Assembly: GCA_025210295.1 (NCBI GenBank)
Contig: JAOASC010000048.1
Span: 186,001 to 250,000, forward strand
Reading direction: 5' to 3'
Source of the DNA: Flavobacteriales bacterium
GTDB taxonomy: Bacteria; Bacteroidota; Bacteroidia; Flavobacteriales_D; Parvicellaceae
Length of the DNA: 64,000 nt
Part shown: in pieces, positions 1 through 64,000 of the stretch
Layout of the letters: each line of letters opens with the position of its first letter
How positions within the stretch are numbered: position 1 is the stretch's first letter
Program-made: the position numbers and the translations under genes
Notes under the pieces: model-generated
Seen by the model: the letters and a program-made list of their open reading frames with translations, nothing else
The model's database searches: none
Told to the model about the DNA's origin: nothing

Positions 1-1469
1 TTAAAAGGATTTGAATTCAAACTCCATGTTTGAACTCCTGTATTAGCAGTGTAAACAGAAGTGTATCCATCTACTTCTTTACAACAGCTTGAAGTAAAAC
101 GAGCAAAGGCATCTTCTGTATCTAACTGGGAGGGTAAATAATATAACCTTTGTGCATTAGAGGTATTGTTGGGGTCTAATACATTGATTGGACTATAACT
201 TTGAACAGCACTAATTGTTGCTGAATTAGGTATGCCTGGATTAGCTATTTGTGCTAAATTAGATGGGCTTGTTAAATACATATTTCCATCTATTCCTAAT
301 TCTATTTGTGACCTTTCATAAATGCTTAAATCTGCTAATGATGTTTGACCAAAAGTTGGGGTTAACAATTGACTATTTGTTAAATCTAATACTGATATAT
401 AAGCATTTTGTAAATTATCATTGCTATGTGTCATATATAATAGCTCTCCAGACTTATTAAACTCTAAACCTGAAAAATATTGTTGTTTTTGAGTGACTGC
501 CATTGCTGGACCTACATAATATCTTGCTGATAAGTCAATAAACTCCATGGTTACTGGATCAATGTCTATAATACAGACTGATGGATTACCATAGTCACTA
601 TTTCCAGAAGTGTTTGCATTTACATCTGCAAAAAGTAATATTTCAAAAGCCATTCTATAATTTCCATTAGGAAGTAGAACAAGTTCCATTTCAGTAGCAT
701 CGAAAGAGTTTCCTAAATAGAAAGCTGTTTTATGCGGTGCTGGAGGTGGAGGAAATATACCTGTATTACCACTCCAATCGTAGTTATCATAAACTAAACC
801 TGTTGATGTGAGTTTGTACCTAAATACTCTGGTATCTCCTTTTACAAAGATGTAACGATCATCATTGGGGTTTCGGGTAGGTGCTACAACACATCTATGA
901 ATGCATGCTGCTGGATGCGCTTTATTAAGACTTTTGTAATAATCTGTCACCCCTGCTGGCAATAGTGTTACCATATCAGTAGGTTCAGTCTCCAAATACC
1001 CTAATGGTCCTGTTTCCCACGAGGGAGCCGACATATCTAAAACGCCATAATAGGTCTCACTATTTATTGGGTAAGCTTGTGTAGTAAAAATGTAAAACTT
1101 GTTACAATTTTTAGGCATTGGTACAATGAATAATTCTGCTGCTCCAACTACATTTGAAACCGCAAATTCTTGACTAATTAACCAACCATTTTTGTCATAG
1201 ATATAACCGTCCAACATAAAAAACAACAATTCTCCATTTGCATCATGCATAATGTTATGTGTGTATTCAGCAGGTCGCCCATCATAGGCATCTGGCCAAC
1301 TGATATTTCCTCCATAAGGACCTACGGTTGGAGTGGGGAGAGAAGAAGAAACAAGTGGGTTTAATAAACTTAATTCGAGCTTCGAGCCTGGCAATGTCCA
1401 CAATGGGGACTGTGCTGTTATAGTTATTAATGAAATTAACATAACTATCAATAAAAGTTGTTTTTTCAT
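1..1469 (-). CDS. Exported protein, probable beta-propeller, T9SS-type (partial, C-terminus off window)
   Basis: The frame opens at an ATG at 1469 and stays open to the window edge, so only the N-terminal ~489 residues are present. It begins with a clear signal peptide (MKKQLLLIVMLISLITITAQ, cleavage after the AQ). The remainder is rich in aromatic, Asn, Gly and Thr residues, with repeated strand-turn stretches describing values such as 'DANGELLFF', 'NGNYRMAFE' and 'SGELLYMTH'. This is the look of the propeller-like N-terminal parts of Bacteroidota cell-surface proteins that end in gliding-motility or T9SS sorting domains. No catalytic motif was recognised. The C-terminal sorting domain expected by analogy lies outside the window, so export by T9SS is inference. 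It is divergent from the XRE gene at 1579, with about 110 bp between them. Confidence 0.8.
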   Translation of the reverse strand, partial: MKKQLLLIVMLISLITITAQSPLWTLPGSKLELSLLNPLVSSSLPTPTVGPYGGNISWPDAYDGRPAEYTHNIMHDANGELLFFMLDGYIYDKNGWLISQEFAVSNVVGAAELFIVPMPKNCNKFYIFTTQAYPINSETYYGVLDMSAPSWETGPLGYLETEPTDMVTLLPAGVTDYYKSLNKAHPAACIHRCVVAPTRNPNDDRYIFVKGDTRVFRYKLTSTGLVYDNYDWSGNTGIFPPPPAPHKTAFYLGNSFDATEMELVLLPNGNYRMAFEILLFADVNANTSGNSDYGNPSVCIIDIDPVTMEFIDLSARYYVGPAMAVTQKQQYFSGLEFNKSGELLYMTHSNDNLQNAYISVLDLTNSQLLTPTFGQTSLADLSIYERSQIELGIDGNMYLTSPSNLAQIANPGIPNSATISAVQSYSPINVLDPNNTSNAQRLYYLPSQLDTEDAFARFTSSCCKEVDGYTSVYTANTGVQTWSLNSNPF

Positions 1470-1578
1470 AGATTTATTGGTTTAAAGTTTTGATTAAAGC
1501 GTAAAAATAATGAATAATGTTAAACTAATTTTGATTTTGTTTAGTTATCTTTGGTAATATTAGTATAAATAAAACACT

Positions 1579-1932
1579 ATGAGTATAGGTAGAACAATAA
1601 AACAACTAAGGGAACTAAGAGATTACACACAAGCATATATGGCTAAAGAACTAGGGATAAGTGTTAGTGGATACGGTAAAATCGAGAGAGATGAAACTGA
1701 TATTACCTTATCTCGCTTACAACAAATAGCCAATGTATTAGAAACACAAATAGATTCTATTTTAGATTTTGAATCAAAAAATGTATTTAATCAATATTAT
1801 AATAAACAAGCTAACGCAATAGTTCAGAACTTACAGATTATAAATGATGAATCCATAAAAGACTACTTTAATGAATTAAAAAAAGAAATTAATGATTTGA
1901 AAAAAGGAATTAACAAATTAAATAATGAGTAA
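1579..1932 (+). CDS. XRE-family HTH transcriptional regulator
   Basis: A 117-residue protein with an N-terminal Cro/C1-type helix-turn-helix (residues ~6-60). The pattern IKQLRELRDYTQAYMAKELG...SGYGKIERDETDITLSRLQQIA is the canonical five-helix XRE fold. The C-terminal ~45 residues are predicted helical or coiled-coil, with repeated LKKEINDLKKGI heptads, and probably dimerise the protein. A TATCTTTG box (1546-1553), matching the Bacteroidota -7 consensus TAnnTTTG, lies 25 bp upstream of the ATG. The gene's last codons overlap the start of the secreted-protein gene at 1925 by 8 nt, so the two are probably co-transcribed and translationally coupled. Control of that surface protein, or autoregulation, is inference. 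Confidence 0.85.
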   Translation: MSIGRTIKQLRELRDYTQAYMAKELGISVSGYGKIERDETDITLSRLQQIANVLETQIDSILDFESKNVFNQYYNKQANAIVQNLQIINDESIKDYFNELKKEINDLKKGINKLNNE

Positions 1933-3796
1933 AACACTTGTCATATCTTTTGTTTATTATCTCCTTTATATCTCAACTTATAGTCAAACCACTTTTTATA
2001 AGGATATATATAAGGGAGGTGTTTCTGGAGGTGGTTTTACGGCTTATGGCACAGGAACTATATTTTATGAAATACCTGATAACTCCTCAATAAAGAAAGC
2101 TTTTTTATTATGTGCGAATTGGTTAACCGACACAGTTCAGCATTCCATTTACATAGATGGTTATGAAGTAATTTTAGATAGCAACAGAAGGGTTACGCAA
2201 GAATATCTATCAAACACCAATATTGGCAATAATTACTCGTCTGTTTATGTATCAGATATCACAAACATAATAAATATAAACAATGATAGCCTCGTTATAA
2301 ATTCTCCAGTAAATATAAACAACTCTTTCCAGTACTACCTAGATTTCTATGTGATTATTTTTTATGAAAACATATCATTTCCTCTGATAAGTGCATCTAT
2401 TGATGTTCTTGACAAGAATGTAGTTGGAATAATGAATAATAGCCATAATATTGAGTCTCCATTTTTAGCTAAACCCCTATCAGTTTCATTATTAACAGGT
2501 CATATGACAACATTTGATGACAGCACAGATGTCTATCTAAATGACAGCATATTTATTGGAAGAATAGGAGGACAAGAAGAAGACTGTTTATCAAGCGCTG
2601 GTGTATTTGGTAACTTCTATTATCAAAATGATACATTATATGGTTTAAAAGATGACACACCTGATAGTATAATGAATGGTTCAGATGTTTTATTTGATTT
2701 AAAATCATATAATATTGAATCAAATTTTTCATTAAAATATATTTATCAAGACTATGTGTCACCCACGCCAGAATCTACAACTAACCCTATATGGGCAACT
2801 TTTTTAACTTATTCAACCAAATGTGATACCTTACATAGCTACTCTAACATATCCGACACAACAATTTGCTTTGGAGAACCATTGGAATTAATAGTAGGAG
2901 GAGATAGTACTTATTTGTATTCATGGCGTTATAAAGGAAATATTGTTAGTACTGATTCTATACTTAATATTGCTCCTGAACAAAGTAGAATTTATAGTAT
3001 TTTAGTGTCTGATACATCCGGATGCAGTAAAACAGAAATAATCAATATCAAAGTAAAAGAGAATCCCAACCACTATAATAGTACGCAAGATGCAGTATGC
3101 CCTAATAATAATGGTGTCATTGTTATAGATAGTGTTCAAGGCATTGCACCTCCCTATCGCTATAATATAGACAATGGAACTTGGCAAACAGCACCAGTAT
3201 TTGCAAACCTTTCTTCAGGAAGTTATGATGTAGGTGTAATAGATACTAATGGTTGTATTTCAACTAATGTTATTAATATACAAGATAGTATTGATACTCA
3301 AGCAGACTTCGTTTTTCCAATCTATTCTACCAATTCACCTACAACAATAAATTTTGAAAACCAAAGCGAAAATGCGACTAATTATCAGTGGTATATAAAT
3401 GGCCTGTTAGTTACTACAGAAACAAACTTGTCTTACCTATTTGAAGAAGAAGGTGAATATGAAATATTTTTGATAGCCAGTAAAACAAATGGACTTTGTT
3501 CTGACACATTAGTAAAGAATTTTTCATTAGAAAACGATAATACTTTGATACTATCAAATATCTGGAAAGTTGACAATAAGTTACTTTTGATAAGTAACGG
3601 ATATGATAAATTAAGATTCCGTTTATTAAATACTTTAGGGCAAGTAGTCCTGTATAAAGAAAAATCATTAATCAACGGACAAAACACAATTATACAAGAA
3701 AGAAACTTAGCACGTGGAATTTATATTTATCAGATGGAAGTTGTAGACAAAAACGGAAAAACCGAAAGTTTTGAGGGAAAATTATTAAGGTTTTAA
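1925..3796 (+). CDS. T9SS-sorted secreted protein with PKD/SprB-like repeats
   Basis: A 623-residue exported protein. Residues 1-21 form a signal peptide ending in TYSQ. The first ~290 residues make a beta-rich domain resembling Bacteroidota adhesin heads. Next come two Ig/SprB-like repeats, with ICFGEPLELIVGG...Y.W near residue 315 and CPNNNGVIVIDSV...DTNGC near residue 395, then a PKD-like domain (FENQSENATNYQWYING...EGEYEI, ~455-530). The last ~80 residues are a type A T9SS sorting domain (LRFRLLNTLGQVVLYKE...LARGIYIYQM...GKLLRF), so outer-membrane export with anchoring or release is expected. No enzymatic motif is seen. It starts 8 nt before the end of the XRE gene, an unusual regulator-adhesin overlap. 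Confidence 0.85.
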   Translation: MSKTLVISFVYYLLYISTYSQTTFYKDIYKGGVSGGGFTAYGTGTIFYEIPDNSSIKKAFLLCANWLTDTVQHSIYIDGYEVILDSNRRVTQEYLSNTNIGNNYSSVYVSDITNIININNDSLVINSPVNINNSFQYYLDFYVIIFYENISFPLISASIDVLDKNVVGIMNNSHNIESPFLAKPLSVSLLTGHMTTFDDSTDVYLNDSIFIGRIGGQEEDCLSSAGVFGNFYYQNDTLYGLKDDTPDSIMNGSDVLFDLKSYNIESNFSLKYIYQDYVSPTPESTTNPIWATFLTYSTKCDTLHSYSNISDTTICFGEPLELIVGGDSTYLYSWRYKGNIVSTDSILNIAPEQSRIYSILVSDTSGCSKTEIINIKVKENPNHYNSTQDAVCPNNNGVIVIDSVQGIAPPYRYNIDNGTWQTAPVFANLSSGSYDVGVIDTNGCISTNVINIQDSIDTQADFVFPIYSTNSPTTINFENQSENATNYQWYINGLLVTTETNLSYLFEEEGEYEIFLIASKTNGLCSDTLVKNFSLENDNTLILSNIWKVDNKLLLISNGYDKLRFRLLNTLGQVVLYKEKSLINGQNTIIQERNLARGIYIYQMEVVDKNGKTESFEGKLLRF

Positions 3797-3854
3797 ACTT
3801 GTTAAGGTAACTATTCTACAGAATTAATACATTTTTCATCATGTAAGGAGGGCC

Positions 3855-4124
3855 TTACTTTGTTATAAATTTCAGGCAACTTGAAGCTTTATGTAGTTCT
3901 TCATAAGCATTTGAAAGTTCCTTTCCTTGTGCTTCTATACCAAGTCCAATTAAAATATGGTAACAACAACTTAAAGTATTGTAAGATTCGTATGAGGGTT
4001 TTTCCTGATTAAGTTTAGCTATATGATTCACAGTTCTAATAATTTGTTTTCTTGTTTCAATAATATTTGATGTTTCAATATCAATTATTAAAGATTTTTG
4101 TTTGGAAGATTTTTTGAAAAACAT
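3855..4124 (-). CDS. Small hypothetical protein (89 aa)
   Basis: An 89-residue, mostly helical soluble protein with no recognised family. It starts MFFKKSSKQKSLIIDIET and has a C-terminal Cys-rich helical part (SCCYHILIGLGIEAQGKELSNAYEEL). There is no signal peptide or membrane segment. It is convergent with the secreted-protein gene ending at 3796 and lies between that gene and the structured repeat at 4184-4342, so it may mark the left flank of the accessory element. It has plausible codon use and a proper ATG, but no independent support. Confidence 0.5.
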   Translation of the reverse strand: MFFKKSSKQKSLIIDIETSNIIETRKQIIRTVNHIAKLNQEKPSYESYNTLSCCYHILIGLGIEAQGKELSNAYEELHKASSCLKFITK

Positions 4125-4183
4125 AGTGGAATAGTTAAATGTTTCTAGTCCCTATGAAACAGTTATTATTTTTAAAAAAAATA

Positions 4184-4342
4184 TTGCGTGGGACTGATAG
4201 CTTACCTGAAGTCGAGGTACTACCAATACCTTGTCACAAATAAGCATGCCCACGCAAATCGCGAGCATTAGACTTATTATTCTTATGACATTGAATTTGG
4301 TAGTTTTCGACTTTAAGAATAATAGCTAACGCAATACGTTAG
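4184..4342. repeat. Nested inverted-repeat structure (long imperfect hairpin)
   Basis: Several inverted repeats interlock here. TTGCGTGGG (4184-4192) is complementary to CCCACGCAA (4249-4257). GTCGAGGTACTACCA (4211-4225) is complementary, with mismatches, to TGGTAGTTTTCGAC (4299-4312), and the pairing continues inward through CTTGTCAC...TAAG and CTTATGACA. TATTATTCTTA (4275-4285) is perfectly complementary to TAAGAATAATA (4314-4324). CTAACG (4326-4331) and CGTTAG (4337-4342) form a small terminal hairpin. Some arms are mutually exclusive, so alternative foldings are possible. It could be a structured RNA, a MITE-like insertion or a recombination site; the sequence alone does not decide. Confidence 0.6.
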
Positions 4343-4509
4343 TATTATATATTATATTTTAATAGTACTTTTTCTTATATCATTTTTTCTTTCGAGGTTT
4401 CAACAAATATAACACTAAAATATTATAGTTAAGTATCATTATAGGATCTTGTTTTCTATCAAACACACTAAATTCTTTAATACACCCTTCATTTATTAAC
4501 CTATCAATC

Positions 4510-4557
4510 ACCTGACATAGACCTGAGCACGACCTGACAACTACCTGTGTCTACCTG
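4510..4557. repeat. Phased direct repeats, ACCTG x5
   Basis: ACCTG occurs at 4510, 4521, 4532, 4543 and 4553, giving steps of 11, 11, 11 and 10 bp, close to one helical turn. The array lies just beyond the stop codon of the minus-strand gene at 4583-5041. Such spacing is typical of iterons or cooperative protein-binding arrays. Which protein binds is unknown. Confidence 0.6.
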
Positions 4558-4582
4558 TGGAAAAATAAGGGGAGTTCTATTT

Positions 4583-5041
4583 TTAAACGTATACTTTTTT
4601 CCATTCTAATACACTATTTGAATATTCAATTAATTTGATAAAGCTAGATTCAGCAATAATAGAAGACCTTCCAGAGCCTTTATAAACTCCCAGTAATAAT
4701 TTACAATTCAAGTACATTCCAATACTAGCAGCAGTCCATGAGTTAAGTTGCACTCTTGGGTATGCTTCATATAACTCCATTGGAGTCATCAAGTTAATTG
4801 TTTCTCGACTCTTGGGGTCAAGTAAGACATTATTAATATCACTCAAATTACGAGAATAATTTAACAACCTAACAAAGCTCTTTTCTCTAATCATGCAAGG
4901 ACGATTTCGAGATTTAACCACGCCAACCAATAGTTGAGCTTGTAAAAACATAGCAATTTTAGCAGGAGTCCATCCCAGTAATAAGACTTGTGAATATTTC
5001 TCACACAAGAATTTAGGACACATTAAGTCAGTATATATCAT
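4583..5041 (-). CDS. Two-repeat protein, possible tandem HTH-like DNA-binding domains
   Basis: A 152-residue protein built from two ~70-residue copies of one unit. Copy 1 has LMCPKFLCEKYSQV.LLGWTPAKIAMFLQAQLLVGV...R..MIREKSFVRLLNYS. Copy 2 has LMTPMELYEAYPRVQLNSWTAASIGMYLNCKLLLGV...R..IIAESSFIKLIEYS. Each unit resembles the layout of an excisionase/MerR-like HTH (helix, WTxxxIxxxL helix, short wing with Arg, then ESSF helix), but the similarity is weak and this is inference. It lies inside the putative element between two repeat arrays, which would fit a DNA-binding directionality or copy-control factor. No membrane segment or catalytic motif is visible. Confidence 0.55.
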   Translation of the reverse strand: MIYTDLMCPKFLCEKYSQVLLLGWTPAKIAMFLQAQLLVGVVKSRNRPCMIREKSFVRLLNYSRNLSDINNVLLDPKSRETINLMTPMELYEAYPRVQLNSWTAASIGMYLNCKLLLGVYKGSGRSSIIAESSFIKLIEYSNSVLEWKKVYV

Positions 5042-5235
5042 TTTTGTTCGTTAAAAAGTTAAAAAAAGAATGGTGTAAGGAGGAAGTGACTACTCCACTA
5101 AATTATTAGTACTCAAATCACTTCTAAAAAGATACACAAACAACCTGAAAACACTGACAAACTTGCAACCTTTCTTAATTAACGATTCATTTTTAATCAT
5201 GAGCGGAAATTAACTTTCCCCTTAAATTCTCATCC

Positions 5236-5284
5236 TTCGCAAAATTTATGCACCCTTCGCAAAAAGATGTAGGTGTTCGCAAAA
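5236..5284. repeat. Phased direct repeats, TTCGCAAAA x3
   Basis: TTCGCAAAA occurs at 5236-5244, 5256-5264 and 5276-5284, exactly 20 bp apart (about two helical turns). It is 100 bp upstream of the ATG at 5384, in the 340-bp divergent region between 5041 and 5384. It is probably an operator or iteron array for the element's promoters. Confidence 0.65.
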
Positions 5285-5383
5285 GTGGCACACCCCTCGT
5301 TTTATAGTATGAATCAATATCAGAACTTGAATGAAAAAGTAAGGAAAGACCTCTCTTTTAAAACATTTAAAAATTAAACCGAT

Positions 5384-5710
5384 ATGTATATCAAAAAACA
5401 AAATTTCAATGAACTCATTGCAAGATGGATGAAAAGTGACCCCGATTTATGGTCAACACTAACTAAAGTAGAAATCAAAATTATACATCAGCGCATTACC
5501 AAAGAATATTCATTTGAGCAAATAGCTCAGGAAGTAAACTCAACAACAGAACTTGTCGAATCACTCTTTCCTATAATAATAGGGAAAATAGCTGAACATA
5601 TTAACCACGAGATAGCTGTGGAGCTCTACTTAGTTCACAAACAATTAGAAAATCGACATGTAGAGATAGGATTTGGACATACCTATATCCATAACATCTA
5701 CCTCAATTAA
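5384..5710 (+). CDS. Hypothetical protein with sigma-region-4-like HTH
   Basis: A 108-residue soluble protein. Residues ~25-60 (LTKVEIKIIHQRITKEYSFEQIAQEVNSTTELVESLF) read as a sigma70-region-4/LuxR-like helix-turn-helix: a conserved EIKII..RI opening, then SFEQIAxEVNST as positioning and recognition helices. The C-terminal part is helical (EHINHEIAVELYLVHKQLE). It is the first gene of the plus-strand run in the element and sits 100 bp behind the TTCGCAAAA array. A role in element gene regulation is inferred. No named family is claimed. Confidence 0.6.
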   Translation: MYIKKQNFNELIARWMKSDPDLWSTLTKVEIKIIHQRITKEYSFEQIAQEVNSTTELVESLFPIIIGKIAEHINHEIAVELYLVHKQLENRHVEIGFGHTYIHNIYLN

Positions 5711-5746
5711 TCTCCACTAATTATTAATCATTAAAAATAGATCATC

Positions 5747-5953
5747 ATGGAAAAGCTAAAAGGAAGCATATACATAACAGCAAAAGAAATTCAAATACTA
5801 AATGATTGTAGTCTAAGAACAGCTAAGACTGAACATAGACGAATAAGAGATAGCCTTGGAATTAAGCATGGTAAACTCACTATAAAACAATACATCAACT
5901 ATTGGGGGATAGACTATGATTTAGTCATTTTCAAACTAAATGATTACAGATAG
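5747..5953 (+). CDS. Small putative DNA-binding protein (68 aa)
   Basis: A 68-residue protein, MEKLKGSIYITAKEIQIL..., whose middle (YITAKEIQILNDCSLRTAKTEHRRIRDSLG) looks like a compact HTH with a basic recognition helix. The tail (KLTIKQYINYWGIDYDLVIFKLN) is aromatic. Short proteins of this pattern are frequent next to Bacteroidota mobile elements. It is 36 bp after the preceding gene and 24 bp before the GTGCAAA repeat array. Confidence 0.55.
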   Translation: MEKLKGSIYITAKEIQILNDCSLRTAKTEHRRIRDSLGIKHGKLTIKQYINYWGIDYDLVIFKLNDYR

Positions 5954-5977
5954 CACTCAATGATCTAATCAAAACAG

Positions 5978-6017
5978 GTGTAAAAAAGTGCAAAATGGTG
6001 CAAATGAGTGCAAGACG
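5978..6017. repeat. Phased direct repeats, GTGYAAA x4 with 10-bp period
   Basis: GTG(T/C)AA units begin at 5978, 5988, 5998 and 6008, an exact 10-bp period (GTGTAAAAAA, GTGCAAAATG, GTGCAAATGA, GTGCAAGACG). The array lies ~90 bp upstream of the small membrane-protein gene at 6107. Helically phased repeats of this sort are expected of iterons or an operator bound cooperatively. Confidence 0.65.
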
Positions 6018-6106
6018 GGGAAAAGTAGACAAAAAGTTTGTTTTTTATCCCTCAACTTTACATCAAGCAAGCGGAAAGACCGCAAGATCACTAAACAATT
6101 CAAATC

Positions 6107-6307
6107 ATGGAAGCATTACTAATTATCAATAGTTTTTTAGTCGCTATTTGTTTGTACTTCATCAAAGACTTTCACACCGAGTTTAAAGGAGTCGCAAAAA
6201 AAGTACAGGGGCTAAAAGAAAATATGGAAAGGTTGAGTGGCAAAGTTAACGTTATTGCCGAGCGCCTAAAAAACCATATTAAATCAGTTCGAAAAACAAA
6301 AAAGTAA
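6107..6307 (+). CDS. Small membrane-anchored coiled-coil protein (66 aa)
   Basis: A 66-residue protein. Residues ~3-20 (ALLIINSFLVAICLYFI) form one transmembrane helix. The rest (FKGVAKKVQGLKENMERLSGKVNVIAERLKNHIK) is a basic amphipathic coiled coil ending SVRKTKK. This is the layout of small phage or element accessory membrane proteins, but no family was recognised. One nucleotide separates its stop from the ATG of the LEA-like gene, so the two are an operon. Confidence 0.55.
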   Translation: MEALLIINSFLVAICLYFIKDFHTEFKGVAKKVQGLKENMERLSGKVNVIAERLKNHIKSVRKTKK

Positions 6308-6308
6308 A

Positions 6309-6821
6309 ATGAGTGTGTTTAAATACATATTAATCGGTACAGGAGCATTCTTGGGGCTAAGATACCTAAAAGGGATGAACCGTATAAGCAAGAAAGCAGT
6401 AATCGACATTACAGGCAAAGTGGATAAAGTGACCATAGAAGGAGTCGTGGTTATACTGAAGTATAACATCAAGAACCCCGCTCGAACCAGTATCAACCTA
6501 ACACCACCATTGATTAAAATTATACATCAAGGTCAAGGCAAAGAAAATATATTGGCGAGTTCATCTATGGCGCTTGTGGACATACCCGAAGAGACAAAAG
6601 ATCGCAAAGGAAGAATCAGAATTCCTCCGTTCAACGAAACAGGAGCAATCACCACTCGAATCTTAATTCCACACTTGAAAATGATAGGACTAGGTTCAGG
6701 ATTAATTGCTCGCTTAAAAGATCCAACTCAGAAAGTAAACTTTATGATTGAAACGAATGCTACCTTGTTTACAGCAATTGGGAGCTTTCCATACGATCAT
6801 CAAACAACAATAGCCCTATGA
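6309..6821 (+). CDS. LEA14/WHy-like beta-domain protein
   Basis: A 170-residue protein. An N-terminal hydrophobic segment (~4-20, FKYILIGTGAFLGLRYL) is a likely anchor. It is followed by a domain with the LEA14/WHy layout: VTIEGVVVILKYNIKNP, then ...ILASSSMALVDIPE..., then IPPFNETGAITTRILIPHL. Related LEA-like proteins occur in Bacteroidota mobile elements next to transglutaminase-like proteins, which matches the neighbour here. It overlaps the next gene by 4 nt (ATGA-type). The molecular function is unknown. Confidence 0.55.
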   Translation: MSVFKYILIGTGAFLGLRYLKGMNRISKKAVIDITGKVDKVTIEGVVVILKYNIKNPARTSINLTPPLIKIIHQGQGKENILASSSMALVDIPEETKDRKGRIRIPPFNETGAITTRILIPHLKMIGLGSGLIARLKDPTQKVNFMIETNATLFTAIGSFPYDHQTTIAL

Positions 6822-7072
6822 TAGCTACAGGTAAAAGAAAGATAAAAAGTGGAGCTGAGTATGACCGTTTTTTCCCGCGAGCCAAAGGAGAATATAAAAC
6901 AGTCAAGCAATCCGCATCGCTAGATGACACCATTGAGTTAATGCAAAAGGTAGTGCGAGAGACTTTAGCAGATACTCGAAAAATTGCGCATCATTTGCAA
7001 GCGGATACAGCTCTAAAAACCTGTCAGCAGATTTGGGCTTTTTGTTACCATCACATTCAATACGAAAAGTGA
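6818..7072 (+). pseudogene. Truncated transglutaminase-like protein (N-terminal remnant)
   Basis: An 84-residue product whose last ~45 residues (VVRETLADTRKIAHHLQADTALKTCQQIWAFCYHHIQYEK) match, from memory, the lead-in to a transglutaminase-like cysteine protease fold found in Bacteroidota elements. In full-length relatives this is followed by the catalytic Cys-His-Asp part. Here a TGA at 7070-7072 ends the protein just after the HHIQY motif, and the following 70 bp show no continuation in any frame that I recognise. The gene therefore lacks its active site. A small functional leftover cannot be excluded. It is coupled to the preceding gene through an ATGA overlap. Confidence 0.5.
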
Positions 7073-7145
7073 GCAATTAAAGCATAAATACTACAAAAAC
7101 CAATCTATTCTAGGGATTACTATTCGGTCACTTTATGAGATTGCA

Positions 7146-7406
7146 ATGAGTGAAGTATTTAATAATGATGTTAACCATTTCCTGCAATTAAACGATGTTG
7201 TAAAACAGGCGAATAGTTGGGGAGGGGGTAATACCCTAAGAACTGAATCAAATAAAATAATTAAGGCGTTTGATGCTACTGTTATTCAACCGAGTCTAAA
7301 TATGGATTTGGGGAACTCTCTTGTTGCAAATAAAAAGTTGATTGAAGTGAGCATGAAGTATGGGCAACAGATGGCTGAAAGTGTGTTTAACCTGAAAAAA
7401 ATATAA
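7146..7406 (+). CDS. Hypothetical protein (86 aa)
   Basis: An 86-residue soluble protein, MSEVFNNDVNHFLQLNDVV..., with a Gly-rich turn (NSWGGGNTLRTES) and helical remainder. No family was recognised. Its stop overlaps the start of the next small gene (TAATG), so they are a coupled pair just upstream of the recombinase. A toxin-antitoxin-like or accessory role would be speculation. Confidence 0.45.
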   Translation: MSEVFNNDVNHFLQLNDVVKQANSWGGGNTLRTESNKIIKAFDATVIQPSLNMDLGNSLVANKKLIEVSMKYGQQMAESVFNLKKI

Positions 7407-7606
7407 TGATGAAAAAGCCCAACAAAGATAGCATTCGAAAAGCAACAGAGCGTGTAATGAAGAGATTACCAATTGATAAATTACGTAAAATCAAAAAGTT
7501 TAAAAACATATCTGAACAAGATTATCTAAAGTTGATAAAAAATGCAGAAAAGTTTGCTTTATTAGTTTTAGCTCTGTATTCCGAAAGACAAAACGCAAGG
7601 TATTGA
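7406..7606 (+). CDS. Small basic hypothetical protein (66 aa)
   Basis: A 66-residue, strongly basic protein (MMKKPNKDSIRKATERVMKRLPIDKLRKIKKF...). It has an amphipathic helical C-terminus (YLKLIKNAEKFALLVLALYSERQNARY) and might bind nucleic acid. It is translationally coupled to 7146-7406. No family was recognised. Confidence 0.45.
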   Translation: MMKKPNKDSIRKATERVMKRLPIDKLRKIKKFKNISEQDYLKLIKNAEKFALLVLALYSERQNARY

Positions 7607-7722
7607 TTACCAACTAATTATAGCTATATTTGGTATGAATTTTGATTTTAGACAAAATAAAAAAAGATACATCAGAGGATAATTATTGAATATTTCTCTT
7701 GATGGTTTAAAGATAGAGAGAT

Positions 7723-9327
7723 ATGAAAGATTTAAAGATATTCCAACAATTTGCACCCCAATTAGAAGAAAAATTTCAACAAGGAAACAATGCTGTGATT
7801 TACACACGTGTTTCGTCAGCAGACCAAGAAGATAATACCAGTTTAGCTTCACAAAAAAAGTATTGCGATAATTTTGCCGAAAAGAAAGGGCTTAATGTTG
7901 TAGGCTACTTTGGTGGAACATACGAATCAGCCAAGACTGATGATAGAAAAGAGTTTGGTAAACTACTAAACTTTGTTAAGCGTTCTAAGAACATCAACTA
8001 TATTATAGTTTATTCTTATGAGCGCTTTTCTCGTTCTGGAATGAATGGTGCTCAAATAGCAGATGATTTATTAAAGAAATACGGCGTGATTACTTTAGCC
8101 GTTACCCAAGAGTTAGACCCTACTACTCCTGCTGGATCATTCCAACAAAAAATACTTTTTCTGTTTGGGCAAATGGATAACGAGTTGAGACGAGATAAAG
8201 TTGTTACGGGTATGAAAGAGTTACTTTTAAACGGTTTTTGGGTATGGGGTGCTCCTAAGGGGTATAAAGTCCTTAATAAAGGACTAAAGGCTTCAGAGCG
8301 ACAAATTGTTATCACTGAAGAAGGAAAGAAATTAAGAAAAGCATTTGAATGGAAAGCAAACCTTAACCTCTCTAATGTTGAAATTTCAAGGAGGCTAAAG
8401 AAAATGGGAGTGCATATCCCTGATAAAAGATTAAACGAACTATTTAAAAATCCTTTCTATTGCGGACTGATTACCAGTAAAATGATTCCTGGGCAAGTAG
8501 TCGAAGGCAAGCATGAAGCTTTAGTTTCTAAAAAGCTATTTCTAGCTGTACATGATATTAGACAAGAAAAAAGAATACATGGTTTTGTACATAATCAAGA
8601 TTTTGAAAATCTTCCACTTAAAGTATTTACTAAGTGTGCTAAATGTGAACGTTCTCTTTCTGGTTATTTAGTGAAGAAAAAGGGATTGTATTACTATAAA
8701 TGTAGTACAAAAGGGTGTAAGGTAAATAGAAGTGCTAAAGCAATGCACAAGCTCTTTAAAGAAGTTCTTAGCGTGCTTCATATAGAAAAGGAAGAGTTAG
8801 AGGTTGTTAAAATACAATTAGAAGAACAATTCCATAATTTTTTTGAATCACATATTAGTGAGCAAAAAGCATTAAAAGTAAATCTAACTAATATTAAAAA
8901 GAAAATTGATAAGATTGAAGAACGATTTGTTTTAGAGGAAATTGATAGGGATATGTACACTAAATTTAAAACAAAGTTTAGTAAGGAATATGTTGAAATT
9001 GAAAAGGAATTAGGTAAGACTTCTATAAATTCCTCGAACCTTAAAAAAGCGATAGATTTTGCTGTAGAATTATGCTCAAACCCATTGAAAATGTGGGAGA
9101 AAGCAAATTACCACACTAAACAAGCTTTTCAAAACCTAATCTTCCCTGATGGAATTAGCTATAATCGAGAATTAGACCAATATCGAACCACTAGAATAAA
9201 TTCTTTTTTTGCTTTAATCCCTGAATTAACAAGGGGTTTGAGAGGAAATAAAAAAGGGGAAATGACTAATGTTAATCAATTCCCCTGTTTGGTGGGCCCT
9301 GAAGGGCTCGAACCTTCGACCCCCTGA
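7723..9327 (+). CDS. Large serine recombinase / site-specific integrase
   Basis: A 534-residue protein with a resolvase-type catalytic domain. It has the motif YTRVSS with the likely nucleophile Ser31 and Arg29, then SYERFSRSG and QMDNELRRDKV typical of the active-site helix. A recombinase domain follows (~150-290), then a zinc ribbon (CAKCERSLSGYL...YYKCSTKGC, ~305-340) and a long coiled coil (~370-430), the normal large-serine-recombinase order. It is expected to catalyse integration and excision through a Ser-DNA intermediate. The last ~25 codons cross the tRNA terminator, and the final ones (GPEGLEPSTP) are read from the opposite strand of the tRNA, so the native C-terminus is probably altered or ends earlier. 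A TAAATTTT-like AT-rich stretch precedes the ATG. Confidence 0.9.
   Translation: MKDLKIFQQFAPQLEEKFQQGNNAVIYTRVSSADQEDNTSLASQKKYCDNFAEKKGLNVVGYFGGTYESAKTDDRKEFGKLLNFVKRSKNINYIIVYSYERFSRSGMNGAQIADDLLKKYGVITLAVTQELDPTTPAGSFQQKILFLFGQMDNELRRDKVVTGMKELLLNGFWVWGAPKGYKVLNKGLKASERQIVITEEGKKLRKAFEWKANLNLSNVEISRRLKKMGVHIPDKRLNELFKNPFYCGLITSKMIPGQVVEGKHEALVSKKLFLAVHDIRQEKRIHGFVHNQDFENLPLKVFTKCAKCERSLSGYLVKKKGLYYYKCSTKGCKVNRSAKAMHKLFKEVLSVLHIEKEELEVVKIQLEEQFHNFFESHISEQKALKVNLTNIKKKIDKIEERFVLEEIDRDMYTKFKTKFSKEYVEIEKELGKTSINSSNLKKAIDFAVELCSNPLKMWEKANYHTKQAFQNLIFPDGISYNRELDQYRTTRINSFFALIPELTRGLRGNKKGEMTNVNQFPCLVGPEGLEPSTP
9255..9286 (-). terminator. Rho-independent terminator of the CAU tRNA
   Basis: AGGGGAA (9255-9261) pairs with TTCCCCT (9280-9286). 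Read on the minus strand, the hairpin is followed by TTTTTTATTT. It lies 4 bp downstream of the tRNA 3' end and inside the 3' end of the recombinase reading frame. Confidence 0.8.
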
Positions 9328-9366
9328 TTATGAGTCAGGTGCTCTAACCAGCTGAGCTAAGGGCCC
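9290..9366 (-). tRNA. tRNA with CAU anticodon, probably tRNA-Ile2 (lysidine type)
   Basis: A 77-nt complete cloverleaf: acceptor GGGCCCT/AGGGCCC, D-arm GCTC...GAGC, anticodon arm CCTGA-CTCATAA-TCAGG, T-arm GAAGG-TTCGAGC-CCTTC, and an encoded CCA. The anticodon is CAU. Initiator features are absent, because the first acceptor pair is a normal G-C. The acceptor pairs C4-G69 and C5-G68 are those known to favour TilS recognition in tRNA-Ile(CAU), whereas elongator Met tRNAs usually differ there, so I favour Ile2 over Met. The recombinase gene overlaps its 3' half on the other strand. Confidence 0.93.
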
Positions 9367-9437
9367 CGAAAACAAAGAAATTTTGTTTTGCGAGTGCAAT
9401 TTTACATATTTGTATCCATATAAGCAACTGTTTTGTT

Positions 9438-10082
9438 ATGAATATTCAAAAAAACATCAAAAACATTATCTTCGATTTGGGAGGCGTAATCCTTAACATC
9501 GACTATCACCTTACCGCCCAAGCTTTTAAAAACCTAGGAATCAAAGATTTTGATCGCATCTACTCTCAAGCGCAACAAAACAACCTGTTCAATGACCTCG
9601 AAACTGGTCAAATATCTCCACAAGATTTTAGAACTGCTCTTAAAGAATATATCCCCCAAGCAACCGACCAAGAAATAGATCACGCTTGGAATGCGATGTT
9701 ACTTGACCTGCCTCAGGAAAGAATTGAGCTACTTAAAGACATCAAGGAGAACTATCGTATCTTTTTACTAAGTAATACCAATGCAATCCATATAAAGGCC
9801 TTTACAACGTATGTTAATCAACAATTTGGAACTGGCTTATTCGAAAAGCTTTTTGAAAACCACTATTACTCCAATGAAATAGGTTTTCGAAAACCTAATG
9901 CTGATGCTTTTCAATATGTGCTAGATCAAAACAATCTAAAAGTTGAAGAAACCTTGTTTATCGACGATTCCGTTCAACATATTGAAGGAGCTAAGAAGCT
10001 TGGACTATCTACTATCTGGTTAAACAACCAACAAGATGTTACTTCGCTTTTTCTTGGCAAATCTCTATCAACACACCATTAG
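9438..10082 (+). CDS. HAD-IA family phosphatase
   Basis: A 214-residue haloacid-dehalogenase-like hydrolase. Motif I is IIFDLGGVILNID (nucleophile Asp ~14, with Gly in place of the second Asp, as in many HAD-IA/YihX-like enzymes). Motif II is FLLSNTNA, motif III is the Lys of RKPNADAF, and motif IV is LFIDDSVQHIEGA. An alpha-helical cap lies between residues ~20 and 90. It probably acts on small phosphorylated metabolites; the substrate is unknown. The 3' end overlaps the convergent mce gene by 44 bp. It follows the tRNA on the opposite strand. Confidence 0.85.
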   Translation: MNIQKNIKNIIFDLGGVILNIDYHLTAQAFKNLGIKDFDRIYSQAQQNNLFNDLETGQISPQDFRTALKEYIPQATDQEIDHAWNAMLLDLPQERIELLKDIKENYRIFLLSNTNAIHIKAFTTYVNQQFGTGLFEKLFENHYYSNEIGFRKPNADAFQYVLDQNNLKVEETLFIDDSVQHIEGAKKLGLSTIWLNNQQDVTSLFLGKSLSTHH

Positions 10083-10443
10083 TAGATTTGGGATGTAAAA
10101 AAGCAATTCGCTTATTATCAGCTCCATCTTTTGGTGTGGTATTAATTAATTTAAACCCTTCTTTTTCGAGGCGTTCAATTTCAGCATCTATGTCTGCCAC
10201 TTCGAATGCGATATGATGAATTCCTTCACCTTTTTTCTCAATAAATTTAGCTATTGGACTATCTTCTCTAGTTGCGGCCAATAATTCCACCTTAGTCTCT
10301 CCTGTTTGAAAAAACACAGTTTCAACTCCCTCAGATTCCACTTTCTCTGTCTTGTAGGAATTGACATTCAATAGCTTTGAAAACAGCTCTTCTGAAACGT
10401 TCATATCCTTTACTGCAATTCCAATATGCTCTATATTCTTCAT
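10039..10443 (-). CDS. mce: Methylmalonyl-CoA epimerase
   Basis: A 134-residue glyoxalase/VOC-fold enzyme that interconverts (R)- and (S)-methylmalonyl-CoA between the mutase and propionyl-CoA carboxylase steps. Two beta-alpha-beta-beta-beta modules are visible: IEHIGIAVKDMN..., with metal-ligand His, and GIHHIAFEVADIDAEIERL, ending GVLIEICQE with the Glu ligand. Length and motifs fit the family closely. An in-frame TTG 12 bp earlier exists, but the ATG at 10443 is preferred. It begins MKNIEHIGIAV as relatives do, with a GGAGGA stretch a little upstream. No mutase gene is in the window. Confidence 0.92.
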   Translation of the reverse strand: MKNIEHIGIAVKDMNVSEELFSKLLNVNSYKTEKVESEGVETVFFQTGETKVELLAATREDSPIAKFIEKKGEGIHHIAFEVADIDAEIERLEKEGFKLINTTPKDGADNKRIAFLHPKSTNGVLIEICQEKAK

Positions 10444-10510
10444 AATTTTTTGCAAAAAAAATCCTCCAATACCAAGATATTGAAGGATGTATTATTCTGT
10501 TTTTAATAAC

Positions 10511-11302
10511 TTACTTCTTATTCCAAACTTCTCCAGTTTTACTATCGTAGTTGACGTAGTATAAACCTTTTTGTAAGTTTTCTACATTAGGATTTTTTCC
10601 AAATCCTTTCTTTACTAAGTTTCCATAAGTATCATATACTTCAAACAATGTTTCTCCAGTAAAGTCTAACGTCTTGCTCTTAGCACTAATTAACTTAATA
10701 ACCTCTGTAGAACTTTGATAAGCAGCTTTTGGAGACATTCTTTTCTTTCCTGTATAGTCAATTTGAACAACTCTAAATTTGTTTTCTCCTGATGTTGGAG
10801 TAATTTTAAACTCGTAAGCATTTTCTGAAGCAGTTCCTTTACCTTCTACCTCTCCTATCTTAATATATCTGTTCCATCTGTATTGCTCAACTTGGAAAGT
10901 TAATTTTCCTTGCTCTCCAGTCGTCACCCATTTCAACACTTGATCATTTCCTACTTTAATGCTTTTAGTCTCAAATGTACTTTTTGGTCTAAGTACTTCT
11001 GGATTTAGCACCTTAGGTTGACAATCATTTTTGTGAAAAATCTTTACTGTAACAGGATCTCCAACTTTTAAACCTTGTGTCGTAAAATCGATGATAAATG
11101 CACTAGACTCTACTTGATCTGTTGTAACATTATCATTAATGGTCACCTTATAGGCACAAAAACCAACTCCCGAACTTCCATATGGGTTTTGAACATAAAG
11201 ATCAACCCCTTGGTAATGCCCTTCCAATATGATAACACCCTTATCTTGTCCAAAAGATAGTAGAGCGATAAACATTAATCCTATAAATAATAATTTACTC
11301 AT
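10511..11302 (-). CDS. Exported protein with degenerate T9SS-like C-terminal domain
   Basis: A 263-residue secreted protein. Residues 1-18 are a signal peptide (MSKLLFIGLMFIALLSFG). The ~19-110 part is an Ig-like beta domain (VIILEGHYQGVDLYVQNPYG...). A second beta domain (FQVEQYRWNRYIKIGEVEGKG) and a short sorting-like tail follow (TGETLFEVYDTYGNLVKKG...LQKGLYYVNYDSKTGEVWNKK). The tail resembles T9SS sorting domains (GxxVxxG...LxxGxYYV) but is shorter. A conserved Flavobacteriia family of unknown role is likely. It is separated from asd by ~130 bp and from mce by 67 bp, both on the same strand. Confidence 0.75.
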   Translation of the reverse strand: MSKLLFIGLMFIALLSFGQDKGVIILEGHYQGVDLYVQNPYGSSGVGFCAYKVTINDNVTTDQVESSAFIIDFTTQGLKVGDPVTVKIFHKNDCQPKVLNPEVLRPKSTFETKSIKVGNDQVLKWVTTGEQGKLTFQVEQYRWNRYIKIGEVEGKGTASENAYEFKITPTSGENKFRVVQIDYTGKKRMSPKAAYQSSTEVIKLISAKSKTLDFTGETLFEVYDTYGNLVKKGFGKNPNVENLQKGLYYVNYDSKTGEVWNKK

Positions 11303-11433
11303 CTGTATAAATTGGTTTTTAATAAATCAAAAACATCCTATTTTGGATTGACAATAATAGGACGATTTTTAGTAAAATCAAAATTAAATTGCCTTTTTTT
11401 AACAATTTTATCAAACTATAAACAACTGCACGA

Positions 11434-12426
11434 TTACACTAAGTTCTTCGCTATCAAATACTCAGCTATTTGAACAGCATTTGTTGCTGCTCCTTTTCTT
11501 AAGTTATCTGCTACAATCCAAAGGTCCAAAGCGTTTTCTTGAGAGTTATCTTTTCGAATTCTTCCGACAAAAACACTGTCTTTATTTTGTGCATATAAGG
11601 GCATTGGATAAAGGTTCACATCTGGATTATCTTGAAGGACAACTCCAGGTGTTCCTGCAATCTTTTTTCGTACTTCTTGAATTTCAAATGGCGCTTTCAA
11701 GGTAACATTTACCGCTTCCGAATGCCCTCCTAAAACCGGTACCCTAACCACAGTTGCGGAAATACGAATCGAATCGTCCCCGTAGATCTTTCTTGTTTCA
11801 TCGACTAATTTCTGCTCTTCTGTAGTATAACCTGTTTCCAAAAAATCTCCCCCATGTGGGATACAATTCTTGTCTATTGGATAGGGATAAACCATTTTCC
11901 CTTTTACTTCATTACGCTCATTTTGTAATTGTTCTACGGCTTGCACTCCAGTTCCAGAAACCGACTGATAAGTAGCTATCACTAACCGATCTATTCCATA
12001 ATTTTCTTGTAGTGCCTTAAGTGCCAAAACCATTTGTATGGTCGAACAATTAGGGTTAGCAATAATTTTATCGTCTTCTCCTAACTCTTTTGCATTAATT
12101 TCTGGTACAACTAACTTTTTAGAAGCGTCCATTCTCCAAGCCGAAGAATTATCGATAACAGTCGTTCCTACCGATGCAAACTTGGGTGCCCATTCTTTAG
12201 AAACAGATCCACCTGCCGAAAAAATTGCAATATTAGGCTTTGATTCCAATGCTGTTTGTAAGCCAACTACCTCTAGTTCTTGTCCGTCCCAATCAATTTT
12301 CTTCCCAACATTTCTTTCAGAAGCTACAGGTATTAACGTTTCTATTTTGATGTTACGTTCTTTTAAAACCTCCAACATAACACCTCCAACCATTCCAGTT
12401 GCTCCTACAACAGCTATTTTCATCAC
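11434..12426 (-). CDS. asd: Aspartate-semialdehyde dehydrogenase
   Basis: A 330-residue enzyme that reduces aspartyl-phosphate to aspartate-semialdehyde with NADPH, feeding lysine/diaminopimelate, threonine and methionine synthesis. The N-terminal Rossmann motif is VVGATGMVGGVMLEVL. The catalytic Cys127 is in IANPNCSTIQ. The substrate-binding region includes VSGTGVQAVEQL and RVPVLGGHSEAVNV. Length is normal. Two adjacent ATGs begin the frame and the choice changes one residue. It is divergent from the PPTase gene at 12528. Confidence 0.96.
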   Translation of the reverse strand: MMKIAVVGATGMVGGVMLEVLKERNIKIETLIPVASERNVGKKIDWDGQELEVVGLQTALESKPNIAIFSAGGSVSKEWAPKFASVGTTVIDNSSAWRMDASKKLVVPEINAKELGEDDKIIANPNCSTIQMVLALKALQENYGIDRLVIATYQSVSGTGVQAVEQLQNERNEVKGKMVYPYPIDKNCIPHGGDFLETGYTTEEQKLVDETRKIYGDDSIRISATVVRVPVLGGHSEAVNVTLKAPFEIQEVRKKIAGTPGVVLQDNPDVNLYPMPLYAQNKDSVFVGRIRKDNSQENALDLWIVADNLRKGAATNAVQIAEYLIAKNLV

Positions 12427-12527
12427 TTATATTATTAATTATAGTACACAAAGATAGCGGATTCAATAGAAATAGTTCATTTTATTTTACTTAAAAATAA
12501 CTAGCTTTGCGTTCTCTTATTTTTTGA

Positions 12528-13130
12528 ATGCCATTAATTAAAACCATAGCCAATTCCATTTTTTGTTGGAAAAATGAAGAATCACCTACTGAGTTACTAA
12601 AACAACTCAACAATCAGGCCATACATCAAAATAAAATTCAAACATTTAAGTCTGAAGAGCGCATCAAACAGTATTTAACCAACCGAATATTAGTCCAAAA
12701 TATTATAGGGGACTACGAGATAAAAAAAGGAAAGAACAACAAACCCTACCTCGATTTGGAAAACACCGAAATCTCTTTTTCTCACAATAAAGCTTATACC
12801 ATATTAATGGTCAGCAACACTGCTTGTGGTGTCGATGTTCAAGCTCCTACTGAAAAGGTACTAAGAGTAAAAAGTAAGTTTATTAATGCTAATGATTTTT
12901 GCTACAAAAGTGAAGACATTCAACTGTTATCAAAAGTATGGTCATGCAAAGAAGCTGCTTTTAAACAATTTGGGACTCATGAAATTTACTTAAAATCTCA
13001 TATTAATGTTATCCAACAAACTAAAGATGATATTTTTGAAGCCCTTGTCACTATCGACAACATTCCTTACCAAACCTTCTTAAAGCAGGTTGAAATCGAA
13101 AATAATTACTTACTTTATACCATTAATTGA
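12528..13130 (+). CDS. 4'-phosphopantetheinyl transferase superfamily protein
   Basis: A 200-residue protein of the Sfp/AcpT superfamily, which transfers phosphopantetheine from CoA to a carrier-protein serine. The two hallmark metal/CoA motifs are present: CGVDVQ (near residue 103) and WSCKEAAFKQFG (near residue 143). Upstream FSHNKAYTILMVS matches the usual strand with SHS-like Asn substitution. It is co-oriented and nearly contiguous with the GGGP synthase gene, which suggests an operon in lipid metabolism. The target carrier protein is unknown. Confidence 0.88.
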   Translation: MPLIKTIANSIFCWKNEESPTELLKQLNNQAIHQNKIQTFKSEERIKQYLTNRILVQNIIGDYEIKKGKNNKPYLDLENTEISFSHNKAYTILMVSNTACGVDVQAPTEKVLRVKSKFINANDFCYKSEDIQLLSKVWSCKEAAFKQFGTHEIYLKSHINVIQQTKDDIFEALVTIDNIPYQTFLKQVEIENNYLLYTIN

Positions 13131-13138
13131 AAAGTAAA

Positions 13139-13852
13139 ATGTCAATTTTAGCAGAAATAAAGGACAAAATCGTTGAACAAAAAAAATTATTGGGTATTTT
13201 AATCGATCCTGACAAATACACCCATGTTCAAGAAATAGAAACGACAGCTTTGGCATTAAAAAAAATAAATCCTGATTATATTTTTGTCGGAGGGAGCCTT
13301 ATCAACAATGGTTTATTTGAGCAAACAGTAAGTACTTTAAAAAAGCAATTGGATATTCCCATTATTCTTTTCCCTGGGAACAACCAACAAATTAGTACAG
13401 ATGCTGATGGAATCTTATTACTGTCGTTAATATCTGGTCGAAATGCTGATCTTCTAATTGGACAACATGTTAATACTGCTTTTCAACTCCAGCAAAGTCA
13501 ATTAGAAATCATGCCAACAGGATACTTATTGATCAATTGTGGTGCTCCTACAGCTGCACAATACATGAGTAATACATCTCCTATACCATACAATAAGCAT
13601 AGCATAGCTGCTGCCACTGCTTTAGCAGGAGAACAACTAGGTTTATCGCTTTTTTATTTAGATGGAGGATCTGGAGCAGAGCAACCTGTATCGAGCAAAA
13701 TGATTCAAACGGTTAAAGCAACTTTATCTTCGCCATTAATTGTTGGAGGCGGCATCAAAACAAAAGCACAACTAACAACCGCATGGGAAGCAGGAGCTGA
13801 TTTGGTAATTATTGGAACAGCCTTTGAAAACAATCCTGATTTATTTGATTAA
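13139..13852 (+). CDS. Geranylgeranylglyceryl phosphate synthase family protein (PcrB-like)
   Basis: A ~237-residue TIM-barrel prenyltransferase of the GGGPS/PcrB family, which couples a polyprenyl diphosphate to glycerol-1-phosphate. Conserved elements are LIDPDKY near the N-terminus, YIFVGGSLIN, PIILFPGNNQQ, the YLDGGSGAE phosphate loop, LIVGGGIKT and ADLVIIGTAFE. Bacteroidota encode a dedicated group of this family, so the substrate chain length is not certain. I start at the ATG at 13139. The frame could begin at a TTG at 13127 overlapping the upstream stop, but the ATG gives the normal N-terminus (MSILAEI). Confidence 0.9.
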   Translation: MSILAEIKDKIVEQKKLLGILIDPDKYTHVQEIETTALALKKINPDYIFVGGSLINNGLFEQTVSTLKKQLDIPIILFPGNNQQISTDADGILLLSLISGRNADLLIGQHVNTAFQLQQSQLEIMPTGYLLINCGAPTAAQYMSNTSPIPYNKHSIAAATALAGEQLGLSLFYLDGGSGAEQPVSSKMIQTVKATLSSPLIVGGGIKTKAQLTTAWEAGADLVIIGTAFENNPDLFD

Positions 13853-13922
13853 TTCCTTAAAATAACTGACAAGAATGACACCCCTTATCTTGATTAGCTG
13901 ACAGAATGACCTCATACAAGCT

Positions 13923-14528
13923 ATGGCAAAAAAATTGATTAAACGAAATTTAGAAAAATTCTTATCGAAAATGAGTACAAAAGAGACGAAACAAGAGATA
14001 GAGGAGCAAGAGGTAAAAAACGAAGCTCAAACAGAAGAAAATATTGAAAACACTGAAGATTCATCTACTAATGAAACTTCAGCAATAGAAAAATTAGAAG
14101 CCGAGAAGAAAGAACTGAATGATAAATTCTTACGCTTATTCTCTGACTTTGACAACTTTAGAAAACGAAGCGCTAAAGAAAAGCTAGAAATCACGAAAAC
14201 TGCTAGTGCAGGAGTGATTAAAGATTTATTGTCTGTTGTTGATGATTTTGATAGAGCGATTGAAAATAATGAAAAATCTGAGGATATAGACGCTATCAAA
14301 GAAGGTTTTTCATTGATTCACAATAAATTTTATAACATCTTAAAGAATAAAGGACTTGCGGAAGTAGAAGCTAAAGGAGAAACTTTTGATGTTGATAAAC
14401 ATGAGGCTATTACTCAGATTCCTGCTCCAACAGAAGATCAGAAAGGGAAAGTAGTAGATGTGATTGAAAAAGGATATGCATTAAACGAAACGATTATTCG
14501 TTTTCCAAAGGTGATTGTAGGACAATAA
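13923..14528 (+). CDS. grpE: GrpE nucleotide exchange factor
   Basis: A 201-residue protein. It has an acidic, Glu-rich N-terminus, a long coiled-coil helix (KLEAEKKELNDKFLRLFSDFDNFRKRS), a four-helix dimerisation part, and the GrpE C-terminal beta domain ending IIRFPKVIVGQ, which docks to DnaK's nucleotide-binding domain. It releases ADP from DnaK. An internal ATG at 13971 (MSTKETKQ) would remove a basic 16-residue extension and may be the true start. No promoter box decides between them. It is 25 bp upstream of dnaJ. Confidence 0.95.
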   Translation: MAKKLIKRNLEKFLSKMSTKETKQEIEEQEVKNEAQTEENIENTEDSSTNETSAIEKLEAEKKELNDKFLRLFSDFDNFRKRSAKEKLEITKTASAGVIKDLLSVVDDFDRAIENNEKSEDIDAIKEGFSLIHNKFYNILKNKGLAEVEAKGETFDVDKHEAITQIPAPTEDQKGKVVDVIEKGYALNETIIRFPKVIVGQ

Positions 14529-14553
14529 ACCTACTTAACCTTCCAATTAAGTT

Positions 14554-15663
14554 ATGAGTAAAAGAGATTATTACGAAGTATTAGGTGTTAGCAAAGGTGC
14601 TAGCGAGTCGGAGATAAAAAAAGCTTATCGTAAGATGGCTATTCAATACCACCCTGACAAAAACCCTGATAATAAAGAAGCCGAAGAAAAATTTAAAGAA
14701 GCTGCTGAAGCATATGAAGTGCTAAGCGACAACCAAAAACGTCAACAATACGATCAATTTGGACACGCTGGTATGGGAGGCGGATTCGGCGGAGGTGGAT
14801 TCGGCGGAGGCGGAATGAACATGGAGGACATCTTCTCGCAATTTGGAGACATCTTTGGTGGTGGATTCGGAGGAGGAAGACAACGCCGTGGACCTCGAAG
14901 AAGAAAAGGATCTAATTTAAGAGTCAAAATCAAATTAACACTAGAAGATATTGTTAATGGTGTTGAAAAGAAAATTAAAGTCAATAAATTAGTTGCTGCT
15001 GAAGGGGTAGAATTTACAACTTGTACAGCCTGTGGAGGAACTGGACAAATCACTAGAGTTACTAACACTATCTTGGGAGCAATGCAAACAGCTTCTACTT
15101 GTCCTACTTGTCAAGGTACTGGACAGATTGTAAGTAAACGTCCTGAAGGAGTTGATGCCAATGGTTTAGAACGTAAAGAGGTCGTGATTCCTATCGAAAT
15201 TCCAGCAGGAGTTGAAGAAGGAATGCAACTAAACGTTCAAGGAAAAGGAAACGATGCTCCTGGTGGTGGAATCCCTGGTGACTTAATCGTTGTAATTGAA
15301 GAAATTGAACACGAAAAATTAAGAAGAAACGGTAACGATATCCATTACGACCTGCACTTAAATTTTGTAGATGCTGCTTTAGGTACAGAACTAGAAGTTC
15401 CGCTTGTCCAAGGTAAGGCAAAAATTAAAATTACACCAGGTACTCAAAGTGGAAAAATCCTACGATTAAGAGGCAAAGGTATTCCTGAATTAAACGGATA
15501 TGGGAAAGGTGACCAATTGATCAATATTCAAATTTGGACTCCTCAGAACTTAACAAAAGACGAGAAAAAAGCCTTAGAAAAGCTAAGAGACAGTGATAAT
15601 TTTAAACCTAACCTCAACAAGGCAAAAAGCTTCTTTGACCGCGTAAAAGAACACTTTAGTTAA
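14554..15663 (+). CDS. dnaJ: Chaperone DnaJ, with only two zinc-finger motifs
   Basis: A 369-residue Hsp40. The N-terminal J-domain has YHPDKN with the DnaK-activating HPD. A Gly/Phe-rich linker follows ([13 protein letters not shown], then GGGFGGGR). The zinc domain has only two CxxCxGxG motifs, CTACGGTG and CPTCQGTG, with [10 protein letters not shown]-like spacing between them. The C-terminal substrate-binding barrels are normal ([24 protein letters not shown]). By alignment from memory the retained pair corresponds to motifs 2 and 3 (zinc centre II), while motifs 1 and 4 (centre I) are missing. The last codon overlaps the next gene's start. Confidence 0.97.
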
Positions 15664-15926
15664 TGCGATTACTTTTCATCTTTTCATTGGGTGGTTTACT
15701 ACTAACTGCTAGTTCATGTAGAAGAAATGGAGGAGATGAACGTGCTTTGAGGATTTGTAACTGTTATGATCAAATACACAATGAGAGCGTACTGAACAAT
15801 GATGAGATCGAGCTACAAAAGAAAGTGGAAGCCTGTAACAAACTTTTTTCGAAGACCTTGTCTTCTTTAAACGCTAAAGAAAAAGAAGCTTTTATGGAAG
15901 CCTATAGAGCATGTCAAGAAAATTAA
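15663..15926 (+). CDS. Small putative lipoprotein (87 aa)
   Basis: An 87-residue protein with a lipoprotein signal, LLFIFSLGGLLLTASSC, and a lipobox Cys at position 19. The mature part is helical with Cys residues (RICNCYDQIHNE...KKVEACNKLF...EAYRACQEN), reminiscent of small Flavobacteriia lipoproteins with paired cysteines. Its ATG overlaps the dnaJ stop (TAATG), so it is co-translated in the grpE-dnaJ operon. Function is unknown. Confidence 0.65.
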   Translation: MRLLFIFSLGGLLLTASSCRRNGGDERALRICNCYDQIHNESVLNNDEIELQKKVEACNKLFSKTLSSLNAKEKEAFMEAYRACQEN

Positions 15927-15945
15927 ACAGAAAAAAATAAGTACT

Positions 15946-16380
15946 ATGAAAATTGCTATTGGAAGTGACCATGCAGGCTTTGAACTAAAAGCCATCATCA
16001 CCCAACACTTAATCGAAAACAGAGGCTATGAAGTAGAAGATTTTGGTTGTCACTCTGAGGAGAGTATGGATTACCCAGATTCGGCGCACCCTGTTTGTGA
16101 AAGTATCGAAAAGAAAGAAAGTCAACTAGGGATCTTGATTTGTGGAAGTGGAAATGGTATTGCTATGACTGCTAATAAACATCAAAACATTAGAGCAGGA
16201 TTAAGCTGGACCCCAGAAATTGCTGAGCTAGCTCGTCAACACAACGATGCGAACATTCTAGTTTTACCAGCACGCTTTATTAGTCAAGAATTAGCACTAG
16301 AAATCGTAGAACGTTTTTTTAATGCTGAATTCGAGGGAGGAAGACACCAAAGAAGAGTCGACAAAATAGCTTGTTGCTAG
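15946..16380 (+). CDS. rpiB: Ribose-5-phosphate isomerase B
   Basis: A 144-residue RpiB/LacAB-fold enzyme that interconverts ribose-5-phosphate and ribulose-5-phosphate. Seen: the N-terminal MKIAIGSDHAGFELK, a DYPDSAHPVCE segment, the catalytic Cys region GILICGSGNGIAMTANK, and the phosphate-binding Arg near the C-terminus (GGRHQRRVDKI). Length is typical. It is the last gene of the grpE-dnaJ run before the terminator at 16402. Confidence 0.95.
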   Translation: MKIAIGSDHAGFELKAIITQHLIENRGYEVEDFGCHSEESMDYPDSAHPVCESIEKKESQLGILICGSGNGIAMTANKHQNIRAGLSWTPEIAELARQHNDANILVLPARFISQELALEIVERFFNAEFEGGRHQRRVDKIACC

Positions 16381-16401
16381 ACAAATAAAACGGATAATAA
16401 A

Positions 16402-16432
16402 AAAAGCCCAATGTGATTAACATTGGGCTTTT
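16402..16432. terminator. Bidirectional rho-independent terminator
   Basis: AAAAGCCCAATG (16402-16413) pairs perfectly with CATTGGGCTTTT (16421-16432) around a 7-nt loop. A-rich and T-rich flanks let it work for both rpiB and the convergent mscL. Confidence 0.9.
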
Positions 16433-16452
16433 ATGCATTCTGGTTAATGCTC

Positions 16453-16881
16453 TTATTTATTCTTTAATAAATCTCTAATCTCACCTAACAACACTTCTTC
16501 TTTTGATGGTGCTGGTGGAGCTGCTGGCTTTTCTTCTTCTTTTTTCTTTGTTTTATTGTAAGCTTTAACAATCATAAACAATACAAAACCTACAATGATT
16601 AAACTAATAATCGAATCGATCCAGTGACCATACGTAATTGCATTTTCTGGTTTAGCTGCTGTCACGATTACATCGCCATCTTTTACTTCAGCTACAGCCT
16701 CACTTAAAACATACTTCATATCGGAGAAGCTCACTCCTCCTGTAAAGACTCCGATAATAGGCATCATAATATTACTTACAAATCCTGTAACTACAGCTTT
16801 AACGGCTCCAGCTAAAATAACCGCTACTGCTAGATCAATGACATTTCCTGTCATTATAAAATTCTTAAACTCTTTTAACAT
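16453..16881 (-). CDS. mscL: Large-conductance mechanosensitive channel
   Basis: A 142-residue inner-membrane channel that opens under hypo-osmotic stress. The first transmembrane helix is preceded by the conserved MLKEFKNFIMTGNVIDLAVAVI start. A Gly/Ala-rich pore helix follows, then a periplasmic loop (SFSDMKYVLSEAVAEVKDGDVIV), the second helix (IISLIIVGFVLFMIV), and a cytoplasmic charged bundle ending LLGEIRDLLKNK. The family signature is intact. It stands alone. Confidence 0.96.
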   Translation of the reverse strand: MLKEFKNFIMTGNVIDLAVAVILAGAVKAVVTGFVSNIMMPIIGVFTGGVSFSDMKYVLSEAVAEVKDGDVIVTAAKPENAITYGHWIDSIISLIIVGFVLFMIVKAYNKTKKKEEEKPAAPPAPSKEEVLLGEIRDLLKNK

Positions 16882-17039
16882 GGTTTTTTAATTTTTAGTG
16901 TTTATTGCATTAATTTCTGGATGCGAATATATTTTTATTTTAATAAAATCACAATTTGTAGAATATTTTTAGTTCTTTACTGCAACCTTTTAACAAAAAA
17001 CTAACGTATATACCAACTAACTCTTCTAAAATACAGCCC

Positions 17040-18542
17040 ATGAAATTGTTTGTCCTAATCATATCTTTTGTTGTAAGCGTTTTATACTTCAACGCTCAGC
17101 AAGATTTAGGGCTTTACTTTTTAGACAATGTTCAGCAAGTACAACAAACCAACCCCGCAATTCGCCCCAAGTTTGATTTAAACATTGGTGTTCCAGCATT
17201 ATCGGGAATCTACTTGAATCATTTTAACACGATTTTCACTCCAAAAGCTTTATTTAAAAATGCAGACCCAACCATTGTAATTCCCACCAACGGAACTCTT
17301 CCAGAATTAAGAACACAACACCTTAAACGTATGTGGACAAATCGAAACTATGTCGGTTTACATACTAAATTAGACCTGATTCATTTTGGGTTTAAACTTC
17401 GAGAAAACTACGTCAATTTTAGCATTACAGAAAATGCCTCTGCCCGTATTACTTTACCAGGGGATTTATTAGAATTTCCTATAAGAATCACAGAAGACTA
17501 CACCCAATTTGATGGAAACACTCAAAGTTTTAAAGGGTTTAATCTCCATCTTAACCACTATAGGGAATATGGAGTTGGAATTACTCATCCCATCAATGAT
17601 TATATGAATGTTGGTGTAAAACTGAAGTATTTATATGGTATGGAAAACATCGACACCAGAAAAAACACCATAACAGCAACCTACACTTCAGAAAATCAAA
17701 CCATTACTACTGATGGCGAGATTAAAATAAATTCATCCGGAATTGCTAATGCCGAGAATCAATCCGTAATGGGATACCTTTTTGGTAAAAAGAATAGAGG
17801 CTTAGGACTGGATTTGGGAATAGAAACCGAATTTGATGAGAAGACTAAATTTTCATTAAGCATTACCGATGTTGGTTTTATTCGCTGGAAATCTGACAAC
17901 AGAAATCTTATCGCGTCAAATGGGGAAATCGGTGATCAAGTACTGGACTTATCGGAACAAATCTTTTCGAGTCCAACTTATAGTCAAGACTCAATTGATG
18001 CAATACTAAATGATATTTCTAACGATATTAACGGTGATGGAATCTATAGTTTTAACGATAAAAAATACACGACGTTGTTAATTAGCCAGATTTATTTTGG
18101 TGGAATAAGAGAACTATACAGCACCCCTAAACTAAGTGGTAAAGCGAGTGCTTTATTACATGCTGAAGTTTATAATTGGCGAATTCGTCCGTCCTTAACT
18201 TTGGCTTATTATCAAACTGTGGGAAGGTGGTTACAACTTACTGCTTCTTATTCATATATCAATCGAGATTTTAAAAATCTAGGTGCAGGGTTTACGGCCA
18301 AACTTGGTCCTTTCCAATATTATTTATTAGTTGACAACTTACTCCCTTTAAGACGTACGAAAATTCAAGTTGGTGATGATAGCGATGCTATTCCTTATCC
18401 AAAATTTAGTAAAACACTTCACCTAAAAACAGGAATTAATTTAGTGTTTTCTAAACGTAAAAGCAACAATAAATACTTTAGAGATTCAAAAGGAAATCCT
18501 ACTAAATTTAGAAAAGATCCTTACAGTTGCCCTCAGATGTAA
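17040..18542 (+). CDS. Outer-membrane beta-barrel protein, DUF5723-like
   Basis: A 500-residue exported protein: signal peptide MKLFVLIISFVVSVLYFNAQ, then GLYFLDNVQQVQQTNPAIRP, the opening typical of the DUF5723 family, then many alternating amphipathic strands (VGVKLKYLYGMENI, KFSLSITDVGFIRW, LGPFQYYLLVDNLLP). The family has barrels resembling PorV/FadL-like outer-membrane proteins, and its role is unknown. It is monocistronic, with 212 bp to the next gene. Confidence 0.75.
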   Translation: MKLFVLIISFVVSVLYFNAQQDLGLYFLDNVQQVQQTNPAIRPKFDLNIGVPALSGIYLNHFNTIFTPKALFKNADPTIVIPTNGTLPELRTQHLKRMWTNRNYVGLHTKLDLIHFGFKLRENYVNFSITENASARITLPGDLLEFPIRITEDYTQFDGNTQSFKGFNLHLNHYREYGVGITHPINDYMNVGVKLKYLYGMENIDTRKNTITATYTSENQTITTDGEIKINSSGIANAENQSVMGYLFGKKNRGLGLDLGIETEFDEKTKFSLSITDVGFIRWKSDNRNLIASNGEIGDQVLDLSEQIFSSPTYSQDSIDAILNDISNDINGDGIYSFNDKKYTTLLISQIYFGGIRELYSTPKLSGKASALLHAEVYNWRIRPSLTLAYYQTVGRWLQLTASYSYINRDFKNLGAGFTAKLGPFQYYLLVDNLLPLRRTKIQVGDDSDAIPYPKFSKTLHLKTGINLVFSKRKSNNKYFRDSKGNPTKFRKDPYSCPQM

Positions 18543-18580
18543 AGTTGGACTTTTTACACTATTGAAGTGACTATAATTGG

Positions 18581-18621
18581 ATTAGTCTGTTCTCGATACA
18601 TTTTGTTCTCACAAAACACTC
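18581..18621. repeat. Interspersed palindromic repeat, diverged third copy
   Basis: It contains GTTCTCGATACA followed by CACTCGAACTGACT. The two ends form an imperfect inverted repeat (GTCTGTTCTCGA against TCGAACTGAC). The same end motifs, with a longer centre, occur at 31831-31952 and 32118-32238. It lies in the intergenic gap downstream of the DUF5723-like gene. Confidence 0.6.
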
Positions 18622-18754
18622 GAACTGACTAAAAGGAAGCCACACCTATCTCTTTGGTGGGATTCTGTTAATAATAGGATAACTTCGATATTTCATATCA
18701 TTTCAGTTTTATCATTTTTCCCTATATTCGTCGACTTAATTTAGACTTTAAACC

Positions 18755-20257
18755 ATGCGTTATATATTGCTATTATTCCCAATTCTTTTACTCTCATGTA
18801 GGCCTAATAAAAATGTGGCCAAAACCAAAAAGGTGAAGATTGTTGACCGCTACAACTACATTCAAAAGCCAACAGATAAAAGTGTAACCATTGCTTGGGT
18901 TACTAAAGAAGCTTCTTACGGTCAAATAAGATGGGGAACACAAGCCAACCAATTACTCAACAGCATTAAAGATTCTGTGTTGTTACAAAAACACGCTTTT
19001 GAATTAACAGGACTAAAACCTAATACTAAATACTACTACCAAACCAACGCTAAAAACAGTAAAATTGATTATTTCTACACTGCAAAACGAAAGACCGAGA
19101 AAGACTTCTCTTTTCTACATTACGGCGATTGTGGAACCGCTAAACCAGTACAAGATTCCATTGCTAAACTAATGGAACAACAAACCGTTGATTTTGGTTT
19201 AGTAGCTGGAGATGTTGACCAAGATAAAGGAAATAATTACGATGAAGTATTTTTCCAAAAGTATAAAAACATGTTGAGCCACAACTGTCATTATACAGCT
19301 CTTGGAAACCACGACGGTTATTACAATAAAGCATTTACTTATTTAGACGCTTTTCACCTCCCCGTCAACAATGGAAGAAAACCTTCAGAACGTTACTACT
19401 CTTTTACATGGGGAGACGCTAAATTTATTTGTTTAGACTCTAACTATGGAAGAGGCGTTCCCAAAGGAGAAGGCGTACAAAGTGAAGCTCAAAAAGAATG
19501 GTTAGAGCGCGAATTAAAGTGTAATGATAAAAAATGGGTTTTTATTTATTTCCATCATCCAGCATATACTGTTGCCTGGACGGGGGACTATTACCTCCCA
19601 ATAGGTTATTTAGGCTATAAAGGATCGTATAAAATGCAACAAGATTGGATGCAATTGTTCGACAAATACGATGTAGATTTTGTACTAACAGGTCATTCTC
19701 ATTGTTATCAGCGTGGAGAATATAAAGGCACTCAATACGTATTATCTGGAGGTGCTGGTACAAGTGACAATGTCAAACATCCCTACTGGAAAGGCATTGA
19801 CCAAATACATTTAAAGAAAGACAGCACAGGAAAACGCATTAAAAGAAAAGTAAGAAGAACGCCGCTAGACAGCATATATATTGACGGCCAAAAAGTAGAA
19901 GAATTTTACAACGTCCCTTCCATTTTTCCAACAGTAGATATTTTAATTAGACAAAGTAATTTTGTGCGTTTTGATGTGCAAAAAGACACCGTTACCTTTA
20001 TCGCTTTCAACGATAAAGGGCAAATTATAGACAGACAAAGTATAACCAAATCTAATCATCAACTTTCCGACATTTCTATTGAGGGAAATACATTAAAATG
20101 TAATAGAGGTGCTAATCCAAGTTGGTTTTTAGATGGTATTCAGGTAAACGAACAAACTACCACACTTCCTATTCAACAACCAGGAATTTATGAAGTAGAG
20201 TTTACTGATGATCGTGGATGTAGAATTTTATCAGAGGGGATAGAGGTAAAGAATTAA
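18755..20257 (+). CDS. Purple-acid-phosphatase-like metallophosphoesterase lipoprotein
   Basis: A 500-residue lipoprotein with the lipobox LLLSC (Cys15). Residues ~30-115 are a fibronectin-III-like N-domain (TIAWVTKEASYGQIRWG...LKPNTKYYYQT) as in purple acid phosphatases. The metallophosphoesterase core follows with ligands HYGDCGTA, AGDVDQD, LGNHDGYYN, FHHPAYT and TGHSHCYQR, so a dimetal phosphoesterase at the outer surface or periplasm is likely. The tail (NPSWFLDGIQVNEQ...GIYEVEFTDDRGC) resembles a SprB/T9SS-type Ig module. The 3' end overlaps the convergent nucleotidyltransferase gene by 4 bp. Confidence 0.88.
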   Translation: MRYILLLFPILLLSCRPNKNVAKTKKVKIVDRYNYIQKPTDKSVTIAWVTKEASYGQIRWGTQANQLLNSIKDSVLLQKHAFELTGLKPNTKYYYQTNAKNSKIDYFYTAKRKTEKDFSFLHYGDCGTAKPVQDSIAKLMEQQTVDFGLVAGDVDQDKGNNYDEVFFQKYKNMLSHNCHYTALGNHDGYYNKAFTYLDAFHLPVNNGRKPSERYYSFTWGDAKFICLDSNYGRGVPKGEGVQSEAQKEWLERELKCNDKKWVFIYFHHPAYTVAWTGDYYLPIGYLGYKGSYKMQQDWMQLFDKYDVDFVLTGHSHCYQRGEYKGTQYVLSGGAGTSDNVKHPYWKGIDQIHLKKDSTGKRIKRKVRRTPLDSIYIDGQKVEEFYNVPSIFPTVDILIRQSNFVRFDVQKDTVTFIAFNDKGQIIDRQSITKSNHQLSDISIEGNTLKCNRGANPSWFLDGIQVNEQTTTLPIQQPGIYEVEFTDDRGCRILSEGIEVKN

Positions 20258-21321
20258 CTCCCCTCTATTTCTTTATAAAACAAGTCTCTTATTTCATTTA
20301 AAACCACATTCACCTTGTATAAATCAGGTGACAATGGTAAACTTGAGTTTTCATAAATTTTTGGAAGTTCATTCTTTAATTTATCAGCTTTTTCGACTAA
20401 CTCTTCATAAGTAAAACCACCTCGTTTTATTTTTAACAAATATGCTCTATCTTTTCTTAAAACATTTACCTCACTAGTTCTACCTATCTCCCTCGCCATA
20501 TTGAGCAATCGAAAAGTATGCATCATGTTTTTAGCATCGTAGTTTTTACCATGTTCTATTGTTGCTTGATAACGAACATCATTTCGCTTTTCAATCCAAT
20601 CCCAATACTCTTTATAACGTTTACAATAAGCAGAATATCCATCTTTATTATAATAAAGCAACCCTAATGGAACGCTTCCTTTCTCAACCTCACTCATCAA
20701 TAACTGATTAGAATTCTCGCCAATTATCCCCTTATACTTTTCACCAGTATCATAATGTAAGTTATAAGCTTCTTTTAAATTAGGAATTGCTGTCAAGCCA
20801 CATTTATGTTGAGACAAGTTATTTTGTTTCAAAAATTGTTTTAGAGCCATAGATTTTCCACCAACATATACATAACAAAAATCCAATACTTCTTTTCTTT
20901 CTTTAGCCATCGGATTCATTATTTTTTTATTTAACCCTCTAGCTTTTTTTATTTGAGCATAAGCATAATTTCCGAAAGATTGTTCGCATTTACGAGATAA
21001 AAATAGACCTAAACTCAACTTATCGAACAAAGGGTGTTTATACAAAATATGTTGCTCGTCTACTGCCAAAAGTTCTAAAATATTAGGGTTATTCTTAGCA
21101 CACAAACCAACAAACTTATTTAACTCATAGTAAACCACATCGTTTGACTCATCGTTGATTTGATCTACATACTCTAAACTATAATAATGCTCTTTAGGCA
21201 AAACAAACACACCTCTAATATCAGTATCAGATTGAGCAGTAGCTAAACCATAAGATTTGCTACCACTCACACACTCAAATATTATTGAACCTGATTTTTT
21301 TAATTCCTCTATCGTTTTCAT
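20254..21321 (-). CDS. DNA polymerase beta superfamily nucleotidyltransferase (COG3541-like), second gene
   Basis: A 355-residue protein with the nucleotidyltransferase signature GSKSYGLATAQSDTDIRGV near residue 20 (GS plus DxD metal ligands). A helical domain follows (NPNILELLAVDE, NYAYAQIKKARGLNKK). Its ATG overlaps the stop of the upstream nucleotidyltransferase in an ATGA, so the two are coupled. An in-frame GTG 6 nt earlier is less likely. COG3541-type enzymes have been noted in RNA-repair neighbourhoods with RtcB. End-tailing or nucleotidylation of damaged RNA is the natural hypothesis, but the substrate is unknown. It is transcribed from the operator-bearing promoter at 22066-22102. 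Confidence 0.82.
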   Translation of the reverse strand: MKTIEELKKSGSIIFECVSGSKSYGLATAQSDTDIRGVFVLPKEHYYSLEYVDQINDESNDVVYYELNKFVGLCAKNNPNILELLAVDEQHILYKHPLFDKLSLGLFLSRKCEQSFGNYAYAQIKKARGLNKKIMNPMAKERKEVLDFCYVYVGGKSMALKQFLKQNNLSQHKCGLTAIPNLKEAYNLHYDTGEKYKGIIGENSNQLLMSEVEKGSVPLGLLYYNKDGYSAYCKRYKEYWDWIEKRNDVRYQATIEHGKNYDAKNMMHTFRLLNMAREIGRTSEVNVLRKDRAYLLKIKRGGFTYEELVEKADKLKNELPKIYENSSLPLSPDLYKVNVVLNEIRDLFYKEIEGS

Positions 21322-22061
21322 ACGCACCTTAAGAATAAGTCATTAAACTTTTGATAATCTGGTCGTTTAGTCTCCAAGCCTTTTCTTAACTGCTCATTTT
21401 CTTCTATGGTTTCTTGTACAAACGAAACGAGGTCTTTATTTATTTTCTGTGTAAAACCCTCGCTTTCAGATTTCTTTACCTCAATTAAAGTTTCTATTTT
21501 TTTGGTTATACCATCATCCAATAACTCTAATAAGTCGTAAAAACAAACTGGCGAGACAGTTTCTTTATCCAAGATCCATTTTGCAGACAATGAAGTTCTT
21601 AATGCATAAAAGAAACGCTTTAAGTTAACCTCTTTTTTTCTAAGATCTTCTTGGTAATTTTTACTCATACTATGATAATGGTGAAAACCTGCAACTGGAT
21701 TAAACTCTTCATAAGCAAGAGATTTAAATCGCGCTAATACATTATAATTATCCAAGTAAATAACAGGAGAAAAAATCCACCCTAAGAGTGAGGCATTAGA
21801 CTTAGCCAATAGCTTTAATGCTTTACTAACATCCCAACCTGAGCCATCCAAATCTTCTGGAGTCATAAACTCTATAGTATCTTTTTGTTCCCAAAGGTTT
21901 AAGTACCAATCTTTTTTATGTTTATACACAAAACGAATATCATAGTCTGAATCTGGAGAAGCAAAGCCCCAAGCTCTACTCCCCGATTCAACAGCAAATA
22001 ATATTTCTATATTATTTTCCTCCTCTATTTTTCTTAACTTATTTATTATCTGTGTTTTCAT
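21318..22061 (-). CDS. DNA polymerase beta superfamily nucleotidyltransferase (COG3541-like), first gene
   Basis: A 247-residue nucleotidyltransferase. The catalytic motif is FAVESGSRAWGFASPDSDYDIRF (GSRxWG and SDYDIR). It continues with VYKHKKDWYLNL and the helical part SLLGWIFSPVIYLD. It is a paralogue of the downstream gene, but shorter and distinct. The ATG lies only 4 nt after the TTTG of the shared promoter module, so the mRNA may be leaderless. Together the pair form the third unit of the RNA-repair island. Function on RNA ends is inference. Confidence 0.85.
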   Translation of the reverse strand: MKTQIINKLRKIEEENNIEILFAVESGSRAWGFASPDSDYDIRFVYKHKKDWYLNLWEQKDTIEFMTPEDLDGSGWDVSKALKLLAKSNASLLGWIFSPVIYLDNYNVLARFKSLAYEEFNPVAGFHHYHSMSKNYQEDLRKKEVNLKRFFYALRTSLSAKWILDKETVSPVCFYDLLELLDDGITKKIETLIEVKKSESEGFTQKINKDLVSFVQETIEENEQLRKGLETKRPDYQKFNDLFLRCV

Positions 22062-22065
22062 ACTT

Positions 22066-22102
22066 CAAATATCTAAACCATCTACGCAGTCTTTTTGCGT
22101 AA
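22066..22102 (-). promoter_or_regulatory. Shared promoter/operator module, site C (nucleotidyltransferase pair)
   Basis: On the plus strand: CAAA (22066-22069), 12 nt, CTACGCA (22082-22088), 7 nt, TGCGTAA (22096-22102). Read toward the genes, this is an imperfect 7-7-7 palindrome followed by a TTTG that could be the end of the -7 box. The same layout with identical spacing recurs at 24809-24845 and 30102-30138. Confidence 0.75.
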
Positions 22103-22162
22103 ATGAAAACATATTATTTAAACAGGAACTTAACAGGCTTTTCAACCTGTTAAGTTTAAAGG

Positions 22163-24397
22163 TTAATCTAACATCAACTGCGTCACTTGAGCAGTATTGC
22201 TCGCCCATTGTATATCATACACTTCATCTGCCGTCTCTTTATCCTCGATAATAACCAAGTTTTGAGCTTCTGCTTTTAATGCTAGTAATCTACCAATTGT
22301 AAACTTAGAGTCTAATTTTTTCAATAAGGCTTCCACACCTTTTAAATCTAAGTTCTGAACAACTTGTCCATCAAATGGTAATTCTAACCAAATCAGTTTT
22401 CTATTTTGAACATCTAATACACCAAACACTAATCCTTTAGCATTTCCCTGTGTAACACGTACTTGATGTTGCACACATGAAGGGTCGTAAGCAACTCCTG
22501 TAGTATCAGATATTCTCATCGGATATTTACTGTTCATCCAACCAACCACCAAGTTTGGTGAAATACTACCATTAGAATAAGCATTACAGGTAAAGCTTAC
22601 ATAGCTCGCTCCTTTTTTAGCCAGTTCATCTACATTGATATCGATATACTCAGCCGTTCCTACTAGATGAGGAATTTGTTGAATATCCCCACTATGCTTA
22701 CAACCTGTTATTCTTAAGCTAGAATATGAGCAAAAATCAGTCTTATTTTTATACGCTACTCTACAACTTAAATCCATATCTAAATGTTGCGCTTTTAACC
22801 CTTTACCCCATTGCATAAATAATCGAACGGTGTCACCTTCTAATTCGAACTTTGTTCCCATCAATGCAGATGGCAAATCCTGAATGGTTTCACTTCTATC
22901 TCCTATTGCCAATGGAATATTATACAAACCAGCGTCAATATAGATCGTTTTGTTTTTATGCTCTACACTTGCAAAACGCTTTTTTAAGGTTTCTAAACAT
23001 AATTCTTCAACCTTTACTTGCATCTTTTTTAACGCTTCATCTCTATACAAAGACAAGTATTTATTAGGCAAAATTCTTTTACTTACTCCACCTAAAGTCT
23101 TCACCATTCGATGTTGAGTTTTATTAAAATACAAAGGCGCATACATGGTTAATGTATATAACAAACGTGCTGGTATTTTATCACTAACCTCAGAAAAATG
23201 CTTCAAAGTAACCGCATCGCCAAACCATAACATATTGGAGAATAAAGAACGTGCAAACAAACCTGGTCTTTCCTTTAACAATTCGAATGTACTTTCTTCA
23301 TCATACTTTAATTTGTAATAGCTCACGTGCCCTGCCCAAACATCATATTTTTGGTTATAAAAAACATCTAGCAATTGGGCTAACTTTTCAAACCCTTTAC
23401 GTTTGCTGTATTCAGCTAAACGCAACGCTCGAATCATTCTTACCCACATTCCTCGTTTAGGGTGCATTTGCTCACAACTTTGTGCTACAGACAATGGTAA
23501 ATTATTTAACCATTCGGCAACCATTTTACACTCTTTTCGGGTGTACTTCAACTTTAAATCTTCAAGCGATTTAATTTTTGCTGCTTCACTATTATCCAAA
23601 ACTGGATGCAAATGCTGGTTGTTTTTAGCAATACGTTTAACAATAACCTTTGGCTCTACCAATTGTAAAAAACCTGTATGCTCGTACCATAAATATCTTA
23701 ACACATCAGTTGGTGTTTTAAATAATCCTTGCACCTCTGAAGCTCTTCCTAATTGCACTAAGTATTGAATGATGATCATTTGTGTTTCTTTTATTGTAAC
23801 CTCAACATCTTTAGGTAATTCTAAATACCCTACCAATACTTTTAAGCTATCTATTTGAGTAGCATCTAACGCTGTTTTCGATTGTAATAAATCCTTGAAA
23901 AAAGCTTTTAAATCATCCTCTGTCCACAACTCAAGAACTTTCATTTTGCTCCCTTGCTCCTCTAATGCTAGTTCACCAAACTCGAATGGTGTACCACAAA
24001 ACGGACAACCATTATAACGTTCTAATGGAAATGTATTTTCAGGAATTACGTGTCCACAAGCTAATGCTGTTCCTTTATTTGATTTAACCAAATTAGTAAA
24101 CCATGTTACAATATGATCTAAACGAGTCTCTCCTGTAGGCTTCCCCCATCCTTTGACTAAAGGCGTCCAATTCTTTTCAACACCTGTCACCTCTTTCAAG
24201 TATTCTAAGATCACCAACTTGTCTTTGGGGGTTAAAGCATTAACAGCATGTAATAACTCCTCTGAAAAAACAAATCCCATTTTGCTTGCCTGAGCAACTA
24301 ATGCTGATGTTGTCTCATTTATTTTTGTGAATGTATTATTAGTAGGCACAACTATTGCTCCTTGTCTTAAACTAACTTTTACAATTTCATTTTTCAT
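22163..24397 (-). CDS. RING-like zinc domain + helical + TerD-like protein (MXAN_6230/SCO0854-like)
   Basis: A 744-residue protein. Residues ~110-140 hold a zinc-finger/RING-like cluster (ALACGHVIPE...YNGCPFCGTPFEFG). The middle (~150-470) is helical-repeat-like, with W.RMIRALRLAEYSKRKG and RPGLFARSLFSNMLWFG. The C-terminal ~200 residues resemble a TerD fold (LDMDLSCRVAY, GCKHSGDIQQIPH, AEYIDINVDELAKKG). This architecture matches, from memory, the MXAN_6230/SCO0854 RING-domain family linked to Ter-type stress systems. It is transcribed behind the tRNA-like RNA array from site B, which suggests an RNA-binding partner role like that of Ro proteins. That is inference. Confidence 0.7.
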   Translation of the reverse strand: MKNEIVKVSLRQGAIVVPTNNTFTKINETTSALVAQASKMGFVFSEELLHAVNALTPKDKLVILEYLKEVTGVEKNWTPLVKGWGKPTGETRLDHIVTWFTNLVKSNKGTALACGHVIPENTFPLERYNGCPFCGTPFEFGELALEEQGSKMKVLELWTEDDLKAFFKDLLQSKTALDATQIDSLKVLVGYLELPKDVEVTIKETQMIIIQYLVQLGRASEVQGLFKTPTDVLRYLWYEHTGFLQLVEPKVIVKRIAKNNQHLHPVLDNSEAAKIKSLEDLKLKYTRKECKMVAEWLNNLPLSVAQSCEQMHPKRGMWVRMIRALRLAEYSKRKGFEKLAQLLDVFYNQKYDVWAGHVSYYKLKYDEESTFELLKERPGLFARSLFSNMLWFGDAVTLKHFSEVSDKIPARLLYTLTMYAPLYFNKTQHRMVKTLGGVSKRILPNKYLSLYRDEALKKMQVKVEELCLETLKKRFASVEHKNKTIYIDAGLYNIPLAIGDRSETIQDLPSALMGTKFELEGDTVRLFMQWGKGLKAQHLDMDLSCRVAYKNKTDFCSYSSLRITGCKHSGDIQQIPHLVGTAEYIDINVDELAKKGASYVSFTCNAYSNGSISPNLVVGWMNSKYPMRISDTTGVAYDPSCVQHQVRVTQGNAKGLVFGVLDVQNRKLIWLELPFDGQVVQNLDLKGVEALLKKLDSKFTIGRLLALKAEAQNLVIIEDKETADEVYDIQWASNTAQVTQLMLD

Positions 24398-24510
24398 ATT
24401 CTTATTTTTTTATTTATTAAATCAGGTAATTCTGTTTCTGTGTTCTATTTGTCCTAAAGATTGAAGTAAGAAACAATTGACCTTAATTCTATGTGATAAT
24501 TAACAAACTG

Positions 24511-24586
24511 CCCTCAAAGGGTAGGATTCGAACCTACATTTTCCAATATGAAGTAAGTTTGTTTTGACCACAAAATGTTATGCTGT
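24511..24586 (-). ncRNA. Second tRNA-like element (T-arm and motif, incomplete cloverleaf)
   Basis: On the minus strand this runs from just after the first tRNA-like RNA. It contains GGTCAA-N7-TTACTTC (24569-24550) and then a perfect T-arm, GTAGG-TTCGAAT-CCTAC (24537-24521), followed by CCTTTGA, which would be the 3' acceptor strand. A clean 5' acceptor partner (TCAAAGG) and a D-arm are not found nearby. It is therefore either a degenerate tRNA mimic or a module that folds with the upstream RNA. Confidence 0.5.
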
Positions 24587-24702
24587 CGGACAGGTGGGAT
24601 TCGAACCCACGACCCGGGCGAAAAAAGCGCGAAGTAAGTTTACCTTGGCCATTGATTGGCAATTAAAAAACTGACCTGCTCTACCAACTGAGCTACTGTC
24701 CG
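24587..24702 (-). ncRNA. tRNA-like RNA with enlarged anticodon/variable region
   Basis: A 116-nt minus-strand element. It has a perfect 7-bp acceptor (CGGACAG/CTGTCCG), TA at positions 8-9, a D-arm GCTC-AGTTGGTA-GAGC, and a perfect T-arm GTGGG-TTCGAAT-CCCAC. Between the D- and T-arms there are ~67 nt instead of ~27. They can form a GGTCA/TGGCC stem with a large loop, then AAGGTAAACTTACTTC and a GCG-CTTTTTT-CGC hairpin. The 3' end reads ACA rather than ACCA. A normal 7-nt anticodon loop on a 5-bp stem cannot be drawn in the standard position. It is a tRNA mimic comparable to YrlA-type Y RNAs, or a tRNA with an insertion; the first is favoured by the adjacent RNA-repair genes. Confidence 0.7.
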
Positions 24703-24808
24703 AAATAGTGCAGGTAATTGTTTAAGTATGATCATTGGTAGTGAGTTGAAGTAACTTAAACTTGACCTTTTCTATTGTTGGAAGAACGTTTTCTTCCTTT
24801 TGACAGTT

Positions 24809-24845
24809 CAAAGGTTAAAACACACTACGCAACCTTTTTGCGCAA
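24809..24845 (-). promoter_or_regulatory. Shared promoter/operator module, site B (tRNA-like array and RING/TerD gene)
   Basis: On the plus strand: CAAA (24809-24812), 12 nt, CTACGCA (24825-24831), 7 nt, TGCGCAA (24839-24845). It matches sites A and C in order and spacing, and shares CAAAGGTT...AAACA with site A. Just downstream, the expected transcript starts with a GGAAGAA/TTCTTCC hairpin (24797-24780). Transcription would enter the tRNA-like array and then the 744-residue gene. Confidence 0.75.
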
Positions 24846-24856
24846 TAAAAAACTTT

Positions 24857-25387
24857 CTATTTTTTTATTTCATTTTTTGCTTTATTATCGTCTTTCTTTA
24901 CTTTTTTCTTTTTGGGCATTTTACTTTTTATCCTTGCTTTAATACTTTGGATATCATCCATCAAATACTCACTATAGGCATTCTTTTTGGCTTCTTTTAA
25001 AGTTTTTAATGCTTGATTATAAGCCTTTCTATATTCCTGCAAAATTGCCCTTTTCAAATGCAATCGTCCTTTTTCTATTCCTTTAAGCGTTAATGCAAAA
25101 TCAATTAAACGCTTGGCTTCATCAAAATCTTCATTGATCATTAAAACATCTGCGTAATAGAAATAAACGTCAAAAGCATAAACATCTATACTGATCGCTT
25201 CACTATAATATGTTTTGGCCAATTCATAATTCTTAAACACATCGGCTTGGACTCTTCCCATTAAGCATAGTGTCATTGGAGATTTATCGTCCATGGAATA
25301 AGCATACTGTAATGCTTCCACAGTTCCTTCCAAATCATAAGGATAGCTGTCTATTGCTTTGATTAAATAGGTATTTATTTGTTCCAT
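24857..25387 (-). CDS. TPR-repeat protein
   Basis: A 176-residue helical-repeat protein with about four TPR-like units: LEGTVEALQYAYSMDDKSPMTLCLMGR, YELAKTYYSEAISIDVYAFDVYFYYADV and FDEAKRLIDFALTLKGIEKGRLHLKRA. The C-terminal tail is very basic (KSKMPKKKKVKKDDNKAK), possibly RNA- or ribosome-binding. Its ATG lies inside the prfH 3' end (13-nt overlap), so it is co-translated with PrfH and may be a partner of it. Its role is unknown. Confidence 0.75.
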   Translation of the reverse strand: MEQINTYLIKAIDSYPYDLEGTVEALQYAYSMDDKSPMTLCLMGRVQADVFKNYELAKTYYSEAISIDVYAFDVYFYYADVLMINEDFDEAKRLIDFALTLKGIEKGRLHLKRAILQEYRKAYNQALKTLKEAKKNAYSEYLMDDIQSIKARIKSKMPKKKKVKKDDNKAKNEIKK

Positions 25388-26076
25388 ATTTCTTTTCTTA
25401 ATTCATTTTTCAGATGATTCCGCTCTTTTTTATAGCGGTTTTTCTGAGTTTTATTCTTTTTAAAATCAGTTCCGTTTATTTTCCGAACAGGATTTCCCCT
25501 TTGTAGATTAAGGTGGTTTTCCCATGTTGCTTGAACCTTTTGTTTGAGTTCTTCTAACTGCTGTTCATAAAACTTTTCGGTCAGGCGAGCTATAGCTATT
25601 TTCTTATTCTGATGCTGAGAGCGGGTATCCATAACGGTTACTGAAACTCCACTTTCTTTATGTATTGCTCGAACAGCAGAACTTACTTTATTGACATGTT
25701 GCCCTCCAGCACCTTGACTTCTCATCGTCTGAAATTGAACATTGCGTAAATCCAATTCTGTAATCATTTTCTCTTCTAATAGAAAAACACCTATAAACCA
25801 ATTTTTTCGTTTATGCATTTTTCGATATTGGCTCTTCCCTACCCATTGGATAGTCCCTACCCAAGTTTCGATAAACTTGGATAAGTCCTTTCCTTCTATA
25901 GCAACAGTTGCAGATTGAAGGGTTCCGTTTTCTAGGCCTTCTGTTCGATGTAGAACAGTATGCTTAAAGTTTTCTTGTTTACATTCTTCCAATATTAACT
26001 TCAAGACCTGAGCGACAACAAAACTGCACTCTACCGGACCTCTTCCTGCTGTTATTTGTATCAATTGCTTCATCAT
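25375..26076 (-). CDS. prfH: Peptide chain release factor homologue PrfH
   Basis: A 233-residue class-I release factor homologue that lacks the stop-codon-recognition domain. It keeps the hydrolysis domain with the GGQ motif (MRSQGAGGQHVNK), followed by VMDTRSQHQNKKIA and a basic C-terminal tail. PrfH is known to be genetically linked to RtcB-type ligases and proposed to release peptides from ribosomes damaged in the decoding centre so that the ligase can reseal 16S rRNA. The context fits exactly: its ATG overlaps the stop of the RtcB gene (ATGA). Confidence 0.93.
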   Translation of the reverse strand: MMKQLIQITAGRGPVECSFVVAQVLKLILEECKQENFKHTVLHRTEGLENGTLQSATVAIEGKDLSKFIETWVGTIQWVGKSQYRKMHKRKNWFIGVFLLEEKMITELDLRNVQFQTMRSQGAGGQHVNKVSSAVRAIHKESGVSVTVMDTRSQHQNKKIAIARLTEKFYEQQLEELKQKVQATWENHLNLQRGNPVRKINGTDFKKNKTQKNRYKKERNHLKNELRKEIWNK

Positions 26077-27473
26077 TTTTTTCCTTTATCCATTCTTACA
26101 ATTCTCGGAATAAACTTCCCTACAACCTCTACTAACTCTAACTGATTCCCCATCACTTTATCAATATCTTTATAAGCCATAGGAGCTTCGTCTAATCCAC
26201 CACTAATTAAGGTCACCTTATTCTCTTTAAGCACTTTCTTCATTTCACTTTTTGTAAAATTCTCCATACACTTTCTTCTAGAAAACACTCTACCTGCTCC
26301 ATGAGATGCGCTTTCTAAACTGTTCTTGTTACCACGTCCTCTAACAATGTAACCTGGTGCTGTCATAGATCCTGGAATAATTCCCAACTCTCCTTTTCTT
26401 GCTGGTGTTGCTCCTTTTCTATGCACAATTGTTTCTGTTCCATTTACCATTTGTTTCCAAGCAAAATTGTGTAGGTTTTGCACTTTCCCAACTGCTCTCA
26501 CCCCAAGTAACTTTGCTATTCTAGCATGAATATCATCGTGACAAGCTTTTGCATAATCTCCTGCCAAACTCATCGCTGCCCAATATTCCCTCCCATCATG
26601 AGAGTTCATGTCTAACCAAGCCAAATGCTGAACTTGCTTAGGCAGAGGACATTGCTTTTCGGCTAAACGTGTATAATGCATTGCTATATTTGCTCCCAAG
26701 CCTCTAGATCCACTGTGTGACAACAATCCAATATATCGTCCTAAAGGCAAATTCCATTCATTATTTTCATCAGTGATATCAACCTCTCCAAACTCTACAA
26801 AGTGATTTCCACTCCCTGAGGAGCCGAGTTGTTTATAGGCTTTTTCTTTTAAACGCTTTACCACATCAATGCTTTGAAATTCATCTCTATAGAAGATATC
26901 GTGATCATGCAGTTTTTTATGGATTTCTTTTGGACCAAACTTCGTGTGCTCTTTTAAAATATTTTCCAAAAACTGTCTTTTCCCATCAATATAGGTTGCG
27001 TTAATTGGAAAAATACTTAAACACATACTACACCCAATATCTACCCCTACACCATAAGGAATAATGGCGTTTTTAGTTGCTAAAACTCCTCCTATTGGTA
27101 AACCATAACCACTATGCGCATCTGGCATTAACGCCCCTGCTACAGCTACTGGCAACTTTAACGACTCAAACAATTGGTGTTTAGCCCCATCAGAAATTTC
27201 ATTTTCTCCAAAGATCACATAAGGTGCTCTTTGAGGATTTAGCTGATGACGTACTGTTTTTTCTTTTTGTAATAATGCTTCTATAATCTTCCCCCAGAAT
27301 GGATCTAATCGATACGCTTCCGGAGTTTTCATTACTTCTTTTAATTCATTGATTACTTTTTCTTTCTTTTCTTTTTTCTTGTATCGATTCAAATGCCCTA
27401 GAGCAATATTTATCGAGTTGTTTTTAGGAAATCCCAGTTTAATGAGGTCTTTCCCAGATATTTTATTTTTCAT
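26073..27473 (-). CDS. rtcB: RtcB-type RNA ligase, PrfH-associated (RtcB2-like)
   Basis: A 466-residue GTP-dependent 3'-phosphate/5'-OH RNA ligase. Seen: metal-ligand motif VDIGCSM (Asp145, Cys148), GSSGSGNHFVEFG, LLSHSGSRGLG, HRKGATPARKGELGIIPGSM, and the guanylation His in SHGAGR. The N-terminus carries an extra basic helical region (KKKEKKEKVINELKEV). Translational coupling to prfH identifies it with the RtcB2-PrfH rRNA-repair pair described in other bacteria. It is only ~25-30% similar by eye to the second RtcB at 28676, so the two probably act on different RNAs. Confidence 0.94.
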   Translation of the reverse strand: MKNKISGKDLIKLGFPKNNSINIALGHLNRYKKKEKKEKVINELKEVMKTPEAYRLDPFWGKIIEALLQKEKTVRHQLNPQRAPYVIFGENEISDGAKHQLFESLKLPVAVAGALMPDAHSGYGLPIGGVLATKNAIIPYGVGVDIGCSMCLSIFPINATYIDGKRQFLENILKEHTKFGPKEIHKKLHDHDIFYRDEFQSIDVVKRLKEKAYKQLGSSGSGNHFVEFGEVDITDENNEWNLPLGRYIGLLSHSGSRGLGANIAMHYTRLAEKQCPLPKQVQHLAWLDMNSHDGREYWAAMSLAGDYAKACHDDIHARIAKLLGVRAVGKVQNLHNFAWKQMVNGTETIVHRKGATPARKGELGIIPGSMTAPGYIVRGRGNKNSLESASHGAGRVFSRRKCMENFTKSEMKKVLKENKVTLISGGLDEAPMAYKDIDKVMGNQLELVEVVGKFIPRIVRMDKGKK

Positions 27474-27485
27474 TTTTGTAATTTT

Positions 27486-28139
27486 TTAACGCTCGTTGTT
27501 ATACGTTTTAACCAACTGAGCTAAATTCTTTTTTACCGAAAGTTTATTCCTTTTATATTTCGAAAGTCCCCAATCTTTATACTTACCTCCTTTCCAATAA
27601 GTGTTATAATAACCTGCTTTATTGAATTGTTGCTCAATCAAATCATCTCTACTTTCTAGTGCTGGATCTATGATTTTGGTATGTGTAACATAAGCTCGTC
27701 TATATCTAATTTTATAAACGTTCTTGGGTATTCTAACATAAAATCGCGTTCGGAATTTTCGTTCTTTTTTGTATTGGAAAGGTGTACATAAACGCTGCGC
27801 TTTTTTACCTAGGCGATTAAACTGCTTTTTACTGATTGTTGGAAGCCCTCTGTAGATACAATATTGGGAAACTTGTTTATCCCATGCTTTTTCGCAATCT
27901 ACTTTGGTCTTTCCCCAAAAAACATGATCGATTAGTTGATATATTTCTAGTATAGCTTCTTGATTTTTGTACCGATCAAGATTTACTGTCAACACAATTT
28001 CCTTATACCAGCCATGTCTTATTGGTTTTTCTAACTTAGCATATCCTAATGCTTTTTTAGTTTCCCAGATTTTTCTTCTTTCCTTTACTAAACTTCGAAC
28101 TTCTTTCTCTCGTTTCGATTTAATGTGTTTAGGTTTCAT
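27486..28139 (-). CDS. Basic conserved hypothetical protein of the RtcB/PrfH unit
   Basis: A 217-residue, highly basic protein with many Lys, Arg, Tyr and Trp residues: IRHGWYKEIVLTVNLDRYKN, FWGKTKVDCEKAW, RFYVRIPKNVYKIRYRRAYVTHTK and YWKGGKYKDWGLSKYKRN. There is no signal peptide or membrane segment. From memory, similar unnamed proteins sit beside RtcB genes in other Bacteroidota. It is 12 nt upstream of the RtcB2-like gene, first in that transcription unit. Basicity and context suggest rRNA or ribosome binding; no fold is recognised. Confidence 0.7.
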   Translation of the reverse strand: MKPKHIKSKREKEVRSLVKERRKIWETKKALGYAKLEKPIRHGWYKEIVLTVNLDRYKNQEAILEIYQLIDHVFWGKTKVDCEKAWDKQVSQYCIYRGLPTISKKQFNRLGKKAQRLCTPFQYKKERKFRTRFYVRIPKNVYKIRYRRAYVTHTKIIDPALESRDDLIEQQFNKAGYYNTYWKGGKYKDWGLSKYKRNKLSVKKNLAQLVKTYNNER

Positions 28140-28348
28140 TCAACTTTTTTATTGTCATAAAATGAGCTAAGATTTCGAACTTCCTATTCGAACTCCTAGT
28201 TGAAATTCAGCCGTCACATTCTTGCTGAATATCTAATGTTTAAATTGATATTGCATTTTCTTAATTTTTGAGTGGTTTAACTTTTAATTGATTTTTTAGA
28301 TTAAAAGTTTGAGAAAGATTTGATTAGATGGTCATTGATCTAAAACAA
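28140..28348 (-). other. Structured leader upstream of the RtcB/PrfH unit
   Basis: This gap carries no gene and no TAnnTTTG box on the minus strand. It has a perfect ATTCAGC/GCTGAAT hairpin (28205-28211 with 28224-28230), and then an imperfect hairpin from ATTTCAACT and AGTTCGAAAT with two T-loop-like TTCGAA sequences (28171-28206). It may be a regulatory leader. The shared operator module is absent here. Confidence 0.35.
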
Positions 28349-28384
28349 AAAAGTCCGAAACTTTTAATACAGCTTCGGACTTTT
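28349..28384 (-). terminator. Rho-independent terminator
   Basis: AAAAGTCCGAA (28349-28359) pairs perfectly with TTCGGACTTTT (28374-28384). On the minus strand the hairpin is followed by TTTTTTGTTTT. It separates the rtcB unit from the RtcB2/PrfH unit. Confidence 0.85.
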
Positions 28385-28407
28385 CATCTATTTAGAGTTT
28401 TTATTTT

Positions 28408-28485
28408 CTATTCTGAAAATTGAGCCCAAAGCATCTTCCTTGCATCAAGTGCAATTGGATTTTGTATTTTAATTGAATTAAACAT
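28408..28485 (-). CDS. Candidate 25-residue ORF in a short transcription unit
   Basis: An ATG at 28485 opens a 25-codon frame, MFNSIKIQNPIALDARKMLW plus five residues, ending 24 bp before the terminator. A good Bacteroidota promoter lies upstream on the same strand: TATCTTTG (28544-28537) and TTTG (28569-28566) with a 21-nt spacer. A longer 75-codon frame from 28635 exists, but the promoter would lie inside it. Either a micropeptide or a ~180-nt noncoding RNA is possible. Confidence 0.4.
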   Translation of the reverse strand: MFNSIKIQNPIALDARKMLWAQFSE

Positions 28486-28536
28486 TTTGCTTTGGTTTTT
28501 ATTTGATTTTGTAAATTCCCCCTTGGAATTCTTCTG

Positions 28537-28569
28537 CAAAGATAATGGCAGGCTTTTTATTTTTCCAAA
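28537..28569 (-). promoter_or_regulatory. Bacteroidota-type promoter
   Basis: Minus strand TTTG (28569-28566), 21 nt, TATCTTTG (28544-28537), matching the -33/-7 consensus TTTG...TAnnTTTG. It drives a short unit that ends at the terminator at 28349-28384. Confidence 0.45.
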
Positions 28570-28675
28570 CTTTTTTTGAAAAAAATAGCTCACTTTTTTC
28601 TTACTACGAAGTAGTAGATTTATTTTAAAATCCAAATTATTGAACTAATTTTTAAGCCATTCAGCCATTTTTTGC

Positions 28676-30139
<1,464 letters not shown>

Positions 30140-30177
30140 TTATTTTATTCTCTTAATTTCACAAAAAAATCTTAAAA

Positions 30178-31188
30178 ATGGCTCAAAATAAAAATGCTTT
30201 AATTCGCTATAAGACTATTGATAAGTGTTTACAAAATAACTATAAAAAATGGACTTTAAATGATTTGATTGAAGCTTGTTCTGATGCCTTATATGAATAT
30301 GAGGGAAGAACCATAAACGTGAGTAAACGTACTGTACAACTTGATATACAATTGATGCGAAGCGATAAATTGGGATACAATGCTCCCATTACTGTTTATG
30401 ATAAAAAATATTATCGTTATGATGATCCTAATTATTCGATTACAGACATTCCTTTGACTGAAAACGACATGAATGTGCTCACTGAAACTGTTGAAATGCT
30501 GAAGCAATTTAAAGACTTCTCTCTCTTTTCTGAACTGGGTGGAATTATTCAACGTTTAGAAGATAAAGTCTATACCGAAAAAACACATCAAAATGCTATT
30601 ATTCACTTAGATAAAAATGAACATTTGAAAGGGTTAAAGCATTTAGACACATTGTATCAAGCTATTCTAAAAAAACTTGTTTTGAAAATTGACTATCAAT
30701 CTTTTAAGGCAAGAAAAGCTTCAACCATTATTTTTCATCCATTTATCTTAAAGGAATACAACAACCGATGGTTTTTAGTTGGCAAAAAGAAAAAATCAGG
30801 AAGGATTGATACGCTAGCTTTGGACCGTATGGAAACTATAGACTATGATTTAGACATTCCACACCTGGAGGAAGAGTTTGATGGAGATCACCACTATAAA
30901 AACACTATAGGAGTAACAGTACTCGATGAAGAGCATGTTCAAGATGTTGTTCTAAAGATTGAAAGAACTAATGCCCCCTACGTATTAACAAAACCTCTAC
31001 ATCATTCTCAAGAATTTATCGATAGAGATCAACAAGGTTACGTTACGGTAAAACTAAGGGTTCATATCAATTTTGAACTAGAGCGCTTGATTTTAGGTTT
31101 TGGGGAAACTATTGAAGTTTTAGCCCCTCGATTGCTGCGGAAGAGAATTAGTAAAAAGCTCAATAAAGCAGCAGCTCAATATGGATAA
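30178..31188 (+). CDS. WYL-domain transcriptional regulator of the RNA-repair island
   Basis: A 336-residue protein. The N-terminal winged HTH spans ~1-75 (RYKTIDKCLQNNYKKWTLNDLIEACSDAL...SKRTVQLDIQLMR). A WYL/Sm-like ligand-binding domain covers ~150-230 (LVLKIDYQSFKARKASTIIFHPFILKEYNNRWFLVG, TLALDRMETI). A C-terminal WCX-type extension ends LLRKRISKKLNKAA. WYL regulators are known to sense nucleic-acid ligands and to control RNA-repair and defence loci. The divergent layout and the three identical operator modules point to it as the island's regulator. Direct binding is inference. Confidence 0.88.
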   Translation: MAQNKNALIRYKTIDKCLQNNYKKWTLNDLIEACSDALYEYEGRTINVSKRTVQLDIQLMRSDKLGYNAPITVYDKKYYRYDDPNYSITDIPLTENDMNVLTETVEMLKQFKDFSLFSELGGIIQRLEDKVYTEKTHQNAIIHLDKNEHLKGLKHLDTLYQAILKKLVLKIDYQSFKARKASTIIFHPFILKEYNNRWFLVGKKKKSGRIDTLALDRMETIDYDLDIPHLEEEFDGDHHYKNTIGVTVLDEEHVQDVVLKIERTNAPYVLTKPLHHSQEFIDRDQQGYVTVKLRVHINFELERLILGFGETIEVLAPRLLRKRISKKLNKAAAQYG

Positions 31189-31195
31189 AAGGAGG

Positions 31196-31300
31196 TCATT
31201 TCTTCCCTCCTTTCATTATTTTATAAGCCAACCAGCCAATCCCAATTACAAAATGTAAAGCGACAATTCCAAAAATAATATAAGGCGTATTTGAGCTCAT
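31196..31300 (-). CDS. Micro-ORF, 34-residue single-span membrane protein
   Basis: An ATG at 31298-31300 opens a 34-codon frame: MSSNTPYIIFGIVALHFVIG, then IGWLAYKIMKGGKK. It has one hydrophobic helix and a positive C-terminal tail, as real small membrane proteins do. It begins directly after the OsmC stop codon on the same strand, so it is probably co-transcribed with it. It is too short for routine gene calls. Function is unknown. Confidence 0.6.
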   Translation of the reverse strand: MSSNTPYIIFGIVALHFVIGIGWLAYKIMKGGKK

Positions 31301-31726
31301 TTACTGTTCTATAAAATTGATTTCATGGGTAACAGTTGCAAACTGTCTGAACATCTCAAAAACACCACAATAACGTTCTATTGAAAGGTTGACTGCCTTT
31401 TCTAATTTTACTTGATTCATTGCTGTACCCTCAAAAGTATATACAACATGTACTTTGTCATAAACTTTAGGATGCTCTTCTGTTAAGCTCCCCTCAACAT
31501 CTACTGTAAACTTTGAAACACTTTCGGCTGTCCGCATTTTTTTCATTAGTGATGCTACATCCATTCCTGTGCATCCACTCAATGAACTTAGCATTAAGAC
31601 CTTGGGTCTTACTCCATTTCCCTCTCCTCCTACTGCATCGTCAGCATCTAAGGCTACCTCTCCTCCTATTACTGTAGAATTAAAGGCCATCTTTCCTTTC
31701 CATTCTGTTTTTATCTTATGATTCAT
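31301..31726 (-). CDS. OsmC/Ohr family protein
   Basis: A 141-residue peroxiredoxin-like protein. The fold markers are EVALDADDAVGGEGNGVRPKVLMLSSLSGCTGMDVAS, with a single clear Cys in the SGCTG motif, and YCGVFEMF, with the second Cys, as in the OsmC subfamily reducing organic hydroperoxides. The frame can be extended to 31822, but the extension (MEQRQKRTGKKNDFCYLII) is unlike the family. The ATG at 31726 (MNHKIKTEW) gives the normal length. Confidence 0.88.
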   Translation of the reverse strand: MNHKIKTEWKGKMAFNSTVIGGEVALDADDAVGGEGNGVRPKVLMLSSLSGCTGMDVASLMKKMRTAESVSKFTVDVEGSLTEEHPKVYDKVHVVYTFEGTAMNQVKLEKAVNLSIERYCGVFEMFRQFATVTHEINFIEQ

Positions 31727-31830
31727 AATTATTGCTTTGATCTCCAAAGATCCTAAATTTAGAGGAATTATTAGGTAACAAAAGTCATTCTTCTTCCCTG
31801 TACGTTTTTGTCTTTGTTCCATTCTCTTTT

Positions 31831-31952
31831 TTCTAGTTATACTGCCCGTCTAGTTCTCGATACAATTTATTTTTTTTCAAAAATCAATTACTCGAACTGA
31901 CTCGACCATAAGCTAATTATTGACACTCATGATGCTTTCATCTAGAGCGTAC
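31831..31952. repeat. Interspersed repeat, copy 1 of a direct pair
   Basis: A 122-bp unit almost identical to 32118-32238. It contains TAGTTCTCGATACAATTTA and ATTACTCGAACTGACTC as imperfect inverted ends, followed by CATAAGCTAATTATTGACAC and TTCATCTAGAGCGTAC. It carries no gene. A shorter relative is at 18581-18621. Confidence 0.85.
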
Positions 31953-32117
31953 TATCTATGGTGTAATCTTTTTTCTCTATTCTCTGCTCTTTATTCTCTA
32001 CTCTATATTCTCTGTTCTCTCCTCCCTATTCTTTTGTATAAAAAAAGACTCAAGAATGAAAGACTTGTAATAATGCTATATTCAATGTAAAATGCATGAG
32101 ATTGCTTCTACCCTATC
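31953..32117. other. Noncoding spacer, TTCTCT-rich low complexity
   Basis: The spacer between the two repeat copies. It is pyrimidine-rich (TTCTCTATTCTCT runs on the plus strand) with a short AAAAAAAGACTC stretch. No ORF or RNA gene is seen. A similar TTCTCT-rich tract follows copy 2 at 32250-32310. Confidence 0.5.
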
Positions 32118-32238
32118 TTCTAGTTACAATACCCGTCTAGTTCTCGATACAATTTATTTTTTTCAAAAATCAATTACTCGAACTGACTCAATCATAAGCT
32201 AATTATTGACACTCATGATGCTTTCATCTAGAGCGTAC
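32118..32238. repeat. Interspersed repeat, copy 2 of a direct pair
   Basis: A 121-bp unit repeating 31831-31952 in the same orientation, 287 bp further on, with a few substitutions (TTACAATACCCGTC for TTATACTGCCCGTC, and ACTCAATC for ACTCGACC). Ends and internal palindrome are conserved. No coding potential was seen. Confidence 0.85.
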
Positions 32239-32426
32239 GATGTATGATCTTATCTTTTTTCTATATTCTCTGTTCTCTCCTCCCTATTCTCAGCTCTTTA
32301 TTCTCATTCCCAACTAATACTTAAACCTTAATCCTCAACAATCTAATTCTTAAGAAAAGTTAAACAACTTAAACTTTGAATTTAGATGTCAGGTTCAACA
32401 TAAAAAACGACTACTTTTGTAGTACT

Positions 32427-34001
32427 ATGAACGAATCAAATATTCCATTAGAAATCAGTAACCAAGTTTCTCCTTTAATTCTTGATTATACTAACGAAAA
32501 AAAGGCTACTCAACCTTTTTATACCTACCCCAATAACCTAGAGGGTTTTAAAAGTAAAATCCAATCAACTCAATTCACAAAAACGCAAAGAGCATTGCTT
32601 GTTCAACAACTTAAACAACAATACGCTACTAACAATATTCCTGCTCCAAAACGAATTGACTCCTTACTCAACGAAAACACTTTTGTTGTAACGACCGGAC
32701 ATCAACTATGTTTATTTGGAGGTCCTCAATATTTTATTCATAAAATTGTTTCTACAATAAAATTAGCTCAACAACTTAAAGATCAGTTCCCTACCTATAA
32801 CTTCCTCCCTCTATTTTGGTTGGCGAGTGAAGACCATGATTTTGAAGAAATTAGCCACGCACATATTTATCGAACAACGATACAAAGCACTACCGACCTT
32901 AAAGGAGCTGTTGGTCGAATGCCTATGACTATTTTTAAAGATTCCTACCAAGAACTTTTTGAACTTTTAGGAGATAGAGTGCCCCCTATCCAAGAACTTT
33001 TTGACGTTAATTTTAAGTCTACAACATTAGCTCAAGCAACCACAAAATGGGTAAATCAACTCTTTGAAAATACAGACTTAATAATTTTAGACGGCGATGA
33101 TAAAGCCTTAAAAAGAAGCTTTATTCCAACGATTCAAAAAGAATTAGAAAATGAAGATTCTTTTAATACTATCAACTCAACTTCAGCCAAATTAAAAGAA
33201 CTTGGATATAAAGCACAAGTTACCCCAAGAGCTATTAATCTCTTTTACCTAAACAACAACTTAAGAGAACGCATTGTTTTGGATAATAAAGTATATCGTG
33301 TTTTAAATACTGACATCACATTTTCTAGTGAAGAAATTCTAGAAGAGCTTTCAAACCACCCGGAACGTTTTAGTCCTAATGCTGTTTTAAGGCCTGTTTA
33401 CCAAGAAGCTATTTTACCAAACTTAGCTTACATAGGAGGCCCAGGAGAACTAGCTTATTGGCTACAATTGCGTTCTAATTTTGATCAGTTAAACATTCCT
33501 TTTCCTGTGTTGGTTTTACGCGACCTCATTGTCACTACAGATGACAAAACACTTGCAAACATCCATAAGCTCAACCTCAAACTTGAAGATTTTTTCTTAA
33601 ATGAGGACGACTTAATCAAAAAGTACCTTAAAAACACCCCTTCTACACACCTTGATTTTGAGATTGAGTTAAATGCTTTGCTAGAACTAAAAAGTCGAGT
33701 ACTAGAAAAAACACAAGGCGTAGATCATTCATTAACAGGAATGGTTGAAGCCGAATTTGTAAAAATGCGAAAAGGTATTGAACGCATTAACCAAAAAACT
33801 CAAAAGAGCATTAAACAACGTGAGGAAGTGGCTTTAAATAAGATTAAAAATATTAAACAGAAAATCACTCCAAATGATAAATTAGCTGAGCGAAAAGAGA
33901 GTTTTATCCCTAATTATCTTCAAAACCCAAGCCAATACATCGAAAAACTGATACATATTAGCAACCCTTTCATCAGCGAAATCAAAGTGTTTAAACAATA
34001 A
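32427..34001 (+). CDS. bshC: Bacillithiol biosynthesis cysteine-adding enzyme BshC
   Basis: A 524-residue putative ligase that adds Cys to GlcN-malate in bacillithiol synthesis. The family markers are TTGHQLCLFGGPQYFIHKI (HxGH-like nucleotide-binding start), LFWLASEDHDFEEI, YIGGPGELAYWLQL, and a long coiled coil (~420-490). A TTG 51 bp earlier is in frame, but the ATG at 32427 is preferred. A TACTTTTG box (32412-32419) ends only 7 nt before this ATG, so the transcript is nearly leaderless and would exclude the longer start. Confidence 0.92.
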   Translation: MNESNIPLEISNQVSPLILDYTNEKKATQPFYTYPNNLEGFKSKIQSTQFTKTQRALLVQQLKQQYATNNIPAPKRIDSLLNENTFVVTTGHQLCLFGGPQYFIHKIVSTIKLAQQLKDQFPTYNFLPLFWLASEDHDFEEISHAHIYRTTIQSTTDLKGAVGRMPMTIFKDSYQELFELLGDRVPPIQELFDVNFKSTTLAQATTKWVNQLFENTDLIILDGDDKALKRSFIPTIQKELENEDSFNTINSTSAKLKELGYKAQVTPRAINLFYLNNNLRERIVLDNKVYRVLNTDITFSSEEILEELSNHPERFSPNAVLRPVYQEAILPNLAYIGGPGELAYWLQLRSNFDQLNIPFPVLVLRDLIVTTDDKTLANIHKLNLKLEDFFLNEDDLIKKYLKNTPSTHLDFEIELNALLELKSRVLEKTQGVDHSLTGMVEAEFVKMRKGIERINQKTQKSIKQREEVALNKIKNIKQKITPNDKLAERKESFIPNYLQNPSQYIEKLIHISNPFISEIKVFKQ

Positions 34002-34148
34002 AAAAAAGAATTTTATCGTTTAATTTGCCAGATAGACCTGTTAACATTAGATTTGTTTCAAACATTCTATAATACGAAAGGAAAATAGCAACTTTAATTG
34101 AAGTCTACTCTAACATCAAACAAGTTTCTATACTTAGTATAAAAAAAG

Positions 34149-34200
34149 ACCTACAAAAGTTACCTTTAACACTTCCACTCTAAAGATAACTTTTGTAGGT
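34149..34200. terminator. Strong bidirectional terminator
   Basis: ACCTACAAAAGTTA (34149-34162) pairs perfectly with TAACTTTTGTAGGT (34187-34200), with an extra inner TTTA/TAAA pairing. AAAAAAA on the left and TTTTATTTTTT on the right serve both bshC and the convergent tcdA. Confidence 0.92.
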
Positions 34201-34227
34201 TTTATTTTTTAGTAAAATATTACTACA

Positions 34228-34947
34228 CTATTTTCTTAGGTGATTAATCACCTCTGCTGCTGCATACAAGCCAAAAATCGCAGGCATAAATGAACTTGTC
34301 CCATAAAACGATTTCTTAAAATTTGTTCCATCAGTTAATTGTAACGAAGAAGCCAAAGGTGTTTCAGGAGAGTATACAGCACGAATACCTCTATTAATAT
34401 TATCTTTCTTAAGACGCTCCTTAATTCGCTTTCCTAATTTACAACCTTTTACTTTAGCAATATCTTTAACAGTTACCTGATGGGGATTCATCTTTCCTCC
34501 GGCTCCCATCGAACTAACACATTTTACCTTGTTATACCTACAAGCTTTGATTAGGCTTACTTTTGGAGAGATACTATCGATACAATCCATTACATAATCA
34601 AAATTACCTGCTTTTAAGATTTCGTCCATACGCTCAGGATTCAAAAACTCATCAATTTGAGTAAGCGCTAATGTTGGGTTAATATCCAGTAAACGTTTTC
34701 CTACTTCTTCTACTTTTTGCTTACCTACTGTTGAATGTAAAGCAGGTAGTTGCCTGTTAATATTGGTGATATCGACATCATCTCCATCTACAATCGTCAT
34801 TTTTCCTATTCCAGCTCTTGCAATAAATTCTGCAGCAAAACTTCCTACTCCCCCTAGTCCTACTATTAAAACATTTGAGGATTTTAACTTTTTAGAACCT
34901 TCTGCTCCTACTAATAGTTCGGCTCTTTCCAACCAGTTACTTGACAT
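34228..34947 (-). CDS. tcdA: tRNA threonylcarbamoyladenosine dehydratase (ThiF/E1 superfamily)
   Basis: A 239-residue E1-like ATP-binding enzyme that cyclises t6A37 of tRNA to ct6A. The Rossmann motif is GLGGVGSFAAEFIARAGIGKM, then VDGDDVDITNINRQ (adenylation site), DCIDSISPKVSLI, and SSMGAGGKMNP, as in YgdL/TcdA proteins. Length is normal. It overlaps the upstream TatD-family gene by 37 nt on the same strand, an operon. Confidence 0.92.
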   Translation of the reverse strand: MSSNWLERAELLVGAEGSKKLKSSNVLIVGLGGVGSFAAEFIARAGIGKMTIVDGDDVDITNINRQLPALHSTVGKQKVEEVGKRLLDINPTLALTQIDEFLNPERMDEILKAGNFDYVMDCIDSISPKVSLIKACRYNKVKCVSSMGAGGKMNPHQVTVKDIAKVKGCKLGKRIKERLKKDNINRGIRAVYSPETPLASSLQLTDGTNFKKSFYGTSSFMPAIFGLYAAAEVINHLRK

Positions 34948-35570
34948 AAATTTTTTTCAATCTTTTTAGTTAGTGTTTTTGTATTAATTTGTAGTATTTC
35001 GCTCGCTAAAATATAAACTTCTTCTATTGTAATGGCTAAATTATCGTCAGTTTCAAAAAAAACTTTTGAAATAGGCGTATGCTTTAGCACCTCCACCCCA
35101 TTTTTTGTCTTTAAAAACTCCCCACCAAACGAGAGGTACATCCCTTGTTCTAACAATGATTTTGCAATGGTATTTTTTCTATTAAAACCATGGATAATCC
35201 AAGGTTGACTAGGCTTTAATTTCTTTTTGAGGCGTATTACTTCATTGTAAGCTCTTACACAATGAATAATTAATGGTTTTTGGTAACGTTCTGATAAAAG
35301 AATTTGCGCAACAAACAACTCTTCTTGTTTATGCATTGACACTCCTTTTAGCTTATCTAATCCACACTCACCTATAAAAACAAAAAAGGAATCTTTCTTT
35401 TTGAGTTCCTCTTCCAATTCTTCCAGTAATAACTCAGAATTATCAATATACCAAGGGTGTATCCCTAAAGAATAGTTTTTTCCCTTAGGCACCTCATCTT
35501 TACCTAAAATCACATTTAAAATATTCAATTCTAATGACAACTGGTTATGGGTATGAATATCAACAAACAT
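34911..35570 (-). CDS. TatD-family metal-dependent hydrolase
   Basis: A 219-residue TIM-barrel hydrolase. The metal-binding motif is FVDIHTHNQ at the N-terminus, then FIGECGLDK, PLIIHCVRAYNEV, WIIHGFNRK and FFETDDN. It is slightly shorter than classical TatD DNases, and it belongs to the short Bacteroidota branch. A nuclease role is possible. It is co-transcribed with tcdA. Confidence 0.88.
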   Translation of the reverse strand: MFVDIHTHNQLSLELNILNVILGKDEVPKGKNYSLGIHPWYIDNSELLLEELEEELKKKDSFFVFIGECGLDKLKGVSMHKQEELFVAQILLSERYQKPLIIHCVRAYNEVIRLKKKLKPSQPWIIHGFNRKNTIAKSLLEQGMYLSFGGEFLKTKNGVEVLKHTPISKVFFETDDNLAITIEEVYILASEILQINTKTLTKKIEKNLCQVTGWKEPNY

Positions 35571-35707
35571 AAAACAAAACTAAGAAAATGGTCACAATTT
35601 TAATCAAGCAACAACAGAGAAATAGAAACATCAGAAACTTTTGAGCAAATGAAGTATTTTCTATACTCTTTTTTCTTTCTTCTTTATTCTATTCTATATT
35701 TGTAGGT

Positions 35708-36850
35708 ATGATAAAAAAAATATTGGCATTTCTAATAGGCTTTGTCTTAATTTCGTGTAATGGCGAACAACAAAAAAAAGTTTCTCCCAACACCCCTCCC
35801 CAAAAAAATACTGTTAGTACTAAAATAAAATATTCAAAAGGCTTTAAAATCCTTGAAAAAGATGGAATAAAAAAGCTTCTCATACTAGACCCATTTTCCA
35901 ACTATAAAGTACAACAGACCATTGTTTTACTAAAACAACAACAAGCATACACCCCTGCTGAAAATGAGGTTTTGGTCTACACTCCTATACAATCCATCAT
36001 TCCTTTTTCGACTTCGTACATCAGTATGATTGATACGCTAGACAAACTTAATTCGATAGTGGCAATTGAAAACAAAAACTACATTTACAACCAGCGACTT
36101 TTAAACAACGTTTCTGAAGATAAAGTTCGTACTACAGGACCAATTAATCAACTAGACTTAGAAGTCATTCTTACCATTCAACCAGATGTACTTGTCACAA
36201 TAGGCAGCTCAGGAGAACAACCACAACAACTTCAAAAATTAATTCGAGCAGGAATCCCCTCAATCAACAATTATGATTGGAAAGAAAATCACCCACTAGG
36301 AAAAGCTGAGTGGATTAAGTTTTTTGGAGCCTTGTATGAAAAAGAAGCTGAAGCAGAGGCAATATTCAATGGAATTGAGACCAACTATAATCGTTATAAA
36401 AACCTAGTAAAACCCAACCATCCCAACGTTTTATTCTCCTCCCTCTACAACGGGACTTGGTATATTCCAGGAGGGAACAGCTATCCCAGTCAATTTGTAA
36501 AAGATGCAGGAGGTACTTATCCATGGATTAACGATACTACTACAGGAAGCTTACCCCTAAGTTTTGAAACTATTGCTAATAAGCAAGCTCAACCAGACAT
36601 CTGGTTAAACCCCAACTACAATTACATAAAAGACATGACCAATGCCGATTCAAGGTACTTTTCATTCCTAAAGAATGTGAAAGAAAATATTTACAATTCC
36701 AACAAAAGGACAACTCCTCATGGAGGAAACGACTATTGGGAAAAAGGAACTTTAAGACCCGACCTCGTTCTTAAAGATTACATAGAGCTTTTTAAATTAG
36801 ACCTTTGTAATGAAGACTCTTTAGTTTTCTTTAAAAAAGTACATCCTTAA
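35708..36850 (+). CDS. Corrinoid/haem-type ABC transporter substrate-binding lipoprotein (BtuF-like)
   Basis: A 380-residue lipoprotein (lipobox VLISC, Cys17). It has the two-lobe periplasmic binding fold of cobalamin/siderophore receptors: YISMIDTLDKLNSIVAIEN, then LDLEVILTIQPDVLVTIGSSG, WIKFFGALYEKEAEAEAIFN, and GGTYPWIND...LSFETIANKQAQPDIWLNP. It is first in a btuFCD-like operon. A TATATTTG promoter box lies just before the ATG. The cobalamin riboswitch at 38619 follows this operon, so B12 is the likeliest ligand, though haem or siderophore remains possible. Confidence 0.85.
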   Translation: MIKKILAFLIGFVLISCNGEQQKKVSPNTPPQKNTVSTKIKYSKGFKILEKDGIKKLLILDPFSNYKVQQTIVLLKQQQAYTPAENEVLVYTPIQSIIPFSTSYISMIDTLDKLNSIVAIENKNYIYNQRLLNNVSEDKVRTTGPINQLDLEVILTIQPDVLVTIGSSGEQPQQLQKLIRAGIPSINNYDWKENHPLGKAEWIKFFGALYEKEAEAEAIFNGIETNYNRYKNLVKPNHPNVLFSSLYNGTWYIPGGNSYPSQFVKDAGGTYPWINDTTTGSLPLSFETIANKQAQPDIWLNPNYNYIKDMTNADSRYFSFLKNVKENIYNSNKRTTPHGGNDYWEKGTLRPDLVLKDYIELFKLDLCNEDSLVFFKKVHP

Positions 36851-36853
36851 CAC

Positions 36854-37864
36854 TTGAATAAAAAAAGACTAAATATTATTTTTTCATTCGCATTCCTTAT
36901 TTGTCTTGCGATCGGATCACTACTAATAGGCTCCGAAACAATTTCATTAAAAAACCTTTTTAAAAGCGTATTTGACCAATTTCCAAATGCTACACACCGC
37001 TTCATACTTCTTGAAATTAGACTTCCAAGAGTACTAACAGCTTTACTAGCTGGCGCTGGGTTATCAGTATCAGGGTTACTGATGCAAACTTACTTTAGAA
37101 ATAGTCTAGCTGGACCATCCATATTAGGAACAACTTCAGGAGCAAGCTTTGGTGTTGCGTTGACAGTCTTATCATCTTCGTTATTTGGCGTTCAACTTTA
37201 CAATAGTGGCTACTCCATTACCATTGCCTCGATATTAGGTTCGATGGGAGTTCTCTTTTTTATCCTAATGCTAGCGACAAGAGTTGGAAATGGCGTTATT
37301 TTATTAATTATAGGAATTATTTTAAGTAGTTTTTTAGGAGCTACCGTAACTATTCTTCAATATTTTACTGACGCAGAAAACATACAAAAATATATCTTAT
37401 GGACTATGGGGAGCACCAATGCTACAACACTTCAAGATGTTGCACTATTAGCTTCTTGCATCCTACTTGGAGGCATACTCATTCTATTGCTTATCAAACC
37501 ACTGAACGCCTTATTAATTGGAGAAGATTATGCGAAAACCCTGGGGATCAACATTAAAAAGTCAAGATTCCTGATTATTTTAAGTACGGGTATTCTTACG
37601 GGAGGAATTACCGCATTCTGTGGCCCTATCGCTTTTATTGGCTTAGCTGTTCCTCATCTTGTCAAAATCAAAAGTAAATCCGCAAACCACAACTACCTAA
37701 TTCCCCTCACAGCAATTACAGGAGGAATAATAATGCTAATCGCCGATGCTATTGCTCAAGTTCCTTTTAGAGAAATACAACTTCCAATAAATGCTGTTAC
37801 CTCACTAATTGCAGCGCCAATCATTATTTTTGTTATTTTGAAATACCGAAACACCAATGGATAG
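36854..37864 (+). CDS. FecCD/BtuC-family ABC permease
   Basis: A 336-residue inner-membrane permease with ~9-10 transmembrane helices. Family markers: LEIRLPRVLTALLAGAGLSVSG, AGPSILGTTSGASFG, GEDYAKTLGI (the coupling motif) and FCGPIAFIGLAVPHL. The start is a TTG at 36854, 3 nt after the BtuF-like stop. No ATG is available before the first membrane helix, so the TTG is probably real. It overlaps the ATPase gene by 8 nt. Confidence 0.93.
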   Translation: MNKKRLNIIFSFAFLICLAIGSLLIGSETISLKNLFKSVFDQFPNATHRFILLEIRLPRVLTALLAGAGLSVSGLLMQTYFRNSLAGPSILGTTSGASFGVALTVLSSSLFGVQLYNSGYSITIASILGSMGVLFFILMLATRVGNGVILLIIGIILSSFLGATVTILQYFTDAENIQKYILWTMGSTNATTLQDVALLASCILLGGILILLLIKPLNALLIGEDYAKTLGINIKKSRFLIILSTGILTGGITAFCGPIAFIGLAVPHLVKIKSKSANHNYLIPLTAITGGIIMLIADAIAQVPFREIQLPINAVTSLIAAPIIIFVILKYRNTNG

Positions 37865-38573
37865 TCAACTGTTAAAAATAAATGAATTAGCTGTTGGATA
37901 TACTTCAACAATAATATCGAAAATTAATGCTGTGGTTAAAGCTGGTGATTTCATTACTTTGTTTGGCGCTAACGGAGCGGGAAAATCAACATTATTAAAA
38001 ACAATTCTTCAACAGCTCCCCCCAAAAAGTGGTCAACTTTTACTAAATCAAAAAAATATTACTGAGTATTCTAACACTGCTTTAGCCAAAAACATTGCTA
38101 TTGTAAACACCAACAAGAACTTTGACCTCAATCTTACCGTTTATGACATCCTTGCCCTTGGACGAATACCATACTTAAACCTCTTTGGAAAACTAACTCA
38201 ACAAGACCAAGAAATCATCGAAAAGTATATTCAGGAACTAGCATTAAACGCTATTGTTGACAATTATTTTTATCAGCTTTCTGATGGTCAAAAACAAAAA
38301 GTACTTGTTGCCAGAGCGCTTATTCAGGATACAGATTTAATTATACTTGACGAACCAACGGCTCATTTAGACATTAAAAATCGGATTACAATTTTTCAAT
38401 TACTACAGAACATAGCCCATAAAAAACAAAAAGCAATTATTTGTGTCTCACATGAAATTGATATTGCTCTAAAATACGCCTCAAAGGTTTGGTTAATTGA
38501 TAAACACCATAACTTTATCACAGATACTCCTGATAAATTTAACACAGATACAATATACTGTAACTTATTTTAA
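37857..38573 (+). CDS. ABC transporter ATPase (BtuD/FecE-like)
   Basis: A 238-residue nucleotide-binding subunit. The Walker A is GANGAGKSTLLK, the signature is QLSDGQKQKV, the Walker B is DLIILDEPTAHLD, and the switch His is in ICVSHEID. It energises the permease encoded just upstream, with which it overlaps by 8 nt. It is the last gene before the cobalamin riboswitch. Confidence 0.94.
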   Translation: MDSQLLKINELAVGYTSTIISKINAVVKAGDFITLFGANGAGKSTLLKTILQQLPPKSGQLLLNQKNITEYSNTALAKNIAIVNTNKNFDLNLTVYDILALGRIPYLNLFGKLTQQDQEIIEKYIQELALNAIVDNYFYQLSDGQKQKVLVARALIQDTDLIILDEPTAHLDIKNRITIFQLLQNIAHKKQKAIICVSHEIDIALKYASKVWLIDKHHNFITDTPDKFNTDTIYCNLF

Positions 38574-38618
38574 CAAGTATAGTATTTTCATTTTCAAACT
38601 TTTTACTACTTTCGCGTT

Positions 38619-38785
38619 GCTTATTGGTTTTCGATTTTCGAAATTAAAAGGGAATCAAGTGAAACTCTTGAACTATTCCCGTAGCTGTAAGTTTCTTAAC
38701 AACTAGCTTATTTATCCACTGTTTCTGAATGGAAATGGGAAGGAAAAGCTCGTTTGGAAATAAGTCAGAAGACCTGCCAACAAGC
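38619..38785 (+). promoter_or_regulatory. Cobalamin (adenosylcobalamin-type) riboswitch
   Basis: The class I B12 aptamer is clear. P1 is formed by GCTTATTGG (38619-38627) with CCAACAAGC (38777-38785). The core has AAAAGGGAATC...GTGAAAC, CCCGTAGCTGTAA (38678-38690), CCACTG...GGGAAGG, and the diagnostic AGTCAGAAGACCTGCC (38763-38778). Downstream, about 120 nt precede the DUF4465-like gene. It should repress when B12 is plentiful. Confidence 0.95.
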
Positions 38786-38906
38786 GGACTTATAGCTTTC
38801 GGGATAAAAGCAAAAGAGTATTAATAGCCCAGTAGAGTTCTTCTACAGGGAATTCTTATTCTATGTTTTTATCTTTTTTTTAATTAATTCATTTAAACAA
38901 AAAAAG

Positions 38907-39893
38907 ATGAAAAAATTTTACATTGCAATCGCTGTATTAACAGCAAACCTATCTTATTCACAAACGGTGGATTTTGAATCAGTAAGCCTAGCTCCAGAGA
39001 GTGCTTGGGATGGATCAGACTTATCAGGAACACCTAATTCTGACACTACAGCTTATGACAGTACCTTTGTTTTTACGGGAGGGTTAACGATGAACAACCA
39101 ATGGAACTCACAATACGGTTATTTGTCAGACGGTTGGGTTTTCTCAAACAAAACCGACGATACGACTCAACAGTTAGCAGGAGCATACCATAGTTATGCT
39201 GGAGGTGGAGCAAACAACTCTAGCAACTATGCAGTTTCTTACATTGGTGGAGGGCAAATAATCCAACTGGAAAACAATACCGAAGCAACATTTACCAGTA
39301 TTGATGTTACCAACAATAATTACGCTGCTTTATCAATGTTAAATGGTGATAACTTAGCTAAAAAATTTGGAGGAACTACAGGAGATGATGAAGATTGGTT
39401 TTTACTAGACATTATTGGTTATACTGCTAATGGAAATGTGGTGGACACCATTAAATTCTATTTAGCTGATTATCGTTTTTCTGACAATTCACAAGATTAT
39501 ATAATTAAAGATTGGACTTCTGTTGATTTAAGTTCACTTGGAGCTATCAACAAAATAAGGTTTGAGCTTTCATCAACTGACAATGGACAATTTGGAATGA
39601 ATACACCAGCGTACCTAGCTATTGATAATGTTAGTTTTGGTTTTGCAAATGTTAATGAGATACTTGTAAATAAATTTAATGTTTATCCTAACCCATCTAA
39701 TGGAATAATCAATTTTGATGAAGTATTTGAACATGGAACAATTTCAGTATATAACCTTAATGGTCAAGTTGTTTATAATAAAGACATCAATACAACAACA
39801 AAGACAATGGATCTTTCATTCTTAACCAATGGAATCTATACTTTAGTTGTAACAACTGATGAAATATACACTACCCGATTCATCAAACATTAA
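38907..39893 (+). CDS. T9SS-sorted surface protein, DUF4465-like, B12-regulated
   Basis: A 328-residue exported protein with signal peptide MKKFYIAIAVLTANLSYSQ. Residues ~20-245 match the DUF4465 layout (VDFESVSLAPESAWDGSDLSG, FNN-type NQWNSQYGYLSDGWVFSN, YADYRFSDNSQDYIIKDW-like strands). A T9SS sorting domain follows (FNVYPNPSNGIINF...GIYTLVVTTDEIYTTRFIKH). The gene stands directly behind the cobalamin riboswitch. DUF4465-type proteins have been linked to surface corrinoid binding in gut Bacteroidetes; here a T9SS anchor replaces the lipoprotein one. B12 capture is the inferred role. Confidence 0.85.
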   Translation: MKKFYIAIAVLTANLSYSQTVDFESVSLAPESAWDGSDLSGTPNSDTTAYDSTFVFTGGLTMNNQWNSQYGYLSDGWVFSNKTDDTTQQLAGAYHSYAGGGANNSSNYAVSYIGGGQIIQLENNTEATFTSIDVTNNNYAALSMLNGDNLAKKFGGTTGDDEDWFLLDIIGYTANGNVVDTIKFYLADYRFSDNSQDYIIKDWTSVDLSSLGAINKIRFELSSTDNGQFGMNTPAYLAIDNVSFGFANVNEILVNKFNVYPNPSNGIINFDEVFEHGTISVYNLNGQVVYNKDINTTTKTMDLSFLTNGIYTLVVTTDEIYTTRFIKH

Positions 39894-39913
39894 ACGCAAT
39901 ATTGGGAAGAACG

Positions 39914-39950
39914 AAAGCATTCTTAATTTTTTCTAAGTTAAGAATGCTTT
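39914..39950 (+). terminator. Long hairpin, probable terminator/attenuator between B12-regulated genes
   Basis: AAAGCATTCTTAA (39914-39926) pairs perfectly with TTAAGAATGCTTT (39938-39950) around an 11-nt loop. No strong T-run follows, so partial readthrough into the next gene is likely. Confidence 0.6.
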
Positions 39951-39966
39951 CTAAAACAAATAACTT

Positions 39967-40941
39967 ATGAAATACCTATTGCTTTTAATACCCTCACAAA
40001 TACTATTAATGTATACCTATGCTCAAGGAAGCTTCCCGCCTGACGCTGGGACGATAGGCACTACCGCTATACACAAGGACTCTTCAATATTCTCAGGCTG
40101 GGCAACAGCTTGTACAATAAATAGAGGCCCTCAAAACATCCTTGATCCTTCACTAGGTTTAGCAAGTTCTGGAACAGCAAATAATGCAACAGGGCATTCT
40201 GGGCAACATGGAACAGTTAGTTTAGGTGATGGAGGTTCAGCTCTTTTAACTTTTCATTATCCAATAATTAACGGCCCTGGTCCCGATTTTGCTGTTTTCG
40301 AAAACGCTTTTAATCACTTTTTTTTAGAATTGGCCTTTGTAGAAGTTAGTTCCAATGGAATTGATTATGTTCGGTTTCCATCGTATTCTGAAACTCCCAC
40401 CAACGACCAAGTAGGCGGGTTTGATCAGTTAGACCCTACCTATATTCATAATTTAGCTGGAAAATATAAAGTTAATTATGGTACACCTTTCGATTTAGAA
40501 GATTTAATTGACTCTACCGCTATTGACATCAACAATATCAACTATGTTAGAATTATTGATGTAGTTGGCCTTATCAATAGCCAACATAGCACTTTCGACT
40601 CTGATGGCCACACGATTAACGACCCTTTTCCTACGCCATACGCAACTTCTGGCTTTGATTTAGATGCAGTAGGTGTTATTCACCAATTAGTCAACATTAC
40701 AGAAAAGACCAATTCTGATGTTAAGGTTTATCCGAACCCCTCTAATGGCAGAATTCAGATCCAGCTTATAAACAACAACTATCAACAGCTTCACATAATG
40801 GATCAAACTGGTAAAATGATATACCAGCACAATTTTGATTTAGTTCTCGAAAATTTTAGTTTAAACTTAGCTACTGGTGTTTACATACTTTCAGCTTCAA
40901 ATCAAGACGTTTACCATACTCAAAAGATAATCATAAAATAA
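39967..40941 (+). CDS. T9SS-sorted surface protein, probable B12-locus partner
   Basis: A 324-residue exported protein (signal peptide ending TYAQ). The middle domain includes GTTAIHKDSSIFSGWATACT, VSLGDGGSALLTFHYPI, GPGPDFAVFENAF, FVEVSSNGIDYVRFPSYS and DFDSDGHTINDPFPTPY-like acidic loops, the pattern of 'cell surface proteins' seen in Bacteroidota B12 loci. It ends in a type A sorting domain (VKVYPNPSNGRIQIQ...LATGVYILSAS). It lies 73 bp behind the DUF4465-like gene and is probably read with it from the riboswitch. Confidence 0.8.
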   Translation: MKYLLLLIPSQILLMYTYAQGSFPPDAGTIGTTAIHKDSSIFSGWATACTINRGPQNILDPSLGLASSGTANNATGHSGQHGTVSLGDGGSALLTFHYPIINGPGPDFAVFENAFNHFFLELAFVEVSSNGIDYVRFPSYSETPTNDQVGGFDQLDPTYIHNLAGKYKVNYGTPFDLEDLIDSTAIDINNINYVRIIDVVGLINSQHSTFDSDGHTINDPFPTPYATSGFDLDAVGVIHQLVNITEKTNSDVKVYPNPSNGRIQIQLINNNYQQLHIMDQTGKMIYQHNFDLVLENFSLNLATGVYILSASNQDVYHTQKIIIK

Positions 40942-41048
40942 GTTTTACCGTTTATACACTCATATTTACCGATAAGCTATTTAACACGAACTTAACATTC
41001 TTAAATTTTGTTAATTTAGTATACTGATAACCACTAACAAAATTAATT

Positions 41049-41807
41049 ATGAAATTAAAAGCTTTAGTTGTCGATGATGAATTTAACGCTAGAAGTAACC
41101 TAAAATTATTGCTAGACGAATTTTGCCCAGAAATAGAAGTCTTGGACACTGCTGAAAATGCAGAAGAAGCCAGAGTAAAGATAGAGCAATACAATCCCGA
41201 AGTTCTTTTTCTGGATATTGCCATGCCTAATGAGGATGGGTTTATGTTATTGAAGTCTATTCCCAACCGAAACTTTTCCGTTGTTTTTACAACTGCTTAT
41301 AATGAGTTTGCGTTAAAAGCTTTTAAGGCAAATGCAATAGACTATATTGAAAAACCAATTAGTATTGAAGACTTACAAAATGCAACGCAGAAGCTCCTAA
41401 GAATTCATGGCACAAAAGAGCAAAGATCTCCAGATGAATTAAATGAATTTATTGAGGAAGTAATTGAACCAAAAGCACTTGACAGAATAAGCATACCAAC
41501 TAGAGACGGTTATATCATTCTTAAAAATGAAGAGATCCTCCACCTAGAAGCTAGTGATAATTACACGATGATCTATTTAAGCAATGGAAAAAGGCACTTA
41601 AGTAGCAAAAACATTAAAGTATACGAAAAAAACCTAGACCCAAGTGTTTTTTATAGAATACATAAATCACACATAATCAATGTCCAACATCACCTAAAGG
41701 AATTCTCAAGATCTGAAGGTAATGTCGCGATACTAAGCAGTGGAAAATTAGTTCCTGTATCTAGGAGAAAACTCACGGACTTTTTAAATTATATTAATAC
41801 TTTTTAA
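41049..41807 (+). CDS. LytTR-family response regulator
   Basis: A 252-residue two-component regulator. The receiver domain is at 1-120, with acidic pocket VVDDE, phospho-acceptor Asp56 in LFLDIAMP and Lys near 103 (YIEKPISIEDL). A LytTR DNA-binding domain is at ~150-250 (RISIPTRDGYIILKNEEILHLEASDNYTMIYL...YRIHKSHIINVQHHLKEFSR). No kinase is adjacent, so it is an orphan within the window. Its targets are unknown. The TonB-receptor operon at 42052 lies downstream, with 244 bp between. Confidence 0.93.
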   Translation: MKLKALVVDDEFNARSNLKLLLDEFCPEIEVLDTAENAEEARVKIEQYNPEVLFLDIAMPNEDGFMLLKSIPNRNFSVVFTTAYNEFALKAFKANAIDYIEKPISIEDLQNATQKLLRIHGTKEQRSPDELNEFIEEVIEPKALDRISIPTRDGYIILKNEEILHLEASDNYTMIYLSNGKRHLSSKNIKVYEKNLDPSVFYRIHKSHIINVQHHLKEFSRSEGNVAILSSGKLVPVSRRKLTDFLNYINTF

Positions 41808-42051
41808 ATACCGTTAAATTATTAATAACAACCTCACAATAATTTAAGCACGCTAAACACAATAAAATTAAATACTTTTGATAAGCTTCAGTTGTGAATA
41901 ATTAACATAAAGTGGTTTTATTTTTAAAAAAATGTTAATTATTCATAAAGAATTATTTTCTTTGTAGGTTGTATGACTTGAGGGGCTGTGCGAAATCAGC
42001 TCTAAAAAACAGACTTAAAACATTGTAATTAAAGAACTTAAACAATAAATT

Positions 42052-45000
42052 ATGTTAAACAAAATTACTTTATCACTATTCTTTATTCTTTTGGGAATTG
42101 GATATTCTTTTGCTCAAAGTGGTACAGGTACACTAAAAGGTACTGTATTGGATGAGTCAGGAGAGCCGCTTCCTTTTGTAAATGTTACATTAAAACAAAA
42201 TGGAAACTTAAAAACAGGAGCAACAACAGACTTTGATGGAAACTTTAAAATCTCAAGTCTTGAACCTGGAAAATATGATTTAGAGGTCAGTTTTGTTGGT
42301 TATCAAACCCAAAAAACTGAAGGAATCATTATAAAAGGAGACAAATTATTACCATTACCAGACATTACGCTTAGAGAAGGAGACTTATTAGATGAAGTTG
42401 AAGTCATCACCTATAAAGTTCCTTTGATTGATAAAGATGGAGGTGCATCGGGAGGAACGGTATCAAGAGATGAGCTAGCAAGAATGCCTGGACGTTCGGC
42501 TGGAGCAATTGCTTCTACAGTTGGAGGTGTACAATCAGATGCTAATGGTGAAGTACAATCGGTAAGGGGAGCAAGAAGTGATGCTACTTATTACTACATT
42601 GATGGAATTAAAGTACGTGGATCTTCAGCGCTACCAAAATCTGCTATTGAAGAGGTTTCTGTATTAACAGGGGGATTACCTGCTAACTACGGAGATGTTA
42701 CTGGTGGTATTATTTCTATTACAACAAGAGGGGCTTCTAGACAATACTTTGGTGGTTTAGAATATATTACTTCTGGATACAAATTTGGTGACAACACATA
42801 CGGTTTAGATAATTATGGATACAACTTGGTTGAGGGAATTATCTCTGGACCTCTTTTAATGAAGAAAGATAGTACAGGAGAAAAAACAGATCCAATTTTA
42901 GGATTCTTCTTATCAGGAAACTTAACTTCAATTGTAGATCCAAGACCTCTAGCTATTAAACAATACATCGTAAAAGATGACGTTAGAGCTAGTTTATTAG
43001 AAAACCCTGTAAGACCTAACCCTTCTGGAAGCGGAGTCATCTACAACACAGACTTCTTAAATGAAAATGATTTTGAAGAAGTAAAATTCAGACAAAATGT
43101 TATGAGTACTTCTGCTAACTTATCAGGTAAGTTAGACTTTAACTTGGGAGAAAACATGAACTTTACTGTAGGAGGTACAGGAAGATATCAAAAAAGAAAT
43201 ATACCTAGTTATGTTAACACACTTTTCAACACCAACCAAAACCCATTAGAAACTACTTATACATGGAGAACTTATGCTAAGTTCACACAGCGTTTTGCTA
43301 ATGCTACGGAAGAAAGTGAAAGTAAAGGAGGAATTAAAAACGCTTTCTATACCTTAATGGTTGATTATTCTCAGGAAAGAAGAACTAGAGAAAATGAAAC
43401 ACATAAAGGTAAAATTTTCAACTATGGACACGTTGGTACTTTCGACATTGAAAGAGAAAGAAGTTATACCTTAACGGATTTAAATGGAGATGGTAACCCA
43501 GATGCATTAGAACAGGATGGGACAAACGATGTTGAGGTTTCGTTTACTGCTTCTGAGGCAAACAGTGATTTAGCTGCTATTACTAGTCAATACTTTGCAT
43601 TAAACGAAGGTGAAAACCCAGACGATTTATACAGTAGCTTAGACGACATTAGAGGAGGAAACGCCTTAAGAAATGGTGATTTACCAAATGATGTTTATAG
43701 TTTATGGAGAAACATTGGGTACCAATACAATGGTTACTCTACAAGAGAGCAAAATCAGTTCCGTATTACTGGACAAGGTTCTGCTGACATTGGGAACCAT
43801 GCATTAACATTAGGATTTGAATATGAGCAACGTGTAGATAGAAACTTTTCTGCTGCTCCAGTTGGATTATGGACAACAATGCGTCAATTAGCAAACAGCC
43901 ATGCTTTAGAGATCGACAAGTCACAGTCTTATACTGAGCAAATTGGTACGTTCTATAGAATTAGCTATGATCAGTTAAATGGTGATCCAGGTGAGTATGA
44001 TGGAACAGGAGAGCAGTCATTCTTTGATTACAATGTTAGACAAAAGTTAGGATGGGACACAGATGGAACAGACTATATCAATGTTGATGCATTAGACCCT
44101 AACTTCTTCTCTTTAGATATGTTTAAAGCAGATGAGTTAATTAGTGGGCAAAACAGTAGAAACTATGTTTCTTACTATGGTTATGACCACACAGGTAAAA
44201 AATTGAAGAATCAAGTAAGTTTTGATGATTTCTTTAATGCTAAAGATGATCATGGTAACTTAACGAGAACGATTGGAGCTTTCCAACCAATTTATATGGC
44301 AGGATACATTATGGATAAATTCTCTTTTGATGATTTAATCTTCAACGTTGGGGTTCGTGTAGATAGATATGATGCTAACCAACAAGTATTAAAAGATCCT
44401 TATTTAACCTATTCTGCACAAACAAAAGGGGAAGTTTCTGAATTAAATGGTGTATCTGTAGATCATCCTTCAAATATTTCTAATAGTGCAACTGTTTACG
44501 TTGATGATGTGAGTGATCCTACTACAATAAAAGGATATAGAGATGGAGATATTTGGTATACAGCTTCAGGTATTGAAACACAAGACTTAGACCAAATTAA
44601 AAGTTCAGGAAATATCCAACCGTTATTAGTTCAAGGTGTTGACCCTACTGCGCCTATTAACTCTGAAGTATTTGAGGACTACAAACCACAAATTAATGTA
44701 ATGCCTCGTATTTCATTCTCATTCCCAATATCTGATCAAGCGTTATTCTTTTCTCACTATGATGTGTTAACGAAAAGGCCAACGGCAGGTACTGATGGAC
44801 CTATTAATCGTTTAGATCCTACAGATTATTTATTCTTAGGACAAAACACAAACGTATTGAACAATCCAAACCTAAGACCTGAAAAAACAATTGATTTTGA
44901 GTTAGGATTCCAACAAGCATTAAACAGTTCATCATCTTTAAAGTTATCAGCTTTCTACAAAGAAAACAGAGACATGGTAACAATTGTATTTGTTGAAGGA

Positions 45001-45762
45001 GCTTATCCTAATGATTATAAGACATACGGAAACAGAGATTTTGGAACAGTAAAAGGATTAACAGCCGCTTATGATTTAAGAAAGACTGGTAACTTAACTT
45101 TAAGAGCAGCTTATACTCTACAATTTGCTGAGTCTACAGGTTCAGAGCCTCAGTCTGCATTAAACTTAATTAACGCAAGAGCTCCAAACCTAAGAACAAT
45201 CTATCCTGTATCTTTCGATCAAAGACATGTTGTTACAGGAAGTTTAGATTATAGATATGGAGAAGGGAAAGATTATAATGGACCTATCATTAAAGAGAAA
45301 CAAGTGTTAAAAAACACAGGAGTTAACTTTACAGGTAACTACTCATCTGGTAGACCTTATACAGCACAAGTTGCACCATCTAATGCTGCTCAAATTAGTG
45401 CTAGTGATGGAACAACAAAAGGAAATCCATTTGGAGCGAGAATGCCAGGGACATTTACAGCAAACATGCAGATTGATAGAAACATTACTTTAAAATTTGG
45501 TGAAGACAAAAAGAAATCTGCTAACATGAATGTCTACTTATGGGTAAGTAACTTATTTAACACATTAAACATCTCTGATGTGTATAGAGCAACAGGAAAC
45601 CCAGATGATGATGGGTTCTTAAACTCAGCGAATGCTCAAAATACAATTCAACAGCAAAATGACATAGAGTCGTACAAATACTACTATGCATTGAAAGCGA
45701 ATAACCCTTATAACTTTGGTGTTCCTAGACAAATTCGTTTAGGTGTAAAAGTTGACTTTTAA
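42052..45762 (+). CDS. TonB-dependent outer-membrane receptor with carboxypeptidase-regulatory-like domain
   Basis: A 1236-residue receptor. The signal peptide ends SFAQ. A CarboxypepD_reg-like domain (GTLKGTVLDESGEPLPFVNV...) is followed by a plug (EVITYKVPLIDKDGG, GGVQSDANGEVQSVRGAR, YYIDGIKV, LTGGLPANYGDVTGGIISI). The long beta barrel ends PYNFGVPRQIRLGVKVDF with a terminal Phe. It is not a SusC type, because no SusD follows. It is first of three genes; the 26-bp gap to the next suggests co-transcription. The 5' leader has a GGGCTG/CAGCTC hairpin at about 41983-42002. The imported or exported substrate is unknown. Confidence 0.92.
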   Translation: MLNKITLSLFFILLGIGYSFAQSGTGTLKGTVLDESGEPLPFVNVTLKQNGNLKTGATTDFDGNFKISSLEPGKYDLEVSFVGYQTQKTEGIIIKGDKLLPLPDITLREGDLLDEVEVITYKVPLIDKDGGASGGTVSRDELARMPGRSAGAIASTVGGVQSDANGEVQSVRGARSDATYYYIDGIKVRGSSALPKSAIEEVSVLTGGLPANYGDVTGGIISITTRGASRQYFGGLEYITSGYKFGDNTYGLDNYGYNLVEGIISGPLLMKKDSTGEKTDPILGFFLSGNLTSIVDPRPLAIKQYIVKDDVRASLLENPVRPNPSGSGVIYNTDFLNENDFEEVKFRQNVMSTSANLSGKLDFNLGENMNFTVGGTGRYQKRNIPSYVNTLFNTNQNPLETTYTWRTYAKFTQRFANATEESESKGGIKNAFYTLMVDYSQERRTRENETHKGKIFNYGHVGTFDIERERSYTLTDLNGDGNPDALEQDGTNDVEVSFTASEANSDLAAITSQYFALNEGENPDDLYSSLDDIRGGNALRNGDLPNDVYSLWRNIGYQYNGYSTREQNQFRITGQGSADIGNHALTLGFEYEQRVDRNFSAAPVGLWTTMRQLANSHALEIDKSQSYTEQIGTFYRISYDQLNGDPGEYDGTGEQSFFDYNVRQKLGWDTDGTDYINVDALDPNFFSLDMFKADELISGQNSRNYVSYYGYDHTGKKLKNQVSFDDFFNAKDDHGNLTRTIGAFQPIYMAGYIMDKFSFDDLIFNVGVRVDRYDANQQVLKDPYLTYSAQTKGEVSELNGVSVDHPSNISNSATVYVDDVSDPTTIKGYRDGDIWYTASGIETQDLDQIKSSGNIQPLLVQGVDPTAPINSEVFEDYKPQINVMPRISFSFPISDQALFFSHYDVLTKRPTAGTDGPINRLDPTDYLFLGQNTNVLNNPNLRPEKTIDFELGFQQALNSSSSLKLSAFYKENRDMVTIVFVEGAYPNDYKTYGNRDFGTVKGLTAAYDLRKTGNLTLRAAYTLQFAESTGSEPQSALNLINARAPNLRTIYPVSFDQRHVVTGSLDYRYGEGKDYNGPIIKEKQVLKNTGVNFTGNYSSGRPYTAQVAPSNAAQISASDGTTKGNPFGARMPGTFTANMQIDRNITLKFGEDKKKSANMNVYLWVSNLFNTLNISDVYRATGNPDDDGFLNSANAQNTIQQQNDIESYKYYYALKANNPYNFGVPRQIRLGVKVDF

Positions 45763-45787
45763 AACAGACATTTAATTCATTATTATT

Positions 45788-48700
45788 ATGAAAAATAGAA
45801 TAAATATAGTAGCTCTTTTAATTGGTTCATTGGCAATGGTGAATAACTATAGTGCCATGAATCTTGTAGGGAGTAAATCAGGACATAAAAAGAATTCTTT
45901 TCAAAATAAAGCTGCAGGTTGTGCTCAGGCAGAAACCAAAAGAACATTGGATTACAACAATGTTAGTGCTTTAATTGAAACTGGAGGAACCATGTGGCAA
46001 CAACGAAGTACAGGAGTTCCTGCTTACGAAGTGCCTAAGCAATCTGAAGATTACTTAATCTTTAGTGGATCTCTCTGGGTAGGTGGTGAAGATGTTAATG
46101 GACAGCTTAAACTAGCTGCAATGAAATTCGGTACAGATGGTAACGACTTTTGGACTGGTCCTTTATCTGTAACTCCTAATACTGGTAATCCCGCGATTGG
46201 AAGAAAAGATTTTGGTCCTGCAACTGTAGATGGTCAAACATGTGTAGAATACGATAAATTTTACATTACTGAAAGAGCTGAAATTTTAGAATTTAATGGA
46301 TGGTTTGAAACACCAGATGCTGAAAAGGCTACAGAATATCCAGGTTATACTATTCCTCCTAGTATTTTAAACTGGCCTGCTCATGGTGATTTAGGTAAAT
46401 TTCAAGATTTTTATTTAGCGCCATTCTACGATAGAGATGGAGACGGGGTTTATAATCCTGGGAATGGTGATTACCCTTGGTATGATATTAAACAGGAGGT
46501 AGATTGTAGAAATGATCGTCAAATCACATTATATGGAGATTACAACATGTGGTGGGTTTTCAACGATAAAGGAGACATTCATACAGAAAGTGGTGGAGAA
46601 CCAATTGGTATGGAAATTAGAGGTCAAGCCTTTGCTTTTGCAACGACAGATGAAGTCAACAACATGACATTCTACAACTATGAATTAATTAACCGTTCTA
46701 CGCAAACCTTAACAAATACCTATTTTGCATTTTATACTGATGCTGATGTTGGATGTGCAGGAAATGATTATGTAGGTTGTGATATTCAAAGAGGATTAGC
46801 ATATACTTATAACAAGTATGATGATGATGGTGCTAACCCAGGAACAATAACATGTAATACGCCAATTAAAAGTGAAGGGTTACCTCCAGCTGTTGGTGTT
46901 GACTTTTTTGAGGGGCCTTACCAAGATAATGATGGTGTTGATAACCCACTTACAACAGATGTTGCTCAAGCTATCGCGCAAAAAGGTATTCCTTATGCTG
47001 GTTTAGGTATAGGATATGGTGATGGTGTAGTTGATAATGAGCGTTTTGGAATGCGTAAATTCGTATACTATAACAATTCGAATAGTCAATCAGTTGGTGA
47101 TCCACAAAGTGGAAGTGCCGTACAATTTTACAACTATATGCAAGGATTGTGGAAAGATGGTTCTGAGTTCTTCTTTGGAGGAACAGGATTTTCTGGAAAC
47201 CCAGGAGTAACGACTGTTGCTACAGACTATATCATGTATGGTAATACAGATCCTTACAATTGGGCTACTAGAGGTATTCAACCTCCTACAATTGGTCCTG
47301 ATGGATGGACTGAGTTTGCTTTAAGTAATGCTGATGAAGATAAAAGAATGGTACAATCTGCTGGACCATTTACATTGGAGCCAGGTGCAGTAAATAACAT
47401 TACTGTTGGGGTTATCTATTCAAAAGCTCAAAATGGAAATGCTTGGCAATCTGTAATTGATATGCGAGAAGCTGATGATAAAGCTCAAGCTTTATTTGAT
47501 AACTGTTTTAGAATCTTAGATGGTCCTGATGCACCAGATGTTACCTTACAGGAAATGGATAAAACATTAATCTTATATTTATCTAACCCAAGTAACAGTA
47601 ATAACTTTAACGAGCAGTACACGGAATTAGATCCAGTAATTAAAGCGACAGGAAATACAGATACAAATTATGTTTTCCAAGGATATAAAATATACCAAGT
47701 TGCAGCAGAGGATGTAAGTGTTTCTGATTTGGATAACCCAGATTTAGCAAGACTTGTTGGACAGTGTGACCTTAAAGATAGTGTTACTAGAATCATTAAT
47801 TATCGTGAGAACTCAACATTAAATGTTTCTGTTCCTGAATTACAAGTTGATGGTGCTAACGAAGGTATTTACCATACTTTAAAAGTAACTGAAGATTTAT
47901 TTGCTCAGGGAGACTCTAGGTTGATTAATCATAAAAAATATTACTACTTAGCTATCGCTTATGGTTATAACAACTATGAAGACTTTAATCCACTTACTAA
48001 GTCTGGACAAAGTAAACCATACTTCCAAGGAAGAAAGAGTCCAATAGGATCTATAAAAACCGTAGTTGGTATTCCTCACATGACTACTCCAGAAAATGGA
48101 GGGAGTGTAATTAACGCTCAATATGGTGATGGTCCAAAGATTACAAGAGTAGAAGGAAGAGGAAACGCTGATAATGTTATTGAACTTACGAGTGAATCTG
48201 AAGCTGAAATCGTTTCAAGTAGTACACCACCAAAAGAAATTACTTATAAAAATGGGTTTGGCCCAGTTAACATTAAAGTAATTGACCCATTAAATGTACA
48301 AGGTGGTGATTATCAATTAATCTTTATTAAAGATAATAATGATGAACTTGAAGAAGCAAGTTGGGTACTTGTTAGAAATGAAGTAGATTCAATTTATTCT
48401 GACAGAACTATCAACCATAGAAATGAACAAATCATTCCAGAGTGGGGTATTTCTGTAGATATTCAACAATATGAACATGAACAATTAAACAACAGTTTCT
48501 TTAAAACAGAACTATTAACTTCAAGCATTGAATTTGTAGACTACAGTAATGTATGGTTAACAGGTGTTAAAGATGAGGATGGTTTATTTGCACAAAACTG
48601 GATTAGAGCTGGGGCTGTAAATGCATCTACTGTAGCTGGTACACCAGCATGTTTAGACCCTACTGCATTTAACGATTTCTTAGAAGGTTCAAACCCTATT

Positions 48701-49963
48701 GATGAAGAACAAGATTTTGAAAAAATCTTAGAGGGTACATGGGCTCCTTATATTTTGACAGCTGAAGGGGCATGTAACCACGCTCCATTAACAGATGAGA
48801 ACTGGTCGTCACGTGCACAAACTGATTTAAGTGATTTATCAAGTGTTGATATTGTATTTACTTCTGATCGAAGTAAATGGACTAGAGTTCCAGTATTAGA
48901 ATCTCAAGATGAGCCTGGTCTTTCATGGGATGGTAGTACAGAAAAAATGACTGTTAAGATGAAACCATCGGTTGATAAGTATGGTAAACCAACAACAGCA
49001 CCAAGTTCTAGTAGTAACAACCCTGATGATGCCAATTATATCTCAGGAGAAGGAATGAGTTGGTTCCCTGGTTACGCTATTGACTTACAAACTGGTGAAC
49101 GCTTAAACATGGCTTTTGCTGAAGATTCTTGGCTAGGAAACGAGAACGGTAACGATATGGTCTTTAACCCAACGAAGAATGAATACCAAGAATTTGGAGG
49201 TATTAACGATGCTAACTCTGTATTATTTGGTGGAAAACACTACGTATACGTATTTAGAAATGCTGATAAAGACAAAAAAGGATTCAACTATATTGGAGCT
49301 TACGACAATGGAGTTTTCTTTAAAGATAAATTAATTGACAATCCAGGTTCTGCTAACTATAGAAAAACATGGATTGGATGTATGTATGTTGGTGTACCTT
49401 TATTATCTCAATCTTCATTAGGTTTATCGGATGAGAACGATCCATATTCTTATATTGAATCAGATGTTAGAATTAAAATTAGAGTTGCAAACAACTATAG
49501 ACAACATGCTGACGCTGGTCAATATGTTGTAGATGGTCCTGGTTCTTCTCAAAATGGATGGTATAATAAATATGCTTTTAACATGGATGATATAGCTACT
49601 AGTACTCAGGCAGATGTTACTGATAGTATTAAAGACAGTATCATGAATATGATTAATGTGGTTCCAAATCCTTACTATGCATACTCAAACTATGAAACTG
49701 GAAGATTAGACAACAGAATCAAAATTGTAAACCTACCAGATGAGTGTACCATTAAGATATATACTGTTTCAGGTACATTAGTGAGAACATTTACAAAAGA
49801 CGATAATAGAATTACTTCTATTGATTGGGATTTAACTAACCAAGCTGATATTCCAATCGCTGGTGGACTATACTTAATCCATGTTGATGTTCCTAGCATT
49901 GAAAGAGAAAGAATATTAAAATGGTTTGGAGTGGTAAGACCTCCAGATTTGAAAAACTTCTAA
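45788..49963 (+). CDS. Giant secreted/surface protein (1391 aa) of the receptor-PorV operon
   Basis: A 1391-residue exported protein (signal ending NNYSA). The N-terminal ~600 residues are beta-rich and repetitive (SEDYLIFSGSLWVGGEDVNGQL, DRDGDGVYNPGNGDYPWYD with a calcium-binding-like Asp loop, FALSNADEDKRM). The rest is also beta-rich. The end (VPNPYYAYSNYE...TIKIYTVSGTLVRTFTKDD...GGLYLIHVDV) resembles T9SS or FlgD-like domains, but a further 15-20 residues (WFGVVRPPDLKNF) follow, so it is not a standard C-terminus. The family is known in marine Bacteroidota but unnamed. It sits between the TonB receptor and the PorV-like barrel. Confidence 0.8.
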   Translation: MKNRINIVALLIGSLAMVNNYSAMNLVGSKSGHKKNSFQNKAAGCAQAETKRTLDYNNVSALIETGGTMWQQRSTGVPAYEVPKQSEDYLIFSGSLWVGGEDVNGQLKLAAMKFGTDGNDFWTGPLSVTPNTGNPAIGRKDFGPATVDGQTCVEYDKFYITERAEILEFNGWFETPDAEKATEYPGYTIPPSILNWPAHGDLGKFQDFYLAPFYDRDGDGVYNPGNGDYPWYDIKQEVDCRNDRQITLYGDYNMWWVFNDKGDIHTESGGEPIGMEIRGQAFAFATTDEVNNMTFYNYELINRSTQTLTNTYFAFYTDADVGCAGNDYVGCDIQRGLAYTYNKYDDDGANPGTITCNTPIKSEGLPPAVGVDFFEGPYQDNDGVDNPLTTDVAQAIAQKGIPYAGLGIGYGDGVVDNERFGMRKFVYYNNSNSQSVGDPQSGSAVQFYNYMQGLWKDGSEFFFGGTGFSGNPGVTTVATDYIMYGNTDPYNWATRGIQPPTIGPDGWTEFALSNADEDKRMVQSAGPFTLEPGAVNNITVGVIYSKAQNGNAWQSVIDMREADDKAQALFDNCFRILDGPDAPDVTLQEMDKTLILYLSNPSNSNNFNEQYTELDPVIKATGNTDTNYVFQGYKIYQVAAEDVSVSDLDNPDLARLVGQCDLKDSVTRIINYRENSTLNVSVPELQVDGANEGIYHTLKVTEDLFAQGDSRLINHKKYYYLAIAYGYNNYEDFNPLTKSGQSKPYFQGRKSPIGSIKTVVGIPHMTTPENGGSVINAQYGDGPKITRVEGRGNADNVIELTSESEAEIVSSSTPPKEITYKNGFGPVNIKVIDPLNVQGGDYQLIFIKDNNDELEEASWVLVRNEVDSIYSDRTINHRNEQIIPEWGISVDIQQYEHEQLNNSFFKTELLTSSIEFVDYSNVWLTGVKDEDGLFAQNWIRAGAVNASTVAGTPACLDPTAFNDFLEGSNPIDEEQDFEKILEGTWAPYILTAEGACNHAPLTDENWSSRAQTDLSDLSSVDIVFTSDRSKWTRVPVLESQDEPGLSWDGSTEKMTVKMKPSVDKYGKPTTAPSSSSNNPDDANYISGEGMSWFPGYAIDLQTGERLNMAFAEDSWLGNENGNDMVFNPTKNEYQEFGGINDANSVLFGGKHYVYVFRNADKDKKGFNYIGAYDNGVFFKDKLIDNPGSANYRKTWIGCMYVGVPLLSQSSLGLSDENDPYSYIESDVRIKIRVANNYRQHADAGQYVVDGPGSSQNGWYNKYAFNMDDIATSTQADVTDSIKDSIMNMINVVPNPYYAYSNYETGRLDNRIKIVNLPDECTIKIYTVSGTLVRTFTKDDNRITSIDWDLTNQADIPIAGGLYLIHVDVPSIERERILKWFGVVRPPDLKNF

Positions 49964-49996
49964 GCAATAGAATAATAATATTTAAAAAAAAGAAAA

Positions 49997-51061
49997 ATGA
50001 ATTTATCTAAATATATATATAAAGGTTTTATACTTGGAAGCGCACTTATTTCTTCGTTCAGCACTTTTGCAGGGAACGAAGATAGAGCTGGATCTGCAGG
50101 AGCTTCAGAATTATTAATTAATCCTTGGGCTAGAAGTTCAGCTTGGGCAGATGCAGGTGTATCGTCAGTTAAAGGATTAGAAGCGATGTTTGTGAATGTA
50201 GCAGGGTTGTCTTATGCTGACAAAACAGAAATTATGTTCTCGAACACTAACTGGTTAAGTCGATTAGCTGATATTCAAGTGAACAATTTTGGACTTGCTC
50301 AACGTGTTGGAGAAACTTCTGTAATTGGGATCTCTTTTATGAGTATGAACTTTGGTGAAATTCCAATTACAACGACAGAATTACCAGAAGGTGGGATAGG
50401 AACATTCAATCCAAGATATAACAATATAAACTTGGCATACTCTAGACAATTTTCTAGCTCTATTTCAGGTGGAATTAACGTAAAAATGGTTACTGAAGCT
50501 ATAGCTAATGCTAAAGCTTCAGGTGTTGCTTTTGATGCTGGTGTTCGATACATTACTGGAGAAAACGAAAACATTAAGTTTGCTATTAGCTTAAAAAATG
50601 TTGGTGGACCTATGGCATTCTCAGGTGATGGACTAAACCTAGACATCTTAAATACAAGTACAGGAACGACTATTGCAATGGTTCAAAGAGTAAGTGATTT
50701 TGAGTTGCCATCATTATTAAGTATTGGTGCTTCTTATGATTTTTTATTTAATGAAAATAATACGTTGACTTTAGCAGGTGCTTTTACTTCTAATTCATTT
50801 ACTAAAGATCAGTTTAGATTAGGTGCTAACTATACGATGACAACATCTAAAGCAATTATGATGTTGAGAGCTGGTTATGTTTTTGAAAATGGTATTTTTA
50901 AGCCAGAAACTAGAACAACTGCCTTAACAGGTCTAACTGCTGGTTTATCAGTTGACTTTCCATTCGGAGAATCTCAATCACCAATTGGTTTAGATTATAC
51001 TTATAGAGCTTCTGTATTTGGTCCAATTCATACTGTAGGTGCTAGAATAAACATCAAATAA
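49997..51061 (+). CDS. PorV/PorQ-family outer-membrane barrel protein
   Basis: A 354-residue beta-barrel protein. It opens with a signal peptide (about residues 1-26), then GSAGASELLINPWARSSAWADAGVSSVKGLEAMFVNVAGLSY, the lead sequence of PorV/PorQ-like proteins, and repeats of amphipathic strands (AFSYSRQF-type, LTLAGAFTSNSF, SPIGLDYTYRAS). PorV-type proteins shuttle or hold T9SS cargo. Here the copy is locus-specific and follows the 1391-residue protein by 33 bp, so it may serve that protein. It ends at a terminator at 51093. Confidence 0.88.
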   Translation: MNLSKYIYKGFILGSALISSFSTFAGNEDRAGSAGASELLINPWARSSAWADAGVSSVKGLEAMFVNVAGLSYADKTEIMFSNTNWLSRLADIQVNNFGLAQRVGETSVIGISFMSMNFGEIPITTTELPEGGIGTFNPRYNNINLAYSRQFSSSISGGINVKMVTEAIANAKASGVAFDAGVRYITGENENIKFAISLKNVGGPMAFSGDGLNLDILNTSTGTTIAMVQRVSDFELPSLLSIGASYDFLFNENNTLTLAGAFTSNSFTKDQFRLGANYTMTTSKAIMMLRAGYVFENGIFKPETRTTALTGLTAGLSVDFPFGESQSPIGLDYTYRASVFGPIHTVGARINIK

Positions 51062-51092
51062 GAGTTCCCCGATTTAATAAATACATTGATTC

Positions 51093-51123
51093 AAAGAGAA
51101 TCTGCAAAATGCAGGTTCTCTTT
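51093..51123 (+). terminator. Rho-independent terminator
   Basis: AAAGAGAATCTGC (51093-51105) pairs with GCAGGTTCTCTTT (51111-51123), one T-G wobble, 5-nt loop, then TCTGCTTTA. It closes the receptor-PorV operon. Confidence 0.85.
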
Positions 51124-51211
51124 CTGCTTTATATAAAATAATAAGCGCTAGATATAGGTTGTTTCCATAAAACCTTATAAATTAGTCAGGCTTTACGAAA
51201 AAAGTAAAATT

Positions 51212-51685
51212 ATGTCACAGATTAACTATTTTACCGAAGAAGGATTAAAAAAATTAAAAGAAGAAGTAGAATTTTTAGAACGAGTTGAAAGACCTCGTAT
51301 TTCTAAACAAATTGGAGAAGCTATTGATAAAGGAGATCTATCAGAAAATGCTGAGTATGATGCTGCAAAAGAAGAGCAAGGCTTGATGGAGGCTAGATTG
51401 GCTAAATTAAAAAACCAATTGGCCAATGCGCGTTTGATTGATGATTCTAAAATTGATGCTTCTAAAGCTTTAATTCTTTCGACTGTTACCATTAAAAATG
51501 TAAAGAATGGTATGGAGATAGCCTACACATTGGTTGCAGAAAAAGAAGCTGATTTAAAAAAGAAAAGAATTTCAATTAACTCTCCTATTGGAAAGGGGCT
51601 ACTAGGAAAAACTGTTGGTGACATTGCAGAAATTACTACACCAGGAGGAAAAATGGAATTTGAAATCATTAATATTACTCGATAA
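51212..51685 (+). CDS. greA: Transcription elongation factor GreA
   Basis: A 157-residue factor. An N-terminal antiparallel coiled coil (EEGLKKLKEEVEFLERVERPRISKQI...GDLSENAEYDAAKEEQGLME) carries the acidic tip residues that stimulate RNA-polymerase cleavage. The C-terminal FKBP-like domain ends SPIGKGLLGKTVGDIAEITTPGG. Length is standard. Its stop overlaps the start of the HIT gene (TAATG). Confidence 0.97.
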   Translation: MSQINYFTEEGLKKLKEEVEFLERVERPRISKQIGEAIDKGDLSENAEYDAAKEEQGLMEARLAKLKNQLANARLIDDSKIDASKALILSTVTIKNVKNGMEIAYTLVAEKEADLKKKRISINSPIGKGLLGKTVGDIAEITTPGGKMEFEIINITR

Positions 51686-52089
51686 TGTCTAGTATTTTCA
51701 CTAAAATTATCAATGGTGATATTCCATGCTATAAAATAGCTGAGGATGATAACTTTTTTGCTTTTTTAGATATTTACCCACTTCAAAAAGGTCATACGCT
51801 GGTTATTCCTAAAAAAGAAGTAGACTATATCTTTGACCTTGATGACAACACCTTGAAAAACATGCTAGTTTTTGCAAAAAAGGTAGGAAAAGCTATTGAA
51901 AAAGTGATTGACTGTGAGCGTATAGGAATTTCTGTAATTGGACTTGAAGTTCCCCATGCACATATTCACCTAATCCCAATTAATGGTATTAACGACATGA
52001 ACTTTTCTAAAGAGAAGCTACAACTTAGCCCAGAAGAATTTAAAACTATCGCTTTTAACATCAATAAAGAATTTAATAAGGAAAGGTAA
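51685..52089 (+). CDS. HIT-family nucleotide-binding protein
   Basis: A 134-residue histidine-triad hydrolase. FTKIINGDIPCYKIAEDD opens the fold and the catalytic triad is in EVPHAHIHLIPI (H-x-H-x-H). The family cleaves nucleoside phosphoramidates or dinucleotides such as Ap4A. It is translationally coupled to greA by a one-nucleotide overlap. Confidence 0.95.
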   Translation: MSSIFTKIINGDIPCYKIAEDDNFFAFLDIYPLQKGHTLVIPKKEVDYIFDLDDNTLKNMLVFAKKVGKAIEKVIDCERIGISVIGLEVPHAHIHLIPINGINDMNFSKEKLQLSPEEFKTIAFNINKEFNKER

Positions 52090-52107
52090 TTTTTACCCCA
52101 AAATAGT

Positions 52108-52668
52108 TTAACGTGTTCTCTTAGGATTATTTTTTACAAATGCTTCCCAAGAGGAGTACGAACTCTTTGAGCTTCCCATTTGCTTCGCTTGGTAATAATG
52201 ACACAAAGCTACTGCTAAACCATCGGTTGCATCGAGATATTTAGGCAATTCTGTAAACTTTAAAATGGATTTTAACATCGCAGCGACTTGCTCTTTGCTG
52301 GCATTTCCATTTCCCGTAACAGCTTGTTTTATTTTTCGAGGCGCATACTCTGTTATTGGTAAATCTCGCATTAGAACAGCAGCCATGGCAACTCCTTGCG
52401 CTCTTCCCAACTTTAACATAGATTGCACATTTTTACCAAAGAATGGAGCTTCAATAGCGACTTCATCAGGTAAGTATTCATCAACCAAAAAACGAACTTT
52501 CTCAAAAATTCGTTTTAATTTTAGTTCGTGATTCTCCAGTTTTTGTAAATGAATGACTCCAGTACTAATTACAGATAACTTACTGCCTTTAATTTGTATT
52601 AAACCATATCCCATTACATTTGTTCCGGGATCTAAGCCTAGAATTATTTTATCGACTTTAGACAACAA
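52108..52668 (-). CDS. ruvC: Holliday junction resolvase RuvC
   Basis: A 186-residue endonuclease. The catalytic acidic residues are in IILGLDPGTNVMGYG, EVAIEAPFFGKN and DATDGLAVALCHY, with the DNA-contact segment VQSMLKLGRAQGVAMAA between. It cuts Holliday junctions with RuvAB. It is convergent with the HIT gene, with 18 bp between, and its C-terminus is extended by a short basic tail. Length is normal. Confidence 0.96.
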   Translation of the reverse strand: MLSKVDKIILGLDPGTNVMGYGLIQIKGSKLSVISTGVIHLQKLENHELKLKRIFEKVRFLVDEYLPDEVAIEAPFFGKNVQSMLKLGRAQGVAMAAVLMRDLPITEYAPRKIKQAVTGNGNASKEQVAAMLKSILKFTELPKYLDATDGLAVALCHYYQAKQMGSSKSSYSSWEAFVKNNPKRTR

Positions 52669-52728
52669 TCAATAATTTTATAGTTACTTTACTAAAGTAA
52701 TACTTTTGTTGTAACAGCTTTAAAGAAA

Positions 52729-53682
52729 ATGAATATATATTTCAAATATCTCATCAGAGTGATATTTATTATTGCTATATCCTATTTGATTTATGTATTG
52801 GTGTTTTCAGATAAAAACATGAGCTTATTACAAACAATAGATAAGCAATTTACTCCCACCCTCTTTCTAAATATATCAATAACATTCCTCTTTCAATTTA
52901 TTAATTGGGGAATTGAAGCCAAAAAATTTCAACTAATCTTATCAAAAAAAACAGAAGTAAGCTATAGTAATGCACTTAAATCTATATATGCAGGTGCATC
53001 TACAGCTCTATTTACCCCCGACCGACTTGGTAATTTTATAGGCCGTTTTATTTATCTAAAAAATGTTGATAAAAAAGTTGTCACTGCAGCTACAATGCTA
53101 GGTAATTTTGGACAACTAATTAGCACCATTACTTTTGCTTTTATAAGTGTATTTTTAGCACTCGTATTCAAGGTCAGTATAACATTATCTCAGGTTAATA
53201 CTATCTATCTAATAGTACCTGTCGCTATAGCATGGCTCACGTTAACCTATTACTTCTATAACCCTAGTCAACTGTTACAGCTTGTTAAAAAAATCAAATG
53301 GATTAGAAAGCACCAAGATACCTTTAATTTTTTGGAAGATTTTAGCACAGCAGAAAGCAGTAAAATATTAATGCTTTCTCTGTTAAGGTATGTTATTTTT
53401 ATCATTCAGTTTTATCTATTGCTAATAGCTTTAGGAATAAATATTACGGGGATAGAAACCATTTGTTTTTCGGGGTTATTATATTTATTTACAACACTTA
53501 TCCCTTCTCCTCTATTGGGCAATTTAGGAACAAGAGAGGTAATTGCTTTATTGTTATTAAGTAATTTTGAAAACTCTGAAATGGCATTAGTAGCCTCATT
53601 ATTAGTTTGGCTCATCAACATAATCATTCCAAGTATAATTGGCAGTTTTTTTGTATTGAAAATGAACCAGAACAAACATTAA
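52729..53682 (+). CDS. Membrane protein of the lysylphosphatidylglycerol-synthase-TM / flippase-like family
   Basis: A 317-residue protein with ~8 transmembrane helices: IYFKYLIRVIFIIAISYLIY, then FINWGIEAKKFQLILSKK, AGASTALFTPDRLGNFIGRF, ATMLGNFGQLIST, LYLFTTLIPSPLLGNLGTREV. These match the UPF0104/LPG_synthase_TM family, often linked to glycolipid or polyprenyl transfer. There is no soluble domain. It is 72 bp upstream of the DUF4139 gene, same strand. Confidence 0.8.
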   Translation: MNIYFKYLIRVIFIIAISYLIYVLVFSDKNMSLLQTIDKQFTPTLFLNISITFLFQFINWGIEAKKFQLILSKKTEVSYSNALKSIYAGASTALFTPDRLGNFIGRFIYLKNVDKKVVTAATMLGNFGQLISTITFAFISVFLALVFKVSITLSQVNTIYLIVPVAIAWLTLTYYFYNPSQLLQLVKKIKWIRKHQDTFNFLEDFSTAESSKILMLSLLRYVIFIIQFYLLLIALGINITGIETICFSGLLYLFTTLIPSPLLGNLGTREVIALLLLSNFENSEMALVASLLVWLINIIIPSIIGSFFVLKMNQNKH

Positions 53683-53754
53683 GTGTATACAACCTGTAAC
53701 TTATAGCAACAGGTAACTGTTATAAGCTTAACAACATCATAAAAAAGAACCAAT

Positions 53755-55455
53755 ATGAAATCAATAATTACAACCATATTACCCATTCTTATTTTTTCAA
53801 ATTTTTATTTTGGAGCTGAGTTGAATGAAGTAAAAGTCAGTAGTAAAATCAATAATATGACCTTGTTTCTAACAGGAGGAGAAGCAACAAGAACAGCTGA
53901 TGTTACTTTAAAAAAAGGACGTAATAAGATTATTTACACAGGAATCAGTGCTGTTATTGATCAAAAAAGCATTCAATTTAACGCTAATCAGCCCTACGAA
54001 TTGGTGTCAGTTAACACCGCAATGGATTATTTGGCTCCTTTAGTCGAAAATACAAGAATAACTACACTAAAAGATTCTCTTAACCTCCTTGAGCAACAAT
54101 TAAGAACTTTAATGGACGAGAAAAACGCCTATACAAGTGAAAAGCAATTGCTAGAACAAAATAAAAATATAAAAGGTGCTCAAACGAACCTATCTGTAGA
54201 ACAATTAGAAAGTATGGCCAACTTTTACAGAAAAAGAATGACCGAAATTAATAAGAAAACGAGTTGGTATGCACAAGAAATTATAAAAATAAACAAGCAA
54301 ATCCCTAATTATAAACTTCAGATTCAAGAACTAAATGATCAAACTGCTGCACATAGCAACCAGATTATTGTTATTGTTGACCTTAAAGAAGCTGCAACAC
54401 TTAAAACGAATATCAAATATATTGTCTCGAATTGCGGATGGCAGGCTAATTATGATTTATTGGCTACTGAGTTAACCAATAACATTACTCTTAAGTATAA
54501 AGCTAAGGTATATAATAACACAGGGAATAATTGGGATGATATTAAAGTTACACTTTCTTCAGCAAACCCAGATAAAACGGCTTCTGCCCCAATACTTAAG
54601 CCCTGGGTAGTTTCTAACACCTCTAACTTTAAAGCACGCAAGAAATCCAACTCATCCTACCTTGTTCCACAAAACAGAGCTTACAAACAATACTACAATA
54701 ACAGCTCTGCACCAATAATGGACCAACAATTAGATGCGTTGAACTTCGATCAATCATCAATACAATTGAATCAATCAAAGAAAAATACAGTATCATTTAC
54801 AACCATACAAGTCCCACAAATCAGTGCTGAATTTGAAATTAAGAAAACATATTCTATTCCAAGTGACTCCAAACCATATCTAGTAGAAATAGCTAAACAT
54901 ACCCTGAATGCTAAATTTTCTCATAGAGCTGTTCCTAAATTAGATAAAGATGCTTTTTTATTGGCAAGCATAGTTGGATGGGAAAAATTAGACTTAATAC
55001 CTGGACCTGCAAATGTTTATTTTTCTGATACTTATGTTGGTCAATCTTATTTAGAAACCCAAGCTGTTGAAGATACTTTGCACCTTTCTTTTGGAAGAGA
55101 CAATAAAATCTCAATTGAAAGGAAAAATAGTGAAGAAATGAGTGAAAAAACGGTATTGGGGAATAATAAAAAAGATACTTATACTTATGAAATCACATTA
55201 AAGAACAACCAAACTGTAGCGTCAAACATTAACTTATATGATCAAATACCGATTTCTCAAAACAGTGATATTACAGTAACTGTTAATGAAACTTCTGGAG
55301 CAACATACGACGAAGCAACTGGAGAATTAGTATGGGGCGTAACACTTGAACCTAACGAAATCAAAAAAGTTAAGCTATCATTTACCATTAAATATCCAAA
55401 AGACAGGAAAATTGTTGTACAAAAATACCGTACAATCGCTTGTCCATCATTCTAA
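53755..55455 (+). CDS. MuiA-like DUF4139/DUF4140 domain protein
   Basis: A 566-residue exported protein (signal ~1-20). The N-terminal DUF4140-like part includes SSKINNMTLFLTGGEATRTADVTLKKGRNKIIYTGIS. A coiled coil spans ~95-200. The DUF4139 domain follows (IKYIVSNCGWQANYDLLATE...NTGNNWDDIKVTLSSANP, LLASIVGWEKLDLIPGPANVYF, YEITLKNNQ). The family is called 'mucoidy inhibitor MuiA', but its biochemical role is unknown. It is followed after 9 bp by a glycosyltransferase gene. Confidence 0.88.
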   Translation: MKSIITTILPILIFSNFYFGAELNEVKVSSKINNMTLFLTGGEATRTADVTLKKGRNKIIYTGISAVIDQKSIQFNANQPYELVSVNTAMDYLAPLVENTRITTLKDSLNLLEQQLRTLMDEKNAYTSEKQLLEQNKNIKGAQTNLSVEQLESMANFYRKRMTEINKKTSWYAQEIIKINKQIPNYKLQIQELNDQTAAHSNQIIVIVDLKEAATLKTNIKYIVSNCGWQANYDLLATELTNNITLKYKAKVYNNTGNNWDDIKVTLSSANPDKTASAPILKPWVVSNTSNFKARKKSNSSYLVPQNRAYKQYYNNSSAPIMDQQLDALNFDQSSIQLNQSKKNTVSFTTIQVPQISAEFEIKKTYSIPSDSKPYLVEIAKHTLNAKFSHRAVPKLDKDAFLLASIVGWEKLDLIPGPANVYFSDTYVGQSYLETQAVEDTLHLSFGRDNKISIERKNSEEMSEKTVLGNNKKDTYTYEITLKNNQTVASNINLYDQIPISQNSDITVTVNETSGATYDEATGELVWGVTLEPNEIKKVKLSFTIKYPKDRKIVVQKYRTIACPSF

Positions 55456-55464
55456 GAAAATCAA

Positions 55465-56580
55465 ATGATTATACTAGCGATTATTAGTTTTAGCATATTA
55501 ACCATCTATGGTTTATTCTTTGGCACTATTTGTTGGGGGCTTTTCAAAAAAAAGGAAAGTTCCCCCAATAATGAACTCGTTCCCTTAAGTGTTATTATTC
55601 CATTCAGGAATGAAGAAGATAACTTAGCAAATATTGTTCAATCCTTTTCGCTTTTAAATTACAACTTAAATATTGTTGAGTTTATTTTTGTAGACGATCA
55701 TTCTAGTGACAATAGTTTAATGGTATTACGTAATGCTTTAACTCCCACAAAATTAATTTATAAGATCATCCAACAAACACCAGAGCAATCTGGGAAAAAA
55801 AGTGCACTAATTACGGGTATCGAAAATGCTAAAAATGAATACATCATCACTGCTGATGCTGATACAGTTTATGCAAAGTCATGGCTCGATGCTTTCTCGA
55901 AAGCTTTTCAAAATGGAGCTGCTTTTATTATAGGCCCAGTTATCAACAAAAAAGCTTACTCATTCCTTCAACAACTACATAATATTGAAGCACTTTTGCT
56001 AAGTGGCGTAACCATTGGAAGTGCAAACCTTAACAAACCTTTGTTATGTAGTGGTGCTAATCTAGGATATACTCAATCTCTTTTCCATGCTATTAAACCT
56101 TATGCGAATAACATGGAGATAGCTTCGGGGGATGATTTATTTTTTTTAGATCAAGTGGTCAACACACCACATAAGGTTGTAACATTAAATGATAAGGGGG
56201 CTTTAGCTTTTACGCAACCCAACCGTAACTATTCAGAGATTTTAACACAAGCCATTCGTTGGAGCTCTAAAAACAAAAAATTATCCAATAAGTCCAATTT
56301 ATGGAGTTCAATCCTTATTTTTTTTACCAATATTCTGCTTTATATCCAACTCATTTCGTTATGTTATGGTAATCCATCAGCTTGGTTATTTATGGGGATA
56401 AAACTACTCATAGACTTAAGCTTATTAATCATTTTGGTAGTTCGATACAATCAAAAATACTTAATTTTAAATGCTCCCTTTATCTATATCCTCTACCCTA
56501 TTCATTTAATGATTATATTCGTATCATCTTTCTTTGTAAGCGTGAAATGGAAAGGAAGAATGATTTCTGCAAATGGGTAA
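55465..56580 (+). CDS. Membrane-associated family 2 glycosyltransferase
   Basis: A 371-residue GT-A enzyme. The N-terminal membrane segment ends LFFGTICWGLF. The nucleotide-sugar domain has VIIPFRNEEDNLANIV, FVDDHSSDNS, ITADADTVYAKSW (DxD) and GANLGYTQSLF. C-terminal membrane helices (FFTNILLYIQLISLCYG, LIILVVRY, FIYILYPIHLMIIF) follow, as in poly-sugar synthases. It overlaps the permease gene by 8 nt. The substrate is unknown. Confidence 0.88.
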   Translation: MIILAIISFSILTIYGLFFGTICWGLFKKKESSPNNELVPLSVIIPFRNEEDNLANIVQSFSLLNYNLNIVEFIFVDDHSSDNSLMVLRNALTPTKLIYKIIQQTPEQSGKKSALITGIENAKNEYIITADADTVYAKSWLDAFSKAFQNGAAFIIGPVINKKAYSFLQQLHNIEALLLSGVTIGSANLNKPLLCSGANLGYTQSLFHAIKPYANNMEIASGDDLFFLDQVVNTPHKVVTLNDKGALAFTQPNRNYSEILTQAIRWSSKNKKLSNKSNLWSSILIFFTNILLYIQLISLCYGNPSAWLFMGIKLLIDLSLLIILVVRYNQKYLILNAPFIYILYPIHLMIIFVSSFFVSVKWKGRMISANG

Positions 56581-57787
56581 CACTAAAAAAGGTTCAATAT
56601 ATGCTCAGTCTTGGAGCAAATTAAAAAAAGATAAAGCAGCTATGCTTGGTCTCTTTGCAATTATATTAGCCATTTTTGTTTCTATTTTAGGAGGAAATAT
56701 TCGCCCAGACTCTTCTCCTTATGCCAACGACGGCATAGCTTCAATTGCCAGACTAGAAACTGGTAGTACCGTTAAACTTTTAACCATTAAAAAGAATAAA
56801 CATGTAAAAGAGGCTAACTTCTTTACCCAGCTTTTCTTTGGTGGACAAGAACCAACTCATAGCGCTATTCCAATTGTTGATTATCGTTTTAAAAATGATG
56901 AAATTATTGTTTCTTTATTTTCATCAAATAGTAGTACCAGTCATACAGAACGCTATCATATAGCTGATGTATATTATGCTATTGATAAACAGCAGTCGCC
57001 TACTTTTACATCTGCAAACACTATTCAGTACACCACCATTGATCAAGAGCTAAGATCAATTGCAGTTGAAGAGTTACAAAATAAAATAGCAACGGAGAAC
57101 ATCATCGACAAAACGTTTTGGTTAGGAACAGATGTACAAGGGAGAGATTTATTAAGTCGTACAATGGCAGGAACGATTGTATCACTTTCTGTAGGGCTTA
57201 TTTCTGTGATTATTTCCCTTATAATTGGAGTTGTACTTGGAGCACTAGCAGGTTACTATAGAGGGTGGATTGATGATTTTATCATGTGGTTGATTAACAT
57301 TGTATGGTCAATTCCCACGCTATTATTAATCATTTCTGTTACACTTTTACTAGGGAAAGGTTTTACAACAGTTTTTTTTGCTGTAGGACTTACCATGTGG
57401 GTTGAATTGGCTAGAGTTGTAAGAGGTCAAATATTAAGTATCCGAGAGAAAGAATATATCGAAGCAGGAAAAGCTCTGGGTTTTTCTAACTATAGAATTA
57501 TAACGCGTCATATTTTCCCCAATATTATTGGTTCGATTATTGTGATTTCAGCATCCAACTTTGCGGCTGCAATTCTAATAGAAGCTGGTTTAAGTTTTTT
57601 AGGCATAGGGGCTCAAATTCCTATGGTATCTTGGGGAACAATGATAGAGCAACATAAGAGTTTTATAACACATCCAGATATGGCCTATTTAGCCTTAATA
57701 CCTGGAATAAGCATTATTTGCCTTGTTTTTGCTTTTATGCTTTTAGGTAATGGGCTAAGAGATAGTTTTGATACGCGCGTAGATTAA
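56573..57787 (+). CDS. Oligopeptide-type ABC transporter permease (DppC/OppC-like)
   Basis: A 404-residue permease. The N-terminal region (SWSKLKKDKAAMLGLFAIILAIFVSILGG) matches OppC_N. A ~100-residue periplasmic insert follows. The binding-protein-dependent transport domain has FWLGTDVQGRDLLSRTMAGTIVSLSVG, the EAA loop YIEAGKALGFSNYRIITRHIFPN, and AAILIEAGLSFLGIGAQIPMVSWG. Its partner DppB and ATPases are not in the window. It overlaps the glycosyltransferase gene by 8 nt. Confidence 0.9.
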   Translation: MGNTKKGSIYAQSWSKLKKDKAAMLGLFAIILAIFVSILGGNIRPDSSPYANDGIASIARLETGSTVKLLTIKKNKHVKEANFFTQLFFGGQEPTHSAIPIVDYRFKNDEIIVSLFSSNSSTSHTERYHIADVYYAIDKQQSPTFTSANTIQYTTIDQELRSIAVEELQNKIATENIIDKTFWLGTDVQGRDLLSRTMAGTIVSLSVGLISVIISLIIGVVLGALAGYYRGWIDDFIMWLINIVWSIPTLLLIISVTLLLGKGFTTVFFAVGLTMWVELARVVRGQILSIREKEYIEAGKALGFSNYRIITRHIFPNIIGSIIVISASNFAAAILIEAGLSFLGIGAQIPMVSWGTMIEQHKSFITHPDMAYLALIPGISIICLVFAFMLLGNGLRDSFDTRVD

Positions 57788-57797
57788 AAAAATAAAG

Positions 57798-59246
57798 ATG
57801 TTAACATTTACACCCAATTTAAGATTTAGAATATACATGTCTATGTTGGCATTAATCTTTATTTCGTTGCTTGTAATTGGTGGAACTACAATTTATTTCT
57901 TTAACAATCAAAATGAAGAATATCATGTAGGCCGATTAGAGCGAAAAGAGAATACTATTTTAGCCTCTTTACATTATTTCTTGGAAGATTTTCATGTCGA
58001 TAAAAACACAGATGTTGTTAGCCGAGAGTTTGAAAAAGAGATTAAATTTCTTGCTGATGTCAATAATGTTACGCTAAACATTTTCAATACAAAAGGAGAA
58101 ATTTTGATGTCAAGTGACTATAACTATGATGACCCTAATTTCTTTGAAAAGCGCATTAATCCTTTAATTTTTAAAGAAATTGAAAAAACAAAAACACGAA
58201 AAGTTTTTGAAGAAGGTAAACATAAAATATCTGCCTATTCCTATATTTTTGATGAAAATCAGAATCAAATTGCAATCGTAAATATTCCCTATAACACCGA
58301 AAATATGCCTGTAAAGGATGATTTGGAACAATTCTTAAATACACTTTTTAAAATTTATATTTTCTTATTTATTGGGGCAAGTCTTATTGCATTCTTTTTA
58401 TCCAACTACATTACCAAGTCAATGCATACCATTACAGAAAAAATGCGCGCGGTTAGTATTAACAAAAAGAATATACCATTAGAATGGAATGCTAAAGATG
58501 AAATTGGAATGTTGGTGGATGAGTACAACAACATGATTGAAGAACTGGAAAAAAGTGCTCAAAAATTGGCCAAAAACGAACGAGAATTGGCTTGGCGAGA
58601 GATGGCTAAACAAGTAGCGCACGAAATAAAAAATCCACTTACACCAATGAAATTAAGCGTTCAACATATTGAACGAGCTTTAAAGCCAGAAGACCCTAAC
58701 TACCAAGAGAAACTTCATCGCTTTTCACAGAAAATGATTCAACAAATAGATACATTAACTTCTATTGCTAATGAGTTTTCTAACTTTGCTAAAATGCCTA
58801 AAGCCAATATTGAAGAAACAGATTTATTGGCTATACTTAAAAGTACAATAGCCCTTTTTGAAGTAAACAACCGATTAGAAATACAGTTTAATTCTTCACT
58901 TTCTTCGGCCATAATTGATGGTGATCAAAAACAATTGACACGTGTTTTTAATAATTTGATTAAAAATGCAATTCAAGCAATTCCCGATGAAAAACAAGGG
59001 CTTATTATTGTTAACCTATTCAAAAAAGAGCAATTTTTCAGCATAGAAATTCAAGATAATGGGAGTGGTATTTCAGAAGAACTGATTGATAAAATTTTTG
59101 TTCCCAACTTTACCACAAAATCAACAGGTACAGGACTTGGTTTAGCTATGGTTAAACAAATTATAGAAACTCACCACGGAAGCATTGAGTTTAAAACTAA
59201 AATTGGAGAGGGGACCACTTTCTTTGTGGAATTACCTTTTAAATAA
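57798..59246 (+). CDS. NtrY-like sensor histidine kinase
   Basis: A 482-residue membrane kinase. Transmembrane helices at ~12-32 and ~178-198 enclose an extracytoplasmic sensor. HAMP is at ~200-250 (ITKSMHTITEKMRAVS). HisKA carries the phospho-His in KQVAHEIKNPLTPMKLSV. The ATPase domain has RVFNNLIKNAIQAI, IQDNGSGIS and TGTGLGLAMVKQI. The layout is that of NtrY-family kinases. No response regulator is adjacent. It follows the permease by 10 bp. Confidence 0.92.
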   Translation: MLTFTPNLRFRIYMSMLALIFISLLVIGGTTIYFFNNQNEEYHVGRLERKENTILASLHYFLEDFHVDKNTDVVSREFEKEIKFLADVNNVTLNIFNTKGEILMSSDYNYDDPNFFEKRINPLIFKEIEKTKTRKVFEEGKHKISAYSYIFDENQNQIAIVNIPYNTENMPVKDDLEQFLNTLFKIYIFLFIGASLIAFFLSNYITKSMHTITEKMRAVSINKKNIPLEWNAKDEIGMLVDEYNNMIEELEKSAQKLAKNERELAWREMAKQVAHEIKNPLTPMKLSVQHIERALKPEDPNYQEKLHRFSQKMIQQIDTLTSIANEFSNFAKMPKANIEETDLLAILKSTIALFEVNNRLEIQFNSSLSSAIIDGDQKQLTRVFNNLIKNAIQAIPDEKQGLIIVNLFKKEQFFSIEIQDNGSGISEELIDKIFVPNFTTKSTGTGLGLAMVKQIIETHHGSIEFKTKIGEGTTFFVELPFK

Positions 59247-59302
59247 TCGAGCGTATAGAAGAAAAATAAAAGCACAAAGACAATTTATTCTTATCGCTTC
59301 TA

Positions 59303-60709
59303 TTATTCATAACAACCTATAGTTGCTGGACTGTTTCTTACTTGCCCTTCAATATCAATAGTCGTCGACGAATTATTCGATTTTCCTTTAGCAAAAGAAC
59401 CAGATGACACGCTATAAATCCAATTACTAGGATCATCAAACTCTGGATCTGAATTAGCAAAGCAATCTGTAAATAACACTTCATTAGTAATTCCATCTTC
59501 TAATTTGACCAAGCAGTTTGCCATCGTAAAATTAGGAGCATTTATTCCAGCAATACTTCGATCTAACGTATCCAAGAGTACTTCATTATCATTGAGTCCA
59601 TAAAAAATAGAATTCGTAAATTCAGCATTAATAAAGGGGCGATAATGAATCACTTCGTTAGCATCTTCATAATAGTTTTTAAATACAAAAAGTGCTGAGT
59701 TTCGTTGACCTTGCCAATAGTTCCCAAATGTACAATGGTCAAAATCGACCGTTCCTCCAATAGAAATAAAACCACTATATAAGCCAGCGTTTCCAAAGAG
59801 CGAGTTGACAGCTTTGATATTGGCTCCTTGAGACAAAATACCTGCGTAAGAACAATTGTGAGTTTGTACCGCATTAAGATGAACAAACTGACCAGCTTGA
59901 GCGGTATCAACTTGAATTCCTATTAATGCATTTTTGATTTCTACATAATCTAATTGGCTGGTTTGAGGTTCAAAAAAACGTATCCCTCTCCATTGTCCAG
60001 CTACACTATCAGATGGTGACAAAATAAAGTCTTCTACACGATCTTGCTGAAAAGTTACGGGATCTCCCAAACTCCCATTACAATTTAATGCCCCTTTGTA
60101 AACTAAAAATGTTGCTTCGTTGTGTCCATAAATATTCGTCCCTCCAGGAATGGTTAACGTAACATTCGAATCTACAGCACAATAATTATAAATAACGTGT
60201 GGTTTATCGTTTGCCCATGTTGTATTACTAGATATAATTTCACTCACATGGAAATACGCATCTTGTCCCCAAGCGTTTAAAACAACTTGTTGAGTATTTC
60301 CATTGGTTAAAAATCGAATTTTATCTTCTACGACTAAGGGCGCTGTTCCATTATTAGGATCTATGGTAACCTCAACAAAAACAAACAAACTGTCTTTTGC
60401 TGGAATTTCAACATTTTCAAAACTAACTCCAGCTACCCCATCCACATTAATTCTAAACATCGATTGCGTTCCTTGATCTAACCAAATATTGGATATATTG
60501 ATTCGCTGATTTAAAGTATTATAAATTTTAAAACGCTTTGTCGTAGACCCAATAGTGGTAAAAAGTGTATCGAATAAGATGGTGTCTTGAGAAAATTGAA
60601 CTTTTGTGGAAGAAGACAGGTTTAGCTTTTCCTTTTTACAATTTGATAACGAAAGGGAGAAAAGAACTCCCAAAATAAGTATGGATAAATATTTTAAATC
60701 GTTGAACAT
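59303..60709 (-). CDS. Lipoprotein with right-handed beta-helix-like repeats
   Basis: A 468-residue lipoprotein (LSLSNC lipobox). The N-terminal Ig-like part (DTLFTTIGSTTKRFKIYNTLNQRINISNI, FVEVTIDPNN) is followed by parallel-beta-helix rungs (LNCNGSLGDPVTFQQDR, YVEIKNALIGIQVDTAQAG, NCSYAGILSQGANIKAVNSLFGN, FDHCTFGNYWQG, EFTNSIFYGL). Conserved in Flavobacteriia, of unknown role. It is convergent with the kinase gene (57 bp) and divergent from the small T9SS gene. Confidence 0.8.
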   Translation of the reverse strand: MFNDLKYLSILILGVLFSLSLSNCKKEKLNLSSSTKVQFSQDTILFDTLFTTIGSTTKRFKIYNTLNQRINISNIWLDQGTQSMFRINVDGVAGVSFENVEIPAKDSLFVFVEVTIDPNNGTAPLVVEDKIRFLTNGNTQQVVLNAWGQDAYFHVSEIISSNTTWANDKPHVIYNYCAVDSNVTLTIPGGTNIYGHNEATFLVYKGALNCNGSLGDPVTFQQDRVEDFILSPSDSVAGQWRGIRFFEPQTSQLDYVEIKNALIGIQVDTAQAGQFVHLNAVQTHNCSYAGILSQGANIKAVNSLFGNAGLYSGFISIGGTVDFDHCTFGNYWQGQRNSALFVFKNYYEDANEVIHYRPFINAEFTNSIFYGLNDNEVLLDTLDRSIAGINAPNFTMANCLVKLEDGITNEVLFTDCFANSDPEFDDPSNWIYSVSSGSFAKGKSNNSSTTIDIEGQVRNSPATIGCYE

Positions 60710-60865
60710 TTAACTGTAATTAACTTCTTTTAACGCAAAGATTCAAATATTATTGGCAAATTGAGAAGAAAAAATCTAAAATGTTATATATTTGGCTTAA
60801 TTGTTGAATTATGAAAGCAACCCTTACCAATAAAAAGGGTTATTGTGTTGAAAAAATATTTATTT

Positions 60866-61720
60866 ATGAGAAAAAATTTACTTTCTATTTTAGCTTTAGG
60901 ATTGGGACTTCAATCTTTTGCTCAAATTGTTTACACAGATATTACTGATGTAACATTAACCCCTACTACTGGGCGTGAAACTTTGGACATCGATTTAAAC
61001 AATGATGGAACAAATGATTTTACCATTTTTGCTTTAGATACCACTATTGTTGAACAAGGGAATAATATTCCTGCTGTTGGATGTGGAATAGATATTCACG
61101 GGAACAATGAAGTTGATGCCAGCAGTCAGTCGGTTGCAACTGGAAACATTATGGCAGTTACAGCTTACTCTAATGGACTAGCAATTAACAGTTCTGGTGC
61201 TTTCATGAGTGGAAGTGGAGGAGGATTCCTTTTCCCAGGTGGAGTATTAGGAATGAGTGCAACTATTCCTTTAGTTGGACAAACTAACGGAGGAAACTTT
61301 ATTAATACTACCGATCAGTATATCGCTGTTAAATTTGAAATCGGGGTTTCTATGCCAACAACACACTACGGTTGGATTAGAATAGACATGGCTGATAATG
61401 CTGCAAATATGACGGTAAAAGATTTCGCTTATGAAACTACAGCTGGAGCAGCAATTAATGCTGGTGCAACAGGTGGTGTTTCTATCAACGAAAAAGAGTT
61501 GGCTAATGCTGAAGTATTTTATGGAAACAGCGAATTAAACGTTAATGGTATTTACGGTACTTACAATGTTACTGTTGTAGATTTATTAGGAAAATCTATC
61601 GTTAATACAACTGCAACAAACAATGCTATCATTACTTTAGATAATGTGAATAACGGAATTTACTTAGTTAAAATAACTAAAGGAAATGCTGTAGTAACGA
61701 AGAAAGTATACATTAAGTAA
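60866..61720 (+). CDS. Small T9SS-sorted secreted protein
   Basis: A 284-residue exported protein (MRKNLLSILALGLGLQSFAQ signal). The middle is a beta-rich domain (TTGRETLDIDLNNDGTNDFTIFAL with a DxNxDGxxD calcium-type loop; YIAVKFEIGVSMPTTHYGWIRIDM). A sorting domain closes it (GTYNVTVVDLLGKSIVNTTA...GIYLVKITKGNAVVTKKVYIK). The frame can be extended to a GTG at 60845, but the ATG at 60866 begins the natural signal peptide. Confidence 0.87.
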   Translation: MRKNLLSILALGLGLQSFAQIVYTDITDVTLTPTTGRETLDIDLNNDGTNDFTIFALDTTIVEQGNNIPAVGCGIDIHGNNEVDASSQSVATGNIMAVTAYSNGLAINSSGAFMSGSGGGFLFPGGVLGMSATIPLVGQTNGGNFINTTDQYIAVKFEIGVSMPTTHYGWIRIDMADNAANMTVKDFAYETTAGAAINAGATGGVSINEKELANAEVFYGNSELNVNGIYGTYNVTVVDLLGKSIVNTTATNNAIITLDNVNNGIYLVKITKGNAVVTKKVYIK

Positions 61721-61742
61721 ACAACAAATATATAATGTACTG

Positions 61743-61770
61743 AAAAGGCTAACTGTGAAGTTAGCCTTTT
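61743..61770. terminator. Bidirectional terminator containing a stop codon
   Basis: AAAAGGCTAAC (61743-61753) pairs perfectly with GTTAGCCTTTT (61760-61770), 6-nt loop. It serves the T9SS gene and the convergent glycosyltransferase, whose TAA stop (61763-61761) lies inside the stem. Confidence 0.9.
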
Positions 61771-62669
61771 TTATTGATCGAAAAATGTAAATAATTCAAC
61801 TTATAAATATTAAACAAGAATAAGTTGACTTTACCTTGACTTAGGAATATTTTAAATAAATTATTGGCAATTGGAGCCATAAAAGCCACTAATTTTATTC
61901 CCCCTTTTTTCTTTAATTGAGAATAGAAAGATAATAGTTTTACATCTTCTATAAAACGTTCTTGGTGCTCTATGTTTTTTAAAATCACCACCAAATTTTC
62001 TATTGCTAACTTCGTTTTTCTCAAATACACTTCATTTTCTTCTATATCTCCATTCAAAATAGGGTTATCCAGATGAATAATCGCTTTTGAATACAGTTTT
62101 AAATAATAGCCAAAAAGCGTATCCTCATGCCCATACTGCGTTAAGCGCTCATCAAATGGAATAGCAGAAAGCACCGTCCTTTCTACCAAAAAATTATTGG
62201 TCATAAATGATTGATAAGGATTTTTTTGACGTTCTTCGTATGGTTTACTCTCTCTCCTTATCCCATACTTCCAACTTAGTAATTGAGCTTTTGCAGGTGC
62301 TTTTGAGGGATAAACTCTTCCTCCACAAAAAACAACTGCATCCTTATTCATTCGAATTGAATCAACATAGTTTTGTATAAAGTTATCGGAAACAATTTTA
62401 GAGTCACAATCCAAAAACAGTAGATAATTGGCAGTTGTATAATTTAAAAACAAATTTCTAATTTTCGCCCGACCAACGTTTTCTGCTAACTCGATATAGC
62501 TATGTGATCCACTTATTTTTTGGTTAAGTAATTTATACTTCTGTTCAGAGCAATCATCTATCAATACAATATCTACAGCTTCCTCTACTTTTTTTAGTTG
62601 ATTAGAAAGTGCATGAACTAATTCAGTAACATCAAAATTATATATCGGAATACAAATTGAAAGCATCAA
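61761..62669 (-). CDS. Family 2 glycosyltransferase
   Basis: A 302-residue GT-A glycosyltransferase: MLSICIPIYNFDVTELVHAL, VLIDDCSEQ, AENVGRAKIRNLFL, YLLFLDCDSKI (DxD) and the acceptor motif YGHEDTLFGYYLKLY. It is the third gene of a minus-strand surface-glycan cluster with the methyltransferase and GT-B gene. Its sugar is unknown. Confidence 0.9.
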   Translation of the reverse strand: MMLSICIPIYNFDVTELVHALSNQLKKVEEAVDIVLIDDCSEQKYKLLNQKISGSHSYIELAENVGRAKIRNLFLNYTTANYLLFLDCDSKIVSDNFIQNYVDSIRMNKDAVVFCGGRVYPSKAPAKAQLLSWKYGIRRESKPYEERQKNPYQSFMTNNFLVERTVLSAIPFDERLTQYGHEDTLFGYYLKLYSKAIIHLDNPILNGDIEENEVYLRKTKLAIENLVVILKNIEHQERFIEDVKLLSFYSQLKKKGGIKLVAFMAPIANNLFKIFLSQGKVNLFLFNIYKLNYLHFSINKKG

Positions 62670-62678
62670 TTCTTGTCG

Positions 62679-63416
62679 TTATTTTTTTATCGCTTTGAGC
62701 ACAACTTCTGTAACCAATCCTTTTTTATGCTCCTGAGGTTCTTCAAAAGCTAGCACCTCAACCATAAAGCCTTGTTGTACTAATCGCCCTTTTAAGCCCT
62801 CAACAGAATAAATTCTTACATGATCATCTTGACCAAAGTGTTCCAACCTTCCGGCTTTGCTTGTAATCGTGTAATCTTCGTAGATCTCTCCCGTTTTAAA
62901 TGGGGTTTGAATAAAACATACCCCATTGGGTTTTAAGATGCGATACAACTCCCCCATTGCCTGTTCATCTTTAATGATATGTTCCAAAACATGATAACAA
63001 ATAATGATGTCATATTGTTGATCAGCTTCTTCGATTGCTTCAATATTTAATCGTTTATCAGCATCAAACTCTCCTTCATAATCAGTAGTAATATAGCTTC
63101 CTATTTCAAGGCTATTTAACTTTCGTCGAAGCCCTTTTGGAGGAGAAAAGTGTAAGACTTTCTTCCTATCTAAGTTCGTTTCACACTCCAGCAATTCTAC
63201 TAATCTTCTAGTACGTGGCAACGATCCACAATTGGGACAAAGCAGGTCATTGTTATCTAATTGAATAAACTTTGAAAAACTTTGATCACAAACAGTACAA
63301 GTAACGTTATTACCTCTGTAGGATAAAGCCACAAGCCCTCTCAATTTATCTTCATGTTTTTTGATGAACTGTTTAGGGATAAGCTGCTTTGCTATTTTTT
63401 TTACCTTTTCGTACAC
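62679..63416 (-). CDS. SAM-dependent methyltransferase with N-terminal zinc-ribbon-like Cys motif
   Basis: A 245-residue protein. Residues ~35-70 have CTVCDQSFSKFI...LLCPNCGSLPRTRRL, a zinc-ribbon-like pair. The Class I methyltransferase fold follows (VLHFSPPKGLRRKL, IICYHVLEHIIKDEQAMGELYRILKPNGVCFIQTPF, HVRIYSVEGL). It lies between two glycosyltransferases, so it probably modifies a polysaccharide or lipid-linked sugar. It is 9 bp from the GT2 gene. Confidence 0.88.
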   Translation of the reverse strand: MYEKVKKIAKQLIPKQFIKKHEDKLRGLVALSYRGNNVTCTVCDQSFSKFIQLDNNDLLCPNCGSLPRTRRLVELLECETNLDRKKVLHFSPPKGLRRKLNSLEIGSYITTDYEGEFDADKRLNIEAIEEADQQYDIIICYHVLEHIIKDEQAMGELYRILKPNGVCFIQTPFKTGEIYEDYTITSKAGRLEHFGQDDHVRIYSVEGLKGRLVQQGFMVEVLAFEEPQEHKKGLVTEVVLKAIKK

Positions 63417-63430
63417 GCGTTCTATTATTC

Positions 63431-64000
63431 TTAATCAATAAAAGTAGTATAAATTTCTTTTACAGGCTGAACTTCATTCTCCCAATTTAACTCCTCTACT
63501 CCTTTTAATCCGTTTCTAGCGAAAACTTTTACCTGCTCTTGATCTTGCAAGGCAGCATTTAAACCTTCCAAAATTGTATGCGGGGTATGGTCTTTAATGA
63601 CCACTCCAACGTTATAAGTATGAATAATGTTGGCTACTTCTTTTAAATTACTTGCAACAATTGGAATACCAGCTTTCATATAATCAAAAATCTTGTTGGG
63701 CAAACTAAAACGATAATTGATATTCGTATCTTTATCTAAGGTAACTCCAACATCAGCATTCAACGTATATTGCATCATTTCAGGGTAGGGAACTCTACCA
63801 ACAAAAACTACCTTATTTTGCAAATCAGCTTGACGAGCTCTTCGTTTTAAGTCCTCAATAACGTCTCCTGTTCCTACAATATACAATACATAATCATCAG
63901 AAAGTGCCACTGCCTCCAATAGCTCTTCAGCACCTCGATCTACATTTATTCCAGCTCCTTGAAGAATGATTATTCTTTTGTCGTTAGGCATCTTTAAGTC
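63431..64000 (-). CDS. Family 4 glycosyltransferase (C-terminal part; N-terminus off window)
   Basis: At least 189 residues of a GT-B enzyme, open to the window edge (DLKMPNDKRIIILQGAGIN...). Seen: IIILQGAGINVDRGAEELLEA, LYIVGTGDVIEDLKRRA, VFVGRVPYPEMMQYTLNADVGV, and the donor-binding IFDYMKAGIPIVASNLKEV. It is therefore the C-terminal nucleotide-sugar domain. The ATG at 63991 is probably internal. It is upstream in the same cluster as the methyltransferase, with a 14-bp gap. Confidence 0.88.
   Translation of the reverse strand, partial: DLKMPNDKRIIILQGAGINVDRGAEELLEAVALSDDYVLYIVGTGDVIEDLKRRARQADLQNKVVFVGRVPYPEMMQYTLNADVGVTLDKDTNINYRFSLPNKIFDYMKAGIPIVASNLKEVANIIHTYNVGVVIKDHTPHTILEGLNAALQDQEQVKVFARNGLKGVEELNWENEVQPVKEIYTTFID

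Follow-up and report, generated by a model that had tools for sequence, protein, structure and literature searches.

Positions 4510 to 9366 of the window, i.e., the whole stretch of 64,000 nucleotides that was analyzed, hold three direct-repeat arrays (S1, S2, and S3) and the genes of three HTH-like proteins, followed by operon genes, a recombinase gene, and a tRNA gene. From left to right, the features are:

4510–4557, minus strand: array S1, reading CAGGT leftwards, directly 3′ of the leftward gene at 4583
4583–5041, minus strand: gene for a 152-aa protein of family A with two tandem winged-HTH (wHTH) domains, split into two genes in some relatives (from the ORF and alignment)
5236–5304, plus strand: array S2, three TTCGCAAAA copies at 20-bp steps followed by a weak fourth unit, ahead of the gene at 5384
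5384–5710, plus strand: gene for a 108-aa HTH protein of family C, weakly of the sigma-70 region 4/LuxR type; family found in 33 loci
5747–5953, plus strand: gene for a 68-aa protein of family B, a small HTH-like regulator; family found in 36 loci
5978–6037, plus strand: array S3, four GTGYAA and two weaker units in exact 10-bp steps, ahead of the structural operon
6037–6061, plus strand: presumed structural-operon core promoter, with TTTG at about 6037 and ACTTTA at 6055; placed by comparison and weaker than the cores of relatives
6107–6307, plus strand: gene D, first of the structural operon, 66 aa, 57% identical to its counterpart in locus L008, with an N-terminus of membrane type by eye
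6309–6821, plus strand: gene E, second of the operon, 170 aa, 41% identical to its L008 counterpart; the HMM of E matches 105 loci
6818–7072, plus strand: truncated transglutaminase-like (TG-like) gene, the first ~83 of ~600 codons
7050–7406, plus strand: 3′ part of a patatin-like gene, from residue ~272 through the last, fused by internal deletion
7406–7606, plus strand: 66-aa gene, conserved beside the recombinase
7723–9327, plus strand: large serine recombinase gene (Pfam Resolvase 2.4e-22, Recombinase 3.9e-9; phrog_95 integrase 3.8e-64), whose 3′ end enters tRNA-Met
9290–9366, minus strand: tRNA-Met, with the right boundary of the element at the tRNA 3′ end (9290/9291)

We take the product of gene E to be LEA-2-like, and the ~600-aa protein is presumably transglutaminase-like, as named here. 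The patatin-like assignment comes from an intact relative of the gene (Pfam Patatin, 2.8e-21). At the fusion, TG-like residues 1–83 (to 7069) abut patatin-like residues 272 onward (from 7050); the genes that lie between these parts are missing here, and the element has thus undergone an internal deletion. The left regulators, the first two operon genes, the 66-aa gene, and the recombinase gene were retained.

The right boundary is fixed by a break in homology at the 3′ end of tRNA-Met, as similarity to four other genomes of the genus starts at 9291–9292 in all four. The recombinase gene occupies the element end adjoining the chromosomal target, as is characteristic of a serine-recombinase provirus, and its 3′ end likewise overlaps a tRNA gene in six right arms of relatives (Leu, His, Gln, His, Leu, and Met in L151, L152, L153, L155, L156, and L157, respectively; overlap coordinates converted by hand). 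For the left boundary, no convincing repeat common to the left flank and the tRNA side was found, and the left flank had no similarity to the four relatives. A 12-mer in L007/L042 was rejected as an end repeat, as it falls within a neighboring gene. Near the left end of the element, two strong hairpins lie next to each other at 4184–4258 and 4267–4345 (z −4.2/−4.0 by strand and −3.7), neither with an Rfam match. Further left, at 1579–3796, an HTH_3 regulator gene precedes a gene whose 623-aa product is of repeat type and, by eye, has a sorting-like tail at its C-terminus; these genes may be cargo to the left of the element. Directly left of the S1 array, L006 (~11970–14239) and L008 (1330–3074) carry an HsdM-like restriction-modification methylase gene (named by eye) and a small HTH control-type gene; in L007, S1 has other left neighbors, named by eye as a Fur-like gene and genes for efflux.

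S1 comprises five copies of ACCTG starting at 4510, 4521, 4532, 4543, and 4553 (spacing 11/11/11/10 bp), and S2 comprises TTCGCAAAA at 5236, 5256, and 5276, the sole three copies on this strand within the 64 kb, with a weak fourth unit, CTCGTTTTA, in phase at 5296. Both arrays are present as an earlier note, made from the window alone, had described them. The same note had listed four GTGYAAA copies at 10 bp for S3. Exact copies start at 5978, 5988, and 5998, and the fourth unit, at 6008, reads GTGCAAG, so the count of four applies to GTGYAA; two weaker units, GGGAAAA at 6018 and GACAAAA at 6028, still keep the 10-bp phase. Such phasing had been called uncommon by chance, and comparable array types were indeed obtained in none of 30 order-3 Markov simulations of 64 kb and in none of 3000 simulated 1.6-kb stretches. 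Per-spacer shuffle tests in the window gave p = 0.005 (period 11), 0.007 (period 20), and 0.002 (period 10), with a floor of 0.0025 (400 shuffles). As the arrays had been noticed before testing, these p-values alone are optimistic, and the independent evidence is the phasing in relatives. An Rfam scan of the arrays returned no match, the tRNA alone passing gathering; a weak SNORD46 match on the strand opposite S3 (E 0.16) was far below the Rfam gathering threshold. The arrays are a non-random, functionally suggestive feature of a decayed provirus.

Of 39 genomes of the family, three contain homologs of the 5384 product, one of these being a second locus in the genome of the window. This full-length relative (L007, L153) lies on the same contig (G000:C48, ~300000–320100), about 120 kb away. 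L006, L007, and L008 hold a longer gene cluster that opens with the same small genes; by our estimate, S1 and the recombinase lie ~18–20 kb apart in intact elements. One intact element (L074) belongs to a named strain, Lishizhenia tianjinensis. Their most conserved protein, of 235 aa, is encoded by 27 of the 399 genomes from the order and gave 134 matches in one scan of GTDB species contigs; the titles of the best 80 of these 134 mostly name Bacteroidetes/Bacteroidota or subgroups, and one names another group. In IMG/VR (2.9 million contigs), two loci with the protein were found. It had no match in 50,697 phage records and none in Pfam or PHROGs. Single-sequence queries with the 5384, 6309, and 235-aa products found no close relatives in viral contigs, and tblastn against plasmids and phages yielded no useful relative of the 5384 or 6309 product. 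Two Persicobacter records carry a distant relative of the 235-aa protein. Hence we are dealing with a virus group that is present in many Bacteroidota genomes, yet nearly absent from the viral collections searched.

The predicted structure of the 235-aa protein (pLDDT 72) best matched the Sulfolobus polyhedral virus 1 capsid protein (Foldseek 1.1e-4; Z 9.2, rmsd 3.6 over 151 residues). Capsid proteins head the matches, which also include those of P23-77, HCIV-1, and PRD1, as well as a non-viral jelly-roll enzyme. From this model we predict a single-jelly-roll major capsid protein; the likeness to the Sulfolobus virus is one of fold, whereas identity is 8–9% and that virus infects archaea. Other proteins link the elements to SSIP-1, the Salisaeta icosahedral phage. 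In seven right arms, the AAA protein, whose gene is deleted from the remnant in the window, matches the SSIP-1 ATPase gp40 (tblastn, E 6e-13 to 6e-5), the TG-like protein matches gp34 (tblastn, E 4e-9), and a large methylase protein is found in both, which in an intact element is a 1724-aa protein with RadC, methylase, and strawberry-notch helicase domains. The 235-aa protein itself had no sequence match to SSIP-1 by tblastn. SSIP-1 differs in its size of 43.8 kb, in its annotated regulators, and in its remaining genes, which are hardly alike by tblastn, while intact elements span ~18–20 kb between S1 and the recombinase and have a serine recombinase at tRNA genes. SSIP-1 is described in PMC6356626 as a membrane-containing phage with two types of capsid protein. 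We regard the elements as SSIP-1-related proviruses. SSIP-1 (L161) also carries tandem arrays of its own, with 11/23-bp and 12/23-bp spacing, inside an annotated ORF (16051–16243).

Phased arrays also characterize the relatives. For the regulatory spacers of 16 nonredundant relatives (window excluded), pooled autocorrelation gave z-values of 7.7 at lag 10, 4.1 at lag 11, 4.2 at lag 20, 2.8 at lag 21, and 2.3 at lag 30, with a shoulder of 3.8 at lag 9, and none above 1.5 at lags 12–19 or 22–29. Matches of G/C alone also peaked at 10 and 20–21, and the rhythm is therefore not merely A-tract phasing. The 133 control spacers from elsewhere in the loci had a 3-base rhythm and no 10/20 peak. When each of 60 spacers from 17 elements (the window element among them) was tested alone, 39 of the 300 tests made at periods 10, 11, 20, 21, and 22 gave p < 0.01 (17, 6, 12, 2, and 2 spacers, respectively), compared to six of 840 tests at 14 other periods, at most one each. 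With the window included, significant spacers made up 7 of 14 at the S1 position (p ≤ 0.01 at 10 or 11), 6 of 14 at S2, and 7 of 11 at S3 (10 or 20 bp); the other 7, 8, and 4 had no such signal. The near-duplicates L041, L042, L043, and L045 were left out of all nonredundant tests (autocorrelation, controls, per-spacer tests, second clade). The unit sequences of the arrays differ from element to element. Loss of phasing or repeats in homologous elements had been named as the result that would count against the arrays; the phase is retained in the homologs, and it is the repeat sequence that has changed.

A second clade comprises 42 dereplicated loci in which A, B, and C are not recognizable (four of 46 loci lacking these genes were removed as near-duplicates; L057, L058, and L094 were excluded by hand). 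Its signal was stronger than that of the first set, with z-values of 12.1 at lag 10 and 6.5 at lag 20. Among 100-bp windows upstream of gene E, 32 were significant at period 10 and four at period 11, compared to two in all at periods 8, 9, 12, 13, 14, and 16. The period-10 windows cluster by position, 24 of the 32 in two adjacent 120-bp bins ~1.2–1.4 kb upstream of E and five in the bin from −360. These places precede the genes C′ (34 of 42 loci) and D′ (37 of 42) and come after small B′-family genes (38 of 42).

The D′, C′, and D promoters were aligned on a TTTG ahead of the start codon (anchored in 18 of 37, 30 of 37, and 11 of 12 cases, respectively). They share a common core from about −35 to +10, in which the anchor motif itself inflates conservation at −6 to +6. 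L061, L062, L064, L066, and L098 are not part of this set, L039 was lost from the D set for length, and the 11 D promoters include L042 and L045, which are close to L007 and L047. The stretch 40–130 bp before the core shows little conservation from element to element (mostly 0.22–0.46 bits per column; one D bin, 0.65). Within an element, most of it matches itself at lag 10 in 0.39–0.59 of positions, compared to 0.20–0.33 at lag 7; the lag-10 match is lower for D′ beyond −90 (0.27–0.29) and at −50 to −35 (0.34), and for D beyond −90 (0.34–0.35). Ahead of C′, L127 and L117 have about 12 units of 10 bp (by eye). The arrays stop about −36 from TTTG, short of the core. S1 points leftwards, and this geometry derives from the D′, C′, and D promoters.

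The position of the arrays at the upstream edge of conserved cores leads us to prefer operators over the iterons and partition sites that the earlier note had proposed alongside them. Plasmid iterons and parC sites are likewise tandem direct repeats in helical register, and parC has a similar geometry with direct repeats of 10–11 bp. The arrays described here differ in being linked to promoters, with neither initiator nor partition proteins. It is very unlikely that they are iterons forming the replication origin of the excised element: the 20-bp-spaced TTCGCAAAA looks iteron-like by eye and the intact element encodes the RadC–methylase–helicase protein and an AAA protein, but arrays recur at several promoters per element, a unit of 10–11 bp would be short for an iteron, and no replication initiator was found among the 10 proteins of the region. 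A centromere-like role of the ParR/parC type, for which the shared geometry speaks, appears extremely unlikely, since the arrays sit at promoters, the same 10 proteins gave no match to ParA, ParM, ParR, or TubZ, and an integrated provirus has no need of partition. We consider it likely that the region forms the left, regulatory end of a provirus that is integrated, carries an internal deletion, and belongs to the SSIP-1-related group of tailless icosahedral viruses, with the arrays as upstream operators.

The proteins encoded beside the arrays are of a kind that could bind them. The products of 4583, 5384, and 5747 had been named as HTH-like candidate binders, and all three belong to HTH-like families. 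The AF2 model of the 4583 product (pLDDT 88.8) has two wHTH domains and resembles BldC (6amk_B; TMt 0.77, prob 0.82, rmsd 2.0), albeit at an E-value of 0.68. Its likeness to Pukovnik Xis, RdfS, and lambda Xis is looser (Z of at most 4.6); the family A profile had no match among PDB sequences. The family C profile weakly matched the HTH regions of VraR (E 0.0011) and RpoE (E 0.013) in the PDB. Family B and the B′ proteins of the second clade match by profile (probability 72, E 3.5e-5), and among B′ proteins one matched DUF4248 (33.2 bits) and one of seven tested matched MerR_1 (24.8 bits), both above gathering. C′ had no Pfam match of note. Families A and C were not found in the 42-element set, though arrays are present there, and no single binder therefore fits all arrays by homology.

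In the second clade, similarity of the units at the C′ promoter tracks similarity of C′ (beta 0.54, p 0.001) and of B1 (0.52, p 0.001), not of gene E. Units at the D′ promoter track C′ (0.40, p 0.001) more closely than B2 (0.12, p 0.086), whose gene is nearer. With B1 added, the C′ effect on the D′ array drops to 0.23 (p 0.024), and after dereplication p is 0.12–0.17; an initial run on the D′ array with the four proteins together had n = 5, and the filters were widened for a second one. The off-period control correlates with B1 as well, so that linkage accounts for part. These correlations are suggestive only and give a hint that C′-type proteins may recognize the arrays. A reading of the units as an immunity code was weakened by L136 and L141, which belong to the same genome and share a unit.

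A close known parallel in arrangement is BldC of Streptomyces, a MerR-like wHTH protein without coiled coil, which binds direct repeats as head-to-tail multimers (PMC5859096). Here, too, small wHTH proteins go together with head-to-tail repeats of about one turn at promoters and with a variable number of units. Repeats of the ~9–10-bp kind are present, and small MerR-like wHTH proteins are encoded beside them, with weak scores (family A by fold; B′ by MerR_1 in one of seven). In contrast to BldC sites, the unit varies by element, the period may be 10, 11, or 20 bp, and arrays reach about 12 units (L127/L117); the BldC consensus AATTxxxx(C) is absent, the units of the window being ACCTG.., TTCGCAAAA.., and GTGCAAA...

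Lambda Xis and RdfS share with the 4583 product its predicted wHTH fold and are known to form cooperative DNA filaments. They serve tyrosine recombinases at att sites, whereas the elements have a serine recombinase and promoter-linked arrays. Excisionase-like proteins could nevertheless use the arrays to steer the serine recombinase, with secondary effects on promoters. Family A does resemble wHTH proteins of the Xis/RdfS type, and RdfS, an oligomerizing wHTH protein, binds both attP and promoters according to PMC11963761; however, in the window element 3–5 kb separate the arrays from the end with the recombinase, and similar arrays precede structural operons, which makes this role highly improbable.

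Taken as operators, the arrays are probably cooperative activator sites of a viral regulatory cascade. Each would consist of head-to-tail sites one (10–11 bp) or two (20 bp) helical turns apart and would end just ahead of the core promoter of the next transcription unit. The small HTH proteins encoded beside them would line up next to each other along a single face of the double helix, in the manner of BldC and lambda Xis, and would most likely activate the adjoining promoter. The units would fire in order, i.e., the early regulators and then the structural operon from 6107, with S1 serving the genes to its left. Of the earlier proposal of three cooperative binding arrays in one element, the single element and arrays of a protein-binding type are borne out, and binding to them may be cooperative. 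We favor activation because the arrays end before the core. An unlikely alternative is silencing, in which the same HTH proteins would coat the arrays during lysogeny and hold the promoters of the virus closed until it is induced. As an integrated element, it should have silent late genes; the array positions would also fit a spreading filament, and PMC5859096 reports BldC protection from about −60 to −10 of one promoter and discusses repression of another. Against such silencing, the arrays end upstream of the core, about −36 from TTTG, and leave it uncovered, and no classical repressor was identified in the block. The copy in the window may still be functional. Its own S3 promoter core is imperfect, a point against the preferred reading.

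The repeat pattern of a single element thereby extends to a family-wide rule, by which helical phase is kept and sequence is changed. Such a rule would show in what way specificity shifts jointly in small winged-helix proteins and the sites they bind. An open-access literature search returned no description of these elements, of the arrays, or of phase kept with sequence free. Going further, the elements might represent an entire group of largely uncatalogued SSIP-1-like proviruses of Bacteroidota whose operons are controlled by 10-bp-phased operator arrays, in which phase is conserved and the unit is free to co-change with its binder, a rapidly re-specified switch, and the window element, with regulators and recombinase intact and capsid genes missing, could be a satellite-like deletion derivative; we put this forward tentatively, as a possibility on the doubtful side. 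Finally, L048, L049, L051, L052, and L053 each contain two to three paralogous family-B genes, some with a phased array between them.

Follow-up and report, generated by a model that had tools for sequence, protein, structure and literature searches.

The locus

Within the window, the whole 64-kb stretch of Flavobacteriales DNA that was analysed, genes associated with RNA repair follow one another on the same strand in the order second RtcB-like ligase, 217-residue charged protein, RtcB, PrfH, TPR protein, an array of small RNA units, the gene for a 744-residue protein and two RlaP-type genes, with a gene for a WYL-domain regulator divergent from the repair genes (Table 1). RtcB and PrfH lie side by side, the arrangement by which RtcB-PrfH repair operons are recognized. 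The second RtcB-like ligase has a 71-73% identical copy in six relatives, and near the counterparts of the 744-residue gene in relatives there is often a WYL gene and an RtcB gene, partly with RlaP and clusters of accessory tRNA genes. When the proteins of the locus were compared with an anti-phage library, the only matches were to the WYL protein and, weakly, to the TPR protein.

A palindrome of the form CTRCGCA-N7-TGCGYA occurs at three sites in the 4.2-Mb genome (22082, 24825 and 30118), all of them in this locus. In nearly all relatives it is again present ahead of the array, and also ahead of WYL or RtcB genes, and a TTTG element usually follows it. The three sites mark one regulon next to the WYL regulator, and the WYL protein would be the presumed binder of these sites.

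Table 1. Genes, protein domains, RNA units and operator sites of the locus, with positions in the window
Feature	Position	Strand	Evidence or remark
Second RlaP-like nucleotidyltransferase	20254..21327	-	PF10127, 89 bits
RlaP, RNA-repair pathway polymerase-beta nucleotidyltransferase	21318..22061	-	PF10127, 242 bits
Operator CTACGCA-N7-TGCGCA, ahead of RlaP genes	22082..22101	.	palindrome
744-residue zinc-cluster/helical/TerD protein, distant NF041916 relative	22163..24397	-	conserved in 18 relatives
TerD-fold domain, residues 520-690	22328..22840	-	Foldseek, VIA-align, conserved residues
Helical-repeat domain, residues 162-476, Ro60/TROVE-like arrangement (suggestive)	22970..23914	-	VIA-align
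Zinc cluster C114-x-H116 ... C131-x2-C134, residues 114-134, half-RING-like	23996..24058	-	invariant in 19 sequences
Array unit E: GGTCAA-TTGTTTC-TTACTTC ... GAAACAG-AATTACC	24425..24482	-	stem-closed RNA
Array unit C: GGTCAA-AACAAAC-TTACTTC ... [ATTGG + T-arm] ... GTTTGTT-AATTATC	24495..24569	-	fold z -2.85
Array unit B: tRNA with module inserted in 5' strand of anticodon stem	24586..24702	-	Rfam tRNA, 47.3 bits; acceptor 7/7
Insertion of unit B, 44 nt; removal gives GGGCG-CTTTTTT-CGCCC (Lys UUU)	24631..24674	-	ARAGORN
Array unit A: GGTCAA-GTTTAAG-TTACTTC ... CTTAAAC-AATTACC	24713..24767	-	fold z -2.67
Same operator, ahead of array	24825..24844	.	palindrome
Small TPR protein	24857..25387	-	weak TPR matches
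PrfH release factor	25375..26076	-	TIGR03072, 225 bits (cut-off 167)
RtcB RNA ligase, PrfH-linked	26073..27473	-	PF01139, 271 bits
217-residue charged protein, no family found	27486..28139	-	family-model searches
Second RtcB-like ligase	28676..30079	-	PF01139, 127 bits
Same operator, divergent rtcB/WYL promoter region	30118..30138	.	palindrome
WYL-domain transcription regulator	30178..31188	+	PF13280 and PF25583, over cut-off

The 744-residue protein

A first-pass annotation had described the protein as a fusion of a RING-like Cys/His zinc cluster, a long helical part and a TerD-like C-terminal domain. The composition held up. The open reading frame lies exactly at 22163-24397 on the minus strand, and its product has first a zinc cluster with four ligands, then helices and finally a C-terminal TerD fold. 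The 18 relatives conserve the protein end to end, with 55-65% identity and no stops; a contig search of genomes with it gave one relative only, and a search of viral contigs gave no homologue. By its profile match it is a distant relative of the NF041916 MXAN_6230/SCO0854 RING-domain family, scoring 139 bits over residues 11-678 against a cut-off of 600 bits. The word RING-like needs trimming. In 19 sequences C114, H116, C131 and C134 are the sole invariants of the cluster, four ligands where a RING finger needs eight, and the cluster is half a RING at best because the match to Prok-RING_4 of Pfam is partial (residues 112-135) and below the cut-off (21.6 versus 27 bits).

Structure prediction, proposed at the outset as the check for a TerD fold, bore that part out: residues 520-690 match 2kxt in Foldseek (E 2.8e-4) and 3ibz in VIA-align (Z 14.1), and have the invariants D540-x-D542-x-S544 (DxDxS) and H568-S-G-D571 (HSGD). 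By sequence there was no Pfam match to TerD in the protein.

The helical middle is more delicate. Model confidence is moderate both for the full protein (pLDDT 67, pTM 0.40), in which the helices span about residues 160-480 and the C-terminus is beta-rich, and for the helical domain modeled alone (pLDDT 77). With the full model, the best VIA-align match other than to TerD is 9l5y, the Thermus phage phiLo Ro60 (Z 7.4, 231 residues), and with the helical domain alone it is 2nvo, a Deinococcus Ro protein (Z 7.0, 250 of 345 residues), followed by the human Ro60 complexes 9nfa (Z 6.1, 264 residues) and 9nep (Z 5.7, 266). Full-length matches of the domain are to Ro60s only, over 230-266 residues, other rows above Z 5 covering about 90-190, keeping in mind that Z under 8 is below the safe level for helical repeats and that the rmsd values are large. 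As to the TROVE/HEAT prediction that the first-pass annotation had called for, VIA-align is the one method behind the Ro60 likeness, because Foldseek with the helical domain alone gave nothing below 0.001. The TROVE profile (PF05731) has no match in the protein at E 0.1 or in a search of its own genome, hhalign profile-profile comparison with Bacteroidota TROVE proteins gave a probability of 0.1, and the C-terminus is a TerD fold, not the vWA of Ro60. By the defining features tested the protein is not a Ro (TROVE) protein; the Ro60-like fold predicted for its helical domain is a suggestive lead that the context strengthens, not a ground for membership.

The RNA array

The leader of the gene carries an RNA array, as had been claimed, with four copies of GGYCAA-N6-[CG]TTACTTC (at 24463, 24550, 24631 and 24748) and no copy of the module strand elsewhere in the window. 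The module consists of GGYCAA-N7-UUACUUC paired with N7'-[ACG]AUUAYC, so that the stem is GGY-C-AA-N7 / N7'-[ACG]A-UUAYC with an unpaired C and the invariant UUACUUC as flank. The partner strand of stem-closed units follows 37-78 nt downstream, whereas that of the tRNA unit lies just upstream, and there the stem therefore points the opposite way.

For 80 units in which the N7' partner strands were picked by the conserved tail alone, 6.61 of 7 positions pair between N7 and N7', against a permuted mean of 3.56 (maximum 4.2 among 5000 permutations) and 2.5-3.4 of 7 in shifted registers. In a set of 50 distinct modules the share of paired cells is 95.8%, and eight of the pairs have changes on both sides. 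Their covariation score of 0.662 compares with 0.175 after shuffling and 0.06-0.18 after sliding. C4, A5, A6 and UUAC-U-C are invariant across modules, several of these positions being fixed by the search pattern. The unpaired C4 could be bulged or could belong to a small internal loop, CAA / [ACG]AUU, since the A-U beside it is lost in some units. With this reservation about C4, the module has the terminal stem with a conserved unpaired cytosine by which Y RNAs are known.

Three of the units are stem-closed RNAs, one of them with a tRNA T-arm, and the fourth is a module inside a tRNA anticodon arm. Unit E ends 28 nt upstream of the start codon. Calling the units tRNA mimics, as the first-pass annotation did, suits unit B, a complete tRNA with an insertion, and unit C with its T-arm (a T-arm is also present in unit D of some relatives, where there is a closed acceptor-like hairpin), but not units A and E, in which there is no recognizable tRNA feature. 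Rfam scans for YrlA or other RNAs put tRNA alone over threshold, with a tmRNA match below its cut-off and nothing convincing down to E 5. As structured RNAs the modules are genuine, and their family is uncatalogued. Covariation, and a place ahead of the gene in each of the 18 relatives, put the array far outside what chance would give. A partial resemblance between the module strand and the complement of the 16S decoding site was set aside because N7 varies freely.

Association of gene and array

An exact search for the module strand was made in 395 genomes of the phylum (Bacteroidota). The gene is present in 11, and at least two modules occur in exactly those 11, always beside the gene, whereas none of the 384 genomes without it has more than one module match; three of these have an isolated single match, and a backward control pattern gives similar isolated matches. 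No module was found away from the array in 19 loci. The claimed pairing of protein gene with adjacent RNA is thus exceptionless in the sampled Bacteroidota. A Chitinophagales MAG, Hymenobacter volaticus, Segatella hominis and one further family of the class likewise have modules ahead of the gene, plasmid copies of the gene in Hymenobacter and Segatella included, so that module and gene together span Chitinophagales, Hymenobacteraceae, Prevotellaceae and further families of the class, some on plasmids. Arrays have 4-8 units, with their order kept across families, and in one locus (L032) a single unit is left.

Homologues that lack an adjacent tRNA-like RNA had been named as what would speak against the idea. 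There are none inside the sampled Bacteroidota, but neither a module nor an Rfam RNA was found with the homologues in Variovorax, Streptomyces, Vibrio and Deinococcus, which are about 25% identical. Consequently the array RNAs are a feature of the Bacteroidota branch rather than of the whole protein family, whose basic function cannot depend on the module. The Variovorax homologue adjoins rtcR, and RNA ligases are near the Streptomyces and Vibrio homologues, which makes a connection with RNA repair appear to predate the array. In the branch that has both, the strict co-occurrence implies that the 744-residue protein and the array RNAs probably work together in handling damaged RNA.

Proposed mechanism

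The favored reading is of a WYL-controlled RNA-repair island with its own Ro-type ribonucleoprotein, and as a whole mechanism it is considered a little likelier to be right than wrong. By analogy, the system probably works like the Ro/Y-RNA-RtcB system. Y RNAs bind Ro60 via a conserved bulged C (C9) in their terminal stem that is kept in bacterial Y RNAs (PMC4030889). What is observed is the co-occurrence, the structure of the RNAs, the set of operators and the domains of the protein; the roles that follow are proposed. For binding, the helical domain would act as a Ro60-like scaffold gripping the module stem, as Ro60 does with a bulged-C Y RNA. Recruitment would fall to the inserts borne on that stem, be they a T-arm, a D-loop-like GG, sometimes an acceptor-like hairpin, or a whole tRNA, which would bring tRNA enzymes or broken tRNAs to RtcB and RlaP. 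Sensing, of a stress signal or of Ca2+, would be the part of the TerD domain in the place of vWA, and the last unit, close to the start codon, would give the protein feedback on its own mRNA. The tRNA unit would give a usable accessory tRNA only once its module is removed.

The earlier proposal of a Ro analogue therefore survives in the gene/RNA pairing, the stem with an unpaired C, the repair locus and Ro60s as best structural matches, and fails in the TROVE sequence and in having TerD, not vWA. Counting against a Ro-type ribonucleoprotein are a Ro60 match below safe Z, null Foldseek and profile results, moderate model confidence, the possible internal loop instead of a C bulge, units A and E with no tRNA feature, and distant homologues that have no module.

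Alternative readings

From its sequence, the tRNA unit would be either a place from which the module is removed or one in which the anticodon arm is kept for display. On the first view, the module could act as a small splicing element of the intron type. A nuclease, or the RNA itself, would cut it out, and the island's own RtcB would seal the ends. RtcB is the tRNA-splicing ligase of archaea and animals. ARAGORN finds no tRNA in unit B with the 44-nt insertion and tRNA-Lys without it. For 22 tRNA units with a module, which are not independent because many are from related species, taking out a single segment gives back a perfect anticodon stem of 5 bp in 16 (null with shuffled flanks, 3.8%), a stem of at least 4 bp in 20 (null 24%) and the full stem plus U33 in 13 (null 1.6%), the cut sites being picked for maximal pairing in real units and null alike. 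ARAGORN goes from 0/22 before excision to 21/22 after it, the latter figure being helped by the choice of cut sites. Segatella provides a 23rd tRNA unit, with a restored stem of 5/5. Restored stems differ by lineage (GGACA/TGTCC, GGGCA/TGCCC, GGGCG/CGCCC, CAGGA/TCCTG, TCGCA/TGCGA), and the restored anticodons are UUU, UCU, CCU, GUU, GGG, AGG, UUG, GUG and UAA among others. A module-free tRNA-Lys occupies a similar slot in L009 (6695-6769), and the insertion loop of the tRNA unit holds another whole unit in L044 and L009.

Splicing nevertheless has to contend with inferred cut sites that have no fixed spacing to the module (about 2-9 nt at its 5′ side, 0-7 nt at its 3′ side), unlike known splicing endonucleases, and with six of the 22 tRNA units that have no perfect stem. 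Rfam searches of the window and array gave no ribozyme match and no match to a group I intron core, and there was no endonuclease candidate. In units A, C, D and E the halves of the module are permuted, so splicing would release small circular RNAs, and their inserts are not whole tRNAs. Two relatives have no tRNA-like Arg(CCU) match other than the tRNA unit, which is no proof of splicing because tRNA-Arg CCU is probably dispensable where UCU is present. A splicing element is thus a serious alternative while being an unlikely one. More tentative is its fullest version, a new bacterial tRNA intron sealed by the neighboring RtcB, with permuted copies that would yield circular tRNA-like RNAs held by the Ro-like TerD protein.

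If instead the anticodon arm is displayed, the array RNAs could be decoys or sensors for anticodon nucleases, with anticodon loops and elbows cut or bound in place of those of tRNAs and with the cut fragments or freed protein turning on the WYL regulon. Lys UUU, Arg UCU/CCU and Asn GUU, which are among the restored anticodons, belong to classes cut by known anticodon nucleases such as PrrC and colicins D/E5, and accessory tRNA clusters adjoin the locus. The Salmonella repair operon is induced by tRNA fragments and YrlA has been proposed as a competitive inhibitor, though YrlA remains uncut (PMC7790460). An anticodon loop is lacking in the other units, and in the tRNA unit the anticodon stem must form across an inserted helix; decoys of this type seem improbable.

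The array may also be a cis-acting leader only, an attenuator or protein-binding control region of the 744-residue gene with no trans function. In favor of this, every genome has it in the leader of a single gene, and in 16 of 18 loci the last unit stops 21-30 nt short of the start codon. Yet 4-8 different units, one a complete tRNA, exceed the needs of an attenuator, and in L020/L037 and L024/L041 whole A+B pairs recur as upstream duplicates, an operator-like palindrome preceding each pair, which makes a purely cis-acting role quite improbable. A decaying, functionless cluster of tRNA pseudogenes, for which the nearby accessory tRNA genes and the single unit left in L032 could be cited, is refuted by strong covariation, an invariant core, strict co-occurrence and units ordered across families, and its likelihood is next to nil.

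A Ro-type ribonucleoprotein serving a repair island accordingly stays the preferred reading, and the tRNA unit leaves it conceivable that the system is of a categorically new kind. That unit is in addition a specific candidate for a tRNA on which bacterial RtcB acts in nature, and the TerD domain, whose stress role is poorly understood, is here tied to a defined RNA.

Comparison with known systems

With archaeal and eukaryotic tRNA introns and permuted tRNA genes (PMC4090602, PMC3978253), unit B shares an insertion in the anticodon region, restoration of a tRNA on its removal and the presence of RtcB; it differs in being bacterial, in having no fixed cut sites relative to the motif and in having no known endonuclease.

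The repair genes correspond to the RtcB-PrfH (RFH) operon. The available portions of the literature describe such operons with TPR, polymerase-beta and charged accessory proteins (PMC6514570), and RtcB2-PrfH as protecting against cleavage of 16S rRNA by colicin E3 (PMC9223846). The present locus has RtcB, PrfH, a TPR protein, a polymerase-beta nucleotidyltransferase and, in the 217-residue protein, a counterpart of the charged accessory proteins. Those portions of the two papers mention neither an RNA array nor a zinc-cluster/TerD protein, and an earlier description elsewhere is possible.

The 744-residue protein shares domain order and an end-to-end profile match with the MXAN_6230/SCO0854 RING-TerD family (NF041916), some relatives of which adjoin rtcR or RNA ligases much as the 744-residue gene adjoins repair genes; unlike its branch, distant members of that type have no RNA module. 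In Ro60 a vWA domain follows the helical domain where the 744-residue protein has TerD, and bacterial Ro60 has no extra zinc cluster, while the 744-residue protein has one and has neither TROVE sequence nor vWA.

The closest parallel in organization is the Salmonella rsr-yrlBA-rtcBA operon, an RNA-repair operon (PMC7790460) in which, as here, a protein gene adjoins small RNAs built on a terminal stem that bears a conserved unpaired C, with tRNA-like parts (here in some units only), and RtcB and a divergent regulator of its own belong to the locus. The Salmonella operon has RtcA and RtcR where this locus has RlaP, PrfH and WYL, and the array differs from the Salmonella Y RNAs in its 4-8 units, its different conserved core and the placing of one unit inside a tRNA. 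YrlA joins a stem of the Ro-binding type to a tRNA-like domain (PMC8394870), and its plan recurs in units C and D, with the unpaired-C stem, the T-arm and a D-loop-like GG, the hairpin being closed by GCAA in L029. The logic of Ro, Y RNA and RtcB has apparently been rebuilt from another protein, with a zinc cluster, Ro-like helices and TerD, and an uncatalogued RNA family, and comparison of Ro/Y-RNA-RtcB operons with this system would show what is essential to both.

Variation in the array and its tRNA unit

In relatives that carry the 744-residue zinc-cluster/TerD gene, the array of module-bearing RNA units in its leader varies in extent. Units A and B, the latter being the tRNA unit with the module inside its anticodon arm, are duplicated upstream in loci L020/L037 and L024/L041, and each duplicated copy is preceded by an operator-like palindrome of its own. 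At L032 only a single tRNA unit is left of the array, 180 nt upstream of the gene, and its anticodon stem is poor. Retention of the gene is therefore compatible with decay of the array. The tRNA unit can also carry an insertion that encloses a full second module unit, as at L044 (154-nt insertion, with the tRNA unit 389 nt upstream of the gene) and at L009 (insertion of about 300 nt, 734 nt upstream of the gene). At L009 a module-free tRNA-Lys (UUU) occupies the slot where other units have the module.

Neighboring genes and operators

Directly 5′ of the array in same-order relatives (L029, L030, L033, L034 and L035) are clusters of 3-7 accessory tRNA genes, of the types Ser, Cys, Pro, Tyr, Gln, Leu, Phe, His and Arg, and it is as if they were a reserve tRNA set of the RtcB/PrfH/RlaP repair island. 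Extra operator palindromes at L037 and L041, before other genes 4.2-6 kb downstream of the gene, suggest additional regulon members.

Elsewhere in the window a strong cobalamin riboswitch is flanked by BtuF/BtuC/BtuD-like transporter genes and a secreted-protein gene. A highly charged 217-residue protein gave no family matches, and none by tblastn against the relatives' loci.

Features in the window and at related loci
Feature	Location	Coordinates	Strand	Score
Cobalamin riboswitch	window	38608-38795	+	106 bits
BtuF/BtuC/BtuD-like genes	window	35708-38573		
Secreted-protein gene	window	38907		
Charged 217-aa protein	window	27486-28139		
Accessory tRNA cluster	L029	12584-13400		
Accessory tRNA cluster	L030	6832-7448		
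Accessory tRNA cluster	L033	12642-13500		
Module-free tRNA-Lys (UUU)	L009	6695-6769		
Distant homologue and rtcR gene	L055	6909-12112		

Plasmid-borne and distant homologues

A plasmid of Segatella hominis (L053; a human isolate of a human-associated species) has the gene and a three-unit array that includes a tRNA unit, with a WYL gene ~6 kb away. A Variovorax plasmid (L055) encodes a distant homologue of the zinc-cluster/TerD type that points away from an rtcR gene. This ties it to Rtc repair in Proteobacteria, although the RNA module is absent there.
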